NCBI RefSeq assembly: GCF_001424835.1
Contig: NZ_LMCQ01000001.1
Coordinates: 5,602 to 69,601, forward strand
Length of the DNA stretch: 64,000 bases
DNA from: Variovorax sp. Root318D1
GTDB taxonomy: Bacteria; Pseudomonadota; Gammaproteobacteria; Burkholderiales; Burkholderiaceae_C
Reading direction: 5' to 3'
Made by a program: the position numbers and the translations under genes. The first letter of the stretch is position 1, and each line of letters opens with the position of its first letter. Positions 1 through 64,000 of this stretch are shown here, piece after piece. Under the pieces are notes generated by a model that saw only the letters and a program-made list of their open reading frames with translations, was not told where the DNA came from and made no database searches.

Positions 1-2072
1 TTGCCATCACCGCCACCGGTGGTGGGCGAGACTCCAACATCCTCATACGCGGCAGCGAGATTACTGGCGGAAAGAACGTGAGTCTCGCGGCGGACAACAA
101 CGTCACACTCGAGGCGGCGGCGAACACCCAAGAGCAGAGCTCCACCAGCCACAGCAGCAACGCGAGCATCGGAGTGGGCTATAGCTTCGGACAGAGCAAC
201 GGCTTCACGATCGAGATCGCAGCCGGAAGTCAGAGCGGCCGGGACAACGGCACAGACGAAGCGTGGACCAACACCACCATCAGTGCCGGAGGGCGAGTCA
301 ACATCGCCAGCGGCGGCGACACGACGCTGCGAGGCGCGACGGTCTCGGGTGAGCGCGTGGAAGCCGACGTGGGCGGCAATCTACGCATCGAAACGTTGCA
401 AGACACCAGCACCTATCACAGCCAGAACAGCGGCGGAGGCTTCAACGCTACTCTTTGCGTCTGGTGGTGTGTTGGCGACAGCAGCGTCAGCGTGAATGCG
501 CACAACGTGCGCGGCGATGGCAACTTCGCCAGCGCTACACAGCAAAGCGGCATTTTTGCGGGAGATGGCGGTTTTGGCGTGACCGTAGCAGGCAACACCA
601 ACCTTGTAGGCGGCGTGATCAGCAGCACGGATGCTGCTGTGAATGGAGGCAAGAACAACTTTGCCACTGGAAGTTTGACGATGACTGATCTGCTGAATCA
701 GGACACGTTCCGGGGCAGTGGATACAGCGTGAGCGTCAGTTCCTCCGGAACGCCGAGCGCGGGCTTCGGGAACAGCCATGTGAATCAGAACAGCATCACT
801 CAGAGCGGGATCTCGGGCTTCGCCGGCAATGCGGGTGTTCGTACGGGAGTGGACAGCACCAATGCGCTGCACCAAACGAATTTCGATTGGGCGATGAGGG
901 ATGTGGGATCGCAGGTGCAACTGACGGCGCAGTTCGGCTCGCAGGCCGCAACAGCGTGGGGCAAGCATGCGGATGCCAAGTTCGAAGAAGCGATGAAGAA
1001 CGCCGATGAAGCCGGAATGGCCTGCTGGGGACCCGGTGGTACGTGCCGCGCGAGTGGACACATTCTTCTAGGTGCGGCAGTCGGTGGGATTGCTGGCGGC
1101 ATCGGGGCCGGAGTCGCAACGCAGGTGGTTCCAGAGGTTTACACCGCTTTGATTGAAGCAGGTATGCCTGCTCCTCTCGCTTCATTAGTGGTGCAACTTG
1201 GAGCGCTGGGCCTGGGGGCCGCTTCTGGAAGCGCAGCGGGCACAGCCGGTGCTTTCAACGAAGCCGCCAACAACTCGGCCGCTGGAGGCCTGCGATTGCT
1301 CATTCAGTCAGGGGGAGGCGTGGCGGCCCGTTTATGCCTCGCTTCGCCAGCGTGCGTTGATGCGGTGGGAATGGCTTTCCTCCTAGGCATCACTGCGACG
1401 GCTACGGTGACGCTGGGGGACATCAATTCGACAGTGTTTTCTGGAAGCGATGCGCTCGATCCCATCGACTCACAGCCAGGTAGTGGAGGGTACGGAGCAG
1501 GTCGGCAACCTGTACCTGGTGGACCGACGTACGTTCCGGTTCCTGGCCAAGCAAGTAAGGAATTTGGCCCGCCGCCCTTGGAGTCGCCGAGCGCATTGCA
1601 GACGTGGCTTGGCAACGTTCTTGAAGGCATGCCGCTCGATCAAGCCCAACAATGGGCGAGAGACTTCACAACGACGCTGCCGGCCGCTGAGCAGCAGAGC
1701 ATGGCCGGCCTCATTATGGCCAGCGTACAAGCCAACGCGGTGGCGGGAAGTCAGAGACAAAAGGATGTGACAACGGATCTTCGAAATCAATATCCTCTGG
1801 CATCCGTTCAAAATGAACAATATCTAAGAGATAAGAACGGAAATATAGTAATTGATCCGATCACCAATACGAGTCGTCGCATAGATCATGTCGTCATCCA
1901 AAACGGACAGGTTATCGATGTAGTAGAGACGACAAGTCTGACTGCAGATAAAATTAGACAGCTGCAACATGAGGCCGACACCAGAGCTGCAGGCGGCTTG
2001 TATGTTAGAGATCGCGATACAGGAAATTTGGTTTTGGTCCCCAATGTTTCTAGACTTGAACGGAGGCCGTGA
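1..2072 (+). CDS. C-terminal part of a CdiA/BcpA-like two-partner-secretion toxin (5' truncated)
   Basis: The reading frame is open from the left edge (codons begin at base 3), so only the last ~690 residues of what is probably a very large exoprotein are present; the GTG at 78 is internal. The first ~290 residues look like hemagglutinin FHA-2 repeats (SIGVGYSFGQSNGF, SGGDTTLRGA, QQSGIFAGDGGFGV). A Gly/Ala-rich hydrophobic stretch follows (HILLGAAVGGIAGGIGAGV) of the kind expected in a pretoxin domain, then a Pro/Gly linker and a ~100-residue tip. The tip contains RRIDHVVIQNGQVIDVVETT followed by SLTADK, a D...E.x.K arrangement typical of restriction-endonuclease-fold toxins. Downstream lie two small genes and a TpsB transporter, as in contact-dependent inhibition loci. 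Family assignment is confident; nuclease activity is inferred. Confidence 0.85.
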   Translation, partial: AITATGGGRDSNILIRGSEITGGKNVSLAADNNVTLEAAANTQEQSSTSHSSNASIGVGYSFGQSNGFTIEIAAGSQSGRDNGTDEAWTNTTISAGGRVNIASGGDTTLRGATVSGERVEADVGGNLRIETLQDTSTYHSQNSGGGFNATLCVWWCVGDSSVSVNAHNVRGDGNFASATQQSGIFAGDGGFGVTVAGNTNLVGGVISSTDAAVNGGKNNFATGSLTMTDLLNQDTFRGSGYSVSVSSSGTPSAGFGNSHVNQNSITQSGISGFAGNAGVRTGVDSTNALHQTNFDWAMRDVGSQVQLTAQFGSQAATAWGKHADAKFEEAMKNADEAGMACWGPGGTCRASGHILLGAAVGGIAGGIGAGVATQVVPEVYTALIEAGMPAPLASLVVQLGALGLGAASGSAAGTAGAFNEAANNSAAGGLRLLIQSGGGVAARLCLASPACVDAVGMAFLLGITATATVTLGDINSTVFSGSDALDPIDSQPGSGGYGAGRQPVPGGPTYVPVPGQASKEFGPPPLESPSALQTWLGNVLEGMPLDQAQQWARDFTTTLPAAEQQSMAGLIMASVQANAVAGSQRQKDVTTDLRNQYPLASVQNEQYLRDKNGNIVIDPITNTSRRIDHVVIQNGQVIDVVETTSLTADKIRQLQHEADTRAAGGLYVRDRDTGNLVLVPNVSRLERRP

Positions 2073-2458
2073 TGGCAAAAAGTAAAGCACCCCTTGAGTA
2101 CGCGGAGTTTTTGCTGAAATTCCCGGATTGGGTATTGGTAAGCGCCGGTCAATATGCCTTGGAATCAACCCCGGAATTAACAGAGCGCTCTCGCCGACGA
2201 CAGAAAGAAATTGTTGGAACGTTTCTGAAATTTCTACAGGACAACGAACTGGTGCGCAGCACACTTCACAACGATCCCTTAAATATCCCCGACAATTTCG
2301 TCATTTACTTGAAAGACGTCAAACCTGAAGGACTTAAGGTTTTTCGTGAGGGCTATTTGAAATGGCTGAGCAGTCTCGATCGGGATGTAAATTCTGATAC
2401 GTCGGATACGAAATTCCTGGCTAAAGCCTTGGCATCATTGCAGAAAAAGGCGCCGTAG
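2072..2458 (+). CDS. Probable immunity protein for the adjacent toxin
   Basis: This 128-residue protein is unrecognised by sequence. The ATG at 2072 is preferred over a GTG at 2069 because GGAGG (2062-2066) lies five bases before it and it overlaps the toxin stop (TGATG). The protein is charged and soluble, without signal peptide or membrane helix, as expected for a cytoplasmic immunity protein. Its place directly behind the toxin tip and its lower GC than the flanking genes fit a toxin/immunity module exchanged as a unit. The immunity role rests on position, not homology. Confidence 0.6.
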   Translation: MAKSKAPLEYAEFLLKFPDWVLVSAGQYALESTPELTERSRRRQKEIVGTFLKFLQDNELVRSTLHNDPLNIPDNFVIYLKDVKPEGLKVFREGYLKWLSSLDRDVNSDTSDTKFLAKALASLQKKAP

Positions 2459-2896
2459 ATGAGCATAGACGACGCAAGTTGGCATTCAAGTGGCAAAGGG
2501 TTCCCTGCCGATCTTCCTGCCAAACATGGCGCTACACACATTGGTATGTTTATCGCTTGGGCCGCATTTAACAACTTGCTAAGCAAAACCGTTGAAGATG
2601 TTTTTTCTGCGGAATTGATAGAGCTTCGCCACAAACAAATAACGCCAGGAGCCTTTGTCTGGAGGGCTATGGAGGGGAAGTTATCTGAATTTGATTTAAG
2701 TTCAGATGGCTTGGAGTTTTGCTGCAATTATTATAAAAATGGCTCTGTCAGTTTTCTTTCCGATTATGAAAACCTGGCAAGAAAATCTGGTGTGTCTGAT
2801 TATTGCCTGCCAGATGACTGGAGCACATATCAAGCCATTGCGGATATTGTCGATTTGCGGTATCTGGCTTGGCAGGCCGGAACGCGATTCCGATAG
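2459..2896 (+). CDS. Small DUF7832-like protein in the toxin locus
   Basis: This 145-residue protein starts at the base after the previous stop, so it is co-transcribed and probably translationally coupled. Its N-terminal motif (DDASWHSSGKGFPADLP, then GATHIGMFIAWA) resembles DUF7832 proteins, small proteins I recall near polymorphic toxins. No signal peptide or lipobox is visible, so it is not an obvious match to the small lipoprotein BcpO that sits between bcpI and bcpB in Burkholderia bcpAIOB loci. It could be a second or orphan immunity protein. GC is low, as in the preceding gene. Confidence 0.6.
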   Translation: MSIDDASWHSSGKGFPADLPAKHGATHIGMFIAWAAFNNLLSKTVEDVFSAELIELRHKQITPGAFVWRAMEGKLSEFDLSSDGLEFCCNYYKNGSVSFLSDYENLARKSGVSDYCLPDDWSTYQAIADIVDLRYLAWQAGTRFR

Positions 2897-2967
2897 AAAA
2901 CTACTACTAATTTTTTGCCTTTGCGCAACGTGGCGCATTCAATAAATAAGACGGCGAGGGAGAGAAC

Positions 2968-4704
2968 TTGAAAACGAATTCGCGTGCCATGCTGGCCGGC
3001 GTGCTATTGGGTGGTCCGCTGTTAGCTTCGGCCCAAGTTCCGAGTACGCCCCAGCCCTTCGTCGAACAGCAACGCCAGCAGGAACGCGAACGCGCCCTGC
3101 GCGAGCAGAACGAGCGCACGGTCGACCAGCGCCTGCAGGCGGCCCCGCCCGCACCCACCCAGCGCATCCCGGCCTCCGAAGCCCCGTGCTTTCGAATCGA
3201 CCGCGTGCTCTTGGTCGGCGAGCAATCTGAGGGCTTCCAGTGGGCGGTGTCTGATCTATCGGGCCCCGAAGGCGACGATGCGCCGATCGGTCGCTGCCTC
3301 GGCACCGCCGGTGTCAACGTGGTCCTCGCCCGCGCCCAGCAGGCCGTCATCGCGCGCGGCTTCGTCACCACCCGCGTGCTGGCCGCACCGCAGGACCTGT
3401 CCAGCGGCACCTTGACCCTGTCGCTGGTGCCCGGGCGCATCGCGGCCATCCGGACCACGCCCGATTCCTCGGCCACGCTGCTGGGCAGCGGCGCCTTGCT
3501 GGGTTCCGCCATTCCCGCGCGAGCCGGCGATCTCTTGAACCTGCGCGACATCGAGCAGGGCCTGGAGAACCTCAAGCGCGCCCCCACGGCCGAGGCCGAC
3601 ATCCAGATCGAGCCCTCGACCGCGGCCAACGCCCGGCCCGGCGACAGCGACCTGGTCGTCAAGTACGTCCAAGCCAAGAAGTGGCGCCTCACCCTGAGCC
3701 TGGACGACAGCGGCACCGAGGCCACGGGTCGCTACCAGGCCGGCGCCACGGTGTCGGTGGACAACCCCTTCGGGCTGAACGACCTGTTCTACGTCAGCGC
3801 CAACCACAACCTCAACGGCCATGTCTTCAGCGACCCGGCCAAGGGCACCGAAGGCCAGACGGTGCACTACTCGCTGCCCTACGGCTACTGGATGCTGGGC
3901 TTCACCGCCTCCAACAGCCAATACCACCAAAGCGTGGCGGGGCTGAGCCAGGACTATGTCTACGCGGGCAAGACCAACAACGCCGAGGTCAAGCTCTCGC
4001 GCCTGCTGTACCGAGACCAGCGCCGCAAGACCACGCTGGCGCTGAAGGGCTTCCGCAGGGAATCGCGCAACTTCGTGGACGACACCGAGGTCGAGGTGCA
4101 GCACCGGGTGGTGGGCGGCTGGGAGCTCGGGCTGAACCACAAGGAGTTCATCGGCGACGCGACGCTGGAAGGCACGCTGGCCTACAAGCACGGCACCGGC
4201 GCCTTCGGTGCCATCGCGGCGCCGGAGGAACAGTTCGGGGAAGGCACCTCGCGCCTGCGGCTGTACACGGCCGAGGTCAGCCTGAATGCGCCGTTCAAGC
4301 TGGGCGAGCAGAAGCTGCGCTACTCGGGGCTGATCCGCGCACAGTGGAACCGCACGCCGCTCACGCCACAGGACCGCTTCGCCATCGGCGGGCGCTACAC
4401 GGTGCGCGGCTTCGATGGCGAGACGAGTTTGATGGGGGAGCGCGGCTGGCTGATCCGCAACGACATCGGCTGGGCCATGGGGCCAAGCGGGGCAGAGCTC
4501 TATGTCGGGGCCGACTACGGGCATGTTGGTGGGCGTTCGACCGCGGACCTGCTGGGCCGCAATCTGGTAGGGGCGGTGATCGGCGTGCGGGGGCAGTGGA
4601 GCAAGCTCAGCTATGACTTCTTCATGGGGGCGCCGATCAGCAAGCCGGAGGGGTATCGCGCGGCCAAGACCACCTTCGGGTTCAATCTCAACGCAAGCTT
4701 CTGA
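2968..4704 (+). CDS. TpsB/ShlB-family outer-membrane transporter for the CdiA-like exoprotein
   Basis: This 578-residue protein exports the TpsA partner across the outer membrane. A TTG start at 2968 behind GAGGGAGA gives a clean signal peptide ending near LLASAQ. A Gln/Arg/Glu-rich helix follows, then a ShlB-type POTRA domain (about residues 70-160, beginning EAPCFRIDRVLLVG). The C-terminal two-thirds is a beta-barrel with the conserved loop motif YTVRGFDGETSL near residue 478, and the protein ends in a terminal Phe (FNLNASF). The length is typical. Gene order toxin / immunity / small ORF / transporter matches Burkholderia-type A-I-O-B loci. GC returns to the high level of the rest of the window here. 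Confidence 0.93.
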   Translation: MKTNSRAMLAGVLLGGPLLASAQVPSTPQPFVEQQRQQERERALREQNERTVDQRLQAAPPAPTQRIPASEAPCFRIDRVLLVGEQSEGFQWAVSDLSGPEGDDAPIGRCLGTAGVNVVLARAQQAVIARGFVTTRVLAAPQDLSSGTLTLSLVPGRIAAIRTTPDSSATLLGSGALLGSAIPARAGDLLNLRDIEQGLENLKRAPTAEADIQIEPSTAANARPGDSDLVVKYVQAKKWRLTLSLDDSGTEATGRYQAGATVSVDNPFGLNDLFYVSANHNLNGHVFSDPAKGTEGQTVHYSLPYGYWMLGFTASNSQYHQSVAGLSQDYVYAGKTNNAEVKLSRLLYRDQRRKTTLALKGFRRESRNFVDDTEVEVQHRVVGGWELGLNHKEFIGDATLEGTLAYKHGTGAFGAIAAPEEQFGEGTSRLRLYTAEVSLNAPFKLGEQKLRYSGLIRAQWNRTPLTPQDRFAIGGRYTVRGFDGETSLMGERGWLIRNDIGWAMGPSGAELYVGADYGHVGGRSTADLLGRNLVGAVIGVRGQWSKLSYDFFMGAPISKPEGYRAAKTTFGFNLNASF

Positions 4705-4719
4705 TCAGTTCCGAAGCTT
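4695..4719 (+). terminator. Weak hairpin overlapping the tpsB stop
   Basis: AAGCTTC (4695-4701) pairs with GAAGCTT (4713-4719), and the TGA stop lies in the loop. Only a short T run follows, so it is at best a weak terminator of the toxin operon. Confidence 0.3.
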
Positions 4720-4797
4720 TGCCGCCGACACGGTTTCGGGCAGCACAGGCCATGGCCCGGGACTTGCTCTCACCCTTCAGGGTTTCTCCCTAGGTCG

Positions 4798-4839
4798 CAT
4801 ACCCGCGCCGACATACGCAATATGGTTCACGCGGTATGT
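4798..4839. promoter_or_regulatory. Inverted-repeat region upstream of xdhA (candidate operator)
   Basis: CATACCCGCG (4798-4807) is nearly mirrored by CGCGGTATG (4830-4838), with an inner perfect pair ACATAC (4811-4816) and GTATGT (4834-4839). It lies about 70-110 bases before the xdhA start, where a LysR-type or other regulator could bind. No regulator can be assigned from sequence. Confidence 0.35.
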
Positions 4840-4906
4840 GGGCCGGGGCGCAACCGGCTAACGTCCGGGCATGGCCGGGAAAACGGCCGTCCACGAGCCA
4901 AAAAGC

Positions 4907-6550
4907 ATGAGCACAGAGCGCAACAACATCCAACCGGTCCGTTTCTTCCATCGCGGCAAGATCGTCGAGGTCAGCGGTGTCCATCCGACCCGCTCGGTGC
5001 TCGACTGGCTGCGCGAGGACGCGCACTGCACGGGCACCAAGGAAGGCTGCAACGAGGGTGACTGCGGCGCCTGCACGGTCGTGATCGGAGAGCTGGCCGA
5101 TGATGCCGGTGCACCCGGCGCCATCGGCGGATTGCAGCTTCAGACGGTCAACGCCTGCATCCAGTTTCTGCCGACCCTGCATGGCAAGGCGCTCTTCACG
5201 GTCGAGGACCTCAAGGACCAGTGCCCCGCCAACGCGCCCGCCGCCACCGAGGTGCAGGGACAGGACAAGCGCCCGCATCCCGTGCACCGCCTGCACCCGG
5301 TGCAGCAGGCCATGGTCGACTGCCATGGCTCGCAGTGCGGCTTCTGCACCCCGGGGTTCGTGATGTCGCTATGGTCGGCGTACGAGCACCACCAGGCCGA
5401 GGGCACCCAGCCCACGCGTCAGCAGCTGGCCGACGAGCTTTCGGGCAATTTGTGCCGCTGCACCGGCTACCGGCCGATTCTGGACGCGGGCCAGCGCATG
5501 TTCGACCTGCCCGCGGTGCGGCTCGATACGGAACCCGTGGTGGCGGCGCTCACGGCCTTGCGCGGCAGCGACGGTTTCGACTACGCCGCGCCGCTCGGCG
5601 CCCGCATCGACCATTTCCATGCCCCCAAGACGCTGGCGCAGCTTGCAGCGCTGCGCGAGCAGAAACCCGGTGCGCAACTGCTCTCGGGCTCGACCGACGT
5701 CGGCCTGTGGGTGAACAAGCAGTTCCGCGATCTGGGCGACATCATCTATGTCGGCGACGTGGCCGAGATGAAAACCATCGAAGTCCGCCAGAACGACACA
5801 GGCGGCGAGCTCTACATCGGCGCGGGCGCCTCGCTCGAATCGGCCTTCGGAGCCCTGGTGCAGCGCGTGCCCAGCCTCGAAGACGTGTGGCTGCGCTTTG
5901 CTTCGCCGCCCATCCGCCACGCCGGCACCATGGGCGGCAACGTGGCCAACGGCTCGCCCATCGGCGATTCGCCGCCGGTGCTGATGTCGCTCGACGCCGA
6001 GATTGAACTGCGCCGCGGCGACGCCGTGCGCCGCATGCCGCTGCCCGACTTCTACATCGACTACATGAAGAACCAGCTGCAGCCCGGCGAGTTCGTGCAG
6101 GGGCTGGCGGTTCCGCTCCTAGCGATGCGGCGCCAGGTTCGCGCCTACAAGATCAGCAAGCGTTTCGACTGCGACATCTCGGCACTGTGCGCCGGCTTTG
6201 CGATCGAACTGGAGCCCGGCAGCGATACCGTCAAGGCGGTGCGCCTCGCCTTCGGCGGCATGGCCGCCATCGTGAAGCGCGCAGCCAATGCCGAGGCCGC
6301 GCTCGTCGGCAAGGCATGGACTCAGGCCAGCGTGAACGCTGCCAGGCAGGCGCTTGCGCAAGACTTCCAGCCGCTGTCGGACATGCGCGCCTCGGCCGAC
6401 TACCGCCTTCAGGTGGCGCAGAACCTGATCCAGCGCCTCTGGCTCGAAACCCGCACCGAGGACGCGCTGTCCCTTGAAGAGACCAGCGTGTGGAGCGCGA
6501 TGCCGCATTCGACAACGATCAAGGCCGACAAGGCCGCGGAAGGGGTCTGA
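4907..6550 (+). CDS. xdhA: Xanthine dehydrogenase small subunit (2Fe-2S and FAD domains)
   Basis: This subunit passes electrons from the molybdenum subunit to FAD during oxidation of hypoxanthine and xanthine to urate. It is 547 residues from the ATG at 4907 (MSTERNNIQP). An ATG at 4871 adds 12 residues of weak character and lacks a clear ribosome site. The first 2Fe-2S cluster is GCNEGDCGAC near residue 46; the second uses SQCGFC (near 141) and NLCRC (near 182). The FAD domain follows with LLSGSTDVG (near 258) and GTMGGNVANGSPIGDS (near 340). The large subunit follows after two bases. No xdhC maturation gene is present nearby. Confidence 0.95.
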   Translation: MSTERNNIQPVRFFHRGKIVEVSGVHPTRSVLDWLREDAHCTGTKEGCNEGDCGACTVVIGELADDAGAPGAIGGLQLQTVNACIQFLPTLHGKALFTVEDLKDQCPANAPAATEVQGQDKRPHPVHRLHPVQQAMVDCHGSQCGFCTPGFVMSLWSAYEHHQAEGTQPTRQQLADELSGNLCRCTGYRPILDAGQRMFDLPAVRLDTEPVVAALTALRGSDGFDYAAPLGARIDHFHAPKTLAQLAALREQKPGAQLLSGSTDVGLWVNKQFRDLGDIIYVGDVAEMKTIEVRQNDTGGELYIGAGASLESAFGALVQRVPSLEDVWLRFASPPIRHAGTMGGNVANGSPIGDSPPVLMSLDAEIELRRGDAVRRMPLPDFYIDYMKNQLQPGEFVQGLAVPLLAMRRQVRAYKISKRFDCDISALCAGFAIELEPGSDTVKAVRLAFGGMAAIVKRAANAEAALVGKAWTQASVNAARQALAQDFQPLSDMRASADYRLQVAQNLIQRLWLETRTEDALSLEETSVWSAMPHSTTIKADKAAEGV

Positions 6551-6552
6551 CC

Positions 6553-9003
6553 ATGAACAAACCCATCGACGCTCGCCTGCTGCAGCCTTCCGAGGCCTTC
6601 GCCGACTACCTCAAGAACACCGCCGCCCGCATCGACCAGGGCGCTGAGACCCTGGCGCACGACCAGGGCGCGCGCGTGGGCATCAGCCGGCCGCACGAGT
6701 CGGCGCACCTGCACGTGGCCGGCGAAGCCACCTACATCGACGACATTCCTGAAATTGCCGGCACGCTGCATTGCGCGCTGGGCCTCTCGCCCGCGGCCAA
6801 CGGGCGCGTCACGGCGCTGTCGCTCGACGCGATCCGCGCCATGCCGGGCGTCGTGTCGGTGCTCACCGCCGACGACATTCCGGGCAGCAACGACTGCGGC
6901 TCGATCGTGCATGACGATCCGATCCTGCTTTCACTGAAGGATGGCGGCCAGATCCGCTACCTGGGCCAGCCGGTGTTCGCCGTGATCGCCGAAACGCGCG
7001 AGGCCGCGCGCCGTGCCGCTGCCAAGGCCAAGGACGCCATCGCCGTCGACGCGGAGCCGCCCGTGCTCACGCCGCAGGACGCGCATGCGCGCGGCCAGTA
7101 CGTGGTGCCGCCGATGCACATCGTGCGCAGCGGCGGCGCGGCCAACGAAGGCGACGAGGCCGCCGTGCGCGCCGCCATCGCCAAGGCGCCGCACCGCCAC
7201 AAGGCCACGCTCGATGTCGGTGGACAGGAGCAGTTTTATCTCGAAGGCCAGATCAGCTACGCCATTCCGAAGGAGGGCGGCGCGCTGCACATTCATTGCT
7301 CCACGCAGCACCCGAGCGAGATGCAGCACCTGGTGGCGCACGCGCTGCACCTGCAGTCGAACGAGGTGCACGTCGAATGCCGGCGTATGGGCGGCGGCTT
7401 CGGCGGCAAGGAGTCGCAGTCGGCGCTCTTTGCCTGCGTGGCCGCGGTGGCCGCCAGCAAGCTGCGCCGTCCGGTGAAGCTCAGGCTCGACCGCGACGAC
7501 GACTTCATGATCACCGGTCGCCGCCATTGCTTCTGGTACGAATACGAGGTGGGCTACGACGACGAAGGCCGCATCCTCGGCGCCGAGATCGTCATGGTCT
7601 CGCGCGCCGGCCACTCGGCCGACTTGTCGGGCCCAGTGATGACCCGGGCACTGTGCCACTTCGACAATGCCTACTGGCTGCCCAACGTAGCCATGCACGG
7701 CTACTCGGGCAAGACCAACACGCAGAGCAACACGGCCTTCCGCGGCTTTGGCGGCCCGCAGGGCGCCATCGCCATCGAGAACATCATGGACTCGGTGGCG
7801 CGCACACTGGGCCGCGATCCGCTCGACGTGCGGCGCATCAACTTCTACGGCAAGGCCGAAAACAACGTCACGCCGTACCGTCAGACCGTGACCGACAACA
7901 TCGTCCACGAACTGGTGGCCGAACTCGAAGCCAGCAGCGACTACCGCGCGCGGCGCGAAGAGATCGCCGCCTTCAACGCGAAGAGCACGGTGCTCAAGCG
8001 TGGCCTGGCACTGGCGCCGCTCAAGTTCGGCATCTCGTTCAACGTGAAGCATTTCAACCAGGCTGGCGCGCTGGTTCACGTGTACACCGACGGCTCGATC
8101 CTGGTGAACCACGGTGGAACCGAGATGGGGCAAGGCCTCAACACCAAGGTGGCGCAGGTGGTTGCGCATGAGCTGGGCGTGAGCTTCGAGCGCGTGCGCG
8201 TCACCGCGACCGACACGACCAAGGTGGCGAACACCTCGGCCACGGCCGCGTCGACCGGCGCCGACCTGAACGGCAAGGCCGCGCAGGATGCCGCACGCCA
8301 GATCCGCGAGCGCCTGGCCGAAAGCGCGGCCGAGCGCCACGGCGGCAAGGCGAGCGAGGTGCGCTTTGCCAACGACAAGGTCGAGGTCAACGGCCGCTCG
8401 CTGGCCTTCAGCACCGTGGTGGGCGAGGCCTACCTCGACCGCAAGCAGCTGTGGTCCGACGGCTTCTACGCCACGCCCGGCCTCAGCTGGGACAAGGACA
8501 AGATGCAGGGCCGGCCGTTCTACTACTACGCCTATGGCGCGGCGGTGAGCGAGGTGATCGTCGACACGCTCACCGGCGAATGGAAGCTCTTGCGCGCCGA
8601 CATCCTGCACGACGCGGGCAAGTCGCTGAACCCGGCCGTGGACATCGGTCAGGTCGAGGGCGCCTTCATCCAGGGCATGGGCTGGCTCACGACCGAGGAG
8701 CTGGTGTGGCATCCGAAAAGCGGCATGCTCACCACGCACGCCCCCAGCACCTACAAGATCCCGACCGCCAACGATTGCCCGCCGGTGTTCAACGTGCGCC
8801 TGTTCGAAGGTCAGAACTTCGAGGACTCGATCCACCGCAGCAAGGCCGTCGGCGAGCCGCCGCTCCTGCTGCCGTTCTCGGTGTTCTTCGCGATCCGCGA
8901 CGCGGTGTCGGCGGTCGGCGGCCACAGGGTCGATCCACCGCTCCAGGCACCGGCCACGAGCGAATCGATTCTTCGCGCGATCACCGCCGTCCAGTCTGCA
9001 TAG
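6553..9003 (+). CDS. xdhB: Xanthine dehydrogenase large (molybdopterin-binding) subunit
   Basis: This is the molybdenum-cofactor catalytic subunit of XdhAB, 816 residues. The ATG at 6553 (MNKPIDARLL) is chosen because it follows the xdhA stop directly; an in-frame ATG at 6490 lies inside xdhA. Cofactor and substrate motifs are intact: GGGFGGKESQS near 279, FRGFGGPQGA near 396, GGTEMGQGLNTK near 520, and the catalytic Glu in AVGEPPLLLPFS near 766. An N-terminal extension of ~40 residues precedes the first family block (GISRPHESAHLHVAGEA). It forms an operon with xdhA. Confidence 0.95.
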   Translation: MNKPIDARLLQPSEAFADYLKNTAARIDQGAETLAHDQGARVGISRPHESAHLHVAGEATYIDDIPEIAGTLHCALGLSPAANGRVTALSLDAIRAMPGVVSVLTADDIPGSNDCGSIVHDDPILLSLKDGGQIRYLGQPVFAVIAETREAARRAAAKAKDAIAVDAEPPVLTPQDAHARGQYVVPPMHIVRSGGAANEGDEAAVRAAIAKAPHRHKATLDVGGQEQFYLEGQISYAIPKEGGALHIHCSTQHPSEMQHLVAHALHLQSNEVHVECRRMGGGFGGKESQSALFACVAAVAASKLRRPVKLRLDRDDDFMITGRRHCFWYEYEVGYDDEGRILGAEIVMVSRAGHSADLSGPVMTRALCHFDNAYWLPNVAMHGYSGKTNTQSNTAFRGFGGPQGAIAIENIMDSVARTLGRDPLDVRRINFYGKAENNVTPYRQTVTDNIVHELVAELEASSDYRARREEIAAFNAKSTVLKRGLALAPLKFGISFNVKHFNQAGALVHVYTDGSILVNHGGTEMGQGLNTKVAQVVAHELGVSFERVRVTATDTTKVANTSATAASTGADLNGKAAQDAARQIRERLAESAAERHGGKASEVRFANDKVEVNGRSLAFSTVVGEAYLDRKQLWSDGFYATPGLSWDKDKMQGRPFYYYAYGAAVSEVIVDTLTGEWKLLRADILHDAGKSLNPAVDIGQVEGAFIQGMGWLTTEELVWHPKSGMLTTHAPSTYKIPTANDCPPVFNVRLFEGQNFEDSIHRSKAVGEPPLLLPFSVFFAIRDAVSAVGGHRVDPPLQAPATSESILRAITAVQSA

Positions 9004-9012
9004 CCACTCGTA

Positions 9013-9035
9013 GACTTTGGCGCATGTCCAAAGTC
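9013..9035. promoter_or_regulatory. Perfect inverted repeat between xdhB and the LysR gene
   Basis: GACTTTGG (9013-9020) and CCAAAGTC (9028-9035) form perfect 8-base arms around a 7-base spacer. No T run follows, so an operator for the downstream regulator gene, or an RNA processing hairpin, is more likely than a terminator. Confidence 0.4.
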
Positions 9036-9129
9036 CTCCCAATGCCCCACGTCCTGATCCCCTTCGCGAAACACCGCGGAACCGGCTTCGCCGCGCCGGG
9101 GTTGCGGCCCGCTGCCGTAGGGGAATGCC

Positions 9130-10113
9130 ATGCGTGACCAGGCCCTCTTCGACAAGATCGATCTTCATCTGATCCGGGTGCTTCATACCGTGCTGACCGA
9201 TCGCAGCGTCTCGCGCGCAGCCATCCGCCTGGGCATGTACCAGCCGGCCGTCTCGGCCGCGCTGAAGCGCCTGCGCGAGCTGTCGGGCGATCCGCTCCTG
9301 GTGCGCTCGGGCTCCGGCATGGTGCCGACCGACGCGGGACTGCGGATGATCGAGCCCGCCGCCAGCATCCTGCGCGCGGCCGAGATGCTGTTCTCCGATG
9401 CGCGCGGCTTCGAGCCGCAGTCGGCGGCCACCACCTTTCGCATTGCCGCGAGCGACTACATGGACCCGCTCTTCCTGCCGATGCTGGTGGCGCACGTGAA
9501 GCGCGAGGCACCGCTGTGTCAGATCGAGATCCATGCGCTCTCTCCCGACTCGGACTACCACGGCCATCTGGCGCTCGGCCAGGTCGACCTGGTGATCGGC
9601 AACTGGCAAAAGCCCCCGGAAGACCTGCACATGGCGCGGCTCTTCGGCGACGAGGTGGTGTCTCTGGTGAACCAAGACCATCCGGCGGTGCGCCGCGGCT
9701 GGGACCTGGAAACCTGGCTTGCGGCCGAGCACATTGCGCCCACGCCCATGCACCCGGGCGGCCGCGGCATCATCGACCAGATGCTCGACGAGCTCGGGCG
9801 GCAGCGCAACATCACGGCGCGCTGTGCGCACTTCAGCCTCATTCCCGACATGGTGGCCTCGAGCCTGCTGGTGCTGACGACCGGCCGCCAGTACTGCGAG
9901 CGCTTCGCGGCGCGGCTGCCGGTGAAGATTCTCGACTGCCCCGTGGCGCTGCCGCGCCTCATGTACTACCAGCTCTGGCACGAGCGCACCCACTCGTCGA
10001 GCTCCGCGCGCTGGCTGCGCGAATGCATCAAGGGCGTGGCTTCGTCGCTGCGGCCTACGCCCTCGACGCCCGTGTCGCGTCTTGCGTTGACTGAATTTCC
10101 GGATCCGCCCTGA
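9130..10113 (+). CDS. LysR-family transcriptional regulator (purine catabolism)
   Basis: This 327-residue regulator has an N-terminal winged helix-turn-helix (about residues 10-65, with SRAAIRLGMYQPAVSAALKR) and a periplasmic-binding-like effector domain from ~95 (TTFRIAASDYMDP). It lies in the same direction as xdhAB and the purine permease gene, which suggests it controls one or both in response to a purine or purine breakdown product. That effector is an inference from location. An unusual feature is the Pro/Ser-rich C-terminal tail of ~25 residues. Confidence 0.85.
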   Translation: MRDQALFDKIDLHLIRVLHTVLTDRSVSRAAIRLGMYQPAVSAALKRLRELSGDPLLVRSGSGMVPTDAGLRMIEPAASILRAAEMLFSDARGFEPQSAATTFRIAASDYMDPLFLPMLVAHVKREAPLCQIEIHALSPDSDYHGHLALGQVDLVIGNWQKPPEDLHMARLFGDEVVSLVNQDHPAVRRGWDLETWLAAEHIAPTPMHPGGRGIIDQMLDELGRQRNITARCAHFSLIPDMVASSLLVLTTGRQYCERFAARLPVKILDCPVALPRLMYYQLWHERTHSSSSARWLRECIKGVASSLRPTPSTPVSRLALTEFPDPP

Positions 10114-10190
10114 AGCCTTCGGCCGCGCCGGCGACGTGGCACGGGCAACGATGAATCAATCGCCAAATACAAAAGCTGGAGACAAGCGAA

Positions 10191-11582
10191 ATGAACAGGT
10201 TTGAAGAGGTGCCCAAGGTCACCGACTCCCGTGCCTCGGGGAGCACCGAGGCCGCGCGCCCGCGCACCGCGCCGCACAGCGCGAACTGGCTTGAACGCAT
10301 GTTCAAGCTCACCGAGCACAACACCACGGTGCGCACCGAGGTCATCGCAGGGCTCACCACCTTCCTCACGATGGCCTACATCATCTTCGTGAACCCGTCG
10401 ATCCTCGGCGACGCGGGCATGCCGAAGGGCTCGGTCTTCGTGGCCACCTGCCTGATCGCCGCGGTCGGCACGCTGATCATGGGTCTTTATGCCAACTACC
10501 CGATCGCCATGGCGCCGGGCATGGGCCTGAACGCCTACTTCGCCTACGTGGTGGTGCTGGGCATGGGCTACACGTGGCAGGTGGCGCTGGGCGCGGTGTT
10601 CATCTCGGGCTGTTTGTTCCTGATCGTCACGGTCACGGGGTTGCGAGAGCTTTTCATACAAGGCATACCGCAGTCGCTGCGAACGGCGATCACCGTGGGC
10701 ATCGGTATGTTCCTGGCGCTCATCGCGCTCAAGAGTGCGGGCGTGGTGGCGGCATCGCCGGCCACCTTCGTCACGCTGGGCGACCTGCATTCGGCGCCGG
10801 TGGTGCTGGCGACGCTGGGCTTCCTGGTCATTGTGGTGCTCGACCGGCTCAAGGTGCGCGGCGCCATCCTGATCGGCATCATGCTGGTGACGGTGCTGTC
10901 GTTCTTCTTTGGCGGCAACAAGTTCCATGGCGTGTTCGACGCGCCGCCGTCCATCGCGCCCACCTTCATGCAGCTGGACATCCTGGGCGCGCTCAAGGGC
11001 GGCATCCTGAACGTGGTGTTGGTGTTCTTTCTGGTCGAGATGTTCGACGCCACCGGTACGCTGATGGGCGTGGCCAAGCGCGCCGGCCTGCTCGTGCCCG
11101 GCAAGATGGAACGCATGAACAAGGCCTTGCTGGCCGACAGCGGCGCCATCTTCGCGGGCTCGCTGCTCGGCACCTCGAGCACCACCGCCTATGTGGAAAG
11201 CGCGGCCGGCGTGCAGGCCGGCGGCCGCACCGGCCTCACGGCCGTGGTGGTGGCGGTGCTCTTCCTCGCCTGTCTCATGATCTCGCCGCTCGCGGGCTCG
11301 GTGCCGGCCTATGCCACCGCACCGGCGCTGCTCTTCGTGGGCTGCCTGATGCTGCGCGATCTGGTCGAGCTTGAGTGGGAGGACACGACCGAGGTGATCC
11401 CGGCCGTCGTGACCGCGCTGGCCATGCCTTTCACCTACTCGATCGCCAACGGCCTGGCCTTCGGATTCATCACCTACGCGGTGCTCAAGCTCTTCACCGG
11501 GCGGGCACGGGAAGTGCATGCAATGGTCTGGGTGATCGCGGCGATCTTCCTGTTCAAGTTTGTCTATGTAGGAGGACACTGA
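10191..11582 (+). CDS. NCS2-family purine base permease (AzgA-like)
   Basis: This 463-residue polytopic inner-membrane protein resembles the AzgA/GhxP-type branch of the NCS2 family, which imports adenine, guanine or hypoxanthine with protons. An N-terminal cytosolic segment of ~40 residues precedes the family block TEVIAGLTTFLTMAYIIFVN. Further motifs are APGMGLNAYFAYVVVLGMG and GTSSTTAYVESAAGVQAGGR. The neighbourhood (xanthine dehydrogenase, nucleoside ABC transporter, deaminases) supports a purine base as substrate. Start ATG 10191 has GGAGACAAG upstream. Confidence 0.9.
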   Translation: MNRFEEVPKVTDSRASGSTEAARPRTAPHSANWLERMFKLTEHNTTVRTEVIAGLTTFLTMAYIIFVNPSILGDAGMPKGSVFVATCLIAAVGTLIMGLYANYPIAMAPGMGLNAYFAYVVVLGMGYTWQVALGAVFISGCLFLIVTVTGLRELFIQGIPQSLRTAITVGIGMFLALIALKSAGVVAASPATFVTLGDLHSAPVVLATLGFLVIVVLDRLKVRGAILIGIMLVTVLSFFFGGNKFHGVFDAPPSIAPTFMQLDILGALKGGILNVVLVFFLVEMFDATGTLMGVAKRAGLLVPGKMERMNKALLADSGAIFAGSLLGTSSTTAYVESAAGVQAGGRTGLTAVVVAVLFLACLMISPLAGSVPAYATAPALLFVGCLMLRDLVELEWEDTTEVIPAVVTALAMPFTYSIANGLAFGFITYAVLKLFTGRAREVHAMVWVIAAIFLFKFVYVGGH

Positions 11583-11681
11583 ACGCACCCGCGGGTGCCG
11601 ATGATCGCGGGCACGCCATTAGACTTGTAGCCATGTTTTCCGCTTGTTGCTGTTGAACGAGACAACCCCACTGAACCCGGT

Positions 11682-13211
11682 ATGACAACTCCCAGACTCC
11701 AGCTCGCGAACATCACCAAGCGCTACCCCGCGGTGGTGGCCAACAGCGACATTTCGCTGGCCGTGGCGCCCGGCGAGATTCACGCCGTGCTCGGCGAGAA
11801 CGGCGCCGGCAAATCGACCCTGATGAAGATCATCTACGGCTCGGTCAAGCCCGACGAAGGCACGGTCACCTTCGATGGCCAGGCGGTGGCGCTGCGCAAC
11901 CCGCAGCAGGCGAGGGCGCTGGGCATCAGCATGGTGTTCCAGCACTTCAGCCTGTTCGACACGCTCACGGTGGCCGAGAACGTGTGGCTGGGCCTGGACA
12001 AGTCGCTGCAGCTGGCTGAAGTGGCGCGCAGCATCACGTCCAAGGCGAGCGAATACGGCCTGGACATCGATCCCTCGCGGCCGGTGCACACACTGTCGGT
12101 GGGCGAGATGCAGCGGGTCGAGATCATCCGCGCGCTGCTCACCAACCCCAAGCTGCTGATCCTGGACGAGCCGACCTCGGTGCTCACGCCGCAGGCGGTG
12201 ATCAAGCTTTTCAGCGTGCTCAACAAGCTGGCTTCGGAAGGCTGCAGCATCCTCTACATCAGCCACAAGCTGCACGAGATCCGCGAGCTGTGCACGGCCT
12301 GCACGGTGCTGCGCGGCGGCAAGGTCACGGGGGTGTGCAATCCACAGAACGAAAGCAACGAGTCGCTCTCGCGCCTGATGATCGGCAGCGAGCCGCCGCC
12401 CTTGCAGCACCGGCCGGTGCATGCGGGCGCGGTGGCGCTGCGGGTCAATGGGCTCACGCTGGCGCGCGAAGACCAGTTCGGCGTCGACCTCGACGGCATT
12501 TCGTTCGAGGTGCGCGCCGGCGAGGTGGTCGGTATTGCGGGCGTGTCGGGCAACGGACAGAAAGAGCTGCTCTACACGCTCTCGGGCGAGGACGTGCGGG
12601 CCGAAGCGGCCATGGTGCAGGTGTTCGACAAGCCGGCCGGCCGGCTCCGGCCGCGTGCGCGGCGCGCCATGGGCCTGCACTTCGTGCCCGAGGAGCGGCT
12701 GGGCCGCGGCGCGGTGCCCACGCTGGGGCTCGCGCACAACCTGCTGCTCACGCGCAGCAACGCTGTGGGCAAGGGCGGCTGGATCCGTACGGCCGCGCTC
12801 GAGAAGCATGCCAAGGCGATCATCACGCGCTTCAACGTCAAGGCCGGCGGCCCAGGCGCGGCGGCGCGTTCGCTCTCGGGCGGCAATCTGCAAAAGTACA
12901 TCGTCGGCCGCGAGATCGACGCGAATCCCAAGCTCTTCATCGTCTCGCAGCCGACCTGGGGCGTCGACGTGGGCGCGGCCGCGCTGATCCGCGGCGAGAT
13001 TCTTGCACTGCGCGACGCAGGCTGCGCCGTGCTGGTGGTCAGCGAAGAGCTCGACGAACTGTTCGACATCAGCGATCGGCTGCACGTGATTGCCAAGGGC
13101 CGGATGTCGCCTTCGATCGACCGCGCGGCCGCCACGCTGCCGCAGATCGGCGAATGGATGAGCGGTCTTTGGGAAGGACAGAAGAACAAGAAGGAGGCGG
13201 CCCATGTTTAA
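11682..13211 (+). CDS. Nucleoside-type ABC transporter, double ATPase subunit
   Basis: This 509-residue protein carries two ABC domains in one chain, as in NupA/RbsA-like subunits of BMP-dependent nucleoside importers. Domain 1 has Walker A GENGAGKST (~39-47), signature LSVGEMQRVEI and Walker B LLILDEPTS. Domain 2 has a degenerate Walker A (GVSGNGQKE), signature LSGGNLQKYIVGREID and an altered Walker B (FIVSQPTWGVD), which is usual for this family. Its last 8 bases overlap the permease gene. It serves the BMP lipoprotein at 15462. Confidence 0.92.
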   Translation: MTTPRLQLANITKRYPAVVANSDISLAVAPGEIHAVLGENGAGKSTLMKIIYGSVKPDEGTVTFDGQAVALRNPQQARALGISMVFQHFSLFDTLTVAENVWLGLDKSLQLAEVARSITSKASEYGLDIDPSRPVHTLSVGEMQRVEIIRALLTNPKLLILDEPTSVLTPQAVIKLFSVLNKLASEGCSILYISHKLHEIRELCTACTVLRGGKVTGVCNPQNESNESLSRLMIGSEPPPLQHRPVHAGAVALRVNGLTLAREDQFGVDLDGISFEVRAGEVVGIAGVSGNGQKELLYTLSGEDVRAEAAMVQVFDKPAGRLRPRARRAMGLHFVPEERLGRGAVPTLGLAHNLLLTRSNAVGKGGWIRTAALEKHAKAIITRFNVKAGGPGAAARSLSGGNLQKYIVGREIDANPKLFIVSQPTWGVDVGAAALIRGEILALRDAGCAVLVVSEELDELFDISDRLHVIAKGRMSPSIDRAAATLPQIGEWMSGLWEGQKNKKEAAHV

Positions 13212-14355
13212 GCTCGAACCCCGTCCGGAGCTTTCGCGCTTCTGGACTTTTGCCTCGCCGATCCTGGCGTTGTTGATCACCGTGCTGATCGGCGTGGCGT
13301 TGTTCGCCGCGCTCGGCAAGGACCCGGTGAAGGGCCTGCTGGTGTTCTTCTACGAACCCATCAAGAGCGGCTACGCGATCGGCGAGCTGACGATCAAGGC
13401 GACGCCGCTGCTCATCATCGCGCTCGGGCTGGCGGTGTGCTTCCGCTCCAACGTGTGGAACATCGGTGCCGAGGGCCAGTTCGTGTTCGGCGCCATCGCC
13501 GCGGGCGGTGTCGCGCTGCTGGCCGACAAGAACACCGGCTCGTGGATCGTGGTGGCCATCCTGATCGCGGGCACGGTCGGCGGCATGGTGTGGGCCGGCA
13601 TCGTGGCGTTCCTGCGCGACAAGTTCAATGCCAACGAAATTCTGGTGAGCCTGATGCTGGTGTACGTGGCCACGCTGCTGCTCGGCTACATGGTGTTCGG
13701 TCCCTGGAAGGATCCGCACGGCTACAACTTTCCGCAGTCCAAGACCTTCGAGGCGGTGACGCAGATTCCGCGGCTCTTCAAGGGTTCGCGCGTGAGCATC
13801 GGGCTGATCATCGCGCTGTTGGGCGTGGGCGTGCTTTGGGTGTTTTTGTTCCGCACGCGGGCGGGTTTTGCGCAGCAGGTCGGCGGGCTCGCGCCGGCGG
13901 CCGCGCGTTACGCGGGATTCTCGGCGAGGCGCGCCATCTGGATCGCGCTGCTCACCTCGGGCGGCGCGGCGGGCCTGGCCGGCGCGCTCGAAGTGGCGGG
14001 GCCGCTGGGCCAGCTCACGCCGTATGTGCCGGCGGGCTACGGCTTCGCGGCGATCATCGTGGCCTTCGTCGGCCGGTTGCATCCGGTGGGGATGGTGTTC
14101 TCGGCCATCCTCATGAGCATGTTCTACATCGGCGGCGAGCTTGCGCAGTCGCGCCTCGGCCTGCCCAAGTCGCTCACGGGGGTGTTCCAGGGGCTGCTGC
14201 TCTTTACGCTGCTGGCCTGCGACACGCTCATCGCCTATCGCATCCGGGGCAAGGCGGCCCTCAAGGCGCCAACGGCCGGAGGGGCGACTTCGTCGCTGCA
14301 GGCCAGCACGCCGATCACTGCGCCTGCTGCGCGTTCGACTGAAGGAGCGCTCTAG
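13204..14355 (+). CDS. Nucleoside-type ABC transporter permease 1
   Basis: This 383-residue inner-membrane permease belongs to the branched-chain/ribose-type family used with BMP binding proteins. Characteristic blocks are NVWNIGAEGQFVFGAIAAGG, RDKFNANEILVSLMLVYVA and GYGFAAIIVAFVGRLHPVGM. The start overlaps the ATPase gene by 8 bases. The C-terminal ~30 residues are Ala/Thr/Ser-rich and dispensable-looking. It is expected to pair with the second permease at 14493. Confidence 0.92.
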   Translation: MFKLEPRPELSRFWTFASPILALLITVLIGVALFAALGKDPVKGLLVFFYEPIKSGYAIGELTIKATPLLIIALGLAVCFRSNVWNIGAEGQFVFGAIAAGGVALLADKNTGSWIVVAILIAGTVGGMVWAGIVAFLRDKFNANEILVSLMLVYVATLLLGYMVFGPWKDPHGYNFPQSKTFEAVTQIPRLFKGSRVSIGLIIALLGVGVLWVFLFRTRAGFAQQVGGLAPAAARYAGFSARRAIWIALLTSGGAAGLAGALEVAGPLGQLTPYVPAGYGFAAIIVAFVGRLHPVGMVFSAILMSMFYIGGELAQSRLGLPKSLTGVFQGLLLFTLLACDTLIAYRIRGKAALKAPTAGGATSSLQASTPITAPAARSTEGAL

Positions 14356-14356
14356 G

Positions 14357-14491
14357 ATGAACGCCTGTTTTTCTATTCGACGCGCTGTGCATGCTTGTTC
14401 AAGGCGCGCTCCCGCCGACGCGGTACCCGGTGGCCTGTGCACGCGCCCCGAACAAGAGCATCAAGCAAGCAACCCGCGCTGGAGTAAATGA
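14357..14491 (+). CDS. Possible 44-residue ORF between the two permease genes
   Basis: The spacing between the two permease genes is unusually long (137 bases) and is filled by a frame starting ATG just after the permease 1 stop and ending two bases before the permease 2 ATG. The product (MNACFSIRRAVHACSRRAP...) is Arg/Cys-rich and matches no family I know. It could be a translated coupler or leader, or simply chance. Confidence 0.2.
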   Translation: MNACFSIRRAVHACSRRAPADAVPGGLCTRPEQEHQASNPRWSK

Positions 14492-14492
14492 A

Positions 14493-15413
14493 ATGGACAG
14501 CTACGCACTCTTGCTAGGCTCCACCCTGAGCGCGGGAACGGTCCTCGCAATCGCGGCATTGGGCCTCCTGATCAACGAAAAGGCCGGCATCGTCAACCTC
14601 GGGGCCGAGGGCATGATGCTCTGCGCCGCCATCGCGGGTTTTGCGACGGTCGTCATCACGCGCAACCCTTGGCTCGGCTTTCTGGCCGGCATGGCGGCAG
14701 GTGCGTTGCTTGCGGCCTTCTTCGGCGTGCTGGTGATCTGGCTCAACACCAACCAGTACGCCACCGGCCTTGCGCTTAGCCTCTTCGGCGTCGGTTTCTC
14801 CGCGTTCCTGGGCATCAACTTCGTGCAGGCCAAGTTGCCCGAGAGCGTGTCGTACGCGGTGCCGGTGCTCAGCGACATTCCGCTCATCGGACCGGCGCTT
14901 TTCCGCCACCACCCAATGGTGTATTTCGCGGTCGTCCTGACCTTCGGCCTCATCTGGTTTCTCTACCGCACGCGCGCCGGACTGGTGCTGCGTTCGGTCG
15001 GCGAGTCGCCAGAATCGGCGCACGCGCTGGGCTACCCGGTGCGGCGCATCCGCTTCCTCGCGGTGATCGTCGGCGGCGCGCTGTGCGGGTTGGCGGGCGC
15101 GTACCTATCGACCGTCTATACACCGCTGTGGGTCGAGGGCATGGTCGCTGGCCGAGGCTGGATTGCGCTGGCGCTCACCACCTTTGCCACCTGGCGGCCG
15201 ATCCGCGTGCTGCTGGGCGCCTACCTGTTCGGCGGCGTCTCGATGCTGGGTTTCCATCTACAGAGCAGCGGCGTCGACGTGCCGCCGCAGTTCCTCAGCA
15301 TGCTCCAGTACATCGCGCCCATCGTGGTGCTGGCGCTGATTTCGCGCAATCCTGCCTTCATTCGCATCAACATGCCGGCCTCGATTGGGAAGCCGTTCTA
15401 CCCCGGCTCATAA
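14493..15413 (+). CDS. Nucleoside-type ABC transporter permease 2
   Basis: This 306-residue permease is the partner of the 13204 permease. Family blocks include INEKAGIVNLGAEGMMLCAA, YATGLALSLFGVGFSAFLG and GRGWIALALTTFATWRPIRV. ATG 14493 is preferred over an upstream ATG at 14391 because GGAG at 14481-14484 lies eight bases before it and MDSYALLLGSTLSAGT begins the family homology. It is likely an inner-membrane protein with eight or more helices. Confidence 0.92.
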   Translation: MDSYALLLGSTLSAGTVLAIAALGLLINEKAGIVNLGAEGMMLCAAIAGFATVVITRNPWLGFLAGMAAGALLAAFFGVLVIWLNTNQYATGLALSLFGVGFSAFLGINFVQAKLPESVSYAVPVLSDIPLIGPALFRHHPMVYFAVVLTFGLIWFLYRTRAGLVLRSVGESPESAHALGYPVRRIRFLAVIVGGALCGLAGAYLSTVYTPLWVEGMVAGRGWIALALTTFATWRPIRVLLGAYLFGGVSMLGFHLQSSGVDVPPQFLSMLQYIAPIVVLALISRNPAFIRINMPASIGKPFYPGS

Positions 15414-15461
15414 TCTCGCTTCTCGATTCCGCCAACCTGTCCTTTTTGAGGATTTTCGACA

Positions 15462-16631
15462 ATGAATGATCTGAACAAGCGCTCCCTGCTCAAGCTGGCC
15501 GCCCTCACGGCGGTCGCTTCGGCGGCCCTGATCGGCTGCGGCAAGAAAGAGGAAGCCGCTGCACCGGCCGCGACCCCCGCACCGGCGCCGGCACCCACTG
15601 CCGCCGCACCGGCACCGGCTGCGCCGCTCAACATCGCATTCGCCTACATCGGCCCGGTCGGAGATGGCGGCTGGACCTTCGCGCACGACAACGGCCGCAA
15701 GGCGCTCGAGAAGGAATTCGGCGACAAGATCAAGACCACCTTCGTCGAGAGCGTGCCCGAGGGCGCCGACGCCGAGCGCGTGTTCCGCGACATGGTCGGC
15801 CAAGGCAACAAGCTGATCTTCGGTACCACCTTCGGCTACATGGAACCAATGCTCAAGGTGGCCACCGACAGCAAGGACGTGAAGTTCGAGCATGCCACCG
15901 GCTACAAGACGGCCGAGAACATGCGCACCTACGACAGCCGCACTTATGAAGGCGCCTACATGGCCGGCGTGATCGCCGGTGCCATGACCAAGACCAACAC
16001 GCTCGGCGTGGTGGGCTCGGTGCCCATTCCCGAGGTGCTGCGCAACATCAACAGCTTCACGATGGGTGCCCAGTCGGTCAACCCGAAGATCACCACCAAG
16101 GTGGTGTGGGTCAACGAATGGTTCAGCCCGCCGAAGGAAACCGAAGCCGCCACCGCGCTCATCAACGGCGGCGCCGACGTGCTGTTCCAGAACACCGATT
16201 CGCCCGCCGTGCTCAAGACCGCGCAGGAAAAAGGCAAGCGCGCCTTCGGCTGGGATTCCGACATGACCGCCTACGGCCCCAAGGCCCACCTGGCCTCGGC
16301 CACCATCAACTGGGCCCCGTACTACATCAAGGCCACCAAGGACGCGCTCGAAGGCAAGTGGGCCACCGGCCAGAGCTGGTGGGGCGTGAAGGAAGGCGCC
16401 ATCGACATCGTCTCGATCGCCGAGGACGTGCCGGCCGAAATCAAGACCAAGGTCGAAGACGTGAAGAAGGGCCTGAAGGACGGCAGCTTCGTGATCTGGA
16501 AGGGTCCGATCCTCGGCCAGGACGGCAAGGAAGTGGTTGCCAAGGATGCCGTGGCCGACGACAAGTTCCTGTCGGGCGTGAACTTCTACGTCAAGGGCGT
16601 GGAAGGCAAGGTGCCGGGCGACAAGAAGTAA
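15462..16631 (+). CDS. BMP-family nucleoside-binding lipoprotein of the ABC transporter
   Basis: This 389-residue protein has a lipoprotein signal with lipobox LIGC (Cys26), an Ala/Pro linker (about 30-55) and a PnrA/BMP substrate-binding domain (INIAFAYIGPVGDGG-like start, then VPEGADAERVFRDMVGQGN and FGYMEPMLKVA). In the family these proteins capture purine nucleosides. It is the fourth gene of the ATPase-permease-permease-binding-protein operon and is followed by a strong intrinsic terminator, so the transporter operon ends here. Confidence 0.93.
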   Translation: MNDLNKRSLLKLAALTAVASAALIGCGKKEEAAAPAATPAPAPAPTAAAPAPAAPLNIAFAYIGPVGDGGWTFAHDNGRKALEKEFGDKIKTTFVESVPEGADAERVFRDMVGQGNKLIFGTTFGYMEPMLKVATDSKDVKFEHATGYKTAENMRTYDSRTYEGAYMAGVIAGAMTKTNTLGVVGSVPIPEVLRNINSFTMGAQSVNPKITTKVVWVNEWFSPPKETEAATALINGGADVLFQNTDSPAVLKTAQEKGKRAFGWDSDMTAYGPKAHLASATINWAPYYIKATKDALEGKWATGQSWWGVKEGAIDIVSIAEDVPAEIKTKVEDVKKGLKDGSFVIWKGPILGQDGKEVVAKDAVADDKFLSGVNFYVKGVEGKVPGDKK

Positions 16632-16663
16632 TCGCTGCGCCTACTGCGGCACGCGTAAATAAT

Positions 16664-16691
16664 GGGTCGCCCGCGGGCGACCCTTTTTTTT
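16664..16691 (+). terminator. Rho-independent terminator after the nucleoside ABC operon
   Basis: GGGTCGCC (16664-16671) pairs with GGCGACCC (16676-16683) around a CGCG loop, followed by eight Ts (16684-16691). The next gene begins only three bases later. Confidence 0.9.
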
Positions 16692-16693
16692 GA

Positions 16694-20287
<3,594 letters not shown>

Positions 20288-20385
20288 GTCGAGGCGCAGT
20301 GTCCGCCCTTGCAAAGGTTTTGAAAATCAGAAAATAATGAGCCGATCATTCGATAAAACAGGACGATTGAACAAGGAAGAAATCC

Positions 20386-21330
20386 ATGTCCCAGGTGATG
20401 TTCGATCTCGACGTGCTGCGCAGTTTTTCCACCGGGATTGCGCTCGGCAGCTATGCGCGGGCGGCCGACAAGCTGGGCCGCTCGACGTCGGCCGTGAGCG
20501 CGCAGCTCAAGAAACTCGAGGCGCAGGCGGGCACCGTGCTGTTCCGCAAAGCCGGCCGCGGGCTGGAGCTCACCGATGCGGGCGAAACGCTGCTTGCCTA
20601 TGCGCACCGCATGCTCGAACTCAACGAGGAAGCCGGCGCCGCGATGCGCGGTGCAGACTTGCAGGGCTGGGTGCGGCTCGGCCTGCAGGAAGACTTCGGC
20701 GAGACGCTGCTGCCTGCCGTGCTCGGTCGTTTTTCGCGCGCACACCCCAAGGTGCGCATCGAAGCCTGCGTGGCGCGCAGCGCGGAATTGCGCGAGCGGC
20801 TCGAACTCCGGCAGCTCGACCTTGCATTGGTGTGGGACACCGGCGACCAGATGACGCCGCACGGCGAGCGCGTGGCGCGCCTGCCGTTACAGTGGATCGG
20901 GCCGAGGGCGCCCGATGCGCTCGACGCGGCCTGGTGGAAGGAGCGCGAGCGCCGGCTCGGCGCGCGCAAGAGCAAGGAGCCGCTGCCGCTGGTGCTGCTC
21001 GACGCGCCGTGCCCGCTGCGCGACATCGTCACCTCCGCGCTCGATCGCGCGGGAACGCCGTGGCGCCATGCATTCACCAGTGCCAGCCTTGCGGCGCTAT
21101 GGGCCGCCACCTCGGCCGGGCTGGGGCTCTCGGTGCGCACGCCCTTCGGCCTGCCCGCGCACGTGCGCGCCATCGACCGCACTGCGGTCGGCCTTCCGGC
21201 GCTGCCGCAGATGTCGCTCACACTCTATCGCGCGCAGGCCGCGGCCGAGGCGCCGGTGGGCCGGCTGGCCACGCTGCTGCTGGAGGCCGTGCGGCAGCAT
21301 GTCCAGGCGGACCCGGCGCAGCTTCACTGA
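20386..21330 (+). CDS. LysR-family regulator divergent from the MFS gene
   Basis: This 314-residue regulator has an N-terminal helix-turn-helix (SYARAADKLGRSTSAVSAQL, about 20-40) and an effector-binding domain from ~90. It is divergent from the MFS gene with 98 bases between starts, which suggests it regulates that gene and itself. A strong terminator follows, separating it from the BMP gene. Confidence 0.87.
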   Translation: MSQVMFDLDVLRSFSTGIALGSYARAADKLGRSTSAVSAQLKKLEAQAGTVLFRKAGRGLELTDAGETLLAYAHRMLELNEEAGAAMRGADLQGWVRLGLQEDFGETLLPAVLGRFSRAHPKVRIEACVARSAELRERLELRQLDLALVWDTGDQMTPHGERVARLPLQWIGPRAPDALDAAWWKERERRLGARKSKEPLPLVLLDAPCPLRDIVTSALDRAGTPWRHAFTSASLAALWAATSAGLGLSVRTPFGLPAHVRAIDRTAVGLPALPQMSLTLYRAQAAAEAPVGRLATLLLEAVRQHVQADPAQLH

Positions 21331-21353
21331 ACAGCGCCCGCTAAAATCCGCAC

Positions 21354-21389
21354 CCCGCAGCCGGGCGTCCCGGCCGGCTGCGGGTTTTT
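21354..21389 (+). terminator. Rho-independent terminator between LysR and BMP genes
   Basis: A perfect 11-base stem, CCCGCAGCCGG (21354-21364) and CCGGCTGCGGG (21374-21384), with a 9-base loop, is followed by TTTTT. It ends the LysR message 30 bases before the next start; it could instead act as an attenuator if transcription of the BMP gene begins upstream. Confidence 0.9.
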
Positions 21390-21418
21390 GCTTTTCCGGG
21401 GCCATGTAGAGGACCACC

Positions 21419-22519
21419 ATGTACAAAAACCTCGCGGGCCGCGCCGTTCTGGCGTGGATGGCCGCTTGCTTTTTATCTCCCGCCTTTTCTCAAACGCAAG
21501 CGCCGAAAGAGCCGCTGAAGATCGGCTTCGTCTACGTCACGCCGGTGACCGACGCCGGCTGGGTACGCCAGCATGAAGAAGGCCGCAAGGCCGTGGACGC
21601 GGCGCTGGGCGGCAAGGTCAAGACCACCTTCGTCGAGAACGTGCCCGAAGGCGCGGACGCCGAGCGCGTCATCCGCGATCTGGCGCAGCAGGGCAACCGG
21701 CTGATCTTCACGCCGAGCTTCGGCTACATGGAGCCGACGCTGAAGGTAGCGAAGGACTTCCCCGAGGTGAAGTTCGAGTCGATCACCGGCTACAAAGCCG
21801 CGACAAACGTCGCGACCGCGAATGCGCGCTACTACGAGGGCCGCTACCTCGCGGGCATTGCGGCCGGCCGCATGACGAAGACGAACATTGCGGGCTATGT
21901 GGCAGGCTTTCCGATTCCCGAGGTGCTGCAGGGCATCAACGCGTTCACGCTCGGCATGCGCTCGGCCAACCCCAATGCCAAGGTCGTCGTGGTGTGGCTC
22001 AACGAGTGGTTCGATCCGCCGAAGGAGCGTGATGCCGCCATGGCGCTGTTCAACCAGAACGCCGACGTGCTCGCCTTCCACACCGGTTCCACCGCCGTCA
22101 TGGCCGCGGCGCAGGAGCGCGGCAAGATGGCCGTGGCCTACCACTCCGACATGCGCAAGATCGCGCCCGACGCGCAGATCGTTGCGGTCACGCACGAGTG
22201 GGGCGGCTACTACACGCAGCGCGCCCGTGCCGTGCTCGACGGCAGCTGGAAGAGCGGCAATGTCTGGGGCGGCGTGAAGGACGGAATGATCCGCGTCGGC
22301 GACTTCGGCAGCAAGGTGCCCCAGGCCGTGCAGCAGGAGGTGCTGGCGCGCCAGAAGGACATTGCCGCGGGCAAGCTGCAGCCGTTCCGCGCGCTGGCGG
22401 GCGACGTGCGCGACAACGAAGGCCGTGTCGTCATCGCCAAGGGCGCCCAGCTGAACGACGAGCAGATCCTGAAGATGAACTGGCTCGCCGAGGGCGTGCA
22501 GGGGCGCGTGGGGCGATAG
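21419..22519 (+). CDS. Second BMP-family substrate-binding protein (orphan)
   Basis: This 366-residue periplasmic binding protein has an ordinary signal peptide (cleavage near PAFSQT) rather than a lipobox. It is clearly paralogous to the lipoprotein at 15462: both contain KTTFVE.VPEGADAERV, LIF..SFGYMEP-type and EWF.PPKE blocks. No permease or ATPase lies beside it, so it probably feeds the transporter at 11682-15413 or one elsewhere. It sits behind a terminator, so it needs its own promoter. Its stop is immediately back-to-back with that of the LysR gene on the other strand. Confidence 0.9.
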   Translation: MYKNLAGRAVLAWMAACFLSPAFSQTQAPKEPLKIGFVYVTPVTDAGWVRQHEEGRKAVDAALGGKVKTTFVENVPEGADAERVIRDLAQQGNRLIFTPSFGYMEPTLKVAKDFPEVKFESITGYKAATNVATANARYYEGRYLAGIAAGRMTKTNIAGYVAGFPIPEVLQGINAFTLGMRSANPNAKVVVVWLNEWFDPPKERDAAMALFNQNADVLAFHTGSTAVMAAAQERGKMAVAYHSDMRKIAPDAQIVAVTHEWGGYYTQRARAVLDGSWKSGNVWGGVKDGMIRVGDFGSKVPQAVQQEVLARQKDIAAGKLQPFRALAGDVRDNEGRVVIAKGAQLNDEQILKMNWLAEGVQGRVGR

Positions 22520-23401
22520 CTAGCCCAGCCTTTCGACGACAAAGTCGACAAAGGTGCGCAGCTTGGCGCTCGGGCGGGCTTCGGGCAGTCGCATGATGTG
22601 CACCTGACGCGTCGGAAGCTCCCACTTGGGCAGCAGCTGAACCACCTGGCCCGAAGCCAGCGCGGGGCCGAGCAATGCATCGGCCTGCACGATCACACCC
22701 ACGCCCGCCATCGCGGCTGCCAGCAACGCCTGCCCGTTGTTGGTGGAAAACGGGCCGCGCACGGGGACATGCACTGTCTTGCCGCCCTGCGTGAAGCGCC
22801 ATGAGTGATTCGTCCCCCAGGCCGCAAAGCCCAGGAGCGGAAAGGCTTCGAGCTCCGATGGATGTCGGGGCTGGCCGTGGCGTGCGACCCACGCCGGGCT
22901 TGCAACCGCGAACATGCGCGCCAATGCGAGCGGCCGCGCAATGAGCCGTTCATCAACGGCTGCGCCCGATCGCACGCCGCAGTCGAAGCCCTCTTCGGCA
23001 AGATCGACCACGCGGTCGTTCAGGCTCAGGTCCACCTTCACCTGCGGATAGGCGGCGATGTACTCGGCAATGACGGGTGTGAGGCGGTGTGCGCCATAGG
23101 CGACGGGCGCCGTCACGCGCAGCACGCCTTGCGGCATGGCCCGCAGCGATTCCGCCACGCCGTCGGCCGTGTGCACGCTCGCGAGCACGTCCCGGCAGCG
23201 CTCCAGGTAGGCGGCGCCGATCTCGGTCAGTGCGTGGCGCCGCGTGGTGCGTTCGAGCAGGCGGGCGCCAAGCTGCTCCTCGAGCGCGCGGATGTGCTTG
23301 CCCACCATCACGGCCGAGAGATCGAGCGCCTCGGCAGCGGCCGCAAAGCTCCCCGCATCCACCGTTGCGACGAACACCTCCATGGCGCGCAGCTTGTCCA
23401 T
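22520..23401 (-). CDS. LysR-family regulator divergent from an SDR gene
   Basis: This 293-residue LysR protein has a helix-turn-helix (SFAAAAEALDLSAVMVGKHI) at ~17-37 and an effector domain from ~90. It resembles the CrgA-like branch (LRVTAPVAYGAHRLTPVIAEY). It is divergent from the SDR gene at 23505 across a 103-base region with a long dyad, so it likely controls that gene. Confidence 0.88.
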   Translation of the reverse strand: MDKLRAMEVFVATVDAGSFAAAAEALDLSAVMVGKHIRALEEQLGARLLERTTRRHALTEIGAAYLERCRDVLASVHTADGVAESLRAMPQGVLRVTAPVAYGAHRLTPVIAEYIAAYPQVKVDLSLNDRVVDLAEEGFDCGVRSGAAVDERLIARPLALARMFAVASPAWVARHGQPRHPSELEAFPLLGFAAWGTNHSWRFTQGGKTVHVPVRGPFSTNNGQALLAAAMAGVGVIVQADALLGPALASGQVVQLLPKWELPTRQVHIMRLPEARPSAKLRTFVDFVVERLG

Positions 23402-23412
23402 ATTGAGAACCC

Positions 23413-23455
23413 ATAGTTTCGAATTGCCGAACCAAATGGCAATTTATCAAACTAT
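23413..23455. promoter_or_regulatory. Long dyad in the LysR/SDR divergent promoter
   Basis: ATAGTTT and ATTGCC blocks at 23413-23428 are mirrored by GGCAAT and AAACTAT at 23438-23455, around a 9-base spacer. Position midway between divergent starts and AT-rich arms fit a LysR operator overlapping both promoters. Confidence 0.55.
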
Positions 23456-23504
23456 CGATTCGCAAAACAATGAGCCTTCACGATTCATTTTTAGCGAGGT
23501 TTGC

Positions 23505-24110
23505 ATGAAGGTTCTTGTTGTGGGCGCGACCGGCGCCGTGGGCAGCGCGGTGGCGCAGGCGCTGGCCGAACGCGGGCATGAGGTGGTGCGCGCGGGCCGC
23601 ACGCGCGGCGACCGGCAGGTCGACATCACGAGCGATGCGAGTGTCGAGGCGCTGTATGCGGCGGTGGGGCGAGTCGATGCGATCGTGTCGGCGGCCGGTG
23701 GCCTTTTTTTCGGACCGCTCGCTGAAATGCGACCGGCCGATTTCAACATCGGCCTGCAGGACAAGCTGCTCGGCCAGGTGCGCCTCGCGCTGCTGGGCCA
23801 GCACGTTCTGGCAGATGGCGGCTCGATCACGCTGACCACGGGCGTAGCGGCCGACGACCCGGTTCGCGGGGGAGGCAATGCGGCTGCCGTGAATGCGGGG
23901 GTCGAGGGTTTCGTGAAAGGCGCAGCCATCGAGCTGACGCGCGGCCTGCGCATCAATGCGGTGAGTCCGACGCTGCTGACCGAATCGTCGGCCGCGTATG
24001 GCGCGCTCTTTCCGGGCGTCGAAACCGTACCAGCCGCGCGCGTGGCGCTGGCCTATGTGCGCAGCGTCGAAGGCCCATTGACGGGGCGCGTGTTTCGCGT
24101 GTGGCAATGA
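23505..24110 (+). CDS. Short-chain dehydrogenase/reductase-like protein lacking the usual Tyr
   Basis: This 201-residue protein starts at ATG 23505 behind GAGG. The NAD(P)-binding motif GATGAVGSAVAQAL is at residues ~7-20, and the NAVSP block typical of SDRs is present. At the expected YxxxK site the sequence is VNAGVEGFVKGAAIEL, with no Tyr in register, so ordinary SDR catalysis is doubtful; some short SDR families share this feature. The last bases overlap the next gene (ATGA). Divergence from a LysR gene suggests induction by a small molecule. Confidence 0.75.
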   Translation: MKVLVVGATGAVGSAVAQALAERGHEVVRAGRTRGDRQVDITSDASVEALYAAVGRVDAIVSAAGGLFFGPLAEMRPADFNIGLQDKLLGQVRLALLGQHVLADGGSITLTTGVAADDPVRGGGNAAAVNAGVEGFVKGAAIELTRGLRINAVSPTLLTESSAAYGALFPGVETVPAARVALAYVRSVEGPLTGRVFRVWQ

Positions 24111-25090
24111 GCAGGCGCACGCGACTGGCGGGCGCGCTGCTCGCGCTCGCCACGACGGCGGCAAGCGCCGCACCTCCGGCCGTACAGGCGCTGCCCGAGG
24201 ACTGGTATCCGGAAAGCGTCGCCATCGGGCCGGATGGTTCGTTCTACGTCGGCAGCTGGCGCCAGGGCGCGGTGGCCAGATTGAAGCCGGGTCTCGCGCC
24301 GAAGGCCGAGGTGCTCGTGAAGCCCGGCGCCAACGGTTTGGCGAACGGGCAGGGCGTGCTGGTGGATGCCAGGCATCAAGCCCTCTGGGTTTGCTCGGGC
24401 AACATCGGATTCACCACCGTGCCGCAGACGCCGAGCGCACTCAAGCGCTACGACCTGGCCACGGGCGCGCCGCGCGCAAGCTATGCCATGCCCGATGCGG
24501 GCTACTGCAACGACCTTGCGCAGGACGCGCGCGGCAATATCTACGTGACCGACTCCTTGCACCCGCGCGTGCTGCGGTTCACGCCGGGCGCTGCCGCGCT
24601 CACGGTCTGGAAGGAAGATCCGGCGCTGGCCGGCCCCGGCCCCTACAAGGGCCTGAACGGCATTGCGATCGACAGCGGGCGAAACGTGTACGTGAGCCTC
24701 GTGGCGGCCGCCTCCTACCTGCTGCGCATCGACCTCGGCACCGACGGCCGCGCCGGCGGTGTCAGCCGCATCGAGGCCCCGCGCGTGATGAAGAACGTCG
24801 ACGCGATCCGCGCCTGGAAACCCGGGCGGCTGGTGCTGTTCGAGAGCAATGCCTTCGGTGACGGCCCCTACGGTGGACAGGTCACCGTGGCGCGCGCCGA
24901 CGGCGCGAAGCTGGCGCTGCAGACGGTGGTGGCGGGGCTCAACGACCCATCGTCGGGCGCGGTGCTGGGCGACCGGGTCTACTTCATCGAATCGAAGTAC
25001 CCGCTGCTGACCCAGCGCAAGGACAGCGATGCAGAGGTTCCGCTCGGCGTGCCCTTCGACATCCAGTCGCGTGCATTGCCGCCGGATTGA
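24107..25090 (+). CDS. Secreted SMP-30/NHL-like beta-propeller protein
   Basis: This 327-residue protein begins with a Sec signal peptide (MSRRTRLAGALLALATTAASA) cleaved near residue 22. The rest shows repeated propeller blades (SVAIGPDGSFYVGSW, VLVDARHQALWVCSGN, DLAQDARGNIYVTDS, GIAIDSGRNVYVSL), similar to gluconolactonase-like SMP-30 or NHL proteins. Its ATGA overlap with the SDR gene indicates translational coupling. A periplasmic lactonase or binding role is possible; no catalytic residues can be named with confidence. Confidence 0.75.
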   Translation: MSRRTRLAGALLALATTAASAAPPAVQALPEDWYPESVAIGPDGSFYVGSWRQGAVARLKPGLAPKAEVLVKPGANGLANGQGVLVDARHQALWVCSGNIGFTTVPQTPSALKRYDLATGAPRASYAMPDAGYCNDLAQDARGNIYVTDSLHPRVLRFTPGAAALTVWKEDPALAGPGPYKGLNGIAIDSGRNVYVSLVAAASYLLRIDLGTDGRAGGVSRIEAPRVMKNVDAIRAWKPGRLVLFESNAFGDGPYGGQVTVARADGAKLALQTVVAGLNDPSSGAVLGDRVYFIESKYPLLTQRKDSDAEVPLGVPFDIQSRALPPD

Positions 25091-25167
25091 AGTGGGGACG
25101 GCGTATAGCACTCATATGCGCATGGAAATTGCGGCGCTGCGGGGCTGGTTTACCCTCCGCAGCAACG

Positions 25168-26454
25168 ATGAAAAAAGCCTACCGCGCCTCCCTCCTGCGA
25201 TTCGACGACGCCGGCCTGCCGGTTTTCGATGAAGACGGCCTCCTGGTCGTCGGCCCCGACAATGCCGGCCGCCAGCGCGTGCTCGATGCCGGCAGCCATG
25301 CCGCCGTGTCGCCGCGCCATCCCGATGCCGCTGTGACGCATCTGCCGGGGCGCATCCTCGCGCCGGGCTTCGTGGACATGCACATCCACTTTCCGCAGAC
25401 CGACATCATCGGCGCGCCGTCGCCAGGGCTCCTGCCCTGGCTCGAGAACTACACCTTTCCCGCGGAAGCAAAGTTTGCCGACCCGGCGCATTCGAACGAA
25501 GTGGCCGGCGTGTTCTTCGATGAGCTCCTGCGCAACGGCGTGACCACGTCACTCACCTTCGCGACTTCGCACGTCGCGTCGGTCGATGCCTTTTTCGAGG
25601 GCGCGCAGCGCCGCGGCCTGCGCATGATCAGCGGCAAGGTGCTGCAGGACCGCCATTCGCCCGATGGCGTGCGCGACCAGACCGAGCAGAGCCTCATCGA
25701 CTCCGAGGCGCTGATCCGCAAGTGGCACAACGTCGATCGCCTGGGCTACGCTATTACGCCGCGCTTCGCGCCCGCGAGCACCGATGCCCAGATGCGCGGC
25801 GCGGGCGAGCTGGCCGCGAAATACGCCGACACGTGGATCCAGTCGCACGTGGCCGAGAACCGCGACGAGGTGGCTTGGGTGCGCCAGCTCTATCCGGATG
25901 CGCGCTCATATCTCGACGTGTATGCCGGCTTTGGGCTGATGCGTGAACGCGCCGTGTACGCGCATTGCATCTACCTGGACGACACCGACCGCGCGCTGCT
26001 GCGCGACACGAAGACGGCCGCCGCCGTGAGCCCGACCAGCAACCTGTTCCTGGGCAGCGGCTTTTTCGATTTCGGTGCGGCCGACCGCGTCGGCTATCTC
26101 TACGGCCTGGCCAGCGACGTGGGCGGCGGCACCAGCTTCAGCCCCTTCCACACGATGATGGCGGCCTACTACGTGGGGCGTGAGGGGCAAACCAAGACCG
26201 GGCTGAGCATCGCCCCTTCGCAGCTCTGGTGGCGCCACACCGGCGGCGCGGCGCGCGCGCTGGGGCTCGATGGCGTCGTCGGCAACCTGCAGCCCGGCTG
26301 CGAAGCCGACTTCCTGGTGCTCAATCCGGCGGCCACGCCGCTGCTGGCGCGCAAGGCCATCCGCGCCGAGAGCCTCGAGGAGTTGCTGTTCGCGATGATC
26401 GTGCTCGGCGACGACCGGCTGGTCGAACGCACGGTGATTTCGCAGGCGGGGTAG
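25168..26454 (+). CDS. guaD: Guanine deaminase
   Basis: This 428-residue amidohydrolase converts guanine to xanthine, feeding XdhAB. ATG 25168 (MKKAYRASLLRF) begins family similarity; an in-frame start at 25087 adds unrelated residues. Zinc ligands are in GFVDMHIHFPQ; further family blocks are IQSHVAENRDEV, YAHCIYLDD, SPTSNLFLGSGFFDF and LASDVGGGTSFSPF. Length and motifs are complete. It closes the purine section of the window. Confidence 0.95.
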   Translation: MKKAYRASLLRFDDAGLPVFDEDGLLVVGPDNAGRQRVLDAGSHAAVSPRHPDAAVTHLPGRILAPGFVDMHIHFPQTDIIGAPSPGLLPWLENYTFPAEAKFADPAHSNEVAGVFFDELLRNGVTTSLTFATSHVASVDAFFEGAQRRGLRMISGKVLQDRHSPDGVRDQTEQSLIDSEALIRKWHNVDRLGYAITPRFAPASTDAQMRGAGELAAKYADTWIQSHVAENRDEVAWVRQLYPDARSYLDVYAGFGLMRERAVYAHCIYLDDTDRALLRDTKTAAAVSPTSNLFLGSGFFDFGAADRVGYLYGLASDVGGGTSFSPFHTMMAAYYVGREGQTKTGLSIAPSQLWWRHTGGAARALGLDGVVGNLQPGCEADFLVLNPAATPLLARKAIRAESLEELLFAMIVLGDDRLVERTVISQAG

Positions 26455-26540
26455 CCATTGGCTCGTCGCAGTGATGGCAGGGCCATGGCGCATGCCACAA
26501 TTCGCGCCATTCCCCCCGCAGCAGCAATCAGCGACCGCAT

Positions 26541-27107
26541 ATGAGCATCAAGAGCGACAAATGGATCCGGCGCATGGCCGAGCAGAACGGCATGATCGAG
26601 CCCTTCGAGCCCGGCCAGGTGCGCGAGGCCGCCGGCCACAAGATCATCAGCTACGGCACCTCGAGCTATGGCTACGACATCCGTTGCGCGCCTGAATTCA
26701 AGGTCTTCACCAACATTCACAGCACCGTGGTCGACCCGAAGAACTTCGACGAGAAGAGCTTCGTCGACATGCACGGCGACTACTGCATCATTCCGCCGAA
26801 CAGCTTTGCGCTGGCCCGCACGGTCGAGTACTTTCGCATCCCGCGCAACGTGCTCACCATCTGCCTTGGCAAGAGCACCTATGCGCGCTGCGGCATCATC
26901 GTCAACGTGACCCCGTTCGAGCCCGAATGGGAAGGCTACGTGACGCTCGAGTTCAGCAACACCACGCCGCTGCCCGCCAAGATCTACGCGGGCGAGGGCT
27001 GCGCGCAGGTGCTGTTCTTCGAGAGCGACGAGGTCTGCGAGACCAGCTACAAGGACCGCGGCGGCAAGTACCAGGGCCAGCGCGGCGTGACGCTTCCCAA
27101 GGCTTGA
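26541..27107 (+). CDS. dcd: dCTP deaminase
   Basis: This 188-residue enzyme converts dCTP to dUTP and ammonia for dTTP synthesis. Hallmarks are [17 protein letters not shown], the active-site block [20 protein letters not shown], and the C-terminal nucleotide lid [18 protein letters not shown]. Length is typical of the homotrimeric proteobacterial enzyme. It is a housekeeping gene between the purine cluster and the metallopeptidase gene. Confidence 0.97.
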
Positions 27108-27258
27108 CAGGCCTCGGGGTACCCTTCGCGTATCTCCATTTCCGACGGCGTCCCCGCAGGCATGCAAATGCCTGTTTTGCTTACAAGGCACCGGCACGGA
27201 CAAAGTACCATCCAGCGACGCTCCGGCACACTTCTGCAAGGCCGGCAAGGAGACCGCG

Positions 27259-28137
27259 ATGAGATGGGAAGGCAACGAACAATCCGACAACGTCGAGGAC
27301 CGCCGCAGTGGCGGTGGTGGCGGTTTCATCGGCGGGCGAAGCATCGGCATCGGCACCATCGCGGTCGCGCTGATCGCGGGCTGGATCTTCGGCATCAATC
27401 CGCTGACCGTGCTCAGCATGCTGAGCGGCGGCGGTGGCGAGCAGGTCCAGGTGCAGCAGCAACAGCAAGGCCCCGCACCCAAGCCGCCTTCGGGCGACCG
27501 CGAAGCGGCCTTCGTGTCGACCGTGCTGCGCAACACCGAGGTGGTCTGGACCGACATCTTTCGGAAGAACGGCGGCAACTATCAGCCGCCCCGGCTCGTG
27601 CTGTTCCGCGGCGCCACGCCCACGGCCTGCGGCACCGGCCAGGCGGCGATGGGACCGTTCTACTGCCCCGGCGACAAGAAGGTCTACATCGACCTGGGCT
27701 TCTACGACACGCTCAAGAACCAGCTCGGCGCGCCGGGCGAATTCGCGCAGGCTTACGTCATTGCGCACGAGGTCGGCCATCACGTGCAGGACGAGCTCGG
27801 CGTCACCGCCAAGGTCGAAGGCATGCGAGGCCGCCTGAGCCAGTCGCAGAACAATGCGCTGAGCGTTCGCGTCGAGCTGCAGGCCGACTGCTTTGCCGGC
27901 ATCTGGGCTCACCATTCGCAAGAGTCGAAGAAGTGGCTCGACCCGGGCGACATCGAGGCGGCCATGAACGCCGCGCAGAAGATCGGCGACGACGCATTGC
28001 AGCGTTCCGCGGGCCGCGCGGTGGTGCCCGACAGCTTCACCCACGGGTCCAGCGCGCAGCGCCAACGCTGGTTCGGCGCGGGATACCAAAGCGGCGACGT
28101 GAAGTCCTGCGACACCTTCAGCGCACGCAGCCTTTGA
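27259..28137 (+). CDS. ypfJ: YpfJ-type neutral zinc metallopeptidase
   Basis: This 292-residue membrane-anchored protein of the KPN_02809/YpfJ family has a Gly-rich start (RRSGGGGGFIGG), one membrane segment (about 30-55, IGIGTIAVALIAGWIFGINP), a Gln-rich linker and a metallopeptidase-like domain. VIAHEVGHHVQ near residue 170 is the HExxH zinc site, with ELQADCFAG as the probable third-ligand helix. The biological substrate in this family is unknown. Confidence 0.9.
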   Translation: MRWEGNEQSDNVEDRRSGGGGGFIGGRSIGIGTIAVALIAGWIFGINPLTVLSMLSGGGGEQVQVQQQQQGPAPKPPSGDREAAFVSTVLRNTEVVWTDIFRKNGGNYQPPRLVLFRGATPTACGTGQAAMGPFYCPGDKKVYIDLGFYDTLKNQLGAPGEFAQAYVIAHEVGHHVQDELGVTAKVEGMRGRLSQSQNNALSVRVELQADCFAGIWAHHSQESKKWLDPGDIEAAMNAAQKIGDDALQRSAGRAVVPDSFTHGSSAQRQRWFGAGYQSGDVKSCDTFSARSL

Positions 28138-28140
28138 GCG

Positions 28141-28268
28141 TCGGGGGCTTGAAGCCCTCGTGCGTACTGCCTTTGACGCTATGAAATAAATAGCAATACC
28201 GACGTCGCGGACGTTGTCATACCGCCGTCACTGCTATTTTTTGCGGCAGTGCGACAATAGAAGGCTTA
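28141..28268. repeat. Intergenic region with inverted repeats upstream of the helicase gene
   Basis: GGGCTT/AAGCCC form a tight palindrome at 28145-28157. AAATAGCA (28188-28195) and TGCTATTT (28232-28239) bracket the GC-rich palindrome GACGTC. The AATAGCA...TGCTATT pattern resembles short dispersed intergenic elements of Comamonadaceae, but a second copy is not seen in this window. It may include the helicase promoter and 5' leader. Confidence 0.35.
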
Positions 28269-29735
28269 ATGACAAGCTCCTTCTCCAATCTATCGCTGGC
28301 GGAACCGCTGGCGCGCGCCGTAGCCGAAATGGGCTACGAGACCATGACTCCCATCCAGGAGCAGGCCATTCCGGTCGTGCTTTCGGGCCAGGACGTGATG
28401 GGGGCCGCGCAGACCGGCACCGGCAAGACCGCGGCTTTTTCGCTGCCCTTGCTGCAGCGCATGCTCAAGCACGAGAACTCGTCCACCTCGCCCGCGCGGC
28501 ACCCGGTGCGTGCACTGGTGTTGCTGCCCACGCGCGAACTGGCCGACCAGGTGGCCCAGCAGGTCAAGCTGTACGCCAAGTACACCAACCTGCGCAGCAC
28601 CGTGGTGTTCGGCGGCATCGACATGAAGCCGCAGACCCTCGAGCTCAAGAAAGGCGTCGAAGTGCTGGTGGCCACGCCGGGCCGGCTGCTCGACCACATC
28701 GAGGCCAAGAACGCCGTGCTCAACCAGGTGGAGTACGTGGTGCTCGACGAGGCCGACCGCATGCTGGACATCGGCTTCCTGCCCGACCTGCAGCGCATCC
28801 TGAGCTACCTGCCCAAGCAGCGCACAACGCTGTTGTTCTCGGCCACTTTCTCGCCCGAGATCAAGCGGCTGGCCGGCAGCTACTTGCAGAACCCCGTCAC
28901 CATCGAGGTGGCGCGGCCGAACGAAACGGCGTCCACCGTCGAGCAGCACTTCTACAGCGTAAGCGACGACGACAAGCGCCGCGCGCTCAAGCAGATCGTC
29001 AAGCAGCGCGGCATCACGCAAGCCTTCGTGTTCGTCAACAGCAAGCTCGGTTGCGCGCGCCTCGCACGCTCGCTGGAGCGCGACGGCCTGCGCACCACCG
29101 CGCTGCATGGCGACAAGAGCCAGGACGAACGCCTGAAGGCGCTCGCCTCGTTCAAGGCCGGCGAAGTCGACCTTTTGGTGTGCACCGACGTCGCGGCCCG
29201 CGGCCTCGACATCAAGGACGTGCCGGCGGTGTTCAACTTCGACATTCCGTTCAACGCCGAAGACTACGTGCACCGCATCGGCCGCACCGGCCGTGCCGGC
29301 GCGTCGGGCCTGGCCGTGAGCTTTGCCAGCGGCGGCAACGATGCGCGCCTGGTGGCCGACATCGAGAAGCTGATCAAGAAGAAGATCGAGCTCGAACCCG
29401 TCGAGTTCGAGGAAGACAATCCGCGCGGCCGCATCAACGACGGCCGTCGCCATTGGCGCGAAGAAGGCGAAGCGGGCGACGCACGCGACGTGCTCGACCA
29501 GCCGCGCGAACGCAGCAGCATTGGCGCTGAAGCGCGCCGCGGCGGCGGACGCCCGCACCGCGCGCCGTCAGCACCGCGCGATCCGTTCTTCGACAAGCCC
29601 TACGAACCGGGCCAGGCCGACGCCACGCCCGCGTGGGAAGCCGCCGCCAAGGCCGCGCCGGCGCGCGGCATCTCGAGCAACATCAAGACCAAGCGCAAGG
29701 TTGCGGCGCTGTTCAAGAGCGCCGAGACCAACTGA
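28269..29735 (+). CDS. rhlE: DEAD-box RNA helicase, RhlE type
   Basis: This 488-residue ATP-dependent RNA helicase is likely involved in ribosome assembly, RNA decay or cold adaptation. Motifs in order: Q motif region GYETMTPIQEQAIP, Walker A AQTGTGKTAAF, DEAD VLDEADRML, SAT LLFSATFS, and HRIGRTGRAG. After ~residue 375 it has a long basic, low-complexity tail (EEDNPRGRINDGRRHWREEG and RRGGGRPHRAP) that may bind RNA. The next hairpins terminate transcription. Confidence 0.93.
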   Translation: MTSSFSNLSLAEPLARAVAEMGYETMTPIQEQAIPVVLSGQDVMGAAQTGTGKTAAFSLPLLQRMLKHENSSTSPARHPVRALVLLPTRELADQVAQQVKLYAKYTNLRSTVVFGGIDMKPQTLELKKGVEVLVATPGRLLDHIEAKNAVLNQVEYVVLDEADRMLDIGFLPDLQRILSYLPKQRTTLLFSATFSPEIKRLAGSYLQNPVTIEVARPNETASTVEQHFYSVSDDDKRRALKQIVKQRGITQAFVFVNSKLGCARLARSLERDGLRTTALHGDKSQDERLKALASFKAGEVDLLVCTDVAARGLDIKDVPAVFNFDIPFNAEDYVHRIGRTGRAGASGLAVSFASGGNDARLVADIEKLIKKKIELEPVEFEEDNPRGRINDGRRHWREEGEAGDARDVLDQPRERSSIGAEARRGGGRPHRAPSAPRDPFFDKPYEPGQADATPAWEAAAKAAPARGISSNIKTKRKVAALFKSAETN

Positions 29736-29746
29736 CGGAGCACCAG

Positions 29747-29806
29747 GGCCTCGCTTCGGCGAGGCCTCTGCCCAAAGAAAAAGCCGGCGATGCCGGCTTT
29801 TTCTTT
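29747..29806. terminator. Double-hairpin bidirectional terminator
   Basis: The first hairpin, GGCCTCGC (29747-29754) and GCGAGGCC (29759-29766), closes a TTCG tetraloop. The second has a perfect 15-base stem (29774-29788 with 29792-29806) around GAT, AAAGAAAAAGCCGGC on one arm and its complement ending in T-rich sequence on the other. A-tract and T-tract flank both sides, so it can stop both rhlE (+) and the rhodanese operon (-). Confidence 0.93.
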
Positions 29807-29829
29807 GAGCGAACCGCCGTGCGAAACGC

Positions 29830-31461
29830 TCAGATCACGCGGAAGTGATGCGTTCCGTCGCGCGCCAGTTGCGCCACCAGTCCGTATTCCCAATCCAGGT
29901 ACGCCTGCATCGCCTCGGCGGGCGCGTCGGTGCCTTCGTAGGGGCGGCGATAACGGTCGGTGCGCTGCGTCGCGAGCTGCGTCTCACCGGATTCGCCTTC
30001 GAAGCCCGCCGCGAACCAGGCCGCGTTGCCGCCCGCCAGCACCAGCACTTCCACATCGCGTTGGCCCTTTGCGTCGAGCCGTTGGCGCAGGTCGGCCGCG
30101 GCATAGCGCGCGAGCAGGCTGCTGCCGCAGGTCAGCACGTAGCGCTGCGCCGGCGGAATGGCCGTGCCGATGGCCTCTGCCAACTGTGCGCGAATGGCAT
30201 ACCAGGCGCCGGGAATGTGCCGCTTCACATAGTCGGCGCTGGTGGTCACGTCGATCACGGCCGTTGCTGCCGGCTGCTTCAGCAAGGCCGCGAGGTCATT
30301 GGGCGAGATCTCGCGAATGGCCACCGCGGCCAGTGGATAGGCGGGCGGCGGCGCCCCTTTTTCCGTGAAGGCCGAAGCGCCTGGCACTGCGTCCGGCACA
30401 TAGACTTCCCACCCCATCTGCGCGAGCCACGACGCACTCATCGAAGCACGCACGCCATCGTCGTCAGCCAACACGATGCGCGCGCCGCGCACCGGCACCT
30501 GGTGGTCGGTTTCCTGCACCAGCTGGCCGCCCGGCGCGCTTGCGAAGCCGGGCAGGTGGCCTGCGTCGTATTCCTCTGACGTTCGCACGTCGAAGCGGTA
30601 CAGCGTGCGCCCGGGTGCTTCGAGCGCATTCAATGCATCGAGCGCGATGCGGCGCACGCCAGCTTTGTCCGCCACACGCCGCGCATCGGCCTGTGCCTGC
30701 GCGCGATGCGCATCGGACACCGCGGCCGGTGCCTTGCGGTCTGCGCCATGGTCGAGCACCTGTCCCGCGAGCTTCCAGCCGATGGTGCCGTTGCGCAGCG
30801 CCGCCACCGGATTCGGAATGCCCGCATTCACCAGCGATTGCGTGCCGATGATGCTGCGCGTGCGGCCTGCGCAATTGACGATCACCTGCGTGGCGGGATC
30901 GGGCGCCAGCTCTCGCACGCGCAGCACCAGTTCCGCGCCGGGTACGCTGGTGGCCGATGGAATGCTCATCGTCCGGTATTCGTCGAAGCGCCGTGCGTCC
31001 AGCACCACCACGTTGGCCTTGCCATCGATCAGCGCCTTCACCTCGGGTGCGGAGAGCGACGGCGTGTGGCGCTCGTGCTCGACCAGTTCGCCGAAGGACT
31101 TGCTCGGCACGTTGACGTCGCGGAACAACTCGCCGCCGGCCGCGCGCCAGCCTTCGAGGCCGCCTTCGAGCAGGTGCAGGTTCGTGTAGCCCAGCGAGGC
31201 CAGCGTGCGCGCGGCCAGCGGCGCCAGGTCGGTGCCGTCATTCGCGCCGTACAGCACGATGAAGGTGTCCAGCCGCGGTATGCGCCGCCAGGCTTCGATC
31301 TCGATGCGCGAGAGCGGCAGGTTCGCGGCCCACAGCGGATGCTCCTGCGCGAAGGGGTCTTCCTCGCGCACGTCGAGCAGCGCGGTTTCTTCGCGCGCGA
31401 GCAGGCGCGCGCGCACCGCGGCAAATGGCACAAGGGAAAAGGCGGAGGCAGAGGTCGTCAT
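29830..31461 (-). CDS. Four-domain rhodanese-like sulfurtransferase
   Basis: This 543-residue protein contains four rhodanese-homology domains. Domain 1 (LLDVREEDPFAQEHPLWAAN) and domain 3 (RFDVRTSEEYDAGHLPG) lack the catalytic Cys, having LYGANDG and LADDDGV at that loop. Domains 2 (VNCAGRTRS, near residue 195) and 4 (LTCGSSLLARYA, near 443) have it. The start ATG 31461 overlaps the thiol dioxygenase stop (ATGA). In this operon it may transfer sulfane sulfur or handle thiosulfate or persulfide released by organosulfur breakdown. It is the last gene of the minus-strand operon. Confidence 0.9.
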   Translation of the reverse strand: MTTSASAFSLVPFAAVRARLLAREETALLDVREEDPFAQEHPLWAANLPLSRIEIEAWRRIPRLDTFIVLYGANDGTDLAPLAARTLASLGYTNLHLLEGGLEGWRAAGGELFRDVNVPSKSFGELVEHERHTPSLSAPEVKALIDGKANVVVLDARRFDEYRTMSIPSATSVPGAELVLRVRELAPDPATQVIVNCAGRTRSIIGTQSLVNAGIPNPVAALRNGTIGWKLAGQVLDHGADRKAPAAVSDAHRAQAQADARRVADKAGVRRIALDALNALEAPGRTLYRFDVRTSEEYDAGHLPGFASAPGGQLVQETDHQVPVRGARIVLADDDGVRASMSASWLAQMGWEVYVPDAVPGASAFTEKGAPPPAYPLAAVAIREISPNDLAALLKQPAATAVIDVTTSADYVKRHIPGAWYAIRAQLAEAIGTAIPPAQRYVLTCGSSLLARYAAADLRQRLDAKGQRDVEVLVLAGGNAAWFAAGFEGESGETQLATQRTDRYRRPYEGTDAPAEAMQAYLDWEYGLVAQLARDGTHHFRVI

Positions 31462-32075
31462 GCGGAGGTCGTCGATTTGAGTTCGGCGGAGCGGTCCCAC
31501 AGGTTGGGAAGAAGCGTGTTGGAGTAGCCCGAGACAAAGGGCTTGCGTCCGCCCTCGGCCGGGTAAGTATGCCGCCGCACAGCGCCGATGTTGGCACCGT
31601 ACACGTGGATGCTGATCGACACGCGGTCCGCGTGTGCGTTGTGCACGCGGTGCAGGTCGCCCAAGGTCGGCGACACAGCCTCCACCTCGCCGGCGTCGAG
31701 CCGCACCGCTGCACCTTGCGGCCGTGCCCGGCCATCGGGGTCGAGGGCGTAGCCCTGGCTGTATTCGGCGCCGCGCAGCATGCCGATCAGCCCCCACACC
31801 GTGTGGTCATGCACCGGCGTCGCTTGCCCCGGTCCCCAGACAAAGCTCACGACCGAGAAGCGCTCGGTGCTGTCGGCGTGCAGCAGAAACTGCTGGTAGC
31901 GCGTCGTTTCAGGTTGGGCAAAGGCGTCGGGCAGCCAGTCGTCCCGCGCGACCAGCGTGCGAAGCAGTGCGCCGCCTTCGGAAAGAATGCGCGGCTCGTC
32001 CGGGCCGCCGTCGAGCAGGCGGCTGAACGCGCCCACGAACTCGCGCAGCGGCGCGATGCCAGGAACTGCGCTCAC
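31458..32075 (-). CDS. Cysteine dioxygenase-family thiol dioxygenase
   Basis: This 205-residue cupin protein has the iron ligands of the cysteine dioxygenase family, two His in TPVHDHTVWGLIGML and one in SISIHVYGAN; VSPTLGDLHRVHN precedes the last. The family oxidises thiols such as cysteine or 3-mercaptopropionate to sulfinates; Variovorax is known for the latter enzyme. The substrate here is not determined. A GTG start at 32075 is supported by GTGA overlap with the upstream gene's stop, and its own stop overlaps the rhodanese ATG. Confidence 0.88.
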   Translation of the reverse strand: MSAVPGIAPLREFVGAFSRLLDGGPDEPRILSEGGALLRTLVARDDWLPDAFAQPETTRYQQFLLHADSTERFSVVSFVWGPGQATPVHDHTVWGLIGMLRGAEYSQGYALDPDGRARPQGAAVRLDAGEVEAVSPTLGDLHRVHNAHADRVSISIHVYGANIGAVRRHTYPAEGGRKPFVSGYSNTLLPNLWDRSAELKSTTSA

Positions 32076-33061
32076 GCCGGACGTTTCCAGACCTGTGCGT
32101 CGGTGATGGCGCGCACGTCCACACGCACCGGCAGAATGCCGTCGCGCGCCGAGCGGTCGGCCACCGCCTGCAAGGCGACGATGTCGGCTTCGGACACCGG
32201 ACGGCCGGTGACCGAGGCACGCGCGGTGATGATCCGGGCCGATTCGATCGGCAGGCGCGTGAGCTGGCTGTAGGCCTGCGCATACGCCTCGGAATTGGCC
32301 AGCGCCCATTCGCCGGCACGCGCGAGCCGTTCGAGAAACTGCACGATGGCTGCGCGCTTGGCTGGGTCGGCCAACGAGGGCTCGCTCGCGGTGATGAAAC
32401 CCAGCGCCGTGTTGATGCCGCGCCCGTCGCGCAGGATGCGCCCGCCCTGCTGCAGCGCGATGGTGTAGTAGGGATCGAAGACGGCCCAGGCATCGATCTG
32501 CTTCGAAGCGAAGGCCGCGGCCGCATCGGTCGGCAGAACGAACTTCACCGTGACCTCGTCGCGCCGCACGCCGGCTTCTTCGAGAGCGCCATACAGCTGG
32601 TACTGCGAGATGCTGCCGCGCGCGGACGACACGATCACCGTCTTGCCGCGCAGGTCGGCCACCTTCTGCAATGGCGAATCGGGCTGCACCACGATGCCGA
32701 GCGCATCGGCCTTGCCCACGCGCGTGGCGACGATCTTCAGCGGCGTGCGGCCGACGGCGGCGGCCAGCACCGGCAGGTCGCCAGCCACCGCCGTGTCGAC
32801 CGCCGCGCTGCGCTGCGCTTCGAACAGCGGTGCCGCACCCTGGAAATTGGCCCAGCGATAGGCGAAAGGCGCGCCCTCGAGCGCCTTCGAGGCTTCGAAC
32901 AGCGCGCGCAGGCCGCCGGCCTGGTCGCCGAGCACCAGCGTCGTCTGCGGCTGCGCCCATGCGCGCAGCGCGCCGGCGGCCGTGAGCGAGAGGGCAGCAC
33001 CCTGCTTGAGCCAGCTGCGGCGCGAGGCCTTGGAGGCCTTGGAGATGAGCAGGTCGGTCAT
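32072..33061 (-). CDS. SsuA/TauA-like ABC substrate-binding protein
   Basis: This 329-residue binding protein has a signal region with twin basic residues (ASRRSWLKQGAALSLTAAG), possibly a Tat signal. The domain resembles aliphatic-sulfonate binding proteins: LVLGDQAGGLRALFEA, VQPDSPLQKVADLRGKTV and QIDAWAVFDPYYTIAL. It is clearly similar to the protein encoded at 41622. No permease or ATPase gene is in this arm, so it probably uses the transporter at 38544-40417. Starts and stops overlap its neighbours by four bases. Confidence 0.88.
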   Translation of the reverse strand: MTDLLISKASKASRRSWLKQGAALSLTAAGALRAWAQPQTTLVLGDQAGGLRALFEASKALEGAPFAYRWANFQGAAPLFEAQRSAAVDTAVAGDLPVLAAAVGRTPLKIVATRVGKADALGIVVQPDSPLQKVADLRGKTVIVSSARGSISQYQLYGALEEAGVRRDEVTVKFVLPTDAAAAFASKQIDAWAVFDPYYTIALQQGGRILRDGRGINTALGFITASEPSLADPAKRAAIVQFLERLARAGEWALANSEAYAQAYSQLTRLPIESARIITARASVTGRPVSEADIVALQAVADRSARDGILPVRVDVRAITDAQVWKRPA

Positions 33062-34293
33062 GCGGTGACTCCTGTTGAGGGCTGCAATGCACGCGCGCCC
33101 GCTGCGACCAGGATCGCGTCGTTCTGAGGCGTGTGGATGCGGCTGCACAACACGTCGCGGTAGTGCCGCTCCAGCGGGTTCTGCCGCGTGAGGCCGTGGT
33201 TGCCGCTCAGCTGGAGCGCAAGTTCGACTGCGCGGATCGCGTTGTTCGTCACCGTGTACTTGAGCAGACCGCTTTCGGTGGCCGGCTGCGCGCGACCCTC
33301 ATCCACGGCGCGGGTGGCATCGTCGAGCAGCACGCGGTTGGTGCGCAGCAGCGCGGCGATTTCTCCGACGTGCTCCTGCACGCGCGGCAAGCTCGCGAGC
33401 GGTGCACCCAGGCTCCCGGGCGCGCGCTGGTTCAAGAAGCTCACGAGCCAGTCGCGCGCCGCCTGCGCCACCGCGTCGTAGAGGCTTGCGAGCAGCACCG
33501 TCATCCAGGCCTGCTGCGTGGCATGGGCGTCGATGTCGGTCTGGCTGCCGGCGTCGGGAGCCCAGTCGCCAGGGGCGCGCAGGTCGACCGCATGGTCGAG
33601 CTCGATTGCCACGTTCTCGAACACCACCTCGTGGCTGCCCGAAGCGCGCAGGCCCAAGTGGTCCCAGCTTGCGATCACGCGCACGCCGGGTGCATCGCGC
33701 GGCACCAGGAACACGCCGGTGCGCGGCGCGGGTTCGTCCGTGCGGCCCCACACGGCGAGCCACGAGAGACCCTCAATGCCGGTCGTATAGAGCTTGTGGC
33801 CGTCGATCTTCCAGCCGCTGCCTTCGCGGCGAGCGACTGTCGCGGGCAGCCCGCCGCGCGCCGGCGAGCCGAGCGCGGGCTCCACGCGCAGCGCATTGAT
33901 GAGGCCCCCGCGATCCACCGCGTCTCGCAGCACGCGTTCGCGCAGGTGCGGCGGCCAGCGGCTGTCGCTGCGCGCAATGGCGTGGTGCTGCAGGTAGGTC
34001 ATCGTCAGGATCAGCGCGGTGGCCGGCTCGCCGCGCGCCACGGCCGCGACCACGCGCCGCGCCGTCGCCAGCGAGGCGCCCCCGCCGCCGTACGTCGCGG
34101 GCGTCACCAGGCCGATGAGGCCGTGCGACTGCAGCACCTCGAAGTTCGGGCGCGGAAAGGCGCCGCTGCGGTCGTGATCGGCTGCGGTGGAGGCGAACTG
34201 CGACGACAGCCGCGCCAGCACGGCGGCATCGACGGTGGCAGGGGCGGGATCTTCATTCGTGGCCGGCGGGCGGCGCAAGGGGAGTGCACTCAT
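33058..34293 (-). CDS. Acyl-CoA dehydrogenase-like flavin monooxygenase (SfnB/DszC type)
   Basis: This 411-residue protein of the acyl-CoA dehydrogenase superfamily starts at ATG 34293 (MSALPLRRPP). Blocks include GLIGLVTPATYGGGGASL, MTYLQHHAIAR, DGHKLYTTGIEGLSWLAVWG and LSGNHGLTRQNPLERHYRD. Relatives in sulfur clusters (SfnB, DszC) are FMNH2-dependent monooxygenases rather than dehydrogenases, and the organosulfur context favours that. It is the first gene of a minus-strand four-gene operon, divergent from the binding protein gene at 34403. Confidence 0.85.
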   Translation of the reverse strand: MSALPLRRPPATNEDPAPATVDAAVLARLSSQFASTAADHDRSGAFPRPNFEVLQSHGLIGLVTPATYGGGGASLATARRVVAAVARGEPATALILTMTYLQHHAIARSDSRWPPHLRERVLRDAVDRGGLINALRVEPALGSPARGGLPATVARREGSGWKIDGHKLYTTGIEGLSWLAVWGRTDEPAPRTGVFLVPRDAPGVRVIASWDHLGLRASGSHEVVFENVAIELDHAVDLRAPGDWAPDAGSQTDIDAHATQQAWMTVLLASLYDAVAQAARDWLVSFLNQRAPGSLGAPLASLPRVQEHVGEIAALLRTNRVLLDDATRAVDEGRAQPATESGLLKYTVTNNAIRAVELALQLSGNHGLTRQNPLERHYRDVLCSRIHTPQNDAILVAAGARALQPSTGVTA

Positions 34294-34325
34294 GGTCCGG
34301 CACGTTAGCGGCGACTTGCCGCGAC

Positions 34326-34361
34326 AAAAACGACGCATCCCGCATATGCAAACTCGTTTTT
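34326..34361. promoter_or_regulatory. Dyad in the divergent promoter of the organosulfur cluster
   Basis: AAAAACGA (34326-34333) and TCGTTTTT (34354-34361) are perfect complements, and the palindrome GCATATGC (34342-34349) sits between them. The only region between the two divergent operons is 109 bases long, so both promoters and any operator must be here. Confidence 0.5.
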
Positions 34362-34402
34362 CTGCGTTCGCTTTCAGCGCCGGCCTCAGTACCGTCCGGG
34401 CC

Positions 34403-35404
34403 ATGAAATCTGATTTGTTGATGGACCGGCGACGTCTGCTCCAGGCCGCCGCAGCGTGGAGTGCGATGGTCGCCGCGGGTGGAACGCAGGCTGCAACGCC
34501 GGCACGCGACCTTTCCGGCGTGACCCTGCGCGTGGGCACCTACAAGGGGCTCTGGCGGCCGCTGCTGCAGGCTTCCGGCCAGGCCGACACGCCCTACAAG
34601 ATCGACTGGCGCGAGCTGAACAACGGCGTGCTGCACATCGAGGCCATCAACGGCGACGCGCTCGACCTGGGCTCGGGTAGCGAGATTCCGCCGGTGTTTG
34701 CGGCGCGCCAGAGGTCGAGCGTGAAGCTGGTGGCCGTGACGCACGAAGACCTGAACAACCAGGCCACGCTGGCGCGCAAGGATTCGCCGATCCGCAGCAT
34801 TGCCGACTTCAAGGGCAAGCGCGTGGGCTATGTGCGCGCCACCACCTCGCACTATTACCTGGCCAAGCAGTTGGCAGAAGCCGGGCTCTCGTTCAGCGAC
34901 ATCCAGGCCGTGAGCCTCACACCGTCGGACGGCTTGTCGGCCTTTGCGCGCGGCGACCTCGATGCCTGGGCCATCTATGGCTACAACGGCCAGCTTGCGC
35001 GCACGCAATACGGCGCGCGCACCATCAAGACCGGCGTGGGCTATCTCTCGGGCAACTTCCCCATCTACGCGAATCCGCGCGCGCTGGACGATGCGTTGCG
35101 CCGCGCGGCATTGAGCGATCTGCTGCAGCGCCTGCAGCGCTCGTTCGCATGGATCAACGGCAACTTCCTGGCCTATGCGCGCGCGCAGTCGGCCGAGACG
35201 CGCGTGCCGGTCGGCGACCTGGTCGAGCTCTTCAACGGCCGCAGCGGCGACTACAGCCTGGGCCCCGTCACCGACGCCGTGGTGCGCAGCCACCAGGAGG
35301 TGGCCGACACCTTTTTGAAGATCGGCGTGCTCGACGGCCCGGCCGACGTCAAGCCCTTGTGGGACCGCAGCTTCGAAAGCGTACTGCGCCTGCCCGCCGC
35401 CTGA
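34403..35404 (+). CDS. ABC substrate-binding protein, sulfonate/nitrate type (1)
   Basis: This 333-residue binding protein starts at ATG 34403; an ATG at 34421 (MDRRRLLQAA) is a possible alternative. A twin-Arg signal (DRRRLLQAAAAWSAMVAAGG) suggests Tat or Sec export. The domain follows the SsuA/NrtA pattern (LRVGTYKGLWRPLLQASG, DSPIRSIADFKGKRVGY, LDAWAIYGYNGQLARTQYGA). It is first in the plus-strand arm, before an SsuD-like gene. Confidence 0.87.
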   Translation: MKSDLLMDRRRLLQAAAAWSAMVAAGGTQAATPARDLSGVTLRVGTYKGLWRPLLQASGQADTPYKIDWRELNNGVLHIEAINGDALDLGSGSEIPPVFAARQRSSVKLVAVTHEDLNNQATLARKDSPIRSIADFKGKRVGYVRATTSHYYLAKQLAEAGLSFSDIQAVSLTPSDGLSAFARGDLDAWAIYGYNGQLARTQYGARTIKTGVGYLSGNFPIYANPRALDDALRRAALSDLLQRLQRSFAWINGNFLAYARAQSAETRVPVGDLVELFNGRSGDYSLGPVTDAVVRSHQEVADTFLKIGVLDGPADVKPLWDRSFESVLRLPAA

Positions 35405-35442
35405 ACAACCCCGCATTCAATCCTGAAAAACACGAGGACACC

Positions 35443-36552
35443 ATGAGCCAGAACGACGTTGAATTCATCGGCATGATCCAGGGCCAGAAGGTCTCGGAGA
35501 TCCACGCCGCCAAAGGCCCGGCCATCGATCGCGACTATGTGCGCGCCTTTGCCCAGGCGCACGAGAACGCGGGCTTCGACCGCGTGCTGGTGCCGCACCA
35601 TTCCACCAGCCCCGATGCCACGCTGACGGTGGCCTACGCGGCCTCGGTCACCGACCGCATCCACTTCATGCTCGCGCACCGCCCCGGCTTCGTGGCACCC
35701 ACGCTCGCGGCGCGGCAGTTTGCCTCGCTCGACCAGTTCAGCGGCGGCCGGCTCGGCGTGCACTACATCTCGGGCGGCTCCGACGAGGAGCAGCGGCGCG
35801 ACGGCGACTGGCTCGATCATGACCAGCGCTATGCCCGCACCGATGAGTACCTGGAGGTGCTGCACAAGGTGTGGACCGGCGAGAAGCCCTTCGACCACGA
35901 AGGCGCGCACTACCGCTTCCAGAATGCGTTTTCGGAAGTGAAGCCGGTGCAGACGCGCAACGGCAAGCCGCATGTGCCGGTGTATTTTGGCGGTGCGTCG
36001 GAGGCCGCGATTCCCGTGGCCGGCAAGTACGCCGACGTGTATGCGCTATGGGGCGAATCGCTCGACCAGGCGCGCGAACTCACGACCCGCGTGCGCGCCG
36101 AAGCTGCGAAGCATGGCCGCAGCGTGCGCTTCTCGGTGTCTTTCCGCCCGATCCTCGCGGAGACCGAAGACGCCGCATGGGCGCGCGCCGACAGCATCCT
36201 GGCCGAGACGAAGCGCCTGCGCGTGGTGCAAGGCTACAACCGCGGCGGCCCGCAGCAGAGCGAAGGCGCGAAGCGCCTGCTGGCCGCAGCCGGGAAGGGC
36301 ACGCGGCTCGACAAGCGGCTGTGGACCGCGGTTGCGCAGGAAATCGGCGGCCGCTCCAACAGCACCGCACTCGTCGGCACGCCCGAGCAGGTGGCCGATG
36401 CGCTGCTCGATTACTACGACCTGGGCGTGACCACCTTCCTGATCCGCGGCTTCGATCCGCTGGAGGATGCGACGGACTATGGGCGCGAGCTGATTCCGCG
36501 TACGCGCGAGCTGGTGGCGCAGCGCGCGGCCTCGGTTCGCAAGGCGGCATGA
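35443..36552 (+). CDS. LLM-class FMNH2-dependent monooxygenase (alkanesulfonate monooxygenase-like)
   Basis: This 369-residue luciferase-like monooxygenase is close in length to SsuD (about 380). Blocks fitting the family are FAQAHENAGFDRVLVPHHST, FMLAHRPGFVAPTLAARQFA, FSGGRLGVHYISGGSDEEQR and a C-terminal VGTPEQVADALLDYYDLGVT. It would cleave C-S bonds of sulfonates, releasing sulfite, using reduced FMN from a reductase not found in this window. The start ATG follows GAGGACACC. Confidence 0.9.
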   Translation: MSQNDVEFIGMIQGQKVSEIHAAKGPAIDRDYVRAFAQAHENAGFDRVLVPHHSTSPDATLTVAYAASVTDRIHFMLAHRPGFVAPTLAARQFASLDQFSGGRLGVHYISGGSDEEQRRDGDWLDHDQRYARTDEYLEVLHKVWTGEKPFDHEGAHYRFQNAFSEVKPVQTRNGKPHVPVYFGGASEAAIPVAGKYADVYALWGESLDQARELTTRVRAEAAKHGRSVRFSVSFRPILAETEDAAWARADSILAETKRLRVVQGYNRGGPQQSEGAKRLLAAAGKGTRLDKRLWTAVAQEIGGRSNSTALVGTPEQVADALLDYYDLGVTTFLIRGFDPLEDATDYGRELIPRTRELVAQRAASVRKAA

Positions 36553-36565
36553 CTTGACTTTCTCC

Positions 36566-36670
36566 ATCCCCCTCTGGGGGTGGGCAGGGGTGAGGGCAAG
36601 CGGCGTTCAACACGCCGCAGCCTTGCAAGCGCCACTTGCCCCATCCCAACCTTCCCTCAGAGGGGGAAGG
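36566..36670. repeat. Inverted pair of REP-like intergenic elements
   Basis: A C-run/G-run element at 36566-36600 (CCCCCTCTGGGGGTGGGCAG core) is followed, in opposite orientation, by a related copy at 36635-36670. A small hairpin GCGGCGT/ACGCCGC lies between (36600-36618). The element type recurs at 38578-38611 inside a gene. Such paired inverted elements resemble bacterial REP/BIME sequences and may form a large hairpin upstream of the aldolase gene. Confidence 0.6.
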
Positions 36671-36696
36671 AGCAATACCAAATACGAGGAATCTTC

Positions 36697-37521
36697 ATGA
36701 GTGCAGTTCTGTCGATCGACTGGGATGCCGGTATCGCGCTTCGGCGCAACCCGAACCCGCAACAGAAATACTGGTTCGACCCGATCCCGCCACGCACCAG
36801 CGTGCAGGCCGAACGCCGCCATCGGCAGGAGCGCCTCGCCGGCGCCTTTCGCCTGTTCGCGCGCTTCGGCTTTGCGCAGGGCCTCGCGGGCCACATCACC
36901 GCGCGCGACCCCGAGCTGGCCGATCACTTCTGGGTCAACCCGCTGGGCATCCACTTCTCGCGCATCAAGGTGTCCGATCTGCTGCTGGTCAATTCGAAGG
37001 GTGAGACCGTGATTGGCGACCGGCCGCTCAACAAGGCCGCGTTCGCGATCCACGCGGCGATCCACGAGCACAACCCGAAGATCATTGCCGCCGCCCACAC
37101 GCACTCGACCTACGGCAAGGCCTGGTCCACGCTGGGCCGCAAGCTCGACACCCTCACGCAGGACAGCTGCGTGTTCCACGAAGACGTGGCGCTCTTCGAC
37201 GACTTCACCGGCATGGTGGTCGACACCAGCGAGGGCGACCGTATCGCACACGCGCTGGGCGACAAGAAGGGCGCCATTCTCAAGAACCACGGCATCCTGA
37301 CCGCGGGCCCCTCGGTGGAAGCTGCCGCGTGGTGGTACATCGCGCTCGACAACGCCTGCCACACGCAACTGCTGGCCGAAGCCGCCGGCAAGCCGCAGCC
37401 CATCGACGAAGCCACGGCGCGCCACACACACAGCCAGATTGGCGGCCCGGAGGGGGCCATCCATTCCTTCGACAGCCTTTATGAAGGTCTCGTTGAAGCG
37501 GAACCCGAACTGCTGGACTGA
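36697..37521 (+). CDS. Class II aldolase/adducin-family protein
   Basis: This 274-residue protein begins at ATG 36697 behind GAGGAATCTTC. The zinc-binding pattern of the family is seen in AAAHTHSTYGKAWSTLG and the later GAILKNHGILTAGPSVEAAA. Members are zinc-dependent aldolases, epimerases or decarboxylase-like proteins; several act in sulfonate or C2/C3 metabolism. Its position between the SsuD-like gene and ABC transporter genes suggests it processes a carbon product of desulfonation, an inference. Confidence 0.85.
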   Translation: MSAVLSIDWDAGIALRRNPNPQQKYWFDPIPPRTSVQAERRHRQERLAGAFRLFARFGFAQGLAGHITARDPELADHFWVNPLGIHFSRIKVSDLLLVNSKGETVIGDRPLNKAAFAIHAAIHEHNPKIIAAAHTHSTYGKAWSTLGRKLDTLTQDSCVFHEDVALFDDFTGMVVDTSEGDRIAHALGDKKGAILKNHGILTAGPSVEAAAWWYIALDNACHTQLLAEAAGKPQPIDEATARHTHSQIGGPEGAIHSFDSLYEGLVEAEPELLD

Positions 37522-37545
37522 ACAAAAAAACCAACGGAGTTCTCG

Positions 37546-38547
37546 ATGACCGCATCCCTTTCACGCCGCAGCGTCCTGCGCGCAGGCGGCGCCGCCGCCG
37601 TGGTCGCCTCGGGCGGGCTGATTGCCTCGCAGGCGTTTTCGCAGCAGACCCGCAAGCTCACCTTCGCCTGGAACGCCGCCGCGTTCTGCCTCTCGCCCGT
37701 CGTCGTCGCGCAGGAGCGCGGCTACTTCGAGCGCAACGGGCTCCAGGTGGACCTGATCAACTACACCGGCTCCACCGACCAGTTGCTGGAGTCGCTGGCC
37801 ACGGCCAAGGCCGATGCGGCCGTGGGCATGATCCACCGCTGGCTCAAGCCGCTGGAGTCGGGCTTCGATGTGAAGATCGTCGGCAGCTCGCACGGCGGCT
37901 GCGTGCGGCTCGTGGGCGCCAAGGCGGCGGGTGCCACCAGCATTGCTAGCCTCAAGGGAAAGACTATCGGCGTGTCGGACATTGCGAGTCCGGGCAAGAA
38001 CTTCTTCTCCATTCTGCTGGCCAAGAACGGCATCGATGCCGACAGGGACGTGACCTGGCGCCAGTACCCCGCGGACCTGCTCGACATTGCCGTGCAGAAG
38101 GGCGAGATCCACGCCATTGCCGATGGCGACCCGAACGTCTACCTGATCGAGAAGCGCAACAAGGGCGCCTTCGTGGAGATTGCGAGCAACCTCTCTGGCG
38201 AATACAAGGATAAGGTCTGCTGCATCGTCGGCGCGCGCGGCGAGCTGGTGCGCAAGGACAAGCCGACCGTGGCCGCACTGGTGCGCGCCATTGCGCAGGC
38301 CTCCGACTACGTGGCGGAGAACCCCAACGAATCGGCCAAGCTCTTCGCCAAGTACTCGCCCAAGGTGCCGGTGGAAGACCTGCGCGCGCTGCTGGGCACG
38401 CTCACGCACAACCATCATCCGCTCGGCAAGAACCTGCGCGACGAGGTGGAGTTCTATGCGCGCGATTTCCGCGGCGTCGGCGTGCTCAAGAAGACCACCG
38501 ATCCGGCGCGCTTTGCAGAACACGTCTCTTTCGATCCACTCGCATGA
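37546..38547 (+). CDS. ABC substrate-binding protein, sulfonate/nitrate type (2)
   Basis: This 333-residue binding protein has a Tat-like twin-Arg signal (SRRSVLRAGGAAAVVASGG). The domain begins LTFAWNAAAFCLSPVVVAQE, with ERGYFERNGLQVDLINY as in NMT1/SsuA-type proteins. It overlaps the permease gene by four bases (ATGA), so it is the primary binding partner for that permease. A ribosome site AACGGAG precedes the ATG. Confidence 0.88.
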   Translation: MTASLSRRSVLRAGGAAAVVASGGLIASQAFSQQTRKLTFAWNAAAFCLSPVVVAQERGYFERNGLQVDLINYTGSTDQLLESLATAKADAAVGMIHRWLKPLESGFDVKIVGSSHGGCVRLVGAKAAGATSIASLKGKTIGVSDIASPGKNFFSILLAKNGIDADRDVTWRQYPADLLDIAVQKGEIHAIADGDPNVYLIEKRNKGAFVEIASNLSGEYKDKVCCIVGARGELVRKDKPTVAALVRAIAQASDYVAENPNESAKLFAKYSPKVPVEDLRALLGTLTHNHHPLGKNLRDEVEFYARDFRGVGVLKKTTDPARFAEHVSFDPLA

Positions 38548-39626
38548 GCACCCCAGACCCCGCATTGGGCTTCGATTCCCTCCCCTTCCGGGGGAGGGCG
38601 AGGGTGGGGGCCGCGGCGCCCGAACGCAGGCCTTCTCCCGCATCGACATCGCCCCGCATTCAAGCAGCCCTGCCCACATGGCGCATCGGCTTCGCCGCCG
38701 CTGCGACATGGCTCGCCCTCGGCCTGCTCACCATCTACTGGCCGAACCGGGCCGTGGGCTTCAGCGACTGGGCCTATACCGACGAGTTCGGCATCGCAGC
38801 CATTGCCGTCGGTGCGTTGCTGCTGGCCATCGCATTGCTCGGCCCGCGCGCCGGCCGCGTCGCACGCCTGCTCCGGCCCGCCGGCCCCTGGCTCGTCGCG
38901 CTGCCGCTGCTCTTCGCCATCTGGGAGATCGCAACCGCAAAGCTCGCGCTGCTCCCCACGCCGTTCTTCGCGCCGCCGCAAAGCCTTATCGAAACCTACA
39001 TCGACGATTGGCGCCGCCTTGGCGAAAGCCTGCTGCACTCGGCGCGCTTGCTCGCGCACGGCTTCGTGCTGGGCGCGCTCGCGGGCTTTCTCACGGGCGT
39101 GACCATCGGCTGGTCGCGCATCGCGGGCTACTGGGTGCATCCGGTGCTGCGCTTCCTCGGGCCGGTGCCGGCCTCGGCGCTGCTGCCGCTCGCATTCTTC
39201 TTCTTCCCATCGAGCTATGCGGCCGCGGTGTTCCTGATTGCGCTGGCTACGGGCTTTCCCGTGGCGGTGCTCACCTGGTCCGGCGTGGCGGGCGTCAACC
39301 GCAACTACTATGACGTGGCGCGCACCATGGGCGCGAGCGAGCGCTTCCTGGTGCTGCGGGTGGCCATTCCGGCAGCCTTGCCCCAGGTGTTCGTGGGCCT
39401 CTTCATGGGCCTGGGCGCGGCGTTCTCGGTGCTGGTCACTGCCGAGATGATGGGCGTGAAGGCCGGGCTCGGCTTCTATCTTTCGTGGGCGCAGGGATGG
39501 GCCTCGTACTCGAACATGTACGCCGCGCTGATCGTGATGGCCGTGCTGTGCTCGGGCCTGATCACGTTGCTCTTCAAGGTGCGCGACCGCGTGCTGTCGT
39601 GGCAGAAAGGAACCGTCAAATGGTAG
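38544..39626 (+). CDS. ABC permease (SsuC/TauC-like)
   Basis: This 360-residue permease is longer than SsuC (~260). The core is standard: six-helix region, with the EAA loop GASERFLVLRVAIPAALPQ facing the ATPase. The extra N-terminal ~110 residues contain two more hydrophobic segments (FAAAATWLALGLLTIYW; IAAIAVGALLLAIALLGPRA). Residues ~12-22 (SLPFRGRARVG) are encoded by a REP-like element, which suggests insertion of that repeat at the gene start. ATG 38544 is supported by overlap with the preceding stop; no later Met is in frame before the first helix. Confidence 0.88.
   Translation: MSTPDPALGFDSLPFRGRARVGAAAPERRPSPASTSPRIQAALPTWRIGFAAAATWLALGLLTIYWPNRAVGFSDWAYTDEFGIAAIAVGALLLAIALLGPRAGRVARLLRPAGPWLVALPLLFAIWEIATAKLALLPTPFFAPPQSLIETYIDDWRRLGESLLHSARLLAHGFVLGALAGFLTGVTIGWSRIAGYWVHPVLRFLGPVPASALLPLAFFFFPSSYAAAVFLIALATGFPVAVLTWSGVAGVNRNYYDVARTMGASERFLVLRVAIPAALPQVFVGLFMGLGAAFSVLVTAEMMGVKAGLGFYLSWAQGWASYSNMYAALIVMAVLCSGLITLLFKVRDRVLSWQKGTVKW
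38578..38611. repeat. REP-like element inside the permease gene
   Basis: The segment has the same design as the intergenic copies at 36566-36600 and 36635-36670: a C-rich arm, CTTCCGGGGGAGGG core and a GAGGGTGGGGGC tail. Here it is in frame and adds SLPFRGRARVG-like residues to the permease. Confidence 0.6.
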
Positions 39627-40417
39627 CCGCCGCAGTTGCTGCCGAAGCGGGTGTGCGCCAGGCCGGCGCGCACATCGACATCCGCGGCGTGAGCCATTGG
39701 TTCGATGTGGCGGCAGGGCCGCTGCAGGTGCTCGACGACATCGACCTCACGGTGAAGCCCGGCGAGTTTGTCGCGCTGCTGGGGCCGAGCGGTTGCGGCA
39801 AATCGACCTTGCTGCGCCTCGTGGCCGGGCTCGAGCCCGCCACGGCCGGCCGCATCACGCAGGACGATGCGCCCATCACGCGGCCCGATCCGTCGCGCAT
39901 CGTCGTGTTCCAGGACCCCACGCTCTACCCGTGGCGCAGCGTGTGGGACAACGTGGCGCTGGGCTTGCAGGCGCGCGGCGTGCTCAAGGCGCAGCGCGGG
40001 CGTGTCGACGAAGCGCTCAATCTCGTCGGCCTCACCGACTTTGCAAAAGCCTTTCCGCACCAGCTTTCGGGCGGCATGGCGCAGCGCGTGGCGTTGGCGC
40101 GCGCGCTGGTCAACGATCCGCAGTTGCTGGTGCTCGACGAGCCGCTCGGAAAGCTCGATTCGCTCACGCGCATCTCGATGCAGAGTGAGCTCGTCAACCT
40201 GTGGCAGCGCGCGGGCTTCTCGGCGCTGCTGGTCACGCACGACGTGGAAGAGGCGCTGTTCCTCGCCAACCGCGTGGTCGTGCTGAGCGACCGCCCGGCG
40301 CGCATCGCGGCGGAGATCGTGGTCGACCTGCCGTATCCGCGCCATCGCGGGCATGCGCGGCTGGCCGAGCTTCGGCACGAAGCACTGCGACACCTGGGGC
40401 TCGACGCCACGTGGTGA
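39620..40417 (+). CDS. ABC transporter ATPase (SsuB/TauB-like)
   Basis: This 265-residue ATPase has Walker A GPSGCGKST, Q-loop VVFQDPTLYPWRSVWDNVAL, signature LSGGMAQRVALARAL, Walker B LLVLDEPLGKLD and switch His TLVTHD-like LLVTHDVEEAL. ATG 39620 lies inside the end of the permease gene (7-base overlap). It energises the permease encoded just upstream and possibly serves the four binding proteins of this region. Confidence 0.94.
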   Translation: MVAAAVAAEAGVRQAGAHIDIRGVSHWFDVAAGPLQVLDDIDLTVKPGEFVALLGPSGCGKSTLLRLVAGLEPATAGRITQDDAPITRPDPSRIVVFQDPTLYPWRSVWDNVALGLQARGVLKAQRGRVDEALNLVGLTDFAKAFPHQLSGGMAQRVALARALVNDPQLLVLDEPLGKLDSLTRISMQSELVNLWQRAGFSALLVTHDVEEALFLANRVVVLSDRPARIAAEIVVDLPYPRHRGHARLAELRHEALRHLGLDATW

Positions 40418-40418
40418 C

Positions 40419-41582
40419 ATGAACGGCACGCCGCAGGCCGATTGGCTCAACCTGCTGATCGGCCTGCTCCAAAGCGCGCAGCTGCAGCTGCTGCGCGTGC
40501 TCGATGCGCTCGGGCTCGCACGGCAGGTGCACGGCCAAGCGGCCTGGCCGTGGTCGCATCGCCTCTCGGGCGAAAACCTGTTGATCGACCTGGGCCAGGC
40601 GCGCAGCCTTGCGTGGACGCTGGTCTTTGTTGCCGCAGCGCTGCTTGCGCTGTTGCTCGCGTTGTTGTGGCGGCGCCCGCGCCTCTACTTTCTGGCAGTG
40701 GTGCCGATGCTGCTGATCGCCGCGCCATGGCCCCAGGCGCACGTGGTGCTGGTGCCCGCAACGCCGACCAGCTTTCACTCCGCACCGCCCGGCTTTACAG
40801 CGGCTTCCATCGCACGCGGCCGCGTGCTGTACGAACAGAACTGCGTCGCGTGCCACGGCGCTGACGGCAGGGGCGAAGGGCCGCTCGCGGCCTCGCTGGC
40901 AGTCTGGCCGCCCAATCTCAACGGCGCCTTGCTGTGGCGGCGTGCCGACGGTGATCTGCTCTGGCGCATTCTTCATGGCACGCGCGATGCGCAGCATGGC
41001 GGGGCCACGATGCCGGGCTTCGGCGAAAAGGTCGACGAGGCCGAGGCTTGGGCGCTGATCGACTACATGAAGGCGCTGGGCGCGGGCCAGAGCCTGCGCG
41101 CGCTTGGCAACTGGCCGCAGCCCATCGGCCTGCCCGATATGGCGGTGCGTTGCGGCTCGCAACCTGCGCGGTCGCTTGCGAGCTGGCGCGGGCAGCGTGT
41201 GCGCATCGTCGCCGGCAACGCGGCGCCCGCTGAAGATCCGCGGCTCGTGACGGTGCTGCTCTTGCCGCCGTCCCCGATGGCATCGAGCGCCACCGCCGAT
41301 TGCGTTGCGCAGTCCGCCGCCGCGTGGGAGGCGCTGGCCTTGATAACCGGAACCGACCGCCTTGCCGGCACGCAGCTCATTGCCGACCGCGACGGTTGGC
41401 TGCGCGTGCGCGGCGAGCCCGGCAAAGCGGGCTGGTCTGACGACGACCTGGTCTGCCGCAGCGAACGCCCGCCCGCCCGGGCGGGGCAGGGCGCCGCCTT
41501 GCCCGCCGACGGGCTGGGCGCGCTCATCGCCCGCATGGACGCCGAGCCCGTGCGCTTCGTCAAGGGCGGCTTCATCCACTGA
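40419..41582 (+). CDS. Membrane-anchored cytochrome c-domain protein
   Basis: This 387-residue protein starts one base after the ATPase stop. Two hydrophobic segments (about 65-85 and 90-105) precede a single-heme cytochrome c domain with NCVACHGADG as heme site and MPGFGEKV giving the likely axial Met. The C-terminal ~170 residues match nothing I recognise and end in VRFVKGGFIH. Co-transcription with sulfonate-type transport genes suggests electron acceptance from a periplasmic sulfur oxidation such as sulfite oxidation; this is inference. Confidence 0.8.
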   Translation: MNGTPQADWLNLLIGLLQSAQLQLLRVLDALGLARQVHGQAAWPWSHRLSGENLLIDLGQARSLAWTLVFVAAALLALLLALLWRRPRLYFLAVVPMLLIAAPWPQAHVVLVPATPTSFHSAPPGFTAASIARGRVLYEQNCVACHGADGRGEGPLAASLAVWPPNLNGALLWRRADGDLLWRILHGTRDAQHGGATMPGFGEKVDEAEAWALIDYMKALGAGQSLRALGNWPQPIGLPDMAVRCGSQPARSLASWRGQRVRIVAGNAAPAEDPRLVTVLLLPPSPMASSATADCVAQSAAAWEALALITGTDRLAGTQLIADRDGWLRVRGEPGKAGWSDDDLVCRSERPPARAGQGAALPADGLGALIARMDAEPVRFVKGGFIH

Positions 41583-41621
41583 TCGATTTTTTTCTCACAC
41601 CGCAACGAACACGGAGAACCC

Positions 41622-42602
41622 ATGAACTCATCACACCTCGACCGATCGCGCCGGCGGCTACTTACGCACAGCCTCGCCGCGGCCACGGCCATCAGCTTGC
41701 CTGCGTTCTCGTTCCAAGCCCATGCGCAGGGCCGCCCGGTGCTCAAGGCCGGGGATCAGAAGGGCGGGCTGCGCGCGCTGCTCGAAGCGGCCGGCGGGCT
41801 CGAAGGCTTGAACTACGACATCCAGTGGTCCGAATTCCCCGCGGCCGCGCCGCTGGCCGAAGCGCTGAATGCGGCGGCCGTCGATTCCGGCCCCATCGGC
41901 GACGCGCCGCTCGTCTTCGCGCTTGCCGCCGGCACGCGTGTCAAGGCCATCGGCGCGAACCGTTCGGATTCCTATGGCACGGCGGTGCTCGTGCGCCCCG
42001 ATTCACCGCTCAAGACCGCCGCCGACCTCAAGGGCAAGAGCATTGCCACCAACCGCGGCTCCATCGGCCACTACGTGACGCTCAAGGCCATCACCGCGGC
42101 CGGCCTCAAGCCCGAGGAGGTGAACATCCGCTTTCTTGCGCCGGCCGACGCCAAGCTCGCGCTCACGCAAGGCTCGGTCGATGCCTGGGCCACCTGGGAG
42201 CCTTACACCGCGCTGGCCGAGGTCAGCCACCACGCGCGCGTGCTCGCCAGCGGGCGCGGGCTGCTGCCCGGGCTCAGCTACCTCGCGGCCACCGAGGCCG
42301 CCATTGCCGCCAAGCGCCCAGTGCTGCAAGACTTTTTGCAGCGCGTGGTGAAGGCGCAGCTCTGGTCGTACCGCAATGTCGATGCCTACTCGGCCACGCT
42401 CGCGCGCATCATCGGCATCCCGCCCGAGGCAGCGAAGCTGCAGTTCGAGCGCCGCCAGCAGAAGTGGGTGCCCATCGACGCGCAGGTCGTTGCCGACCAG
42501 CAGGGCACGGCGGACTTCTACCGCCAGGTCGGACTCATCAAGCAACCGCTCGATGTGAAGACCACCTTCGACACGGGCTTTGGGGTCGCGGCGCAGGGCT
42601 GA
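41622..42602 (+). CDS. ABC substrate-binding protein, sulfonate type (3)
   Basis: This 326-residue binding protein has a twin-Arg signal (SRRRLLTHSLAAATAISLPA). It is a paralogue of the 32072-33061 product: both share the GDQ.GGLRAL.EA start, RPDSPLKTAADLKGKSIATN-type block and VDAWATWEPYTALAEVSHHA-type block. It ends the plus-strand arm and converges on a MocR gene with four bases between stops. Confidence 0.88.
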   Translation: MNSSHLDRSRRRLLTHSLAAATAISLPAFSFQAHAQGRPVLKAGDQKGGLRALLEAAGGLEGLNYDIQWSEFPAAAPLAEALNAAAVDSGPIGDAPLVFALAAGTRVKAIGANRSDSYGTAVLVRPDSPLKTAADLKGKSIATNRGSIGHYVTLKAITAAGLKPEEVNIRFLAPADAKLALTQGSVDAWATWEPYTALAEVSHHARVLASGRGLLPGLSYLAATEAAIAAKRPVLQDFLQRVVKAQLWSYRNVDAYSATLARIIGIPPEAAKLQFERRQQKWVPIDAQVVADQQGTADFYRQVGLIKQPLDVKTTFDTGFGVAAQG

Positions 42603-42606
42603 TCGA

Positions 42607-44088
42607 TCACGGGCGGCTGCGATCGGCGGCGCGCACCAGCTGCGAAAGCCGCATGACCAGCGGCTCGAAGAGTTCCGCCGAGGTGTTGCCGTATCCCAGC
42701 ACCAGCCCGTTGTCCGCCGCCTTCGGCTGCATCGCGAAGCTCGATAGCGGTACGGGCGCGAGTTGATGACGCAGCGCTTCGGCGGCGATCCGCCGGTCGT
42801 CGAAGCGGGGCGGCAGCCGCACCGTGAGGTGCAGGCCGCAGTGGCCGCCGTCGATCTCGTGCGGCACCTTGAGGTGCCGGGTCAGCGCCAGCCGCAGTGC
42901 TTGCTGCCGCTCGCGGTAGAGCCGCCGCATGCGGCCCAGATGCCGGCTGAACTGCCCACTCTCGATGAAGTCGGCCATGGCCAGCTGTTCGTGGCGGTGG
43001 CCGCCGCGCAGCATTTCCCCGAGCGCCGTGTGCACCGCCGCCATGAGCTGCCGCGGCAGCACCAAGAAGCCGAGCCGAAGCGACGGAAACATCGTCTTGC
43101 TGAAAGTGCCGATGTAGAGCACCGGTGCATCGTCCACGAGCCCCTGCATGGCGCCGATGGGTTCGCCGGTGTGGCGGAACTCGCTGTCGTAGTCGTCCTC
43201 GATGATCCATGCACCGTGCCGGCGCGCCTCTGCGATCAGCGCCAGGCGGCGCGCGATGCTCAGCACGGCACCGGCCGGGTACTGGTGCGAGGGCGTGGAG
43301 TAGATCAACCGGGGCGGGTGCCTCTGCCAGTCGTTCGCGCTGGCGCGCAGGCCCTCGGCGTCAACCCGCACGGGCACGATGCGCATGTCGCCGGCATGCA
43401 TGGCCGCCTTCACACCGCGATAGCCCGGGTCTTCGACCCAACCCGTGTCGCCGGGATTCGCCAGCAGCCGCACGCACAGGGAGATGGCTTCCTGCGCGCC
43501 TTCGGCAATGACCACCTGCGATGCGTCGCATCGGACACCGCGCGCAATGGCCAGGTGCCGTGCGATGGCCGCGCGCAGCGGCGGCTCGCCCAGCGGAGGT
43601 CCGTAGCCGAGCGTGGCCGGGCTGGCGGCACGCATGGCCCGGTCCAGTGCCCCCCGCCAGGCTGCGGAAGGAAAGTGCGACAGCGCCGGCACGCCCGGGC
43701 GCAGGGCCGCGTCCGGAATGGTGAAAGGCGTGCTCGGCTTGATGCCGGCCAGGCGACGCGCAGTGGCCGGCGCGCCCGCGGATTTGCCCGAGCGCCGCGG
43801 CAACGCCGGCGAAGTCAATTCGATAACCCGCGTGCCCTGGCGGTCTGGCCGTACGTAGCCCTCGGCGGCCAGATGCTCGTAGGTTGCGGTGACGGTGTTG
43901 CGTGAGATAGCGAGCGCCTCGGCCAACGCGCGCGAACCGGGCAGCCGGCTGCCCGGCGCCAGGCTGCCGTCGAGAATGGCGCGCTTCAGGCGCTCGTGCA
44001 GCTGGCGCTGCATCGAGCCGGCGTCGCGGTCCCGGGCCAGAGGGGATTCGAAGAGTGCGGCCGCGTCGAGGTGGGGAGGATTGCTCAT
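42607..44088 (-). CDS. MocR/PdxR-family transcriptional regulator (GntR + aminotransferase domains)
   Basis: This 493-residue regulator starts at ATG 44088 (MSNPPHLDAA). The N-terminal GntR winged helix (about 30-95) contains ALAEALAISRNTVTATYEHL; the rest is a fold-type I aminotransferase-like domain. The PLP-binding Lys is present in YIGTFSKTMFPSLRLGF, and DDYDSEFR is intact. MocR proteins sense PLP together with an amino-type ligand. Its target is probably the divergent GNAT gene at 44205 rather than the convergent sulfur operon. Confidence 0.92.
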   Translation of the reverse strand: MSNPPHLDAAALFESPLARDRDAGSMQRQLHERLKRAILDGSLAPGSRLPGSRALAEALAISRNTVTATYEHLAAEGYVRPDRQGTRVIELTSPALPRRSGKSAGAPATARRLAGIKPSTPFTIPDAALRPGVPALSHFPSAAWRGALDRAMRAASPATLGYGPPLGEPPLRAAIARHLAIARGVRCDASQVVIAEGAQEAISLCVRLLANPGDTGWVEDPGYRGVKAAMHAGDMRIVPVRVDAEGLRASANDWQRHPPRLIYSTPSHQYPAGAVLSIARRLALIAEARRHGAWIIEDDYDSEFRHTGEPIGAMQGLVDDAPVLYIGTFSKTMFPSLRLGFLVLPRQLMAAVHTALGEMLRGGHRHEQLAMADFIESGQFSRHLGRMRRLYRERQQALRLALTRHLKVPHEIDGGHCGLHLTVRLPPRFDDRRIAAEALRHQLAPVPLSSFAMQPKAADNGLVLGYGNTSAELFEPLVMRLSQLVRAADRSRP

Positions 44089-44204
44089 GAGCGAAAACGT
44101 GGCACCATGAAATGAGTATGGCGTGGTACTTCCTGTGGCGCCACGCCGGGCGTACTTTACCGTACCCCGGCACTGCCGCCATCTTTGCTTCCGAAAGCCT
44201 CCCC

Positions 44205-44921
44205 ATGTCAGCTCGCCACAACGAATACGGCCAATCCATCGGTCCCCTGGTGCCCGAATGGACGCCTCGTTCCCAGCCGCCGCGCCGCCCCATCGTGGGG
44301 CGCTACTGCGTGCTCGAACCGCTCGATGCCGCCCGGCACGCCGACGACCTCCACGCCGCCTATGCGCTGGCACCCGACGATCGCGACTGGACCTACCTGT
44401 TCTTCGACCGGCCCGCCGACGTGGCAAGCACGCGGGCCTACATCGAGCGCGCCGCGCAGAGCGCCGATCCCATGCACTTCGCGGTCATCGATCTGCAGAC
44501 CGGCCGGGCCGTCGGTACGCTGGCGCTGATGCGCATCGACCCCGCCCACGGCACGATCGAGGTCGGCGTCGTCGTTTTTTCTCCGCTGCTGAAGCAGACG
44601 CCGATGTCCACCGAAGCCCAGTACCTGCTGATGAAGCTGGCCTTCGACGAACTCGGCTACCGGCGCTACGAATGGAAATGCGACAGCTGCAACGAGCCTT
44701 CGAAGCGGGCTGCCGCGCGGCTGGGCTTCCAGTTCGAAGGCATCTTCCGGCAGGCGATCGTCTACAAGGGTCGAAGCCGCGACACCGCGTGGTTCTCGAT
44801 CGTCGACAGCGAATGGCCGGCGTTGCGCGCGGCATTCGAGCGCTGGCTTGCGCCGGAAAATTTCGACGCGCAAGGCAGACAGCGCATGGCACTCGATCGC
44901 TTCCGCCTGCCGCGCAGCTGA
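44205..44921 (+). CDS. GNAT-family N-acetyltransferase
   Basis: This 238-residue protein of the RimJ/RimL-like GNAT group starts at ATG 44205 (MSARHNEYGQ). The acetyl-CoA region shows VGTLALMRIDPAHGTIEVG and the C-terminal block EWKCDSCNEPSKRAAARLGF typical of the family. It is divergent from a MocR regulator (117 bases between starts), which suggests regulation by it. The substrate is unknown. Confidence 0.88.
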   Translation: MSARHNEYGQSIGPLVPEWTPRSQPPRRPIVGRYCVLEPLDAARHADDLHAAYALAPDDRDWTYLFFDRPADVASTRAYIERAAQSADPMHFAVIDLQTGRAVGTLALMRIDPAHGTIEVGVVVFSPLLKQTPMSTEAQYLLMKLAFDELGYRRYEWKCDSCNEPSKRAAARLGFQFEGIFRQAIVYKGRSRDTAWFSIVDSEWPALRAAFERWLAPENFDAQGRQRMALDRFRLPRS

Positions 44922-44941
44922 CAGCTTGCGGGCCTGACAGT

Positions 44942-45784
44942 TCAGCCGGGCTTTTGCGCCTGTTCGCACTTCACCTGGATCAGTTCGCGCTCGTCCAGCG
45001 TGGCGCCAATGCGCACGGCGCTGAGGCAGCCGCCCCAGACGCAGCCCGTGTCGGTGGAAAGCAGGTCGGGCCGCGAAAGCCAGCCCAGCGTCGACCAATG
45101 GCCAAAGGCCACGGTGGCATGCGCGGTCTTGCGGCCGGGCACGTCGAACCAGGGCATGAAGCCTTCGGGGCCGGGCCGCATGCCGTCCTTGCTCTCGAAC
45201 TCCATCACGCCTTCGGCCGTGCAAAAGCGCATGCGTGTCAGCGCGTTGACGATGGCGCGCAGCCGCGCGCCGCCGGTGAGCGTGTCGCTCCACTGCGCCG
45301 GCTCGTTGCCGTACATGTCGAGCAAGAACTCGCCCAGCGCAGGGCCGCGCAGCACCGATTCGACCTCGGCCGCCAGCACCAGCGTGTCGCCCACCGTCCA
45401 CTGCGGCAGGACGCCGGCGTGCACCATGAGCAGGTCGCCGCCATCGATCTGCATGTGCAGCGCCATGTGCTGCTGGCGCACCCACTCGAGCATGGCTTCG
45501 CTGTCTGGCGCCTCGAGCAGCGTCGCCAGCGTGTCCTTGCGGCCGGACTTGCGCGCACCGTGCGCCACGCCCAGCAGGTGCAGGTCGTGGTTGCCGAGCA
45601 GGCTCAGCGCCGAGGCGCCGAAGCCGTGCACGCGCCGCAGCACGGCGGCCGAGTCGGGCCCGCGGTTGACCAGGTCGCCGAGCAGGACGATGGTGTCGCG
45701 GCTGGGGGAGAAACCGATCCTGTCGAGCAGTCGCTGGAGGGCGGCGTCGCAGCCCTGGATGTCGCCGATCAAGTAAAGTGCCAT
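44942..45784 (-). CDS. apaH: Symmetrical bis(5'-nucleosyl)-tetraphosphatase
   Basis: This 280-residue enzyme hydrolyses Ap4A to two ADP. Metallophosphatase motifs are complete: YLIGDIQGC, LLGDLVNRGPDS and LLGNHDLHLLGV, plus LLMVHAGVLPQWT. The size matches the family. It is divergent from the CNNM-type gene, with only 23 bases between starts, so their promoters overlap. Confidence 0.96.
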   Translation of the reverse strand: MALYLIGDIQGCDAALQRLLDRIGFSPSRDTIVLLGDLVNRGPDSAAVLRRVHGFGASALSLLGNHDLHLLGVAHGARKSGRKDTLATLLEAPDSEAMLEWVRQQHMALHMQIDGGDLLMVHAGVLPQWTVGDTLVLAAEVESVLRGPALGEFLLDMYGNEPAQWSDTLTGGARLRAIVNALTRMRFCTAEGVMEFESKDGMRPGPEGFMPWFDVPGRKTAHATVAFGHWSTLGWLSRPDLLSTDTGCVWGGCLSAVRIGATLDERELIQVKCEQAQKPG

Positions 45785-45807
45785 GTCCTCATTTTCACCC
45801 CCTGTTC

Positions 45808-47118
45808 ATGGATGTTCTCCTGCTGGCCATGCTGACCACGCTCAATGCGTTGTTCGCGATGTCCGAAATGGCCCTTTCAACCAGCCGGCGCGCGCGCCTG
45901 GCAGCGCTGGCCGAGACAGGAGACGCCGGCGCGGAAGCCGCGCTCAAGCTGATGGAGGAGCCCACCCATTTCCTCTCGACCGTGCAGATCGGCATCACCT
46001 CGATCGGCATGCTCAGCGGTATCGTGGGGGAGGCCGCCTTCGCGGCGCCGCTCGCCGTGTGGATGGAGCACCTGGGCATGGGCCGCGGCACGGCCAGCGT
46101 GGCTTCCACCGCCGTGGTGGTGACAGGCATCACCTTTTTCACCATCATCTTCGGCGAGCTGGTGCCCAAGCGCATCGGCCAGCTTTATCCGGAACCCGTG
46201 GCGCGCTGGGTGTCGCGCCCGATGCGCGGGCTCGCCAAGGGCGCCAAGCCCTTCGTGTGGCTGCTCGCGAGCGCCACCGCCGCGGTGCTGAAGCTGCTGC
46301 GCATCGACGCCAATGCCGCGCGCTCCATGACCGAGGAAGAAATTTCGGCCAGCCTCGAAGAGGGCGTGGATGCCGGCGTGATCGAGCAACACGAGCACCA
46401 GATGGTGCGCAACGTGTTCCACCTGGACGACCGGCGGCTGTCGTCGCTCATGGTCCCGCGCGCCGACATCGAATGGCTCGACGCGTCGGACACCGTGGCA
46501 GAGGCACTGCAGAAGGTGGCGGATGCGGGCGCGCTCAACATCGTGCATTCGTGGTATCCGGTGTGTCGCCATTCGCTTGACGACGTGGTGGGCGTCATCA
46601 GCGTGGCGCACCTGCTGCGCCTGGGCACCGGCCACGACGGCGTGCTCGGGCAAGAGGCCGCGCCGGCCGTGTTCGTGCCCGAGACGCTCACCGGCATGGA
46701 GCTGCTCGAACAATTCCGCGAGCGTGGCGGCCGGCTCGTGTTCGTGGTCGACGAATACGGCGTGGTGCAGGGCCTCATGACCCCGCGCGACATGCTCGAA
46801 GCCATCACCGGCGAACTGCAGCCCGGCACCCTGACCGACGCCTGGGCGCGCGAGCGGCCCGATGGCGTGTGGGAGCTCGACGGGCTGATGCCCGTCTCCG
46901 AATTGCGCGCGCGGCTCGGCATTCGCGAGCTGCCGGACGAAGAGCGCGGGCGCTACAACACCGTCGCGGGCTTGCTCATGGCCGTGTCGGGCCACCTGCC
47001 CGCGACCGGCGAGGTCATCGACTGCGCCGGCTGGCATTTCGAGATCGCCGCACTCGAGGGACGCCGCATCGACCGGGTGCTGGCCGCGCCCGACAAGACG
47101 GCATCCAGGGACGACTAG
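45808..47118 (+). CDS. CNNM/CorC-type membrane protein (DUF21-CBS-CorC_HlyC)
   Basis: This 436-residue inner-membrane protein starts at ATG 45808; an in-frame GTG at 45778 would overlap apaH. The DUF21 domain (about 1-190) contains SEMALSTSRRARLAAL and FFTIIFGELVPKRIGQLYPE. Two CBS motifs follow (about 215-330: LMVPRADIEWL; VVDEYGVVQGLMTPRDMLEA), then a CorC_HlyC domain (about 345-425). The family exports or regulates Mg2+/Co2+. The next gene starts seven bases after its stop, so it may lead the pseudokinase operon. Confidence 0.9.
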   Translation: MDVLLLAMLTTLNALFAMSEMALSTSRRARLAALAETGDAGAEAALKLMEEPTHFLSTVQIGITSIGMLSGIVGEAAFAAPLAVWMEHLGMGRGTASVASTAVVVTGITFFTIIFGELVPKRIGQLYPEPVARWVSRPMRGLAKGAKPFVWLLASATAAVLKLLRIDANAARSMTEEEISASLEEGVDAGVIEQHEHQMVRNVFHLDDRRLSSLMVPRADIEWLDASDTVAEALQKVADAGALNIVHSWYPVCRHSLDDVVGVISVAHLLRLGTGHDGVLGQEAAPAVFVPETLTGMELLEQFRERGGRLVFVVDEYGVVQGLMTPRDMLEAITGELQPGTLTDAWARERPDGVWELDGLMPVSELRARLGIRELPDEERGRYNTVAGLLMAVSGHLPATGEVIDCAGWHFEIAALEGRRIDRVLAAPDKTASRDD

Positions 47119-47125
47119 GTCCGCC

Positions 47126-48100
47126 ATGCTCTCGCTGCTCGCCCTCAGCTGCCCGCAATGTTCGGCACCGTTGCCGCGTGCAGCGCGCTGGCGCACCGTC
47201 AACTGCAACTATTGCGGCGCCACCATCACGCGTGGCGAGGAAACCGTCGAGCGCGAGAGCTTTCGCGCGGCGCTGCGCCGGGCGAATGCCGACCACGGCG
47301 ACACCGGGCGCACGCTGCAATGGCGCGGCGCGCGCTACCGCGTGCTGGCACCGCTGGCCATCGGCGAGCACAGCGAAGTGCTGCTGGCCGAGCGGCTCGG
47401 TGCGCTGCCGGAGCGCGTCACGGCCAAGCTGGCACGCGAATCCGCGGACGGCGCCGTGCTGCTGCGCGAAGCCGCGGTGCTGCAGGCCTTGCAGGCGCTC
47501 GCCATGCCGGGCGCTTCGTATTTCACGCGCCGCCTGCCGCAGCCCGTCGGCACGGGGCTGGCCGAAGGGCTCGCAGACGGTGGCCGCCAGGCACTGATGC
47601 TGCGCCACCCGCCCGGTTTCTGGGGCAGCCTGCACAACGTGCAGCAGGCCAACCCGCGGGGCATCGATGCGCGGCACGCCGTGTGGCTCTGGCGACGCAT
47701 GCTGGAGGTGCTGGCCTTTGTGCACGACGCGGGCTGGACCCACCGCGACCTGTCGCCCGCGCATGCACTCGTGCATCCGCGCGACCATGGCGTGCTGATC
47801 GTCGGTTGGTCGCGGGCGCAGCAGGCATCCGGCCCGGCCCATGCCGCCGCCGCAGCGCGCGACCTGATGCAAAGCGCCTGGACCGTGCGCGCCGTGCTGC
47901 ACGGCCGGGCCGATGACAGCCCCGGTGTGGGCGACCGCACGCCCGCGCCGCTCGCCGCCTTGCTGCGCCGGTGCAGCGAAGACGCCGCCGAATGCCAGCG
48001 GCTGGGCGCGCGCGGCATCGAGCAGGCGCTGTCCACCGCATCGCACGAAGCCTTCGGCACGCCGCAGTTCGTTCATTTCGACCCGGCGCCCGGCGCCTGA
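47126..48100 (+). CDS. Zinc-ribbon protein kinase-like protein, probable pseudokinase
   Basis: This 324-residue protein begins with a four-Cys zinc ribbon (C9/C12, C27/C30: CPQC and CNYC). A kinase-fold domain follows: RYRVLAPLAIGEHSEVLLAE as a Gly-loop equivalent, VTAKLA with the ATP-binding Lys, REAAVLQAL with the helix-C Glu, and HRDLSPAH with catalytic-loop Asp208. The catalytic-loop Asn is His213, and the metal-binding DFG is replaced by VGW (226-228), so phosphotransfer is doubtful. It is tightly placed between the CNNM gene and a vWA gene. Function unknown; a scaffold or sensor in the cassette is inferred. Confidence 0.7.
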   Translation: MLSLLALSCPQCSAPLPRAARWRTVNCNYCGATITRGEETVERESFRAALRRANADHGDTGRTLQWRGARYRVLAPLAIGEHSEVLLAERLGALPERVTAKLARESADGAVLLREAAVLQALQALAMPGASYFTRRLPQPVGTGLAEGLADGGRQALMLRHPPGFWGSLHNVQQANPRGIDARHAVWLWRRMLEVLAFVHDAGWTHRDLSPAHALVHPRDHGVLIVGWSRAQQASGPAHAAAAARDLMQSAWTVRAVLHGRADDSPGVGDRTPAPLAALLRRCSEDAAECQRLGARGIEQALSTASHEAFGTPQFVHFDPAPGA

Positions 48101-48136
48101 AAACAACCATCGAAGAAAACAGAGGAGCACGCACCC

Positions 48137-49108
48137 ATGGGCTACGGAAACTACTCGCATGCCGCTCACACGGCGCTCATTGCCGACCGCGCCGCCAAGC
48201 CCGGTTCCGAGGTGTTCACCCAGACCGCCACGCACCCGCTGATGAACCCGCACGGGCTCAAGGTGCGCGAGTCGCGCGACAACGCCGATCACCCCAACTC
48301 GCTGGGCATTGCGTTCGCGCTCGACGTCACGGGCTCGATGGGCGACATCCCGCAGATCCTCGCGCGCCGCGAGCTGCCCACCTTCATGAAGCTCTTGACC
48401 GATTGCGGCGTGGCCGACCCGCAGCTCATGTTCATGGCCATCGGCGATGCGAATTCCGACCAGGCTTCGCTGCAGGTGGGTCAATTCGAATCGACCGCGC
48501 CGCTCATGGACCAGTGGCTGACCTGGAGCTATCTCGAAGGCGGGGGCGGTGGCAGCGGCGAAGAAAGCTACGAGCTGGCCTTCTACGTGATGGCGCAGCA
48601 CACCGACATGGACTGCTGGGTGAAGCGCAAGAAGCGCGGCTACCTGTTCGTGACCGGCGACGAGCTGCCGTATCCCGCCGTCTCGCGCCGCCAGGTCGAG
48701 GGGCTTATCGGCGAGAAGCTCGACGAAGACATTCCCATCGAGGAAGTCATTGCCGCCGCGGCCGAAACCTGCCACCTGTTCTTCCTGATACCCGACGCAC
48801 AGCGCCGCCGCCGCTGCGAGCCGCGCTGGCGCGAACTGCTCGGCGACCACGTGATCTGCATGGATTCGCCCGACGACGCTTGCGCAGTGGCCGCCGGCAT
48901 CGTGGCCCTCACCGAGAAGGCCGTGCCTCATCTCGACGGCCTGGCCAAGGTGATGGCCGCCACCGGCATGGAGAAGCAGCGCGTCGCCGGCGTGCTGCAT
49001 GCGCTCGACGGCTATGCCGCGCTGCTCGATCCGCTGGCGCCGCGGCGCGCACCGCCTGCAGCGGCCTCGGCGCCGCGTTCCTCGTGGTGGAAGCGGCTCT
49101 TCGGTTGA
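48137..49108 (+). CDS. von Willebrand factor A-domain protein
   Basis: This 323-residue cytoplasmic protein has a vWA domain starting near residue 55 with the metal-site motif FALDVTGSMGD (DxTxS variant of DxSxS) and a second metal Asp in MFMAIGDAN. A Gly-rich loop (SYLEGGGGGSGEE) follows. No signal peptide is seen; the tail ends in SSWWKRLFG. The start ATG 48137 has AGAGGAG upstream. vWA proteins usually mediate metal-dependent protein contacts; partners here are probably the flanking pseudokinase and PurA-like proteins. Confidence 0.8.
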   Translation: MGYGNYSHAAHTALIADRAAKPGSEVFTQTATHPLMNPHGLKVRESRDNADHPNSLGIAFALDVTGSMGDIPQILARRELPTFMKLLTDCGVADPQLMFMAIGDANSDQASLQVGQFESTAPLMDQWLTWSYLEGGGGGSGEESYELAFYVMAQHTDMDCWVKRKKRGYLFVTGDELPYPAVSRRQVEGLIGEKLDEDIPIEEVIAAAAETCHLFFLIPDAQRRRRCEPRWRELLGDHVICMDSPDDACAVAAGIVALTEKAVPHLDGLAKVMAATGMEKQRVAGVLHALDGYAALLDPLAPRRAPPAAASAPRSSWWKRLFG

Positions 49109-49115
49109 CCGCCGT

Positions 49116-50474
49116 GTGAGCTCGGCAGCACACCCGACGCGCTACGTCTCGCTGCTCGGCCTGGGCTTTGGCGACTGCGGCAAGGGCCGCTTCACCGACC
49201 ACCTGTGCGCCGAGCTGCAGGCCCACACCGTGGTGCGCTTCAACGGCGGCGCGCAGGCCGGCCACAACGTGGTGCTGGCCGACGGCCGCCACCACACCTT
49301 TTCGCAGTTCGGCGCCGGCAGCTTTCACGCCGGCATGGCGACCGTGCTCGCGAGCCCGGTGATAGTGCATCCGACCGCGCTGCGCGTCGAGGAAGAAGCG
49401 CTGCGCCGCGTGGGCGTGAACGACGCCTTCGCTCGCTTGCTGATCGATGCGCGCTGCCGCGTCACCACGCCGTTCCACCAGGCCGCGGGCCGCCTGCGCG
49501 AATGGGCGAGGGGAGCGGCGGCGCATGGCAGCTGCGGCGTGGGCGTCGGAGAAACGGTGCGGCAGGCGCTGGCCGCGCCCGGCACGGCCCTGCGCTACGG
49601 CGACATGCGGCACCCCGCGCGCGCACTCGAAAAGCTCGAAGCCCTGCGCATCGCGCTGCAGCGCGAGTTCGCAGAAGCGGCACCTCCCCATGCCGAGGCC
49701 GCGCAGGAACTGGCGCTGCTCGGCGACGCGACGCTTGCGCAGCGCTGGCTCGACGCGGCGGCGCCGTGCCTGCGCCTGTCGCCACCCGCGAGTGTCGACG
49801 CCATCGGCCAGCGCCTGGCGCGCCCCGGCACCGTGCTGTTCGAAGGCGCGCAGGGCGTGCTGCTCGACGAGTGGCGCGGCTTTCATCCGCACACCACCTG
49901 GAGCACCATCTCCACCGCCGCCGTCGAAGCCGTGCTGCGCGATGCCGGCATCGATGCGCCCGTGCAGCACCTGGGCGTGCTGCGCAGCTACATCACGCGC
50001 CACGGTCCCGGGCCGCTGCCCACGCACGACCGCGCGCTCGATGCGCGGCTGGCCGAACCGCACAACGCCGACGAAGGCTGGCAAGGCGTGTTTCGCCGCG
50101 GCCATCCCGATGCAGTGCTGCTGCGCTATGCGCTCGCCACGGTCGGCCCGCTCCATGGGCTGGTGGCCAGCCATCTCGATGCGGTGGAAGGCGCCGGCCT
50201 GCGCTGGTGCGCGGGCTATCGCACCGCCGACGGCGCCAGCCTCGCGTCGCTGCCATTGGCCGACGACGCGACGGACCTCGAGCAGCAGCACCGGTTGACG
50301 CAGTTGCTGCAAGGCGCGCAGCCGCTTTACGAGCCCGGCGGTATCGCCACCCCCGAGGCATGGATCGAAAGAGTCGAAGCCTTGAGCGGCCAGCGCGTGC
50401 GCTACGGCGCATTCGGGCCTGCGCGCGGCGCGGTGCGGTCCTTGCATGCCTTTGGCCAGATTGACCAGGTCTGA
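49116..50474 (+). CDS. Adenylosuccinate synthetase-like protein (divergent PurA paralogue)
   Basis: This 452-residue protein has a GTG start eight bases after the vWA stop. PurA blocks are recognisable in order: GLGFGDCGKGR (for GDEGKGK), FNGGAQAGHNVV with His50, GSCGVGVGET (for GTTGRGIGP), LFEGAQGVLLDE, YITRHGPGPLPTH and SHLDAVEG (for TKLD). The two residues matching E. coli catalytic Asp13 and His41 are kept, so ligation chemistry on a purine nucleotide is plausible. The guanine-binding Lys is replaced by His, and surroundings differ. It is unlikely to be the housekeeping PurA. Confidence 0.8.
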   Translation: MSSAAHPTRYVSLLGLGFGDCGKGRFTDHLCAELQAHTVVRFNGGAQAGHNVVLADGRHHTFSQFGAGSFHAGMATVLASPVIVHPTALRVEEEALRRVGVNDAFARLLIDARCRVTTPFHQAAGRLREWARGAAAHGSCGVGVGETVRQALAAPGTALRYGDMRHPARALEKLEALRIALQREFAEAAPPHAEAAQELALLGDATLAQRWLDAAAPCLRLSPPASVDAIGQRLARPGTVLFEGAQGVLLDEWRGFHPHTTWSTISTAAVEAVLRDAGIDAPVQHLGVLRSYITRHGPGPLPTHDRALDARLAEPHNADEGWQGVFRRGHPDAVLLRYALATVGPLHGLVASHLDAVEGAGLRWCAGYRTADGASLASLPLADDATDLEQQHRLTQLLQGAQPLYEPGGIATPEAWIERVEALSGQRVRYGAFGPARGAVRSLHAFGQIDQV

Positions 50475-50534
50475 AAAACCGGCGCAAGCACCCTCAAGCA
50501 GAATCCGAAGCCATCACCACGATTGACAGCCCAC

Positions 50535-51194
50535 ATGAACCCGACCGAAGACATCTACACCGAGCCCAACGCCGATCCCGACACGCTGGCCAACCTCGGC
50601 CCGCTGCGCGCCATGGCCGGCATCTGGGAGGGCAGCCGGGGGGTGGACGTCAAGCCCAAGCGCGAAGGCCCGAAGACGCAGGTCTACGTCGAGCGCTACG
50701 AGCTGCAGCCGATCGATCCGCAGACCAACGGCCCCCAGCTTCTGTATGGCCTGCGTTACCACACCTACATCCACAAGCCCGGCCTCACCAAGATGTACCA
50801 CGACCAGGTGGGCTACTGGCTCTGGGAGCCGGCCACCGAGACCGTGCTGCACACACTGGCCATTCCGCGCGGACAGGTGGCCATGGCCAGCGGCCACGCC
50901 AAGGCCGGCGACACGCGCTTCACGCTCAGCGCCGAGCGCGGCAGCCTGGTGAACGGCATCGTGTCCAACCCATTCATCGAGCACGCCTTCACCACGCTGG
51001 CGTGGAACATCACCGTCACCATCAATGCCGACGGCACCTGGTCTTACGACCAGGACACGGTGATGCAGATCCAGGGGCAGGCCGAGCCGTTCCATCACAC
51101 CGACCGCAACACGCTGACGCGTGTCGAGGCGCCGGGGCTCAACCCCCTGGCGATGCCCGATGCGCCGGCAGCCGTGATGACGCAGCCAAGCTAG
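50535..51194 (+). CDS. Heme-binding-type beta-barrel (FABP/nitrobindin-like) protein
   Basis: This 219-residue protein starts at ATG 50535 (MNPTEDIYTE). The block LRAMAGIWEGSRGVD resembles the GxWxGxG start of nitrobindin-like beta-barrels. Further characteristic blocks are LLYGLRYHTYIHKPG, YHDQVGYWLWEPATETVLHT and PFHHTDRNTLTRVEAPG. It could bind heme or a fatty-acid-like ligand. It is 60 bases after the PurA-like gene, so membership in the same operon is uncertain. It converges on the autotransporter gene. Confidence 0.65.
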   Translation: MNPTEDIYTEPNADPDTLANLGPLRAMAGIWEGSRGVDVKPKREGPKTQVYVERYELQPIDPQTNGPQLLYGLRYHTYIHKPGLTKMYHDQVGYWLWEPATETVLHTLAIPRGQVAMASGHAKAGDTRFTLSAERGSLVNGIVSNPFIEHAFTTLAWNITVTINADGTWSYDQDTVMQIQGQAEPFHHTDRNTLTRVEAPGLNPLAMPDAPAAVMTQPS

Positions 51195-51212
51195 CAGAGC
51201 CGGCGGCGCGCC

Positions 51213-54200
51213 TCACCAGCGCACCTTCAGCCCCACGCTGGCGTTGAGCCCGCTTTTCACGCGCGCCCCGCCACCCGAGGCCCACAGCTTGCCCACCTCG
51301 CCATAGAGGCTCATGCCCGGCGTCAGCCGCAGCGTGGCGCCCGCGGCCAGCTCGGTGCTGGTGCCGCCGGTGCGTGTGGCAATGTCGGTGAAGCCCGCCG
51401 GACCGATGAAGCGGGTCACGTCCGTGCCGCTGCTGCTGCGGTAGAGGTTCAGCCGCGCATAGGGTTGCAGCGGACCGGCGCCGGTGGTCATCTCGCCCTT
51501 GACGCGGACGCCAGCGCGCACCAGCCAGCCGCTGTGGCTGTCCTGCTGCACCAGGGCGCCGACGATGCTGGCGTCGTCCAGGCTCACACGTTGGTGCACC
51601 AGCTGCAGCTGCGGCTCCACGATCCAGTCCGGCGAGATACGGAAGCCCTGGCCCACCTCGATGGAGGCCAGCAGGCTGTTGCCCTTGCCCGAACCAGCGG
51701 AACCCAGCGCGGTCGATGCGGTGTAGCGGTGACGCCCGGCCTGCAGCACGCCGTCCAGGTACAGGCCGCTGTCGTTCTTCCAGGTGGCGTAGGCACCGAG
51801 ATACTGGCTCCGGAGCTCGTTGGAGCCGACCGCGTAGTTCGGCAGGCCGCGCGCGAAGCCGTTCACGTCCATGTGGCCTTCGAGCTCGCCCACGTAGAGG
51901 CCCACGTGCCAGTTGGGGTTGGCCCACAGGTCGGCGCCGGCCTGGAAGCCCGTGAGCCGCCCTTCGCTGCGCGGGCTCACGGTGCCGGCTTGGCCGATGT
52001 TGCGGTCCATGCGGATGATGCGGGCCCAGGCCTGCCGATAGCCCTGGCCGCTTGTTTCGCTGATGCCGGCGGCCGTATCGTCGCCGACGCGCTGATGCAG
52101 GTTGCCCACCATGGCCAGGTTGGCCTGGCGGAACTGCTCAGGCAGTGCGGCATACAGCGGCACTTCGACGCGATAGGTGGGCACCGTCAAGCCGCCTGGG
52201 GACGACGGCGTACCGCCGTCTTCGCTCAGCGGGTTGCCCTCGTTCGGCGGGGGCGCGGGAGGCGCGGGCGGTGCCGGCGGTGCTGGGGGCGCTGGCGGTG
52301 CAGGTGGCGCCGGTGGCGCCGGTGGCGCCGGTGGTGCTGGGGGCGCCGGCGGTGCAGGTGGCGGCGGTGGCGGTGGTGGCGGTGGGGGGGGCGGTGGCGG
52401 TGGCGCGACGATGATGCCGGAGCGCAGGTACCAGTTCTCGCCCGCGCCGGCCGCGTCGGCCGCATGCAGGCGGTACTCGTAGGCGCCGGCGTCGACGTGG
52501 CCGCCCGCGAGGACGAAGGCGCTGCGGGTGGTCTGTGCGGTCGTGGTGGCCCCGTCCATCGCGGTCACCACCTCGATGCCGCTGCCGGTGGTCAGCGCGC
52601 CCAGGCCGCCCAGGTTGGTGATCTGTATGAATGTGGTGCCGCTCGCGACGGCCGAGCACCCGCACAGGATCAACCGGTCGCTCAGGCTGCTGCTCGTGCC
52701 GAGGGCCGTGCCCAGGCGCAGCGTGCCGCCGTTGCCTACCCAGGGGCCCTGCACCGTGAGCGTGGCGCCCGGCACGCTGCTCAGCAGCGAGACGGTGCCG
52801 CCGATGGCCATCGATGCGATGGTCTGGCTGTGGCCGGCCAGGTCGAGCGTGGCGCCCGGCGCCACCGTGAAGTTGCTGGCGTGGCTGAAGGTATTGGCCG
52901 CGCCCGCGCGCAGGGTGCCCGCGGCGACGTTGGTGGCGCCCGTGTACGTGCTGGCTGCGCCGAGCGTCAGCGTGCCCGCGCCATCCTTCACGAGCCCGCC
53001 GACGCCCGAGATGGGGCCCGACCACGTCATGCCGTAGCCGTGAGTGTCGATGGTGCCCGTGCCGTCGATCCGCAAGGCATTGGCCATGTTCAGGCCATCG
53101 GCGCCGGGGCTCACGCTGGCGGCAGCCCCGCTATCGATGCCGATGGCGCCCACCAGCGATGAGCCCGCGTTCACGGTCAGGCTGTTGACGCCGCCCGTGA
53201 ACCGGACAGCCGATGCACGCGTGACGCCGTCGCCACCGAGCCCGCCGGCAATGGTGCCGTTGTTGGTGATGAAGAGGTTGGCGCCCACCACGCCTTCGCC
53301 GCCGGCGCCGTTGGCACCGCTTGCGCCACCGTTGCTGTTGGCCCCGCCGATGCCGCCCGTTCCACCGGCAATGGTGCCGCTGTTGATGAGCGTCGCGCCG
53401 GTGCCGGTGGACCACAGCCCGATGCCGCCGTCGCCGCCACCACCGGGCGCACCGGTGCCGCCCGCGCCGCCGCCGCCGGCTCCGCCAGTGCCACCGGCGC
53501 CGCCGGTGATCTGCCCGGAGTTGTTGACCGTCACGGTGCTGCCTGCCAGCGTGACGCCGTGCCCGCCGGCGCCCCCGCCGCCGCCCGCGGCGTTGACGCG
53601 GGCCGGCAGCAGTTCGGAGCCGCCGGCTCCGCCCACACCGCCCGTGATGTTGGCGCTGGTGCCGAAGTTGAATCCTGGAGACGCCGCGCGAAAGAAGAAT
53701 CCGCCGCCGCCGCTGCCGCCGCCACCGCCTTGCGAATAGGCATCGCCACCTTTGCCGCCTGCGCCGCCCGTGGAGTTGCCGGAGGCGAAGTAGTCGCCGA
53801 GCGGGCCGATCAGCGTGGACCCATAGCCTCCCGCGCCGCCGCCGCCGGCCGCCCAGAAGCCGTTGCCGCCTGCACCTCCGCGGCCTCCGGTGAAGTTTCC
53901 GAAGGACGCGAGGGCGCTGGAACTCAGCACCAGGCCGTAGTAGCCGCCGCCTCCTCCGCCGCCATAGCCGTTGCCGGCGCCGAACCCGCCGGTATGCGAT
54001 TCGCCCGCGGCGCCGTCGGCGCCGGGCGAGGCTCCCGCCGCACCGCCCGCGCCAGCGGTTGCGCCGGCGAAAGAGCCGACGTCGGCGGCGGAACCTGCCG
54101 TCACGCCGGCTTCGGTCGACGATCCGCCGTTACCCCCGTGCGCGCCCAGAGTGACATCGTTGAGGCCGCCGGCGCCGCCGCTGCCATTGCTGCCGCCCGC

Positions 54201-54434
54201 GCCGCCATGCAGTGCGGTGCTGATGGGCTGGCCGCCCGCGCCGCCGGCTGCCAGCGCGGTGGAGGCACTCAGGTACAGCACCGCGATGGCAATGGCATGC
54301 AGACTGAGCAACGCGGCCGCGCGCGGGGCGCCGCTGCCCGTGCTGGCCGAGCGCGCGTGGCCGCGCGAGATCTCGGGTGCGGCCACCCAGGTGCCGCGGG
54401 CGGGATTCCAGAGCGTTCGAAATATTCTGTTCAT
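51213..54434 (-). CDS. Glycine-rich type V autotransporter (adhesin-like)
   Basis: This 1073-residue autotransporter has an extended signal peptide region (MNRIFRTLWNPARGTWVAAP, then ARSAST and a hydrophobic core). The passenger (about 60-480) is made of Gly/Ala-rich repeats (GGAGGSNGSGGAGG style) followed by autotransporter-associated repeats (LVKDGAGTLTLGAASTYTGA). A poly-Pro and APP repeat tract links it to the C-terminal beta-barrel (~280 residues) ending in LKVRW with the terminal aromatic. It probably makes a surface adhesin. A run of eight C in its coding strand (52384-52391) lies in the Pro tract. Confidence 0.9.
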   Translation of the reverse strand: MNRIFRTLWNPARGTWVAAPEISRGHARSASTGSGAPRAAALLSLHAIAIAVLYLSASTALAAGGAGGQPISTALHGGAGGSNGSGGAGGLNDVTLGAHGGNGGSSTEAGVTAGSAADVGSFAGATAGAGGAAGASPGADGAAGESHTGGFGAGNGYGGGGGGGYYGLVLSSSALASFGNFTGGRGGAGGNGFWAAGGGGAGGYGSTLIGPLGDYFASGNSTGGAGGKGGDAYSQGGGGGSGGGGFFFRAASPGFNFGTSANITGGVGGAGGSELLPARVNAAGGGGGAGGHGVTLAGSTVTVNNSGQITGGAGGTGGAGGGGAGGTGAPGGGGDGGIGLWSTGTGATLINSGTIAGGTGGIGGANSNGGASGANGAGGEGVVGANLFITNNGTIAGGLGGDGVTRASAVRFTGGVNSLTVNAGSSLVGAIGIDSGAAASVSPGADGLNMANALRIDGTGTIDTHGYGMTWSGPISGVGGLVKDGAGTLTLGAASTYTGATNVAAGTLRAGAANTFSHASNFTVAPGATLDLAGHSQTIASMAIGGTVSLLSSVPGATLTVQGPWVGNGGTLRLGTALGTSSSLSDRLILCGCSAVASGTTFIQITNLGGLGALTTGSGIEVVTAMDGATTTAQTTRSAFVLAGGHVDAGAYEYRLHAADAAGAGENWYLRSGIIVAPPPPPPPPPPPPPPPPAPPAPPAPPAPPAPPAPPAPPAPPAPPAPPAPPAPPPNEGNPLSEDGGTPSSPGGLTVPTYRVEVPLYAALPEQFRQANLAMVGNLHQRVGDDTAAGISETSGQGYRQAWARIIRMDRNIGQAGTVSPRSEGRLTGFQAGADLWANPNWHVGLYVGELEGHMDVNGFARGLPNYAVGSNELRSQYLGAYATWKNDSGLYLDGVLQAGRHRYTASTALGSAGSGKGNSLLASIEVGQGFRISPDWIVEPQLQLVHQRVSLDDASIVGALVQQDSHSGWLVRAGVRVKGEMTTGAGPLQPYARLNLYRSSSGTDVTRFIGPAGFTDIATRTGGTSTELAAGATLRLTPGMSLYGEVGKLWASGGGARVKSGLNASVGLKVRW
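52244..52410. repeat. Poly-Pro / APP-coding tandem repeat in the autotransporter
   Basis: The plus strand shows repeats of a nine-base GGCGGTGCC-like unit (coding Ala-Pro-Pro on the minus strand), followed by GGC-rich sequence coding a run of prolines, including an uninterrupted G8 at 52384-52391. Repeat number can change by slippage. Confidence 0.85.
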
Positions 54435-54462
54435 GATTTACCTTTGCAGATGTGTTGCGCCT

Positions 54463-54609
54463 TCAGGCGGCGCGCCGCGCTGCAAGCAGCAGGAGCAGGC
54501 ACACGACCACTACCAGTGAAGCAAGCAGGGCGAATTCCATGAACGACATGCCCGCGTCCTCATGCAGCAGGTTGGTCAGGTTTCTTGGCTGCAGGTTGAG
54601 CGGTTCCAT
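54463..54609 (-). CDS. Small Flp/type IVb pilin-like peptide
   Basis: This 48-residue peptide starts at ATG 54609 (MEPLNLQPRN), with AGGGGA five bases before it. It contains EDAGMSFMEFALLASL followed by a ~20-residue hydrophobic helix and a short basic tail (AARRAA). Prepilin peptidase sites of Flp pilins have the form G/xxxxE[FY]; here G/MSFMEF fits exactly. No other tad/flp gene is in the window. It lies 28 bases upstream of the autotransporter start and shares its direction. It may instead be a small membrane protein with a chance match. Confidence 0.5.
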   Translation of the reverse strand: MEPLNLQPRNLTNLLHEDAGMSFMEFALLASLVVVVCLLLLLAARRAA

Positions 54610-54827
54610 GCGTGTCCCCTGGTGATGTGGCCGACCGGCGCTGCCTGGTCCCGGCATTGGGAGCAGGCACTTCGCCGTGGAATCACTTTAGGAATTGCGC
54701 CGCCCGCGCACATGAGCGGTGCGCCCCTTCCAGAACGAGACAAGCGCCCCGGCGCCATTGCAACGAGGCGTGACAAATCGCCTGTGTCCTACTGGCTCCG
54801 GCGCGCGCAGGCCCTAGGATTGGGGGG

Positions 54828-55172
54828 ATGAGCAAACTGATCCTTGCCTGCCTCGGCGCGGCCGCGTGGTGGGCCGCCGCCGCTGCCATGGCAGAACCCG
54901 TGAAAGTGCCCCTCGACAGCGACGACAAGGGCACCCTGTACGTGGCGCCCAACGTCAATTCCACCGAGACCTCGGCCTACACCAAGGGCGCCACCTTCGG
55001 CGTGCAGCGGCCCGACGGCAGCGGTACCTACATCGGCACCGACACCTCCACGCCCCGGCCCACCTATTCGCTGGGCGCGAGCACGGGCGGCAACGTCTCG
55101 CTCACGGGTGGCGTGCTGTCGGACGGCAAGACCAACAACGGCGTGAAGGCCGGGATCACCATCAAATATTGA
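54828..55172 (+). CDS. Small secreted protein of unknown function
   Basis: This 114-residue protein has a signal peptide (MSKLILACLGAAAWWAAAAA, cleavage near MAEP). The mature part is rich in Gly, Thr and Asn with beta-strand-like periodicity (GTLYVAPNVNSTETSAY; PTYSLGASTGGNVSL) and ends KAGITIKY. No family is recognised. GGGGGG lies directly before the ATG. Its stop overlaps the 3' end of the IclR gene by 11 bases. It could be a small outer-membrane or periplasmic protein. Confidence 0.7.
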   Translation: MSKLILACLGAAAWWAAAAAMAEPVKVPLDSDDKGTLYVAPNVNSTETSAYTKGATFGVQRPDGSGTYIGTDTSTPRPTYSLGASTGGNVSLTGGVLSDGKTNNGVKAGITIKY

Positions 55173-55953
55173 GGGCCTTGCGCCTGAACAGCGCCGATGC
55201 GCCGCTGGCGTGCGCAACTTCTTGCGCCGTCGCGAGCAGGGCCGGTCCGAGTTCGCGCATGCGTTCTTCCGTCAGACGCACCAGCGGCCCCGCGATGGTG
55301 ATGACGCCGATCGCCGCCCCGTTGCCGGTGCGCACGGGCGCGGCCATGGCGCTCATGCCCGGCGCAAACACCTCGTTGATCATCGCGAAGCCCTGCTTGC
55401 GCGCCGTACGCAGGTAGGCGAGCAGTGCCTTGACGCTGGTAGGTGCCTTCGGGCCGTAGTCTTCCGGCTTGCCGAACCCCTGCTTCGCGACGAGCTGCAG
55501 CGCCTGCTCGTCGGTCATGGTCGAGAGCCACGCATGGCCTGCGGAGCTGCACGACAGATTTACCGACAGGCCCATGTCCGGGTCGTAGCGCAGGCCGCGC
55601 ATGGCGCCCTGCGCCTTGGCAACGAAGGTGAGCGCATCGCCGTCGACCACGGCGAGCCGCACCAGCTCGCCCGCTTCGGACGCGAGTCGGTCGAGCAGCG
55701 GCTGCGCCACGTCCACGATGCCGCTGTTGCTCAGGAAGCTCAAGCCCAGGGACACGAGCTTGATCGTCAGCATGTAGTCGCCGTGGCTCTGGTCCTGGCG
55801 CACGTAGCCGCAGCGGATCAGCTCGCTCAGCAGGCGATGGGTGGCGCTCAGCGGCATGTCGAGCTCGGCCGAGAGCGCGGAGAGGGCCCGGCCCTCGGGG
55901 TGGCCGGCGAGGTGTTCAAGCACCTTGAAGCTGCGTTCGAGTATGGCGGTCAT
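55162..55953 (-). CDS. IclR-family transcriptional regulator
   Basis: This 263-residue regulator starts at ATG 55953 (MTAILERSFKVLEHL). The N-terminal winged helix spans ~1-60 (ALSALSAELDMPLSATHRLL), and the effector domain from ~75 includes VNLSCSSAGHAWLS and GAAIGVITIAGP. It is divergent from the TRAP binding-protein gene, with a textbook IclR-type palindrome between them. By context it probably senses an aromatic or quinate-type acid. Confidence 0.92.
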   Translation of the reverse strand: MTAILERSFKVLEHLAGHPEGRALSALSAELDMPLSATHRLLSELIRCGYVRQDQSHGDYMLTIKLVSLGLSFLSNSGIVDVAQPLLDRLASEAGELVRLAVVDGDALTFVAKAQGAMRGLRYDPDMGLSVNLSCSSAGHAWLSTMTDEQALQLVAKQGFGKPEDYGPKAPTSVKALLAYLRTARKQGFAMINEVFAPGMSAMAAPVRTGNGAAIGVITIAGPLVRLTEERMRELGPALLATAQEVAHASGASALFRRKALNI

Positions 55954-56000
55954 GTGGTTCGAAGGATGGGCAGGCGCCACTCTAGCGCTTTTGCCAAGTG

Positions 56001-56025
56001 TTTTCACTAGTGGAAAAGGTTTCCA
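56001..56025. promoter_or_regulatory. IclR-type operator in the divergent promoter
   Basis: TGGAAAAGGTTTCCA (56011-56025) is a perfect 6-base inverted repeat around AGG and closely matches the consensus TGGAAATNATTTCCA reported for E. coli IclR. Immediately left of it, CACTAGTG (56005-56012) is another palindrome. It lies ~45 bases before the TRAP gene start and ~60 from the IclR start. Confidence 0.75.
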
Positions 56026-56070
56026 GTTTTCTCGTAAGATCGCGCCGCATCACTTCTGCTGGAGATCACC

Positions 56071-57078
56071 GTGAGAAAGCTTCATCGCTCGCTGGCCGCC
56101 GCCGGCCTGGCCTTTGCACTGGCCGTTCCCGCATTTGCCCAAGACGTGCAGGAGCGCGTCATCCGCTTCGGCCACCTCAACAATGCCGACCATCCGGTGA
56201 GCTTCGGCGTGAAGCGCTTCGCCGAACTGCTCGCGGCCAAGAGCGGCGGCAAGATGAAGGTGCAGGAGTACCCGGCCTCGCAGCTGGGCAACGAGATGCA
56301 GCAGCAGTCCGCATTGCAGGGCGGCGTGCAGCAGATGTCGGCGCCCGCCACCACCTCGCTCGCAGGCATCGTGAAGGAGTTCGGCCTGGTTGACTTTCCG
56401 TTCGCGGTCGGCAACTTTGCACAGGCCGATGCGCTGCTAGACGGCCCGCTCGGCCAGGCGCTGATCGCCAAGCTGCCGGAGAAAGGCCTGGTCGCGCTCG
56501 GCTACTGGGACCTGGGTTTTCGCAACGTGACGAACAGCAAGCGCCCGATCACGAAGCCCGAGGACCTCGAAGGATTGAAGATCCGCGTGATTCCAAACCC
56601 GGTGTTCCTGGAGACCTTCAAGGCCTTCAAGGCGAACCCGGTGCCGATGCCGTTTGCCGAGCTGTACGGCGCGCTCGAGTCGAAGGCGGTGGATGGGCAG
56701 GAGAACCCCTACTCGGTGATCCTTTCGAACAAGTTCTTCGAAGTGCAGAAGTTCGTGAGCGCCACCAACCACGTGTATGCGGCCAACATCGTGCTGGTCA
56801 GCAAGAAATTCTGGGACTCGCTGAGCCCCACCGAGCAGAAGATGATGCGCGAGGCCGCGGACGAATCGCGCGGCTACCAGCGCCAGGTGAGCCGAGCCGC
56901 CGCGCAACGGGCCGTGGGCGAGCTGCAGGCCAAGGGCGCGCAGTTCAACGAGCTCGCGCCGGCCGAGCAGGCGCGCATGCGGCAGATCGCAAAACCGGTA
57001 GTCGAGCGCTTTGCCGCCAGCTACGACCCCGCCATGGTCAAGCTCTACGGCGACGAGATCGCGCGCATCCGCAAATGA
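56071..57078 (+). CDS. TRAP transporter substrate-binding protein (DctP type)
   Basis: This 335-residue periplasmic protein uses a GTG start at 56071 and a signal peptide (LAAAGLAFALAVPAFAQ). The DctP domain shows KRFAELLAAKSGGKMKVQEY, LEGLKIRVIPNPVFLETFKA with the conserved Arg that binds the carboxylate, and GQENPYSVILSNKFFEVQKF. The DctQ and DctM membrane partners are not nearby. The stop overlaps the aroQ start by four bases. Confidence 0.92.
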   Translation: MRKLHRSLAAAGLAFALAVPAFAQDVQERVIRFGHLNNADHPVSFGVKRFAELLAAKSGGKMKVQEYPASQLGNEMQQQSALQGGVQQMSAPATTSLAGIVKEFGLVDFPFAVGNFAQADALLDGPLGQALIAKLPEKGLVALGYWDLGFRNVTNSKRPITKPEDLEGLKIRVIPNPVFLETFKAFKANPVPMPFAELYGALESKAVDGQENPYSVILSNKFFEVQKFVSATNHVYAANIVLVSKKFWDSLSPTEQKMMREAADESRGYQRQVSRAAAQRAVGELQAKGAQFNELAPAEQARMRQIAKPVVERFAASYDPAMVKLYGDEIARIRK

Positions 57079-57548
57079 GCAGCAGCCACGCGAGCCCTCC
57101 CATGAAGATCCTCGTCCTGCACGGTCCGAACCTCAACCTGTTCGGCCGCCGCGAACCCCACATCTACGGCACGACCACGCTGGCCGAGATCGATGCGCGG
57201 CTGCAAAAGCTCGCGGCCGAACTCGGCGTGACGCTCGACACGATCCAGTCGAACCACGAAGGCGAGCTGATCGACTTCCTGCATGCGCACATCGACGACG
57301 CGCAGGGCGCGCTCGTCAACCCGGCCGGCCTCACGCAGCACGGCGTTCCGCTGCACGACGCGATCAAGGCGATGCCGTTTCCGGTCATCGAGGTCCACAT
57401 GTCGAACATCGCGGCGCGCGAGGCCTGGCGGGCGCACTCGATCATCTCGCCGGCCGTCAGGGGCACGGTCCAGGGGCTGGGTCCGCAGTCTTATCTGGCC
57501 GCATTGCGCGCGCTGGTCGAGATGCAGCGGCAGCCGACAGGCACCTGA
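57075..57548 (+). CDS. aroQ: Type II 3-dehydroquinate dehydratase
   Basis: This 157-residue enzyme interconverts 3-dehydroquinate and 3-dehydroshikimate. Hallmarks are ILVLHGPNLNLFGRREPHIY with the catalytic Tyr, QSNHEGELIDFLH, NPAGLTQHGVPLHDA with its catalytic His region and EVHMSN. ATG 57075 overlaps the DctP stop (ATGA); ATG 57102 (MKILVLHG) would give the usual N-terminus. Coupling to a carboxylate-uptake protein under IclR control suggests catabolic use of quinate or shikimate. Confidence 0.95.
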   Translation: MSSSHASPPMKILVLHGPNLNLFGRREPHIYGTTTLAEIDARLQKLAAELGVTLDTIQSNHEGELIDFLHAHIDDAQGALVNPAGLTQHGVPLHDAIKAMPFPVIEVHMSNIAAREAWRAHSIISPAVRGTVQGLGPQSYLAALRALVEMQRQPTGT

Positions 57549-57575
57549 AGAAGACGGGCGCTTCTTCCGAGACGT

Positions 57576-57992
57576 TCAGGTCACGCTCATCGCAAGCGGC
57601 GTGGTCTGGAACGCCAGCTGTCGCCAACGGCCCTCGTGCTCGGTCCAGACCTGCATCACGCGCGAGTCGATGCGCACGGTGCCGCTGCCGTCCTTGCGCA
57701 CGGCCACCAGCAGCTGCCGGCCAGTCATGAGCGCGGTGTTGCCGAGCACCTGCACCTTCAGTTCGGAGCGGTCGATCTGCCGGTAGTCGACATGCGTGCC
57801 GCCCGAGCGGAAGTAGCTCTCGTAGTCGTCGATCTGGCCCTTGGCGTGGACATGCGTGAGCGACGGATGAAGGATCTCGCGCAGCCGCGCGAAGTCGGCT
57901 CGCTTCATGGCATCGCATCGCTCTGCCTCCAGGTCGAGCAGCAGCGCCTCGGTGCCGGAAAGGGAAGGGGAGGTGAAAGCAGTCGCGGTCAT
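57576..57992 (-). CDS. NTF2/SnoaL-like small protein
   Basis: This 138-residue protein of the nuclear-transport-factor-2-like fold (DUF4440/SnoaL type) contains RCDAMKRADFARLREILHPS, THVHAKGQIDDYESYFR and VWTEHEGRWRQLAFQTTPL. Members are often isomerases, dehydratases or cyclases, or accessory proteins in aromatic degradation. ATG 57992 overlaps the monooxygenase stop by four bases, so the two are co-translated. Confidence 0.8.
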   Translation of the reverse strand: MTATAFTSPSLSGTEALLLDLEAERCDAMKRADFARLREILHPSLTHVHAKGQIDDYESYFRSGGTHVDYRQIDRSELKVQVLGNTALMTGRQLLVAVRKDGSGTVRIDSRVMQVWTEHEGRWRQLAFQTTPLAMSVT

Positions 57993-59605
57993 GCCGGTTC
58001 CTGGAGAGTGGTGGTGGGGCGGTTCAGCGTGGCGCCGAGAGTCCTGCAGGCGCGCTGCATCAGAGCCTCGACTTCCCCAGCGCCGCGCGCCACGCCGTAG
58101 ACCAGGTGGTCCGGCCGCACGAGCGCGGCTGCGCACTGGTGGCGCTCGAACCACGCGGCAAGGATGCCGTCCGCTTCGGCCAGTGTCGCGATGCCGGACG
58201 CTGCCGCGGCGGCGTCGATGCACAGCAGCTGCGCCCCGAGGGCGGCAGCCGGCTCGCGCAAGACACGCAGCGCCGCCGCATCGGGCGCATGGCGCAGCAC
58301 GAGCAGGAAGCCGTGCGGCAGCAGGTCGTCCATCATCTGCGGCGCCGCGCCGGCTTCGATCGATCCGATGGCCTGTGGAAACGGCGTGCCCGCGGGAAGC
58401 TCGTCGCGGTCGATCAGTCCATGGTGCACGCCGGGCAGCAGGCTTTGGCGCAGCTGCATGCGCACCTGTCCGCCTTGCTCGTCGCGCAGGCGGCGGTCGC
58501 GCTCGGCGGCGCGCACCGGATCGCGCTCGCAGATGATCTGGCCCAGGCGCTTGACGGTTGCCGTCACCTCCTCGACCTGCGGCCCGCGCTCGTCGCCGTA
58601 GCTGTCCAGCAGGCTTTCGGGCGCGCGTTGCTCGAGCACCCACTGAAGCTTCCACGCCAGGTTGACGGCATCGCGCAGGCCCTGGCACATGCCCTGGGCC
58701 AGGAAGGGGGGCATCTGGTGCGCGCTGTCGCCCGCGAGCAGCACTCGCCCGTTGCGCCACTGCTCGAGCACCACCGCGTGGAAACGGTAGGTCGCCGCGC
58801 GCCAGATGCGCGCATCCGCGGGCGTGAGCCAGGGAGCGAGCAGCTTCCAGATCGACTCGTGCGGCATCTCGCGCTGCTCGGCCTCATGGGGCAGCAGCAG
58901 GAACTCCCATCGCCGGTGATTGCCGGGCCCCACCACGTAGGTGCAGGGCCGCGACGGATGGCAGTACTGGACGTTGGTGGCGGGCAGGCGGTCGAGCTTG
59001 TCTTCATCGACGTGCATGTCGACCACGATCCAGGGCTCGTCGAAGTCCAGGCTCTTGAGCTTCAGGCCCATCTGCTTGCGCGTGGGGCTTGTGCCGCCGT
59101 CGCAGCCGACGACGTAGCGCGCGCGCAGCTGCGCCTCGGTGCCGTCGGGCCCGCGGACGGCAAGCAGTGCGTGGTCCGGTGACTGGCTCAGCTGCAGCAC
59201 TTCGTGGCCGAGATGGATCGACACGCTCGGGAGCTTGCCGACCGCTTCACGCAGCGAGGCTTCGAGCGCCGGCTGGTTGAAGGTGTACGACGGCGCCCAC
59301 GCGAGCGGGTAGGGCGAGGGCCCCATGTCGAAATGCTGGATGGGTTCGCGGTCGCTGCCCTGGTAGATCGTCGGGCGGTAGGGCGTCATGTGCGGCGCCA
59401 GCGTGCCGGCGATGCCGATTTCCTGGAACACGCGCAGCGCCTCGTGGTCGAGCGCAAAGGCGCGCGGCAGCGGATAGATCTGATCCGATTTGTCGAAGAC
59501 CGCGACGCGCAGGCCGCGCCCGCCGAGCAATGCGGCGAGCGTGGCGCCGACGGGGCCGAAGCCGATGACGGCCACGTCGACGGTTTCGGGATCTTGTTGG
59601 GGCAT
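57989..59605 (-). CDS. FAD-dependent aromatic hydroxylase (MhpA-like)
   Basis: This 538-residue flavoprotein resembles 3-(3-hydroxyphenyl)propionate hydroxylase and other class A monooxygenases. It has the Rossmann GFGPVGATLAALLGGRG near the start, the GCDGGTSPTRKQMG block, and the FAD-binding GDSAHQMPPFLAQGMCQG. The C-terminal thioredoxin-like domain follows. ATG 59605 follows GAAAGATACC; an ATG at 59623 is possible. It would hydroxylate a phenolic acid, preparing ring cleavage by downstream genes on the other strand. Confidence 0.9.
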   Translation of the reverse strand: MPQQDPETVDVAVIGFGPVGATLAALLGGRGLRVAVFDKSDQIYPLPRAFALDHEALRVFQEIGIAGTLAPHMTPYRPTIYQGSDREPIQHFDMGPSPYPLAWAPSYTFNQPALEASLREAVGKLPSVSIHLGHEVLQLSQSPDHALLAVRGPDGTEAQLRARYVVGCDGGTSPTRKQMGLKLKSLDFDEPWIVVDMHVDEDKLDRLPATNVQYCHPSRPCTYVVGPGNHRRWEFLLLPHEAEQREMPHESIWKLLAPWLTPADARIWRAATYRFHAVVLEQWRNGRVLLAGDSAHQMPPFLAQGMCQGLRDAVNLAWKLQWVLEQRAPESLLDSYGDERGPQVEEVTATVKRLGQIICERDPVRAAERDRRLRDEQGGQVRMQLRQSLLPGVHHGLIDRDELPAGTPFPQAIGSIEAGAAPQMMDDLLPHGFLLVLRHAPDAAALRVLREPAAALGAQLLCIDAAAAASGIATLAEADGILAAWFERHQCAAALVRPDHLVYGVARGAGEVEALMQRACRTLGATLNRPTTTLQEPA

Positions 59606-59611
59606 GGTATC

Positions 59612-59731
59612 TTTCAAATGCATGAACATAGAATTGTGCATAAAACATACTTCCGTGCACCAAGGGTTGTCCCCGATGGCATCGTGCCACTTGGTCGAAA
59701 AGAATGCATAAAACGCAATTTGTGCATCAAG
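59612..59731. promoter_or_regulatory. Repeated TGCATAAA-type sites in the divergent aromatic promoter
   Basis: Between the hydroxylase and dehydrogenase starts lie ATTGTGCATAAAAC (59633-59646), ATGCATAAAAC (59704-59714) and, inverted, TTTGTGCAT (59719-59727); the last two form ATGCATAAA/TTTGTGCAT around six bases. A looser ATGCATGAA is at 59619-59627. The same core recurs before the GntR gene (61442-61467), so these are candidate GntR operators. Confidence 0.6.
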
Positions 59732-59763
59732 TGTTCGGACAACCCAGCAAGGAGACACACACC

Positions 59764-60873
59764 ATGACGACGATGAAAGCCGCCCGACTGCACAAGGTCG
59801 GCGCCCCGATGGAAGTCGAGCAGCTGCCGATTCCGCAGCCTGCCGCCAACGACGTGCAGGTGCGGGTGCGTGCCTGCGGCATCGTGCCCAACCTGGGCAA
59901 CATCCTGGCCAACTGGACGACCTGGTTTCCCGAGCTGCCGCTGCCGCCGCTGCCCGCGGTCTTTGGGCTGGACCCGGCCGGCGAGGTGACGGCGGTCGGC
60001 TCGCACGTGCACACCTGGAAGCCGGGCGACCGCGTCTACGTGAACCCCAGCCTCTACTGCGGCGGCTGCCGCGCCTGCCGCAACGGCGATCTCATCAACT
60101 GCACGCACTACGCGTTCAGCGGCTACTTCGGCTTCTCGCAGAACTCGCTCAAGCTGTACAAGAACTATCCGTTCGGCGGCCTGTGCGAATACATGATCGC
60201 GCCGCAGTACGCGCTGGTGAAGCTGCCGGACAACGTGAGCTTCAACCAGGCAGCGCGCTTCGGCTACCTGGGCACCATGTACTCCGCAATGCGCAAGGCG
60301 AAGGTCGGCCCCGGCCGCAGCGTGCTGATCAACGGTATCAGCGGCACGCTGGGCATCGGCGGCGCGCTCTTCGGGCTGGCCATGGGCGCCACGCGCATCC
60401 TCGGCACCGGGCGCAACCGCGAGCTGCTGGAGCGCGTCAAGGCGCTGGCACCCGATCGCATCGAGATCTTTTCCAATGCCGACGGCGAGGCGATCGACGC
60501 ATGGGCCAAGGCCCGCACGGACGGCCTGGGCGTGGACACCTTCATCGACGCGCTGGGCCCCGGCGCGCCGCATGAAACCTTCCAGCAGGGCGTGCGCGCA
60601 CTCAAGCGCGGCGGCCGCGCCTTCAACATCGGCGCCATCGCCGGCATGGTGGGCATGGACCTGCACACCATGATGGACGAGCAACAGAGCATCGAAGGCT
60701 CGGCCTGGTTCACCGCCGGCGAAGGCCAGGACATGGCCGACATGGCCGAGGCCGGCACGCTCGACCTCTCGGTGTTCGAGCACGTGTGCTATCCGCTCGA
60801 CCGCATCAACGAAGCGATCTCGGGCATCGCGAGCCGCAACGGCGGCTTCAGCAACTTCGTCATCAACCCCTGA
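59764..60873 (+). CDS. Medium-chain (zinc-type) alcohol dehydrogenase-like protein
   Basis: This 369-residue MDR-superfamily protein has the structural-zinc Cys set CGGCRACRNGDLINC and a NAD(P)-binding GISGTLGIGGALFGLAMGA. The usual catalytic GHE motif is replaced by FGLDPAGEVTAVG, as in quinone-reductase-like MDR members, so the catalytic zinc may be missing. It starts the plus-strand half of the aromatic cluster, after AAGGAGACACACACC. Confidence 0.88.
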   Translation: MTTMKAARLHKVGAPMEVEQLPIPQPAANDVQVRVRACGIVPNLGNILANWTTWFPELPLPPLPAVFGLDPAGEVTAVGSHVHTWKPGDRVYVNPSLYCGGCRACRNGDLINCTHYAFSGYFGFSQNSLKLYKNYPFGGLCEYMIAPQYALVKLPDNVSFNQAARFGYLGTMYSAMRKAKVGPGRSVLINGISGTLGIGGALFGLAMGATRILGTGRNRELLERVKALAPDRIEIFSNADGEAIDAWAKARTDGLGVDTFIDALGPGAPHETFQQGVRALKRGGRAFNIGAIAGMVGMDLHTMMDEQQSIEGSAWFTAGEGQDMADMAEAGTLDLSVFEHVCYPLDRINEAISGIASRNGGFSNFVINP

Positions 60874-60881
60874 GGCATGCC

Positions 60882-61433
60882 ATGAAAATCAGACGCGTGG
60901 TGGCAGGTACGGGCGCCGACGGCAAGGCCCGGGTGCTCTCGGATGGCGTTGCGCCGCGCAGCGTCGAGTTCACGACCTTGCCCGGCCATGGCGCAGCGCT
61001 GCTGTGGGCGACGGAGGCCGCCGACACCGTGGGCGCGGGCACTGCAAGCGACCGCACGGGCGAGGCAGGGTTCGCGCCGGCTGCGGGCGGCACCCGCGTC
61101 ATGATGGTCACCTTCCCGCCCGACGCGGTCATGATGCGCGCCGACTTCGATGCCGCCGCGTTCAGCGCCGAGGCCGGCCGCCTCGTGCCGGGCCTGGCCG
61201 AGACCTTCGAGCCCGATCACCCCGGCATGCACACCACCGACAGCATCGACTACGACATCGTGCTCGAAGGCGAGATCACGCTCGAACTCGACGACGGCGC
61301 GCAGGTGCTGCTGCGCCGGCATGACGTGGCCGTGCAGCACGGCAACCGGCACGCATGGCGCAACCTCGGCGACAAGCCCGCGACCATGCTGTTCGTGCTC
61401 GTGGGCGCCAGGCGAACGGGCGGCGGCGCATGA
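60882..61433 (+). CDS. Cupin-domain protein
   Basis: This 183-residue protein starts nine bases after the dehydrogenase stop. The cupin core is seen in TDSIDYDIVLEGEITLELDD and VAVQHGNRHAWRNLGDKPAT, with His that could hold a metal. Similar small cupins accompany aromatic catabolic genes; some are ring-cleavage or isomerase enzymes. The function is unknown. Confidence 0.82.
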   Translation: MKIRRVVAGTGADGKARVLSDGVAPRSVEFTTLPGHGAALLWATEAADTVGAGTASDRTGEAGFAPAAGGTRVMMVTFPPDAVMMRADFDAAAFSAEAGRLVPGLAETFEPDHPGMHTTDSIDYDIVLEGEITLELDDGAQVLLRRHDVAVQHGNRHAWRNLGDKPATMLFVLVGARRTGGGA

Positions 61434-61441
61434 AGAGGCGG

Positions 61442-61467
61442 TGCATAAAATGATTTCCATGCATAAA
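61442..61467. promoter_or_regulatory. Two TGCATAAA sites at the GntR gene start
   Basis: TGCATAAAA (61442-61450) and ATGCATAAA (61459-61467) are direct repeats with about 17-base centre spacing, overlapping the start codon of the GntR gene. They match the sites at 59633-59727, so autorepression is likely. Confidence 0.55.
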
Positions 61468-62160
61468 CAAGAAATCTCCCCCGCCTACGAACCGCCGCTG
61501 GTCGAGCAGGCCTTCACCCGCTTGCGGCAGGACGTGCTGGCCGGCACCTTCGAGGCCGGCGCCAAGCTCAAGCTCGACGAGCTCCAGACCGCCTACGGCT
61601 ACTCGAGCAGCCCGCTGCGCGAGGCGCTCAGCCGGCTGGCGCAGGAAGGCCTCGTGCGCGCCGACGAACGCCGCGGCTTTCGCGTGGCGCCCATTTCGGA
61701 AGACGACCTCGCCGACATCACGCGCATGCGCGTGATGCTCGACGTCCCCGCGCTGCGCGAAGCCATTGCCAACGGCGACGACGCCTGGGAGGCCGCGATC
61801 CTGGCCGCCTTCCACCGGCTCGAGAAGGTGGAGTCGCGCCTGAGCGATGGCCCCGTCATTCTGGACAACGACTGGTCGCAGCTGCACCGCGCCTTTCACC
61901 TGTCGCTCTTGGCCGCCTGTCCTTCGCTGCGCCAGCGCGTGTGGGGCGCGAGCCTGTTCGACCAGGCCGAACGCTACCGGCGGTTCTCGGCGCGCCACAG
62001 GAAGACCGCACGCCGCAAGTCGAACGAGCACCGCAAGATCATGGACGCCACTTTGCGACGCGACACGGACACCGCCTGCGCGCTGCTCGAGGAACACATC
62101 CTCAGCACGCAGCGCAACGTGCTGGCCGCGCTCAGGGCCGCCGAAGCCGCACAAACCTAG
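61450..62160 (+). CDS. GntR-family (FCD) transcriptional regulator
   Basis: This 236-residue regulator starts at ATG 61450; AAGAGG lies ~11 bases upstream, making it better than ATG 61459. The winged helix spans ~18-85 (LVEQAFTRLRQDVLAGTFEA, SSPLREALSRLAQEGLV), and the FCD effector domain spans ~95-225 (LADITRMRVMLDVPAL, EHRKIMDATLRRDTDTACALLEEHI). It sits inside the aromatic operon, so it probably represses it until the substrate or CoA/acid intermediate binds. Confidence 0.92.
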   Translation: MISMHKQEISPAYEPPLVEQAFTRLRQDVLAGTFEAGAKLKLDELQTAYGYSSSPLREALSRLAQEGLVRADERRGFRVAPISEDDLADITRMRVMLDVPALREAIANGDDAWEAAILAAFHRLEKVESRLSDGPVILDNDWSQLHRAFHLSLLAACPSLRQRVWGASLFDQAERYRRFSARHRKTARRKSNEHRKIMDATLRRDTDTACALLEEHILSTQRNVLAALRAAEAAQT

Positions 62161-62195
62161 AAGCGCGCAGCCCCACCCCTCACCCTGGAGACAGC

Positions 62196-62762
62196 ATGCT
62201 CAAGGTCGCCCGACCCACGCCTTCGCATTTCGGAATCTTCGTCACCGACCTGGAACGGATGGTGGCCTTCTACACCGAGACCTTCGACCTCACGATCACC
62301 GATCGCGGCGAAGGCCGCACCTTCAAGAACCAGCTGGTGTTCACCAGCGCGAGCCCGGACCAGCACCACCAGCTGGTGCTGGCCTCGGGCCGGCCGCCGG
62401 AGGCGAAGTTCAGCACCGTGATGCAGATCTCCTTCGTGGTGCCGAGCATCCAGCACCTGCGCGACATCTCCGCGCGGGCCGAGGCCCGCGGCGCCACCAA
62501 TATCCGCGGCCTGAACCACGGCAATGCGCTGTCGGTCTACATGCTCGACCCGGAAGGCAACACGGTCGAGATCTACATCGACACGCCGTTCTACATCGCG
62601 CAGCCGCACGGCGATCCGCTCGATCTTTCGAAGGACGACGAGACGCTGATGCGAGAGACCGAGGAGGCCTGCCGCAAGGACCCGACCTTCATGCCGCTCG
62701 CGCAGTGGCAGGCGCAGTTCGAATCGCACGCGCCGGTGACACCAGTGACACCTGCCGCCTGA
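62196..62762 (+). CDS. VOC-family dioxygenase-like protein
   Basis: This 188-residue protein has one vicinal-oxygen-chelate domain. Likely metal ligands are His in PSHFGIFVTDLERMVAFYTE, His in QHHQLVLASG and Glu in EGNTVEIYIDTPF. Similar single-domain proteins resemble type I extradiol dioxygenases, which fits a ring-cleavage step after hydroxylation. The start follows TGGAGACAGC. Confidence 0.85.
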   Translation: MLKVARPTPSHFGIFVTDLERMVAFYTETFDLTITDRGEGRTFKNQLVFTSASPDQHHQLVLASGRPPEAKFSTVMQISFVVPSIQHLRDISARAEARGATNIRGLNHGNALSVYMLDPEGNTVEIYIDTPFYIAQPHGDPLDLSKDDETLMRETEEACRKDPTFMPLAQWQAQFESHAPVTPVTPAA

Positions 62763-62808
62763 CCCGGCCACCATTTCTTCCACCCCTCACATCCCAACCG
62801 GAGTTCCC

Positions 62809-63672
62809 ATGAAGCTTTTGTCATATGTCCATCAAGGCCGCGAAACCTGGGGCGCTGTCGTCGGCGACGGCGTGGTCGATCTCGGCAAGGCGCGTCCGCA
62901 GCACGCGGGCCTGGTCGACTACATCGCCTCGGGCGAGTACCTGCAGGCGGCGCAGCATGTGGAGGGACTGCCCATCGCGGCCAAGCTGGCCGACATCACT
63001 TTTCTCCCGCCGATCCCGAAGTCCGAGAAGATCGTGTGCGCGGTGCGCAACTACATGGACCACCACCAGGAGGTGCTGGCCGCCGGCATGCACCGCGAAC
63101 TGTCGGAGCAGCCGCCGATCTTCCTGCGCGTGTGGCGCTCGCAGTGCGCGCACAACGCGCCGATCGTGCGGCCGCACGTGTCGGAATCGCTCGACTGGGA
63201 AGGGGAGCTCGCCGTGATCATCGGCAAGGGCGGCCGCAACATCGCCGAAGCGGATGCCTTCGACCACGTGGCGGGCTACTCTTGCTACAACGACGGCAGC
63301 GTGCGCGAATGGCAGTTCCATGCCAAGCAGATCGCCTCGGGCAAGAACTTCGAATCGACCGGCGGCTTCGGTCCCTGGATGGTCACGGCCGACGAGATCG
63401 CGCCCGGCCGCGAACTCAAGCTCGAGACCCGCCTCAACGGCGAAGTGGTGCAGAGCAGCCACACGGGCCACATGATCTTCAGCATCCCGAAGCTCATCAG
63501 CTACTCGTCGACCATCTTCACGCTCGCCCCGGGCGACGTCATCGCCACCGGCACGCCCGCCGGCGTGGGCTGGAGCAAGAAGCCGCCGCGCTTCATGAAG
63601 CCGGGCGACGTGTGCGAGGTCGAGATCGAAGGCATCGGCGTGCTGCGCAACCCGATCGTCCAGCAGGACTGA
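62809..63672 (+). CDS. Fumarylacetoacetate hydrolase-family protein
   Basis: This 287-residue protein of the FAH family shows the metal-binding region DWEGELAVIIGKGGRNI and ETRLNGEVVQSSHTGHMIFS, with GDVIATGTPAGVGWSKKPPR at the end. Family members hydrolyse C-C bonds or hydrate/decarboxylate products of meta-cleavage. It follows the VOC gene in the operon, which supports that role. Confidence 0.9.
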   Translation: MKLLSYVHQGRETWGAVVGDGVVDLGKARPQHAGLVDYIASGEYLQAAQHVEGLPIAAKLADITFLPPIPKSEKIVCAVRNYMDHHQEVLAAGMHRELSEQPPIFLRVWRSQCAHNAPIVRPHVSESLDWEGELAVIIGKGGRNIAEADAFDHVAGYSCYNDGSVREWQFHAKQIASGKNFESTGGFGPWMVTADEIAPGRELKLETRLNGEVVQSSHTGHMIFSIPKLISYSSTIFTLAPGDVIATGTPAGVGWSKKPPRFMKPGDVCEVEIEGIGVLRNPIVQQD

Positions 63673-63741
63673 AGAAGCGCGGAACCGGACCGCGGCGGCA
63701 CAAGCCGCGGCCTTCATCCACAACCATCGGAGACAAAAACC

Positions 63742-64000
63742 ATGTGGCACAGACGATTGCTCGTCGCCGCAGGCCTGACCCTGGCCTGCGCGGCACCCTT
63801 ACAAGGCTTGGCCCAGGGCTTCCCGGACAAGCCGATCAAGATCTATCAGGGCTTTGCGGCCGGCGGCAACGCCGACACCATTGCGCGCGTGGTCAGCACC
63901 GAAATGGCCAAGGGACTTGGACAGCCCTTCGTGGTCGAGGCGCAGACGGGCGCCGGCGGCACCATCGCCTCCGGCACGGTGGCGCGCGCCAAACCCGATG
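63742..64000 (+). CDS. Bug/TctC-type substrate-binding protein (3' truncated by window)
   Basis: This is the first 86 residues of a Bug-family periplasmic protein. It has a signal peptide (LLVAAGLTLACAAPLQGLAQ) followed by the hallmark FPDKPIKIYQGFAAGGNADT and GAGGTIASGTVARAKPDG-type start of the domain. It likely captures the carboxylate substrate of this catabolic cluster for a TctAB permease elsewhere. The rest lies beyond the right edge. Confidence 0.9.
   Translation, partial: MWHRRLLVAAGLTLACAAPLQGLAQGFPDKPIKIYQGFAAGGNADTIARVVSTEMAKGLGQPFVVEAQTGAGGTIASGTVARAKPD

Follow-up and report, generated by a model that had tools for sequence, protein, structure and literature searches.

Three closely packed genes in a 64,000-nucleotide stretch of DNA from Variovorax (hereafter, the window) raise the question of whether they form a functional unit and, if so, what such a unit could do. 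An earlier note, made from the sequence alone, had read them as a zinc-ribbon kinase-like protein, a vWA protein and a divergent adenylosuccinate-synthetase-like enzyme, and had proposed that they make up an undescribed system. The source of the window is a soil bacterium.

Layout of the cassette

The open reading frames and their spacing, with gaps of 36 bases between KIN and the vWA gene and 7 bases between the vWA and PurA-like genes, were reproduced at the coordinates below.

47126..48100, + strand: KIN, 324 aa; N-terminal zinc ribbon (C9, C12, C27, C30) followed by a protein-kinase-fold domain, probably a pseudokinase
48137..49108, + strand: vWA protein, 323 aa; MIDAS-type residues retained, conserved C-terminal WWKRLF tail; phrog_2971
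49116..50474, + strand: PurA-like enzyme, 452 aa, GTG start; divergent member of the adenylosuccinate-synthetase superfamily; phrog_1211
47119..50533, unstranded: stretch missing in six close Variovorax relatives, with 37-83 other bases instead; edges shift by at most about 20 bases
45778..47118, + strand: CNNM/CorC-HlyC-type gene, context only; ends 7 bases before KIN

An alternative, longer ORF for the PurA-like gene, starting at 48999, would overlap the vWA gene. The window neighbours scanned with Pfam encode GNAT, metallophosphatase, CNNM and heme-binding proteins. Because a match to the CNNM gene occurs in 61 of 61 Variovorax genomes, with or without the cassette, this gene was dismissed as a possible fourth member. 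In three loci (L080, L082 and L084), it lies downstream of the cassette on the opposite strand.

Co-inheritance and distribution of the three genes

The kinase, vWA and PurA-like genes travel as a unit across distant bacteria. All three are present in the same 26 of the 61 Variovorax genomes and none of them in the other 35, and comparison of the loci reveals a clean empty site in the six close relatives. Among the best 80 loci retrieved with the vWA protein as the query, which include 50 loci from outside Variovorax, the order kinase, vWA, PurA-like is found in 78; the other two stop at contig edges. Thus, the three genes are not dispersed in related loci, an arrangement that the earlier note had named as evidence against its proposal. 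All three genes evolve under purifying selection, with omega values of 0.10-0.45 for KIN, 0.01-0.20 for vWA and 0.16-0.36 for the PurA-like gene in 11 Variovorax loci picked for comparison with the window. Because the same 26 genomes carry all three genes and each is under purifying selection, the grouping is not due to chance. The vWA gene evolves most slowly of the three, at about the pace of the neighbouring, housekeeping-like CNNM gene.

The notion of a three-gene cassette holds as far as the unit is concerned, but the kinase is missing from some versions: it was undetected in most phage loci and in six randomly drawn non-Variovorax genomes. The vWA and PurA-like pair is found also on plasmids and phages, and 189 Mycobacterium phage records match the window PurA-like protein, some of them annotated as 2-aminooxy adenylosuccinate synthetase; the pair in mycobacteriophages could provide an experimental system. 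The distribution is patchy, with the module in 6 of 398 Pseudomonadota genomes and, in a second draw, in 5 of 249, one of these a weak match; the wide searches outside Variovorax used vWA as bait, so that the PurA-like copies counted are those located beside it. Neighbour genes were predicted with a home-made codon-usage gene caller, adopted because clustering of all ORFs yielded mostly out-of-frame noise; the starts are approximate, and some genes detected by blastp, such as KIN of L139 and vWA of L143, were overlooked.

A divergent PurA paralogue

The PurA-like protein matches PF00709 over its full length with 187 bits (cut-off 27), compared to 577 bits for the normal PurA of the same genome, and falls far under the adenylosuccinate synthase equivalog cut-offs (NF002223, 147 vs 402 bits; TIGR00184, 126 vs 395.55 bits), in agreement with its earlier description as divergent. 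The alternative that it is the sole adenylosuccinate synthetase of the genome, which would have undercut the proposal, does not apply given the normal PurA, and canonical PurA is also encoded in 10 of the 10 genomes checked.

Residue roles were transferred from PurA by alignment at about 30% identity, with ambiguous gap placement near R303; those of the R143-, R303- and V273-equivalents are described in PMC8342488. On this alignment, the enzyme appears to keep the residues for NTP-driven phosphoryl transfer: D13, K16, H41, Q224 and T239 are retained in 29 of 29 PurA-like relatives, and the catalytic D13/H41 and the P-loop are present in the window protein as well. The guanine-reading motif and the amino-acid loop, by the same assignment, have lost or swapped conserved residues, and so has the site for the phosphate and ribose of IMP. 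In the 29 relatives, N38 is replaced by Q in 28 and T129 by C or V in 28, R143 is kept in only 3, V273 is replaced by H, T301 by Q and T300 by W, F or Y in all, and K331 by H in 26. In the window protein, N38, T129, R143, V273, T300 and T301, the residues of the IMP 5'-phosphate/ribose site and the aspartate loop, are all changed. The combination, in one PurA paralogue, of a retained engine, altered substrate and amino-acid pockets and a steady tie to a vWA partner points to a nucleotide reaction that has yet to be characterised.

The vWA protein and the KIN pseudokinase

The vWA protein has no matches in Pfam, NCBIfam or PADLOC. Its identity, as proposed previously, is borne out by the MIDAS-type residues D63, T65, S67, T156 and D175, invariant in 38 of 38 aligned rows, and by a structural model (pLDDT 80) for which Foldseek retrieves vWA/I-like domains of integrin beta at E 4e-6; with TMq at only about 0.4, this support for a vWA fold is moderate.

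Although Pfam matches of KIN are weak and below the cut-off, its AlphaFold2 model (pLDDT 90) matches protein kinases in Foldseek (E 6e-11), as expected of the kinase-like protein envisaged at the outset. The catalytic motifs are degenerate in most of the 39 aligned rows: the HRD Arg is replaced by Gly in 36 and the HRD Asp is kept in just 20, the catalytic-loop Asn is His in all 39, and xGW replaces DFG in most. The window KIN itself retains HRD. Judging from these motifs, KIN is probably a pseudokinase, as had been suggested.

NAD and ADP-ribose metabolism in the neighbourhood

In relatives, the recurrent outside partner of the module is NAD/ADP-ribose metabolism, represented by the regulator NrtR and NAD salvage genes. 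Six Pseudomonadota loci outside Variovorax, spread over 5 genera, were drawn at random; NrtR directly adjoins the vWA-PurA pair in all 6, although their genomes carry just 1-3 NrtR copies each. Among the 50 loci from outside Variovorax in the 80-locus set, searched with an NrtR profile built from the same loci, NrtR is located within six genes of the module in 10, of which 5 are from Massilia, and is not found at this distance in 40, some of them on short contigs. A gene run in Massilia has the order NrtR-SPFH-KIN-vWA-PurA. NadM, NadE and PncB occur in 5 of these 50 loci; in L090 and L110, they are on the same strand and precede the kinase gene by a few bases, and in L088, the assignment was checked with Pfam.

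An NrtR- or Nudix-like gene is present in 6 of the 6 plasmid loci read. In two actinobacterial loci (L157 and L199), no NrtR DNA-binding domain is detectable in the Nudix genes. Among the phages, NADAR is encoded three genes upstream of the module in a Vibrio phage, and Nudix, PRTase and HAD genes lie upstream of it in a Rhizobium phage. A scan of 13 upstream regions for candidate NrtR-type operators, performed with no shuffled control, revealed TTGCAA-type palindromes before the module in L196, L197, L198, L201 and L202. The palindrome in L207 is imperfect, those in L158 and L104 are unrelated (the L104 region lies inside the NrtR gene), and L088, L119, L195, L200 and L206 gave none; L090 was left out. 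A genome-wide search found no NrtR in the window's own genome, and therefore the NAD link rests on relatives only. The association with NrtR and NAD salvage genes in these relatives offers a testable trigger.

Proposed function and alternatives

Our tentatively preferred reading, held at somewhat less than an even chance, is that the cassette is a co-inherited, mobile, NAD/ADP-ribose-linked nucleotide-modifying module for stress response or conflict, with its chemistry and phenotype deduced from the observations above. The core of such a module would consist of the vWA protein and a neofunctionalised adenylosuccinate-synthetase-like enzyme, and a Zn-ribbon (or J-domain) pseudokinase would be an accessory. 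A change in NAD or ADP-ribose, relayed by NrtR where present, might serve as the trigger. The enzyme would then spend an NTP on activating a purine at its 6-oxo group (or a comparable lactam) and join an amino acid to the activated substrate, which would not be free IMP and might plausibly be a NAD/ADP-ribose-type or another enlarged nucleotide. Gating of the enzyme, or its docking on a partner, may fall to the pseudokinase together with the vWA protein, which would bind metal. The nucleotide-like product and the sensor or scaffold roles suggested in the earlier note are likewise putative. The outcome could be protection or recovery under attack on NAD or purine pools, or else production of a modified nucleotide signal. 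A bolder version, possible but rather doubtful, is that bacteria, plasmids and large phages share an unrecognised NAD/ADP-ribose-responsive pathway in which the neofunctionalised PurA, together with vWA, converts a substrate that is not IMP into an amino-acyl purine nucleotide serving as signal or antimetabolite.

An unlikely alternative is anti-phage defence, whereby the enzyme would make or destroy a nucleotide upon infection, and phages would have acquired their vWA-PurA pairs for use in counter-defence. The patchy distribution and the copies on plasmids and phages are compatible with this possibility, as is the pairing of vWA with a kinase, which occurs in TerY-P-like modules according to PMC11090510. 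However, the vWA and PurA-like proteins match none of the PADLOC-DB models and KIN yields only weak matches (best to PD-T4-6 kinases, E 4e-7, 27 bits), so the known PADLOC defence families were rejected; furthermore, the recurrent neighbour clusters identified contain no defence genes, no effector was recognised, and slow evolution of vWA is unlike that of a typical arms-race sensor.

Metabolite repair, in which the enzyme and the host adenylosuccinate lyase would re-aminate deaminated adenine in NAD-type dinucleotides (hypoxanthine to adenine), seems quite unlikely. It would fit with the retention of the base-side and catalytic residues alongside remodelling of the free 5'-phosphate site, and with the fact that 5 loci have the module behind NAD salvage genes and many have it beside NrtR. 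Yet, it leaves the vWA protein and the pseudokinase unexplained, the amino-acid loop is altered as well, and the conserved cassette includes no deaminase or lyase gene.

Proteins of the vWA and pseudokinase types are typical scaffolds. They would be fitting partners in a Ter-like signalling complex if the PurA-like protein served there as an NTP-dependent scaffold or switch and not as a ligase, with the P-loop and D13/H41 kept and the substrate pocket residues not. This possibility is very unlikely: a mere switch would not need Q224, T239 and, within the remodelled loop, the Q-G, all found in 29 of 29 relatives. An ordinary PurA isozyme retained for gene dosage is hardly credible: notwithstanding the full-length PF00709 match, the presence of canonical PurA in all genomes checked, the failure to reach any listed equivalog cut-off and the altered IMP and aspartate ligands led us to reject membership in the IMP-specific PurA family. 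Least probable of all is a PurZ-like enzyme producing 2-aminoadenine for DNA, as the label '2-aminooxy adenylosuccinate synthetase' attached to phage members by GenBank and PHROGs would imply: PurZ/PurZ0 are defined by Ser (or Gly) at the D13 position, with Ser in 147 of 147 phage PurZ proteins (PMC12884076), whereas this position is Asp in 29 of 29 PurA-like relatives and the PurZ model scores 28.5 against a cut-off of 300, so PurZ/PurZ0 membership was rejected.

Comparison with known systems

The job of the module, in our preferred reading a nucleotide-modifying one, appears to be undescribed. Among the literature matches listed, there is no description of the kinase, vWA and PurA-like combination, although surveys of NrtR regulons and Ter systems might mention the genes. 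With E. coli PurA (1ade/1cg4), the cassette enzyme shares full-length PF00709, the GDxGKG loop and D13, K16, H41, Q224 and T239; it differs in the altered N38, T129, R143, V273, T300, T301 and K331, in missing the equivalog cut-offs and in its gene partners. Like PurZ/PurZ0 of Z-DNA phages, it is a PurA-superfamily paralogue that occurs in phages and has an apparently altered nucleotide choice, but it keeps D13 (Ser in PurZ), replaces the PurA aspartate-loop threonines and has other neighbours.

As in NrtR (Nudix) regulons, NrtR adjoins the module in many relatives and NAD salvage genes belong to the same run in some, but the vWA and PurA-like proteins are not known NAD-biosynthesis enzymes and the Variovorax copy lacks NrtR. 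The ARG-centred Nudix-regulator systems, which act against viral ADP-ribosylation, similarly combine a Nudix/NrtR regulator with, in some cases, a vWA gene, but have an ADP-ribosylglycohydrolase where the cassette has the PurA-like enzyme (PMC9503650). In 9 genomes tested, no ADP-ribosylglycohydrolase was found near the cassette (6 lack the gene, and 3 carry it on another contig), and membership in these systems was accordingly rejected.

The TerY-P triad consists of a vWA protein, a PP2C phosphatase and a kinase with a C-terminal zinc ribbon. The cassette shares with it a vWA protein, here with the MIDAS residues in all 38 rows, and a zinc-ribbon kinase-fold protein within one operon. No PP2C phosphatase was found among the window neighbours scanned with Pfam or in the recurrent neighbour clusters identified, a search that took in part of the neighbours of the loci, and KIN does not match an active Ser/Thr kinase with a C-terminal zinc ribbon; membership in the triad was rejected on these grounds. 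Where the triad has PP2C, the cassette has a PurA-like enzyme, its zinc ribbon is N-terminal and its kinase is degenerate, which suggests a nucleotide-making branch alongside the known vWA-kinase signalling modules.

Gene layout and inheritance of the cassette

The earlier note described three tightly packed genes, and the reading frames bear this out: all lie on the plus strand of the window, separated by gaps of 36 and 7 bases. Judging from its named relatives, the window belongs to a Variovorax genome.

47126-48100, plus strand: ORF of the zinc-ribbon kinase-like protein (KIN)
48137-49108, plus strand: ORF of the vWA protein
49116-50474, plus strand: ORF of the PurA-like protein (divergent adenylosuccinate-synthetase-like enzyme), GTG start

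On the minus strand (51213-54434) is a 1073-aa open frame with long Gly-rich and Pro-Ala repeats that, by eye, has the look of an autotransporter.

Among 61 drawn Variovorax genomes, the genes for PurA-like (counted at a score of at least 351 bits), vWA and KIN are present in the same 26 and missing from the same 35; these genomes are related, hence the agreement does not represent 26 independent events. Six close relatives, L165-L170, whose upstream gene shares 94-96% identity with that of the window, lack the cassette and contain an empty site, where the match to the window extends until 47102-47122 and resumes at 50534 or 50543, with 37-83 other bases between. Because the flanks nearly touch, the gained or lost unit consists of the three genes. 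Comparison of 11 Variovorax loci with the window reveals purifying selection on all three (omega 0.10-0.45 for KIN, 0.01-0.20 for vWA, and 0.16-0.36 for PurA-like); the CorC-HlyC-type neighbour directly upstream of KIN (CNNM), scored in 8 of the loci, has an omega of 0.01-0.16.

Spread in bacteria, phages and plasmids

A vWA-profile search of named genomes yielded 318 relatives, and the analysis went on with the best 80. The KIN-vWA-PurA-like order on a single strand is found in 78 of these best 80 loci, counting partial copies at contig ends; in the two exceptions (L081 and L083), the contig stops in or after vWA. The reading frames of L098 are broken, and in L137, a helicase-like gene intervenes. 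By title, the hosts of the best 80 include Burkholderiales, Rhodocyclaceae, Verrucomicrobia and Myxococcota, along with single MAGs of Acidobacteria, Fibrobacteria and Chloroflexi. Carriers are sparse elsewhere: the Pseudomonadota draw has 6 in 398 genomes (two of these Variovorax), the taxonomic order of genome G349 has 5 in 249 (one a weak match), and the family draw has 5 in 250 (three Variovorax, two weak matches).

Among 15 viral contigs, nine (L142-L150, of which L146 is cut short by its contig edge) carry vWA with an adjoining or nearby PurA-like gene, and four (L151-L154) encode vWA and a kinase without PurA. The latter have a sister layout: after vWA and a J-domain kinase with canonical-looking catalytic motifs come genes for a pyruvate-kinase-barrel protein and a Thg1-type tRNA guanylyltransferase, and L151, L153 and L154 also encode a DUF2828 protein. 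L140 and L141, filed as viral in IMG/VR, have the arrangement CNNM-KIN-vWA(-PurA) with a vWA about 90% identical to the window copy, and resemble Variovorax chromosome. In Mycobacterium phage LinStu, gp257-260 are a kinase, vWA, a hypothetical protein and PurA-like, in that order. In tblastn searches with the window proteins, 206 phage records match vWA and 226 match PurA-like, mainly from phages of Mycobacterium (188 for vWA, 189 for PurA-like), Rhizobium (10 for each) and Vibrio (6 for each); some of the remaining PurA matches, among them Salmonella and Listeria records, probably represent ordinary PurA. vWA also matches 20 plasmid records, with seven genera beyond Variovorax. One plasmid each of Rhodococcus, Agrobacterium, Tsukamurella, Acetobacter, Rhodovulum and Rhizobium was examined; five of the six carry vWA and PurA-like, and at the Rhodovulum locus vWA was found and PurA-like was not.

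KIN and vWA

KIN has a predicted kinase fold, with K101 present in 37 and E115 in 38 of 39 aligned rows. It is probably a pseudokinase, because the HRD Asp is found in 20 of 39 rows (the window KIN retains HRD), His replaces the catalytic-loop Asn in all 39, and DFG is missing in most. Most genome loci of the 80-locus set encode a zinc ribbon at the KIN N-terminus, where the phage, Agrobacterium, Acetobacter, Rhodococcus and Tsukamurella copies have a DnaJ-like HPD segment; only in viral contig L152 does the match to the DnaJ model exceed the cut-off, the other HPD-type copies giving a weak match or none. No KIN was detected in six randomly drawn loci outside Variovorax, and therefore, the core consists of vWA and PurA-like. 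The vWA protein retains MIDAS-type residues in 38 of 38 rows. Its C-terminus, beyond a variable linker, is a conserved WWKRLF tail that looks like a docking peptide; W317 is present in 26 of the 38 rows, as is W318.

Putative link to NAD metabolism

At all six random Pseudomonadota loci outside Variovorax (L195-L198, L206 and L207, from 5 genera, with the weak match G700 left out), a gene for NrtR, the Nudix regulator of NAD metabolism, directly adjoins vWA-PurA-like and is divergently transcribed. The Pfam NrtR_WHD model, run genome-wide, scores over cut-off at this position in all six and finds just 1-3 copies per genome. In the 50 non-Variovorax loci of the 80-locus set, NrtR lies within six genes in 10 (five of these Massilia) and NadM, NadE and PncB occur in 5, as counted with profiles built from the same neighbour clusters and checked with Pfam in L088, L113 and L119. 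The nicotinamidase-like gene of L088 matches Isochorismatase only weakly; in L090 and L110, co-directional salvage genes stop just a few bases short of KIN. Each of the six plasmid loci has an NrtR- or Nudix-like gene as a neighbour; Pfam confirmed NrtR_WHD at two of the four loci that it was run on, L158 and L202, and found none at the actinobacterial L157 and L199. A Vibrio phage encodes NADAR three genes upstream of vWA, and the upstream genes of a Rhizobium phage encode a metallophosphatase, HAD, PRTase_3 and a Nudix protein annotated as NMN adenylyltransferase/Nudix, of which the Nudix part alone was detected. According to PMC6800001, ADP-ribose releases NrtR from DNA in M. smegmatis, and the C. 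glutamicum homologue reportedly responds to NAD.

Candidate operators are TTGCAA-type palindromes in the intergenic region that divides NrtR from the vWA or kinase gene in L196, L197, L198, L201 and L202. In five Massilia loci (L113-L117), an SPFH/Band_7_1 protein is encoded between NrtR and the kinase gene, with a SHOCT-like tail, below cut-off, in L113.

The most economical reading is that the cassette is a putative nucleotide-modifying module coupled to NAD/ADP-ribose state. Counting against the coupling, NrtR is absent from the window's own genome and from within six genes of 40 of the 50 non-Variovorax loci. That the cassette is instead a defence module appears unlikely.

The PurA-like enzyme

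The PurA-like gene is not the sole PurA-superfamily gene of the window's genome, which also encodes an ordinary PurA at G000:C2 (PF00709, 577 bits vs 187 in the window). All ten genomes checked contain one canonical PurA (577-591 bits) and a divergent copy (125-192 bits); G030 has an additional split PurA-superfamily stretch (G030:C27:114996-115895), separate from both.

The window protein was aligned with E. coli PurA, whose numbering is used here, and with 29 relatives: 18 from genome loci, 7 from viral contigs, 2 from phages and 2 from plasmids. D13, K16, H41, Q224 and T239 are kept in all 29, and D333 in 28. N38 is replaced by Q and T129 by C or V, each in 28; K331 by H in 26; and V273 by H, T300 by W, F or Y, and T301 by Q in all 29. 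Arg occupies the R143 position in just three. The phage and plasmid proteins are about 27-42% identical to that of the window. The roles of N38, T129, T300/T301 and K331 in PurA are taken as background. According to PMC8342488, the residue of PurZ (the 2-aminoadenine-pathway paralogue of PurA) that corresponds to R143 reaches across the dimer to pair with the alpha-phosphate of the nucleotide; in PurA, R303 contacts aspartate and the ribose of IMP; and the residue equivalent to V273 sits beside the ribose.

Judging from these kept and changed residues, the phosphoryl-transfer engine appears to be retained, whereas the parts for the acceptor, the amino acid and base reading appear to be remodelled, alike in phages and bacteria. 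A role of the enzyme in metabolite repair is improbable, and a scaffold or switch that is not a ligase is more improbable still.

The phage proteins L155 gp260 and phrog_1211 are labelled 2-aminooxy adenylosuccinate synthetase in GenBank and PHROGs, despite Asp13 and a score far under the PurZ cut-off. Identity of the family with PurZ is excluded because, according to PMC12884076, phage PurZ has Ser at the D13 position, where the PurA-like family has Asp in 29 of 29.
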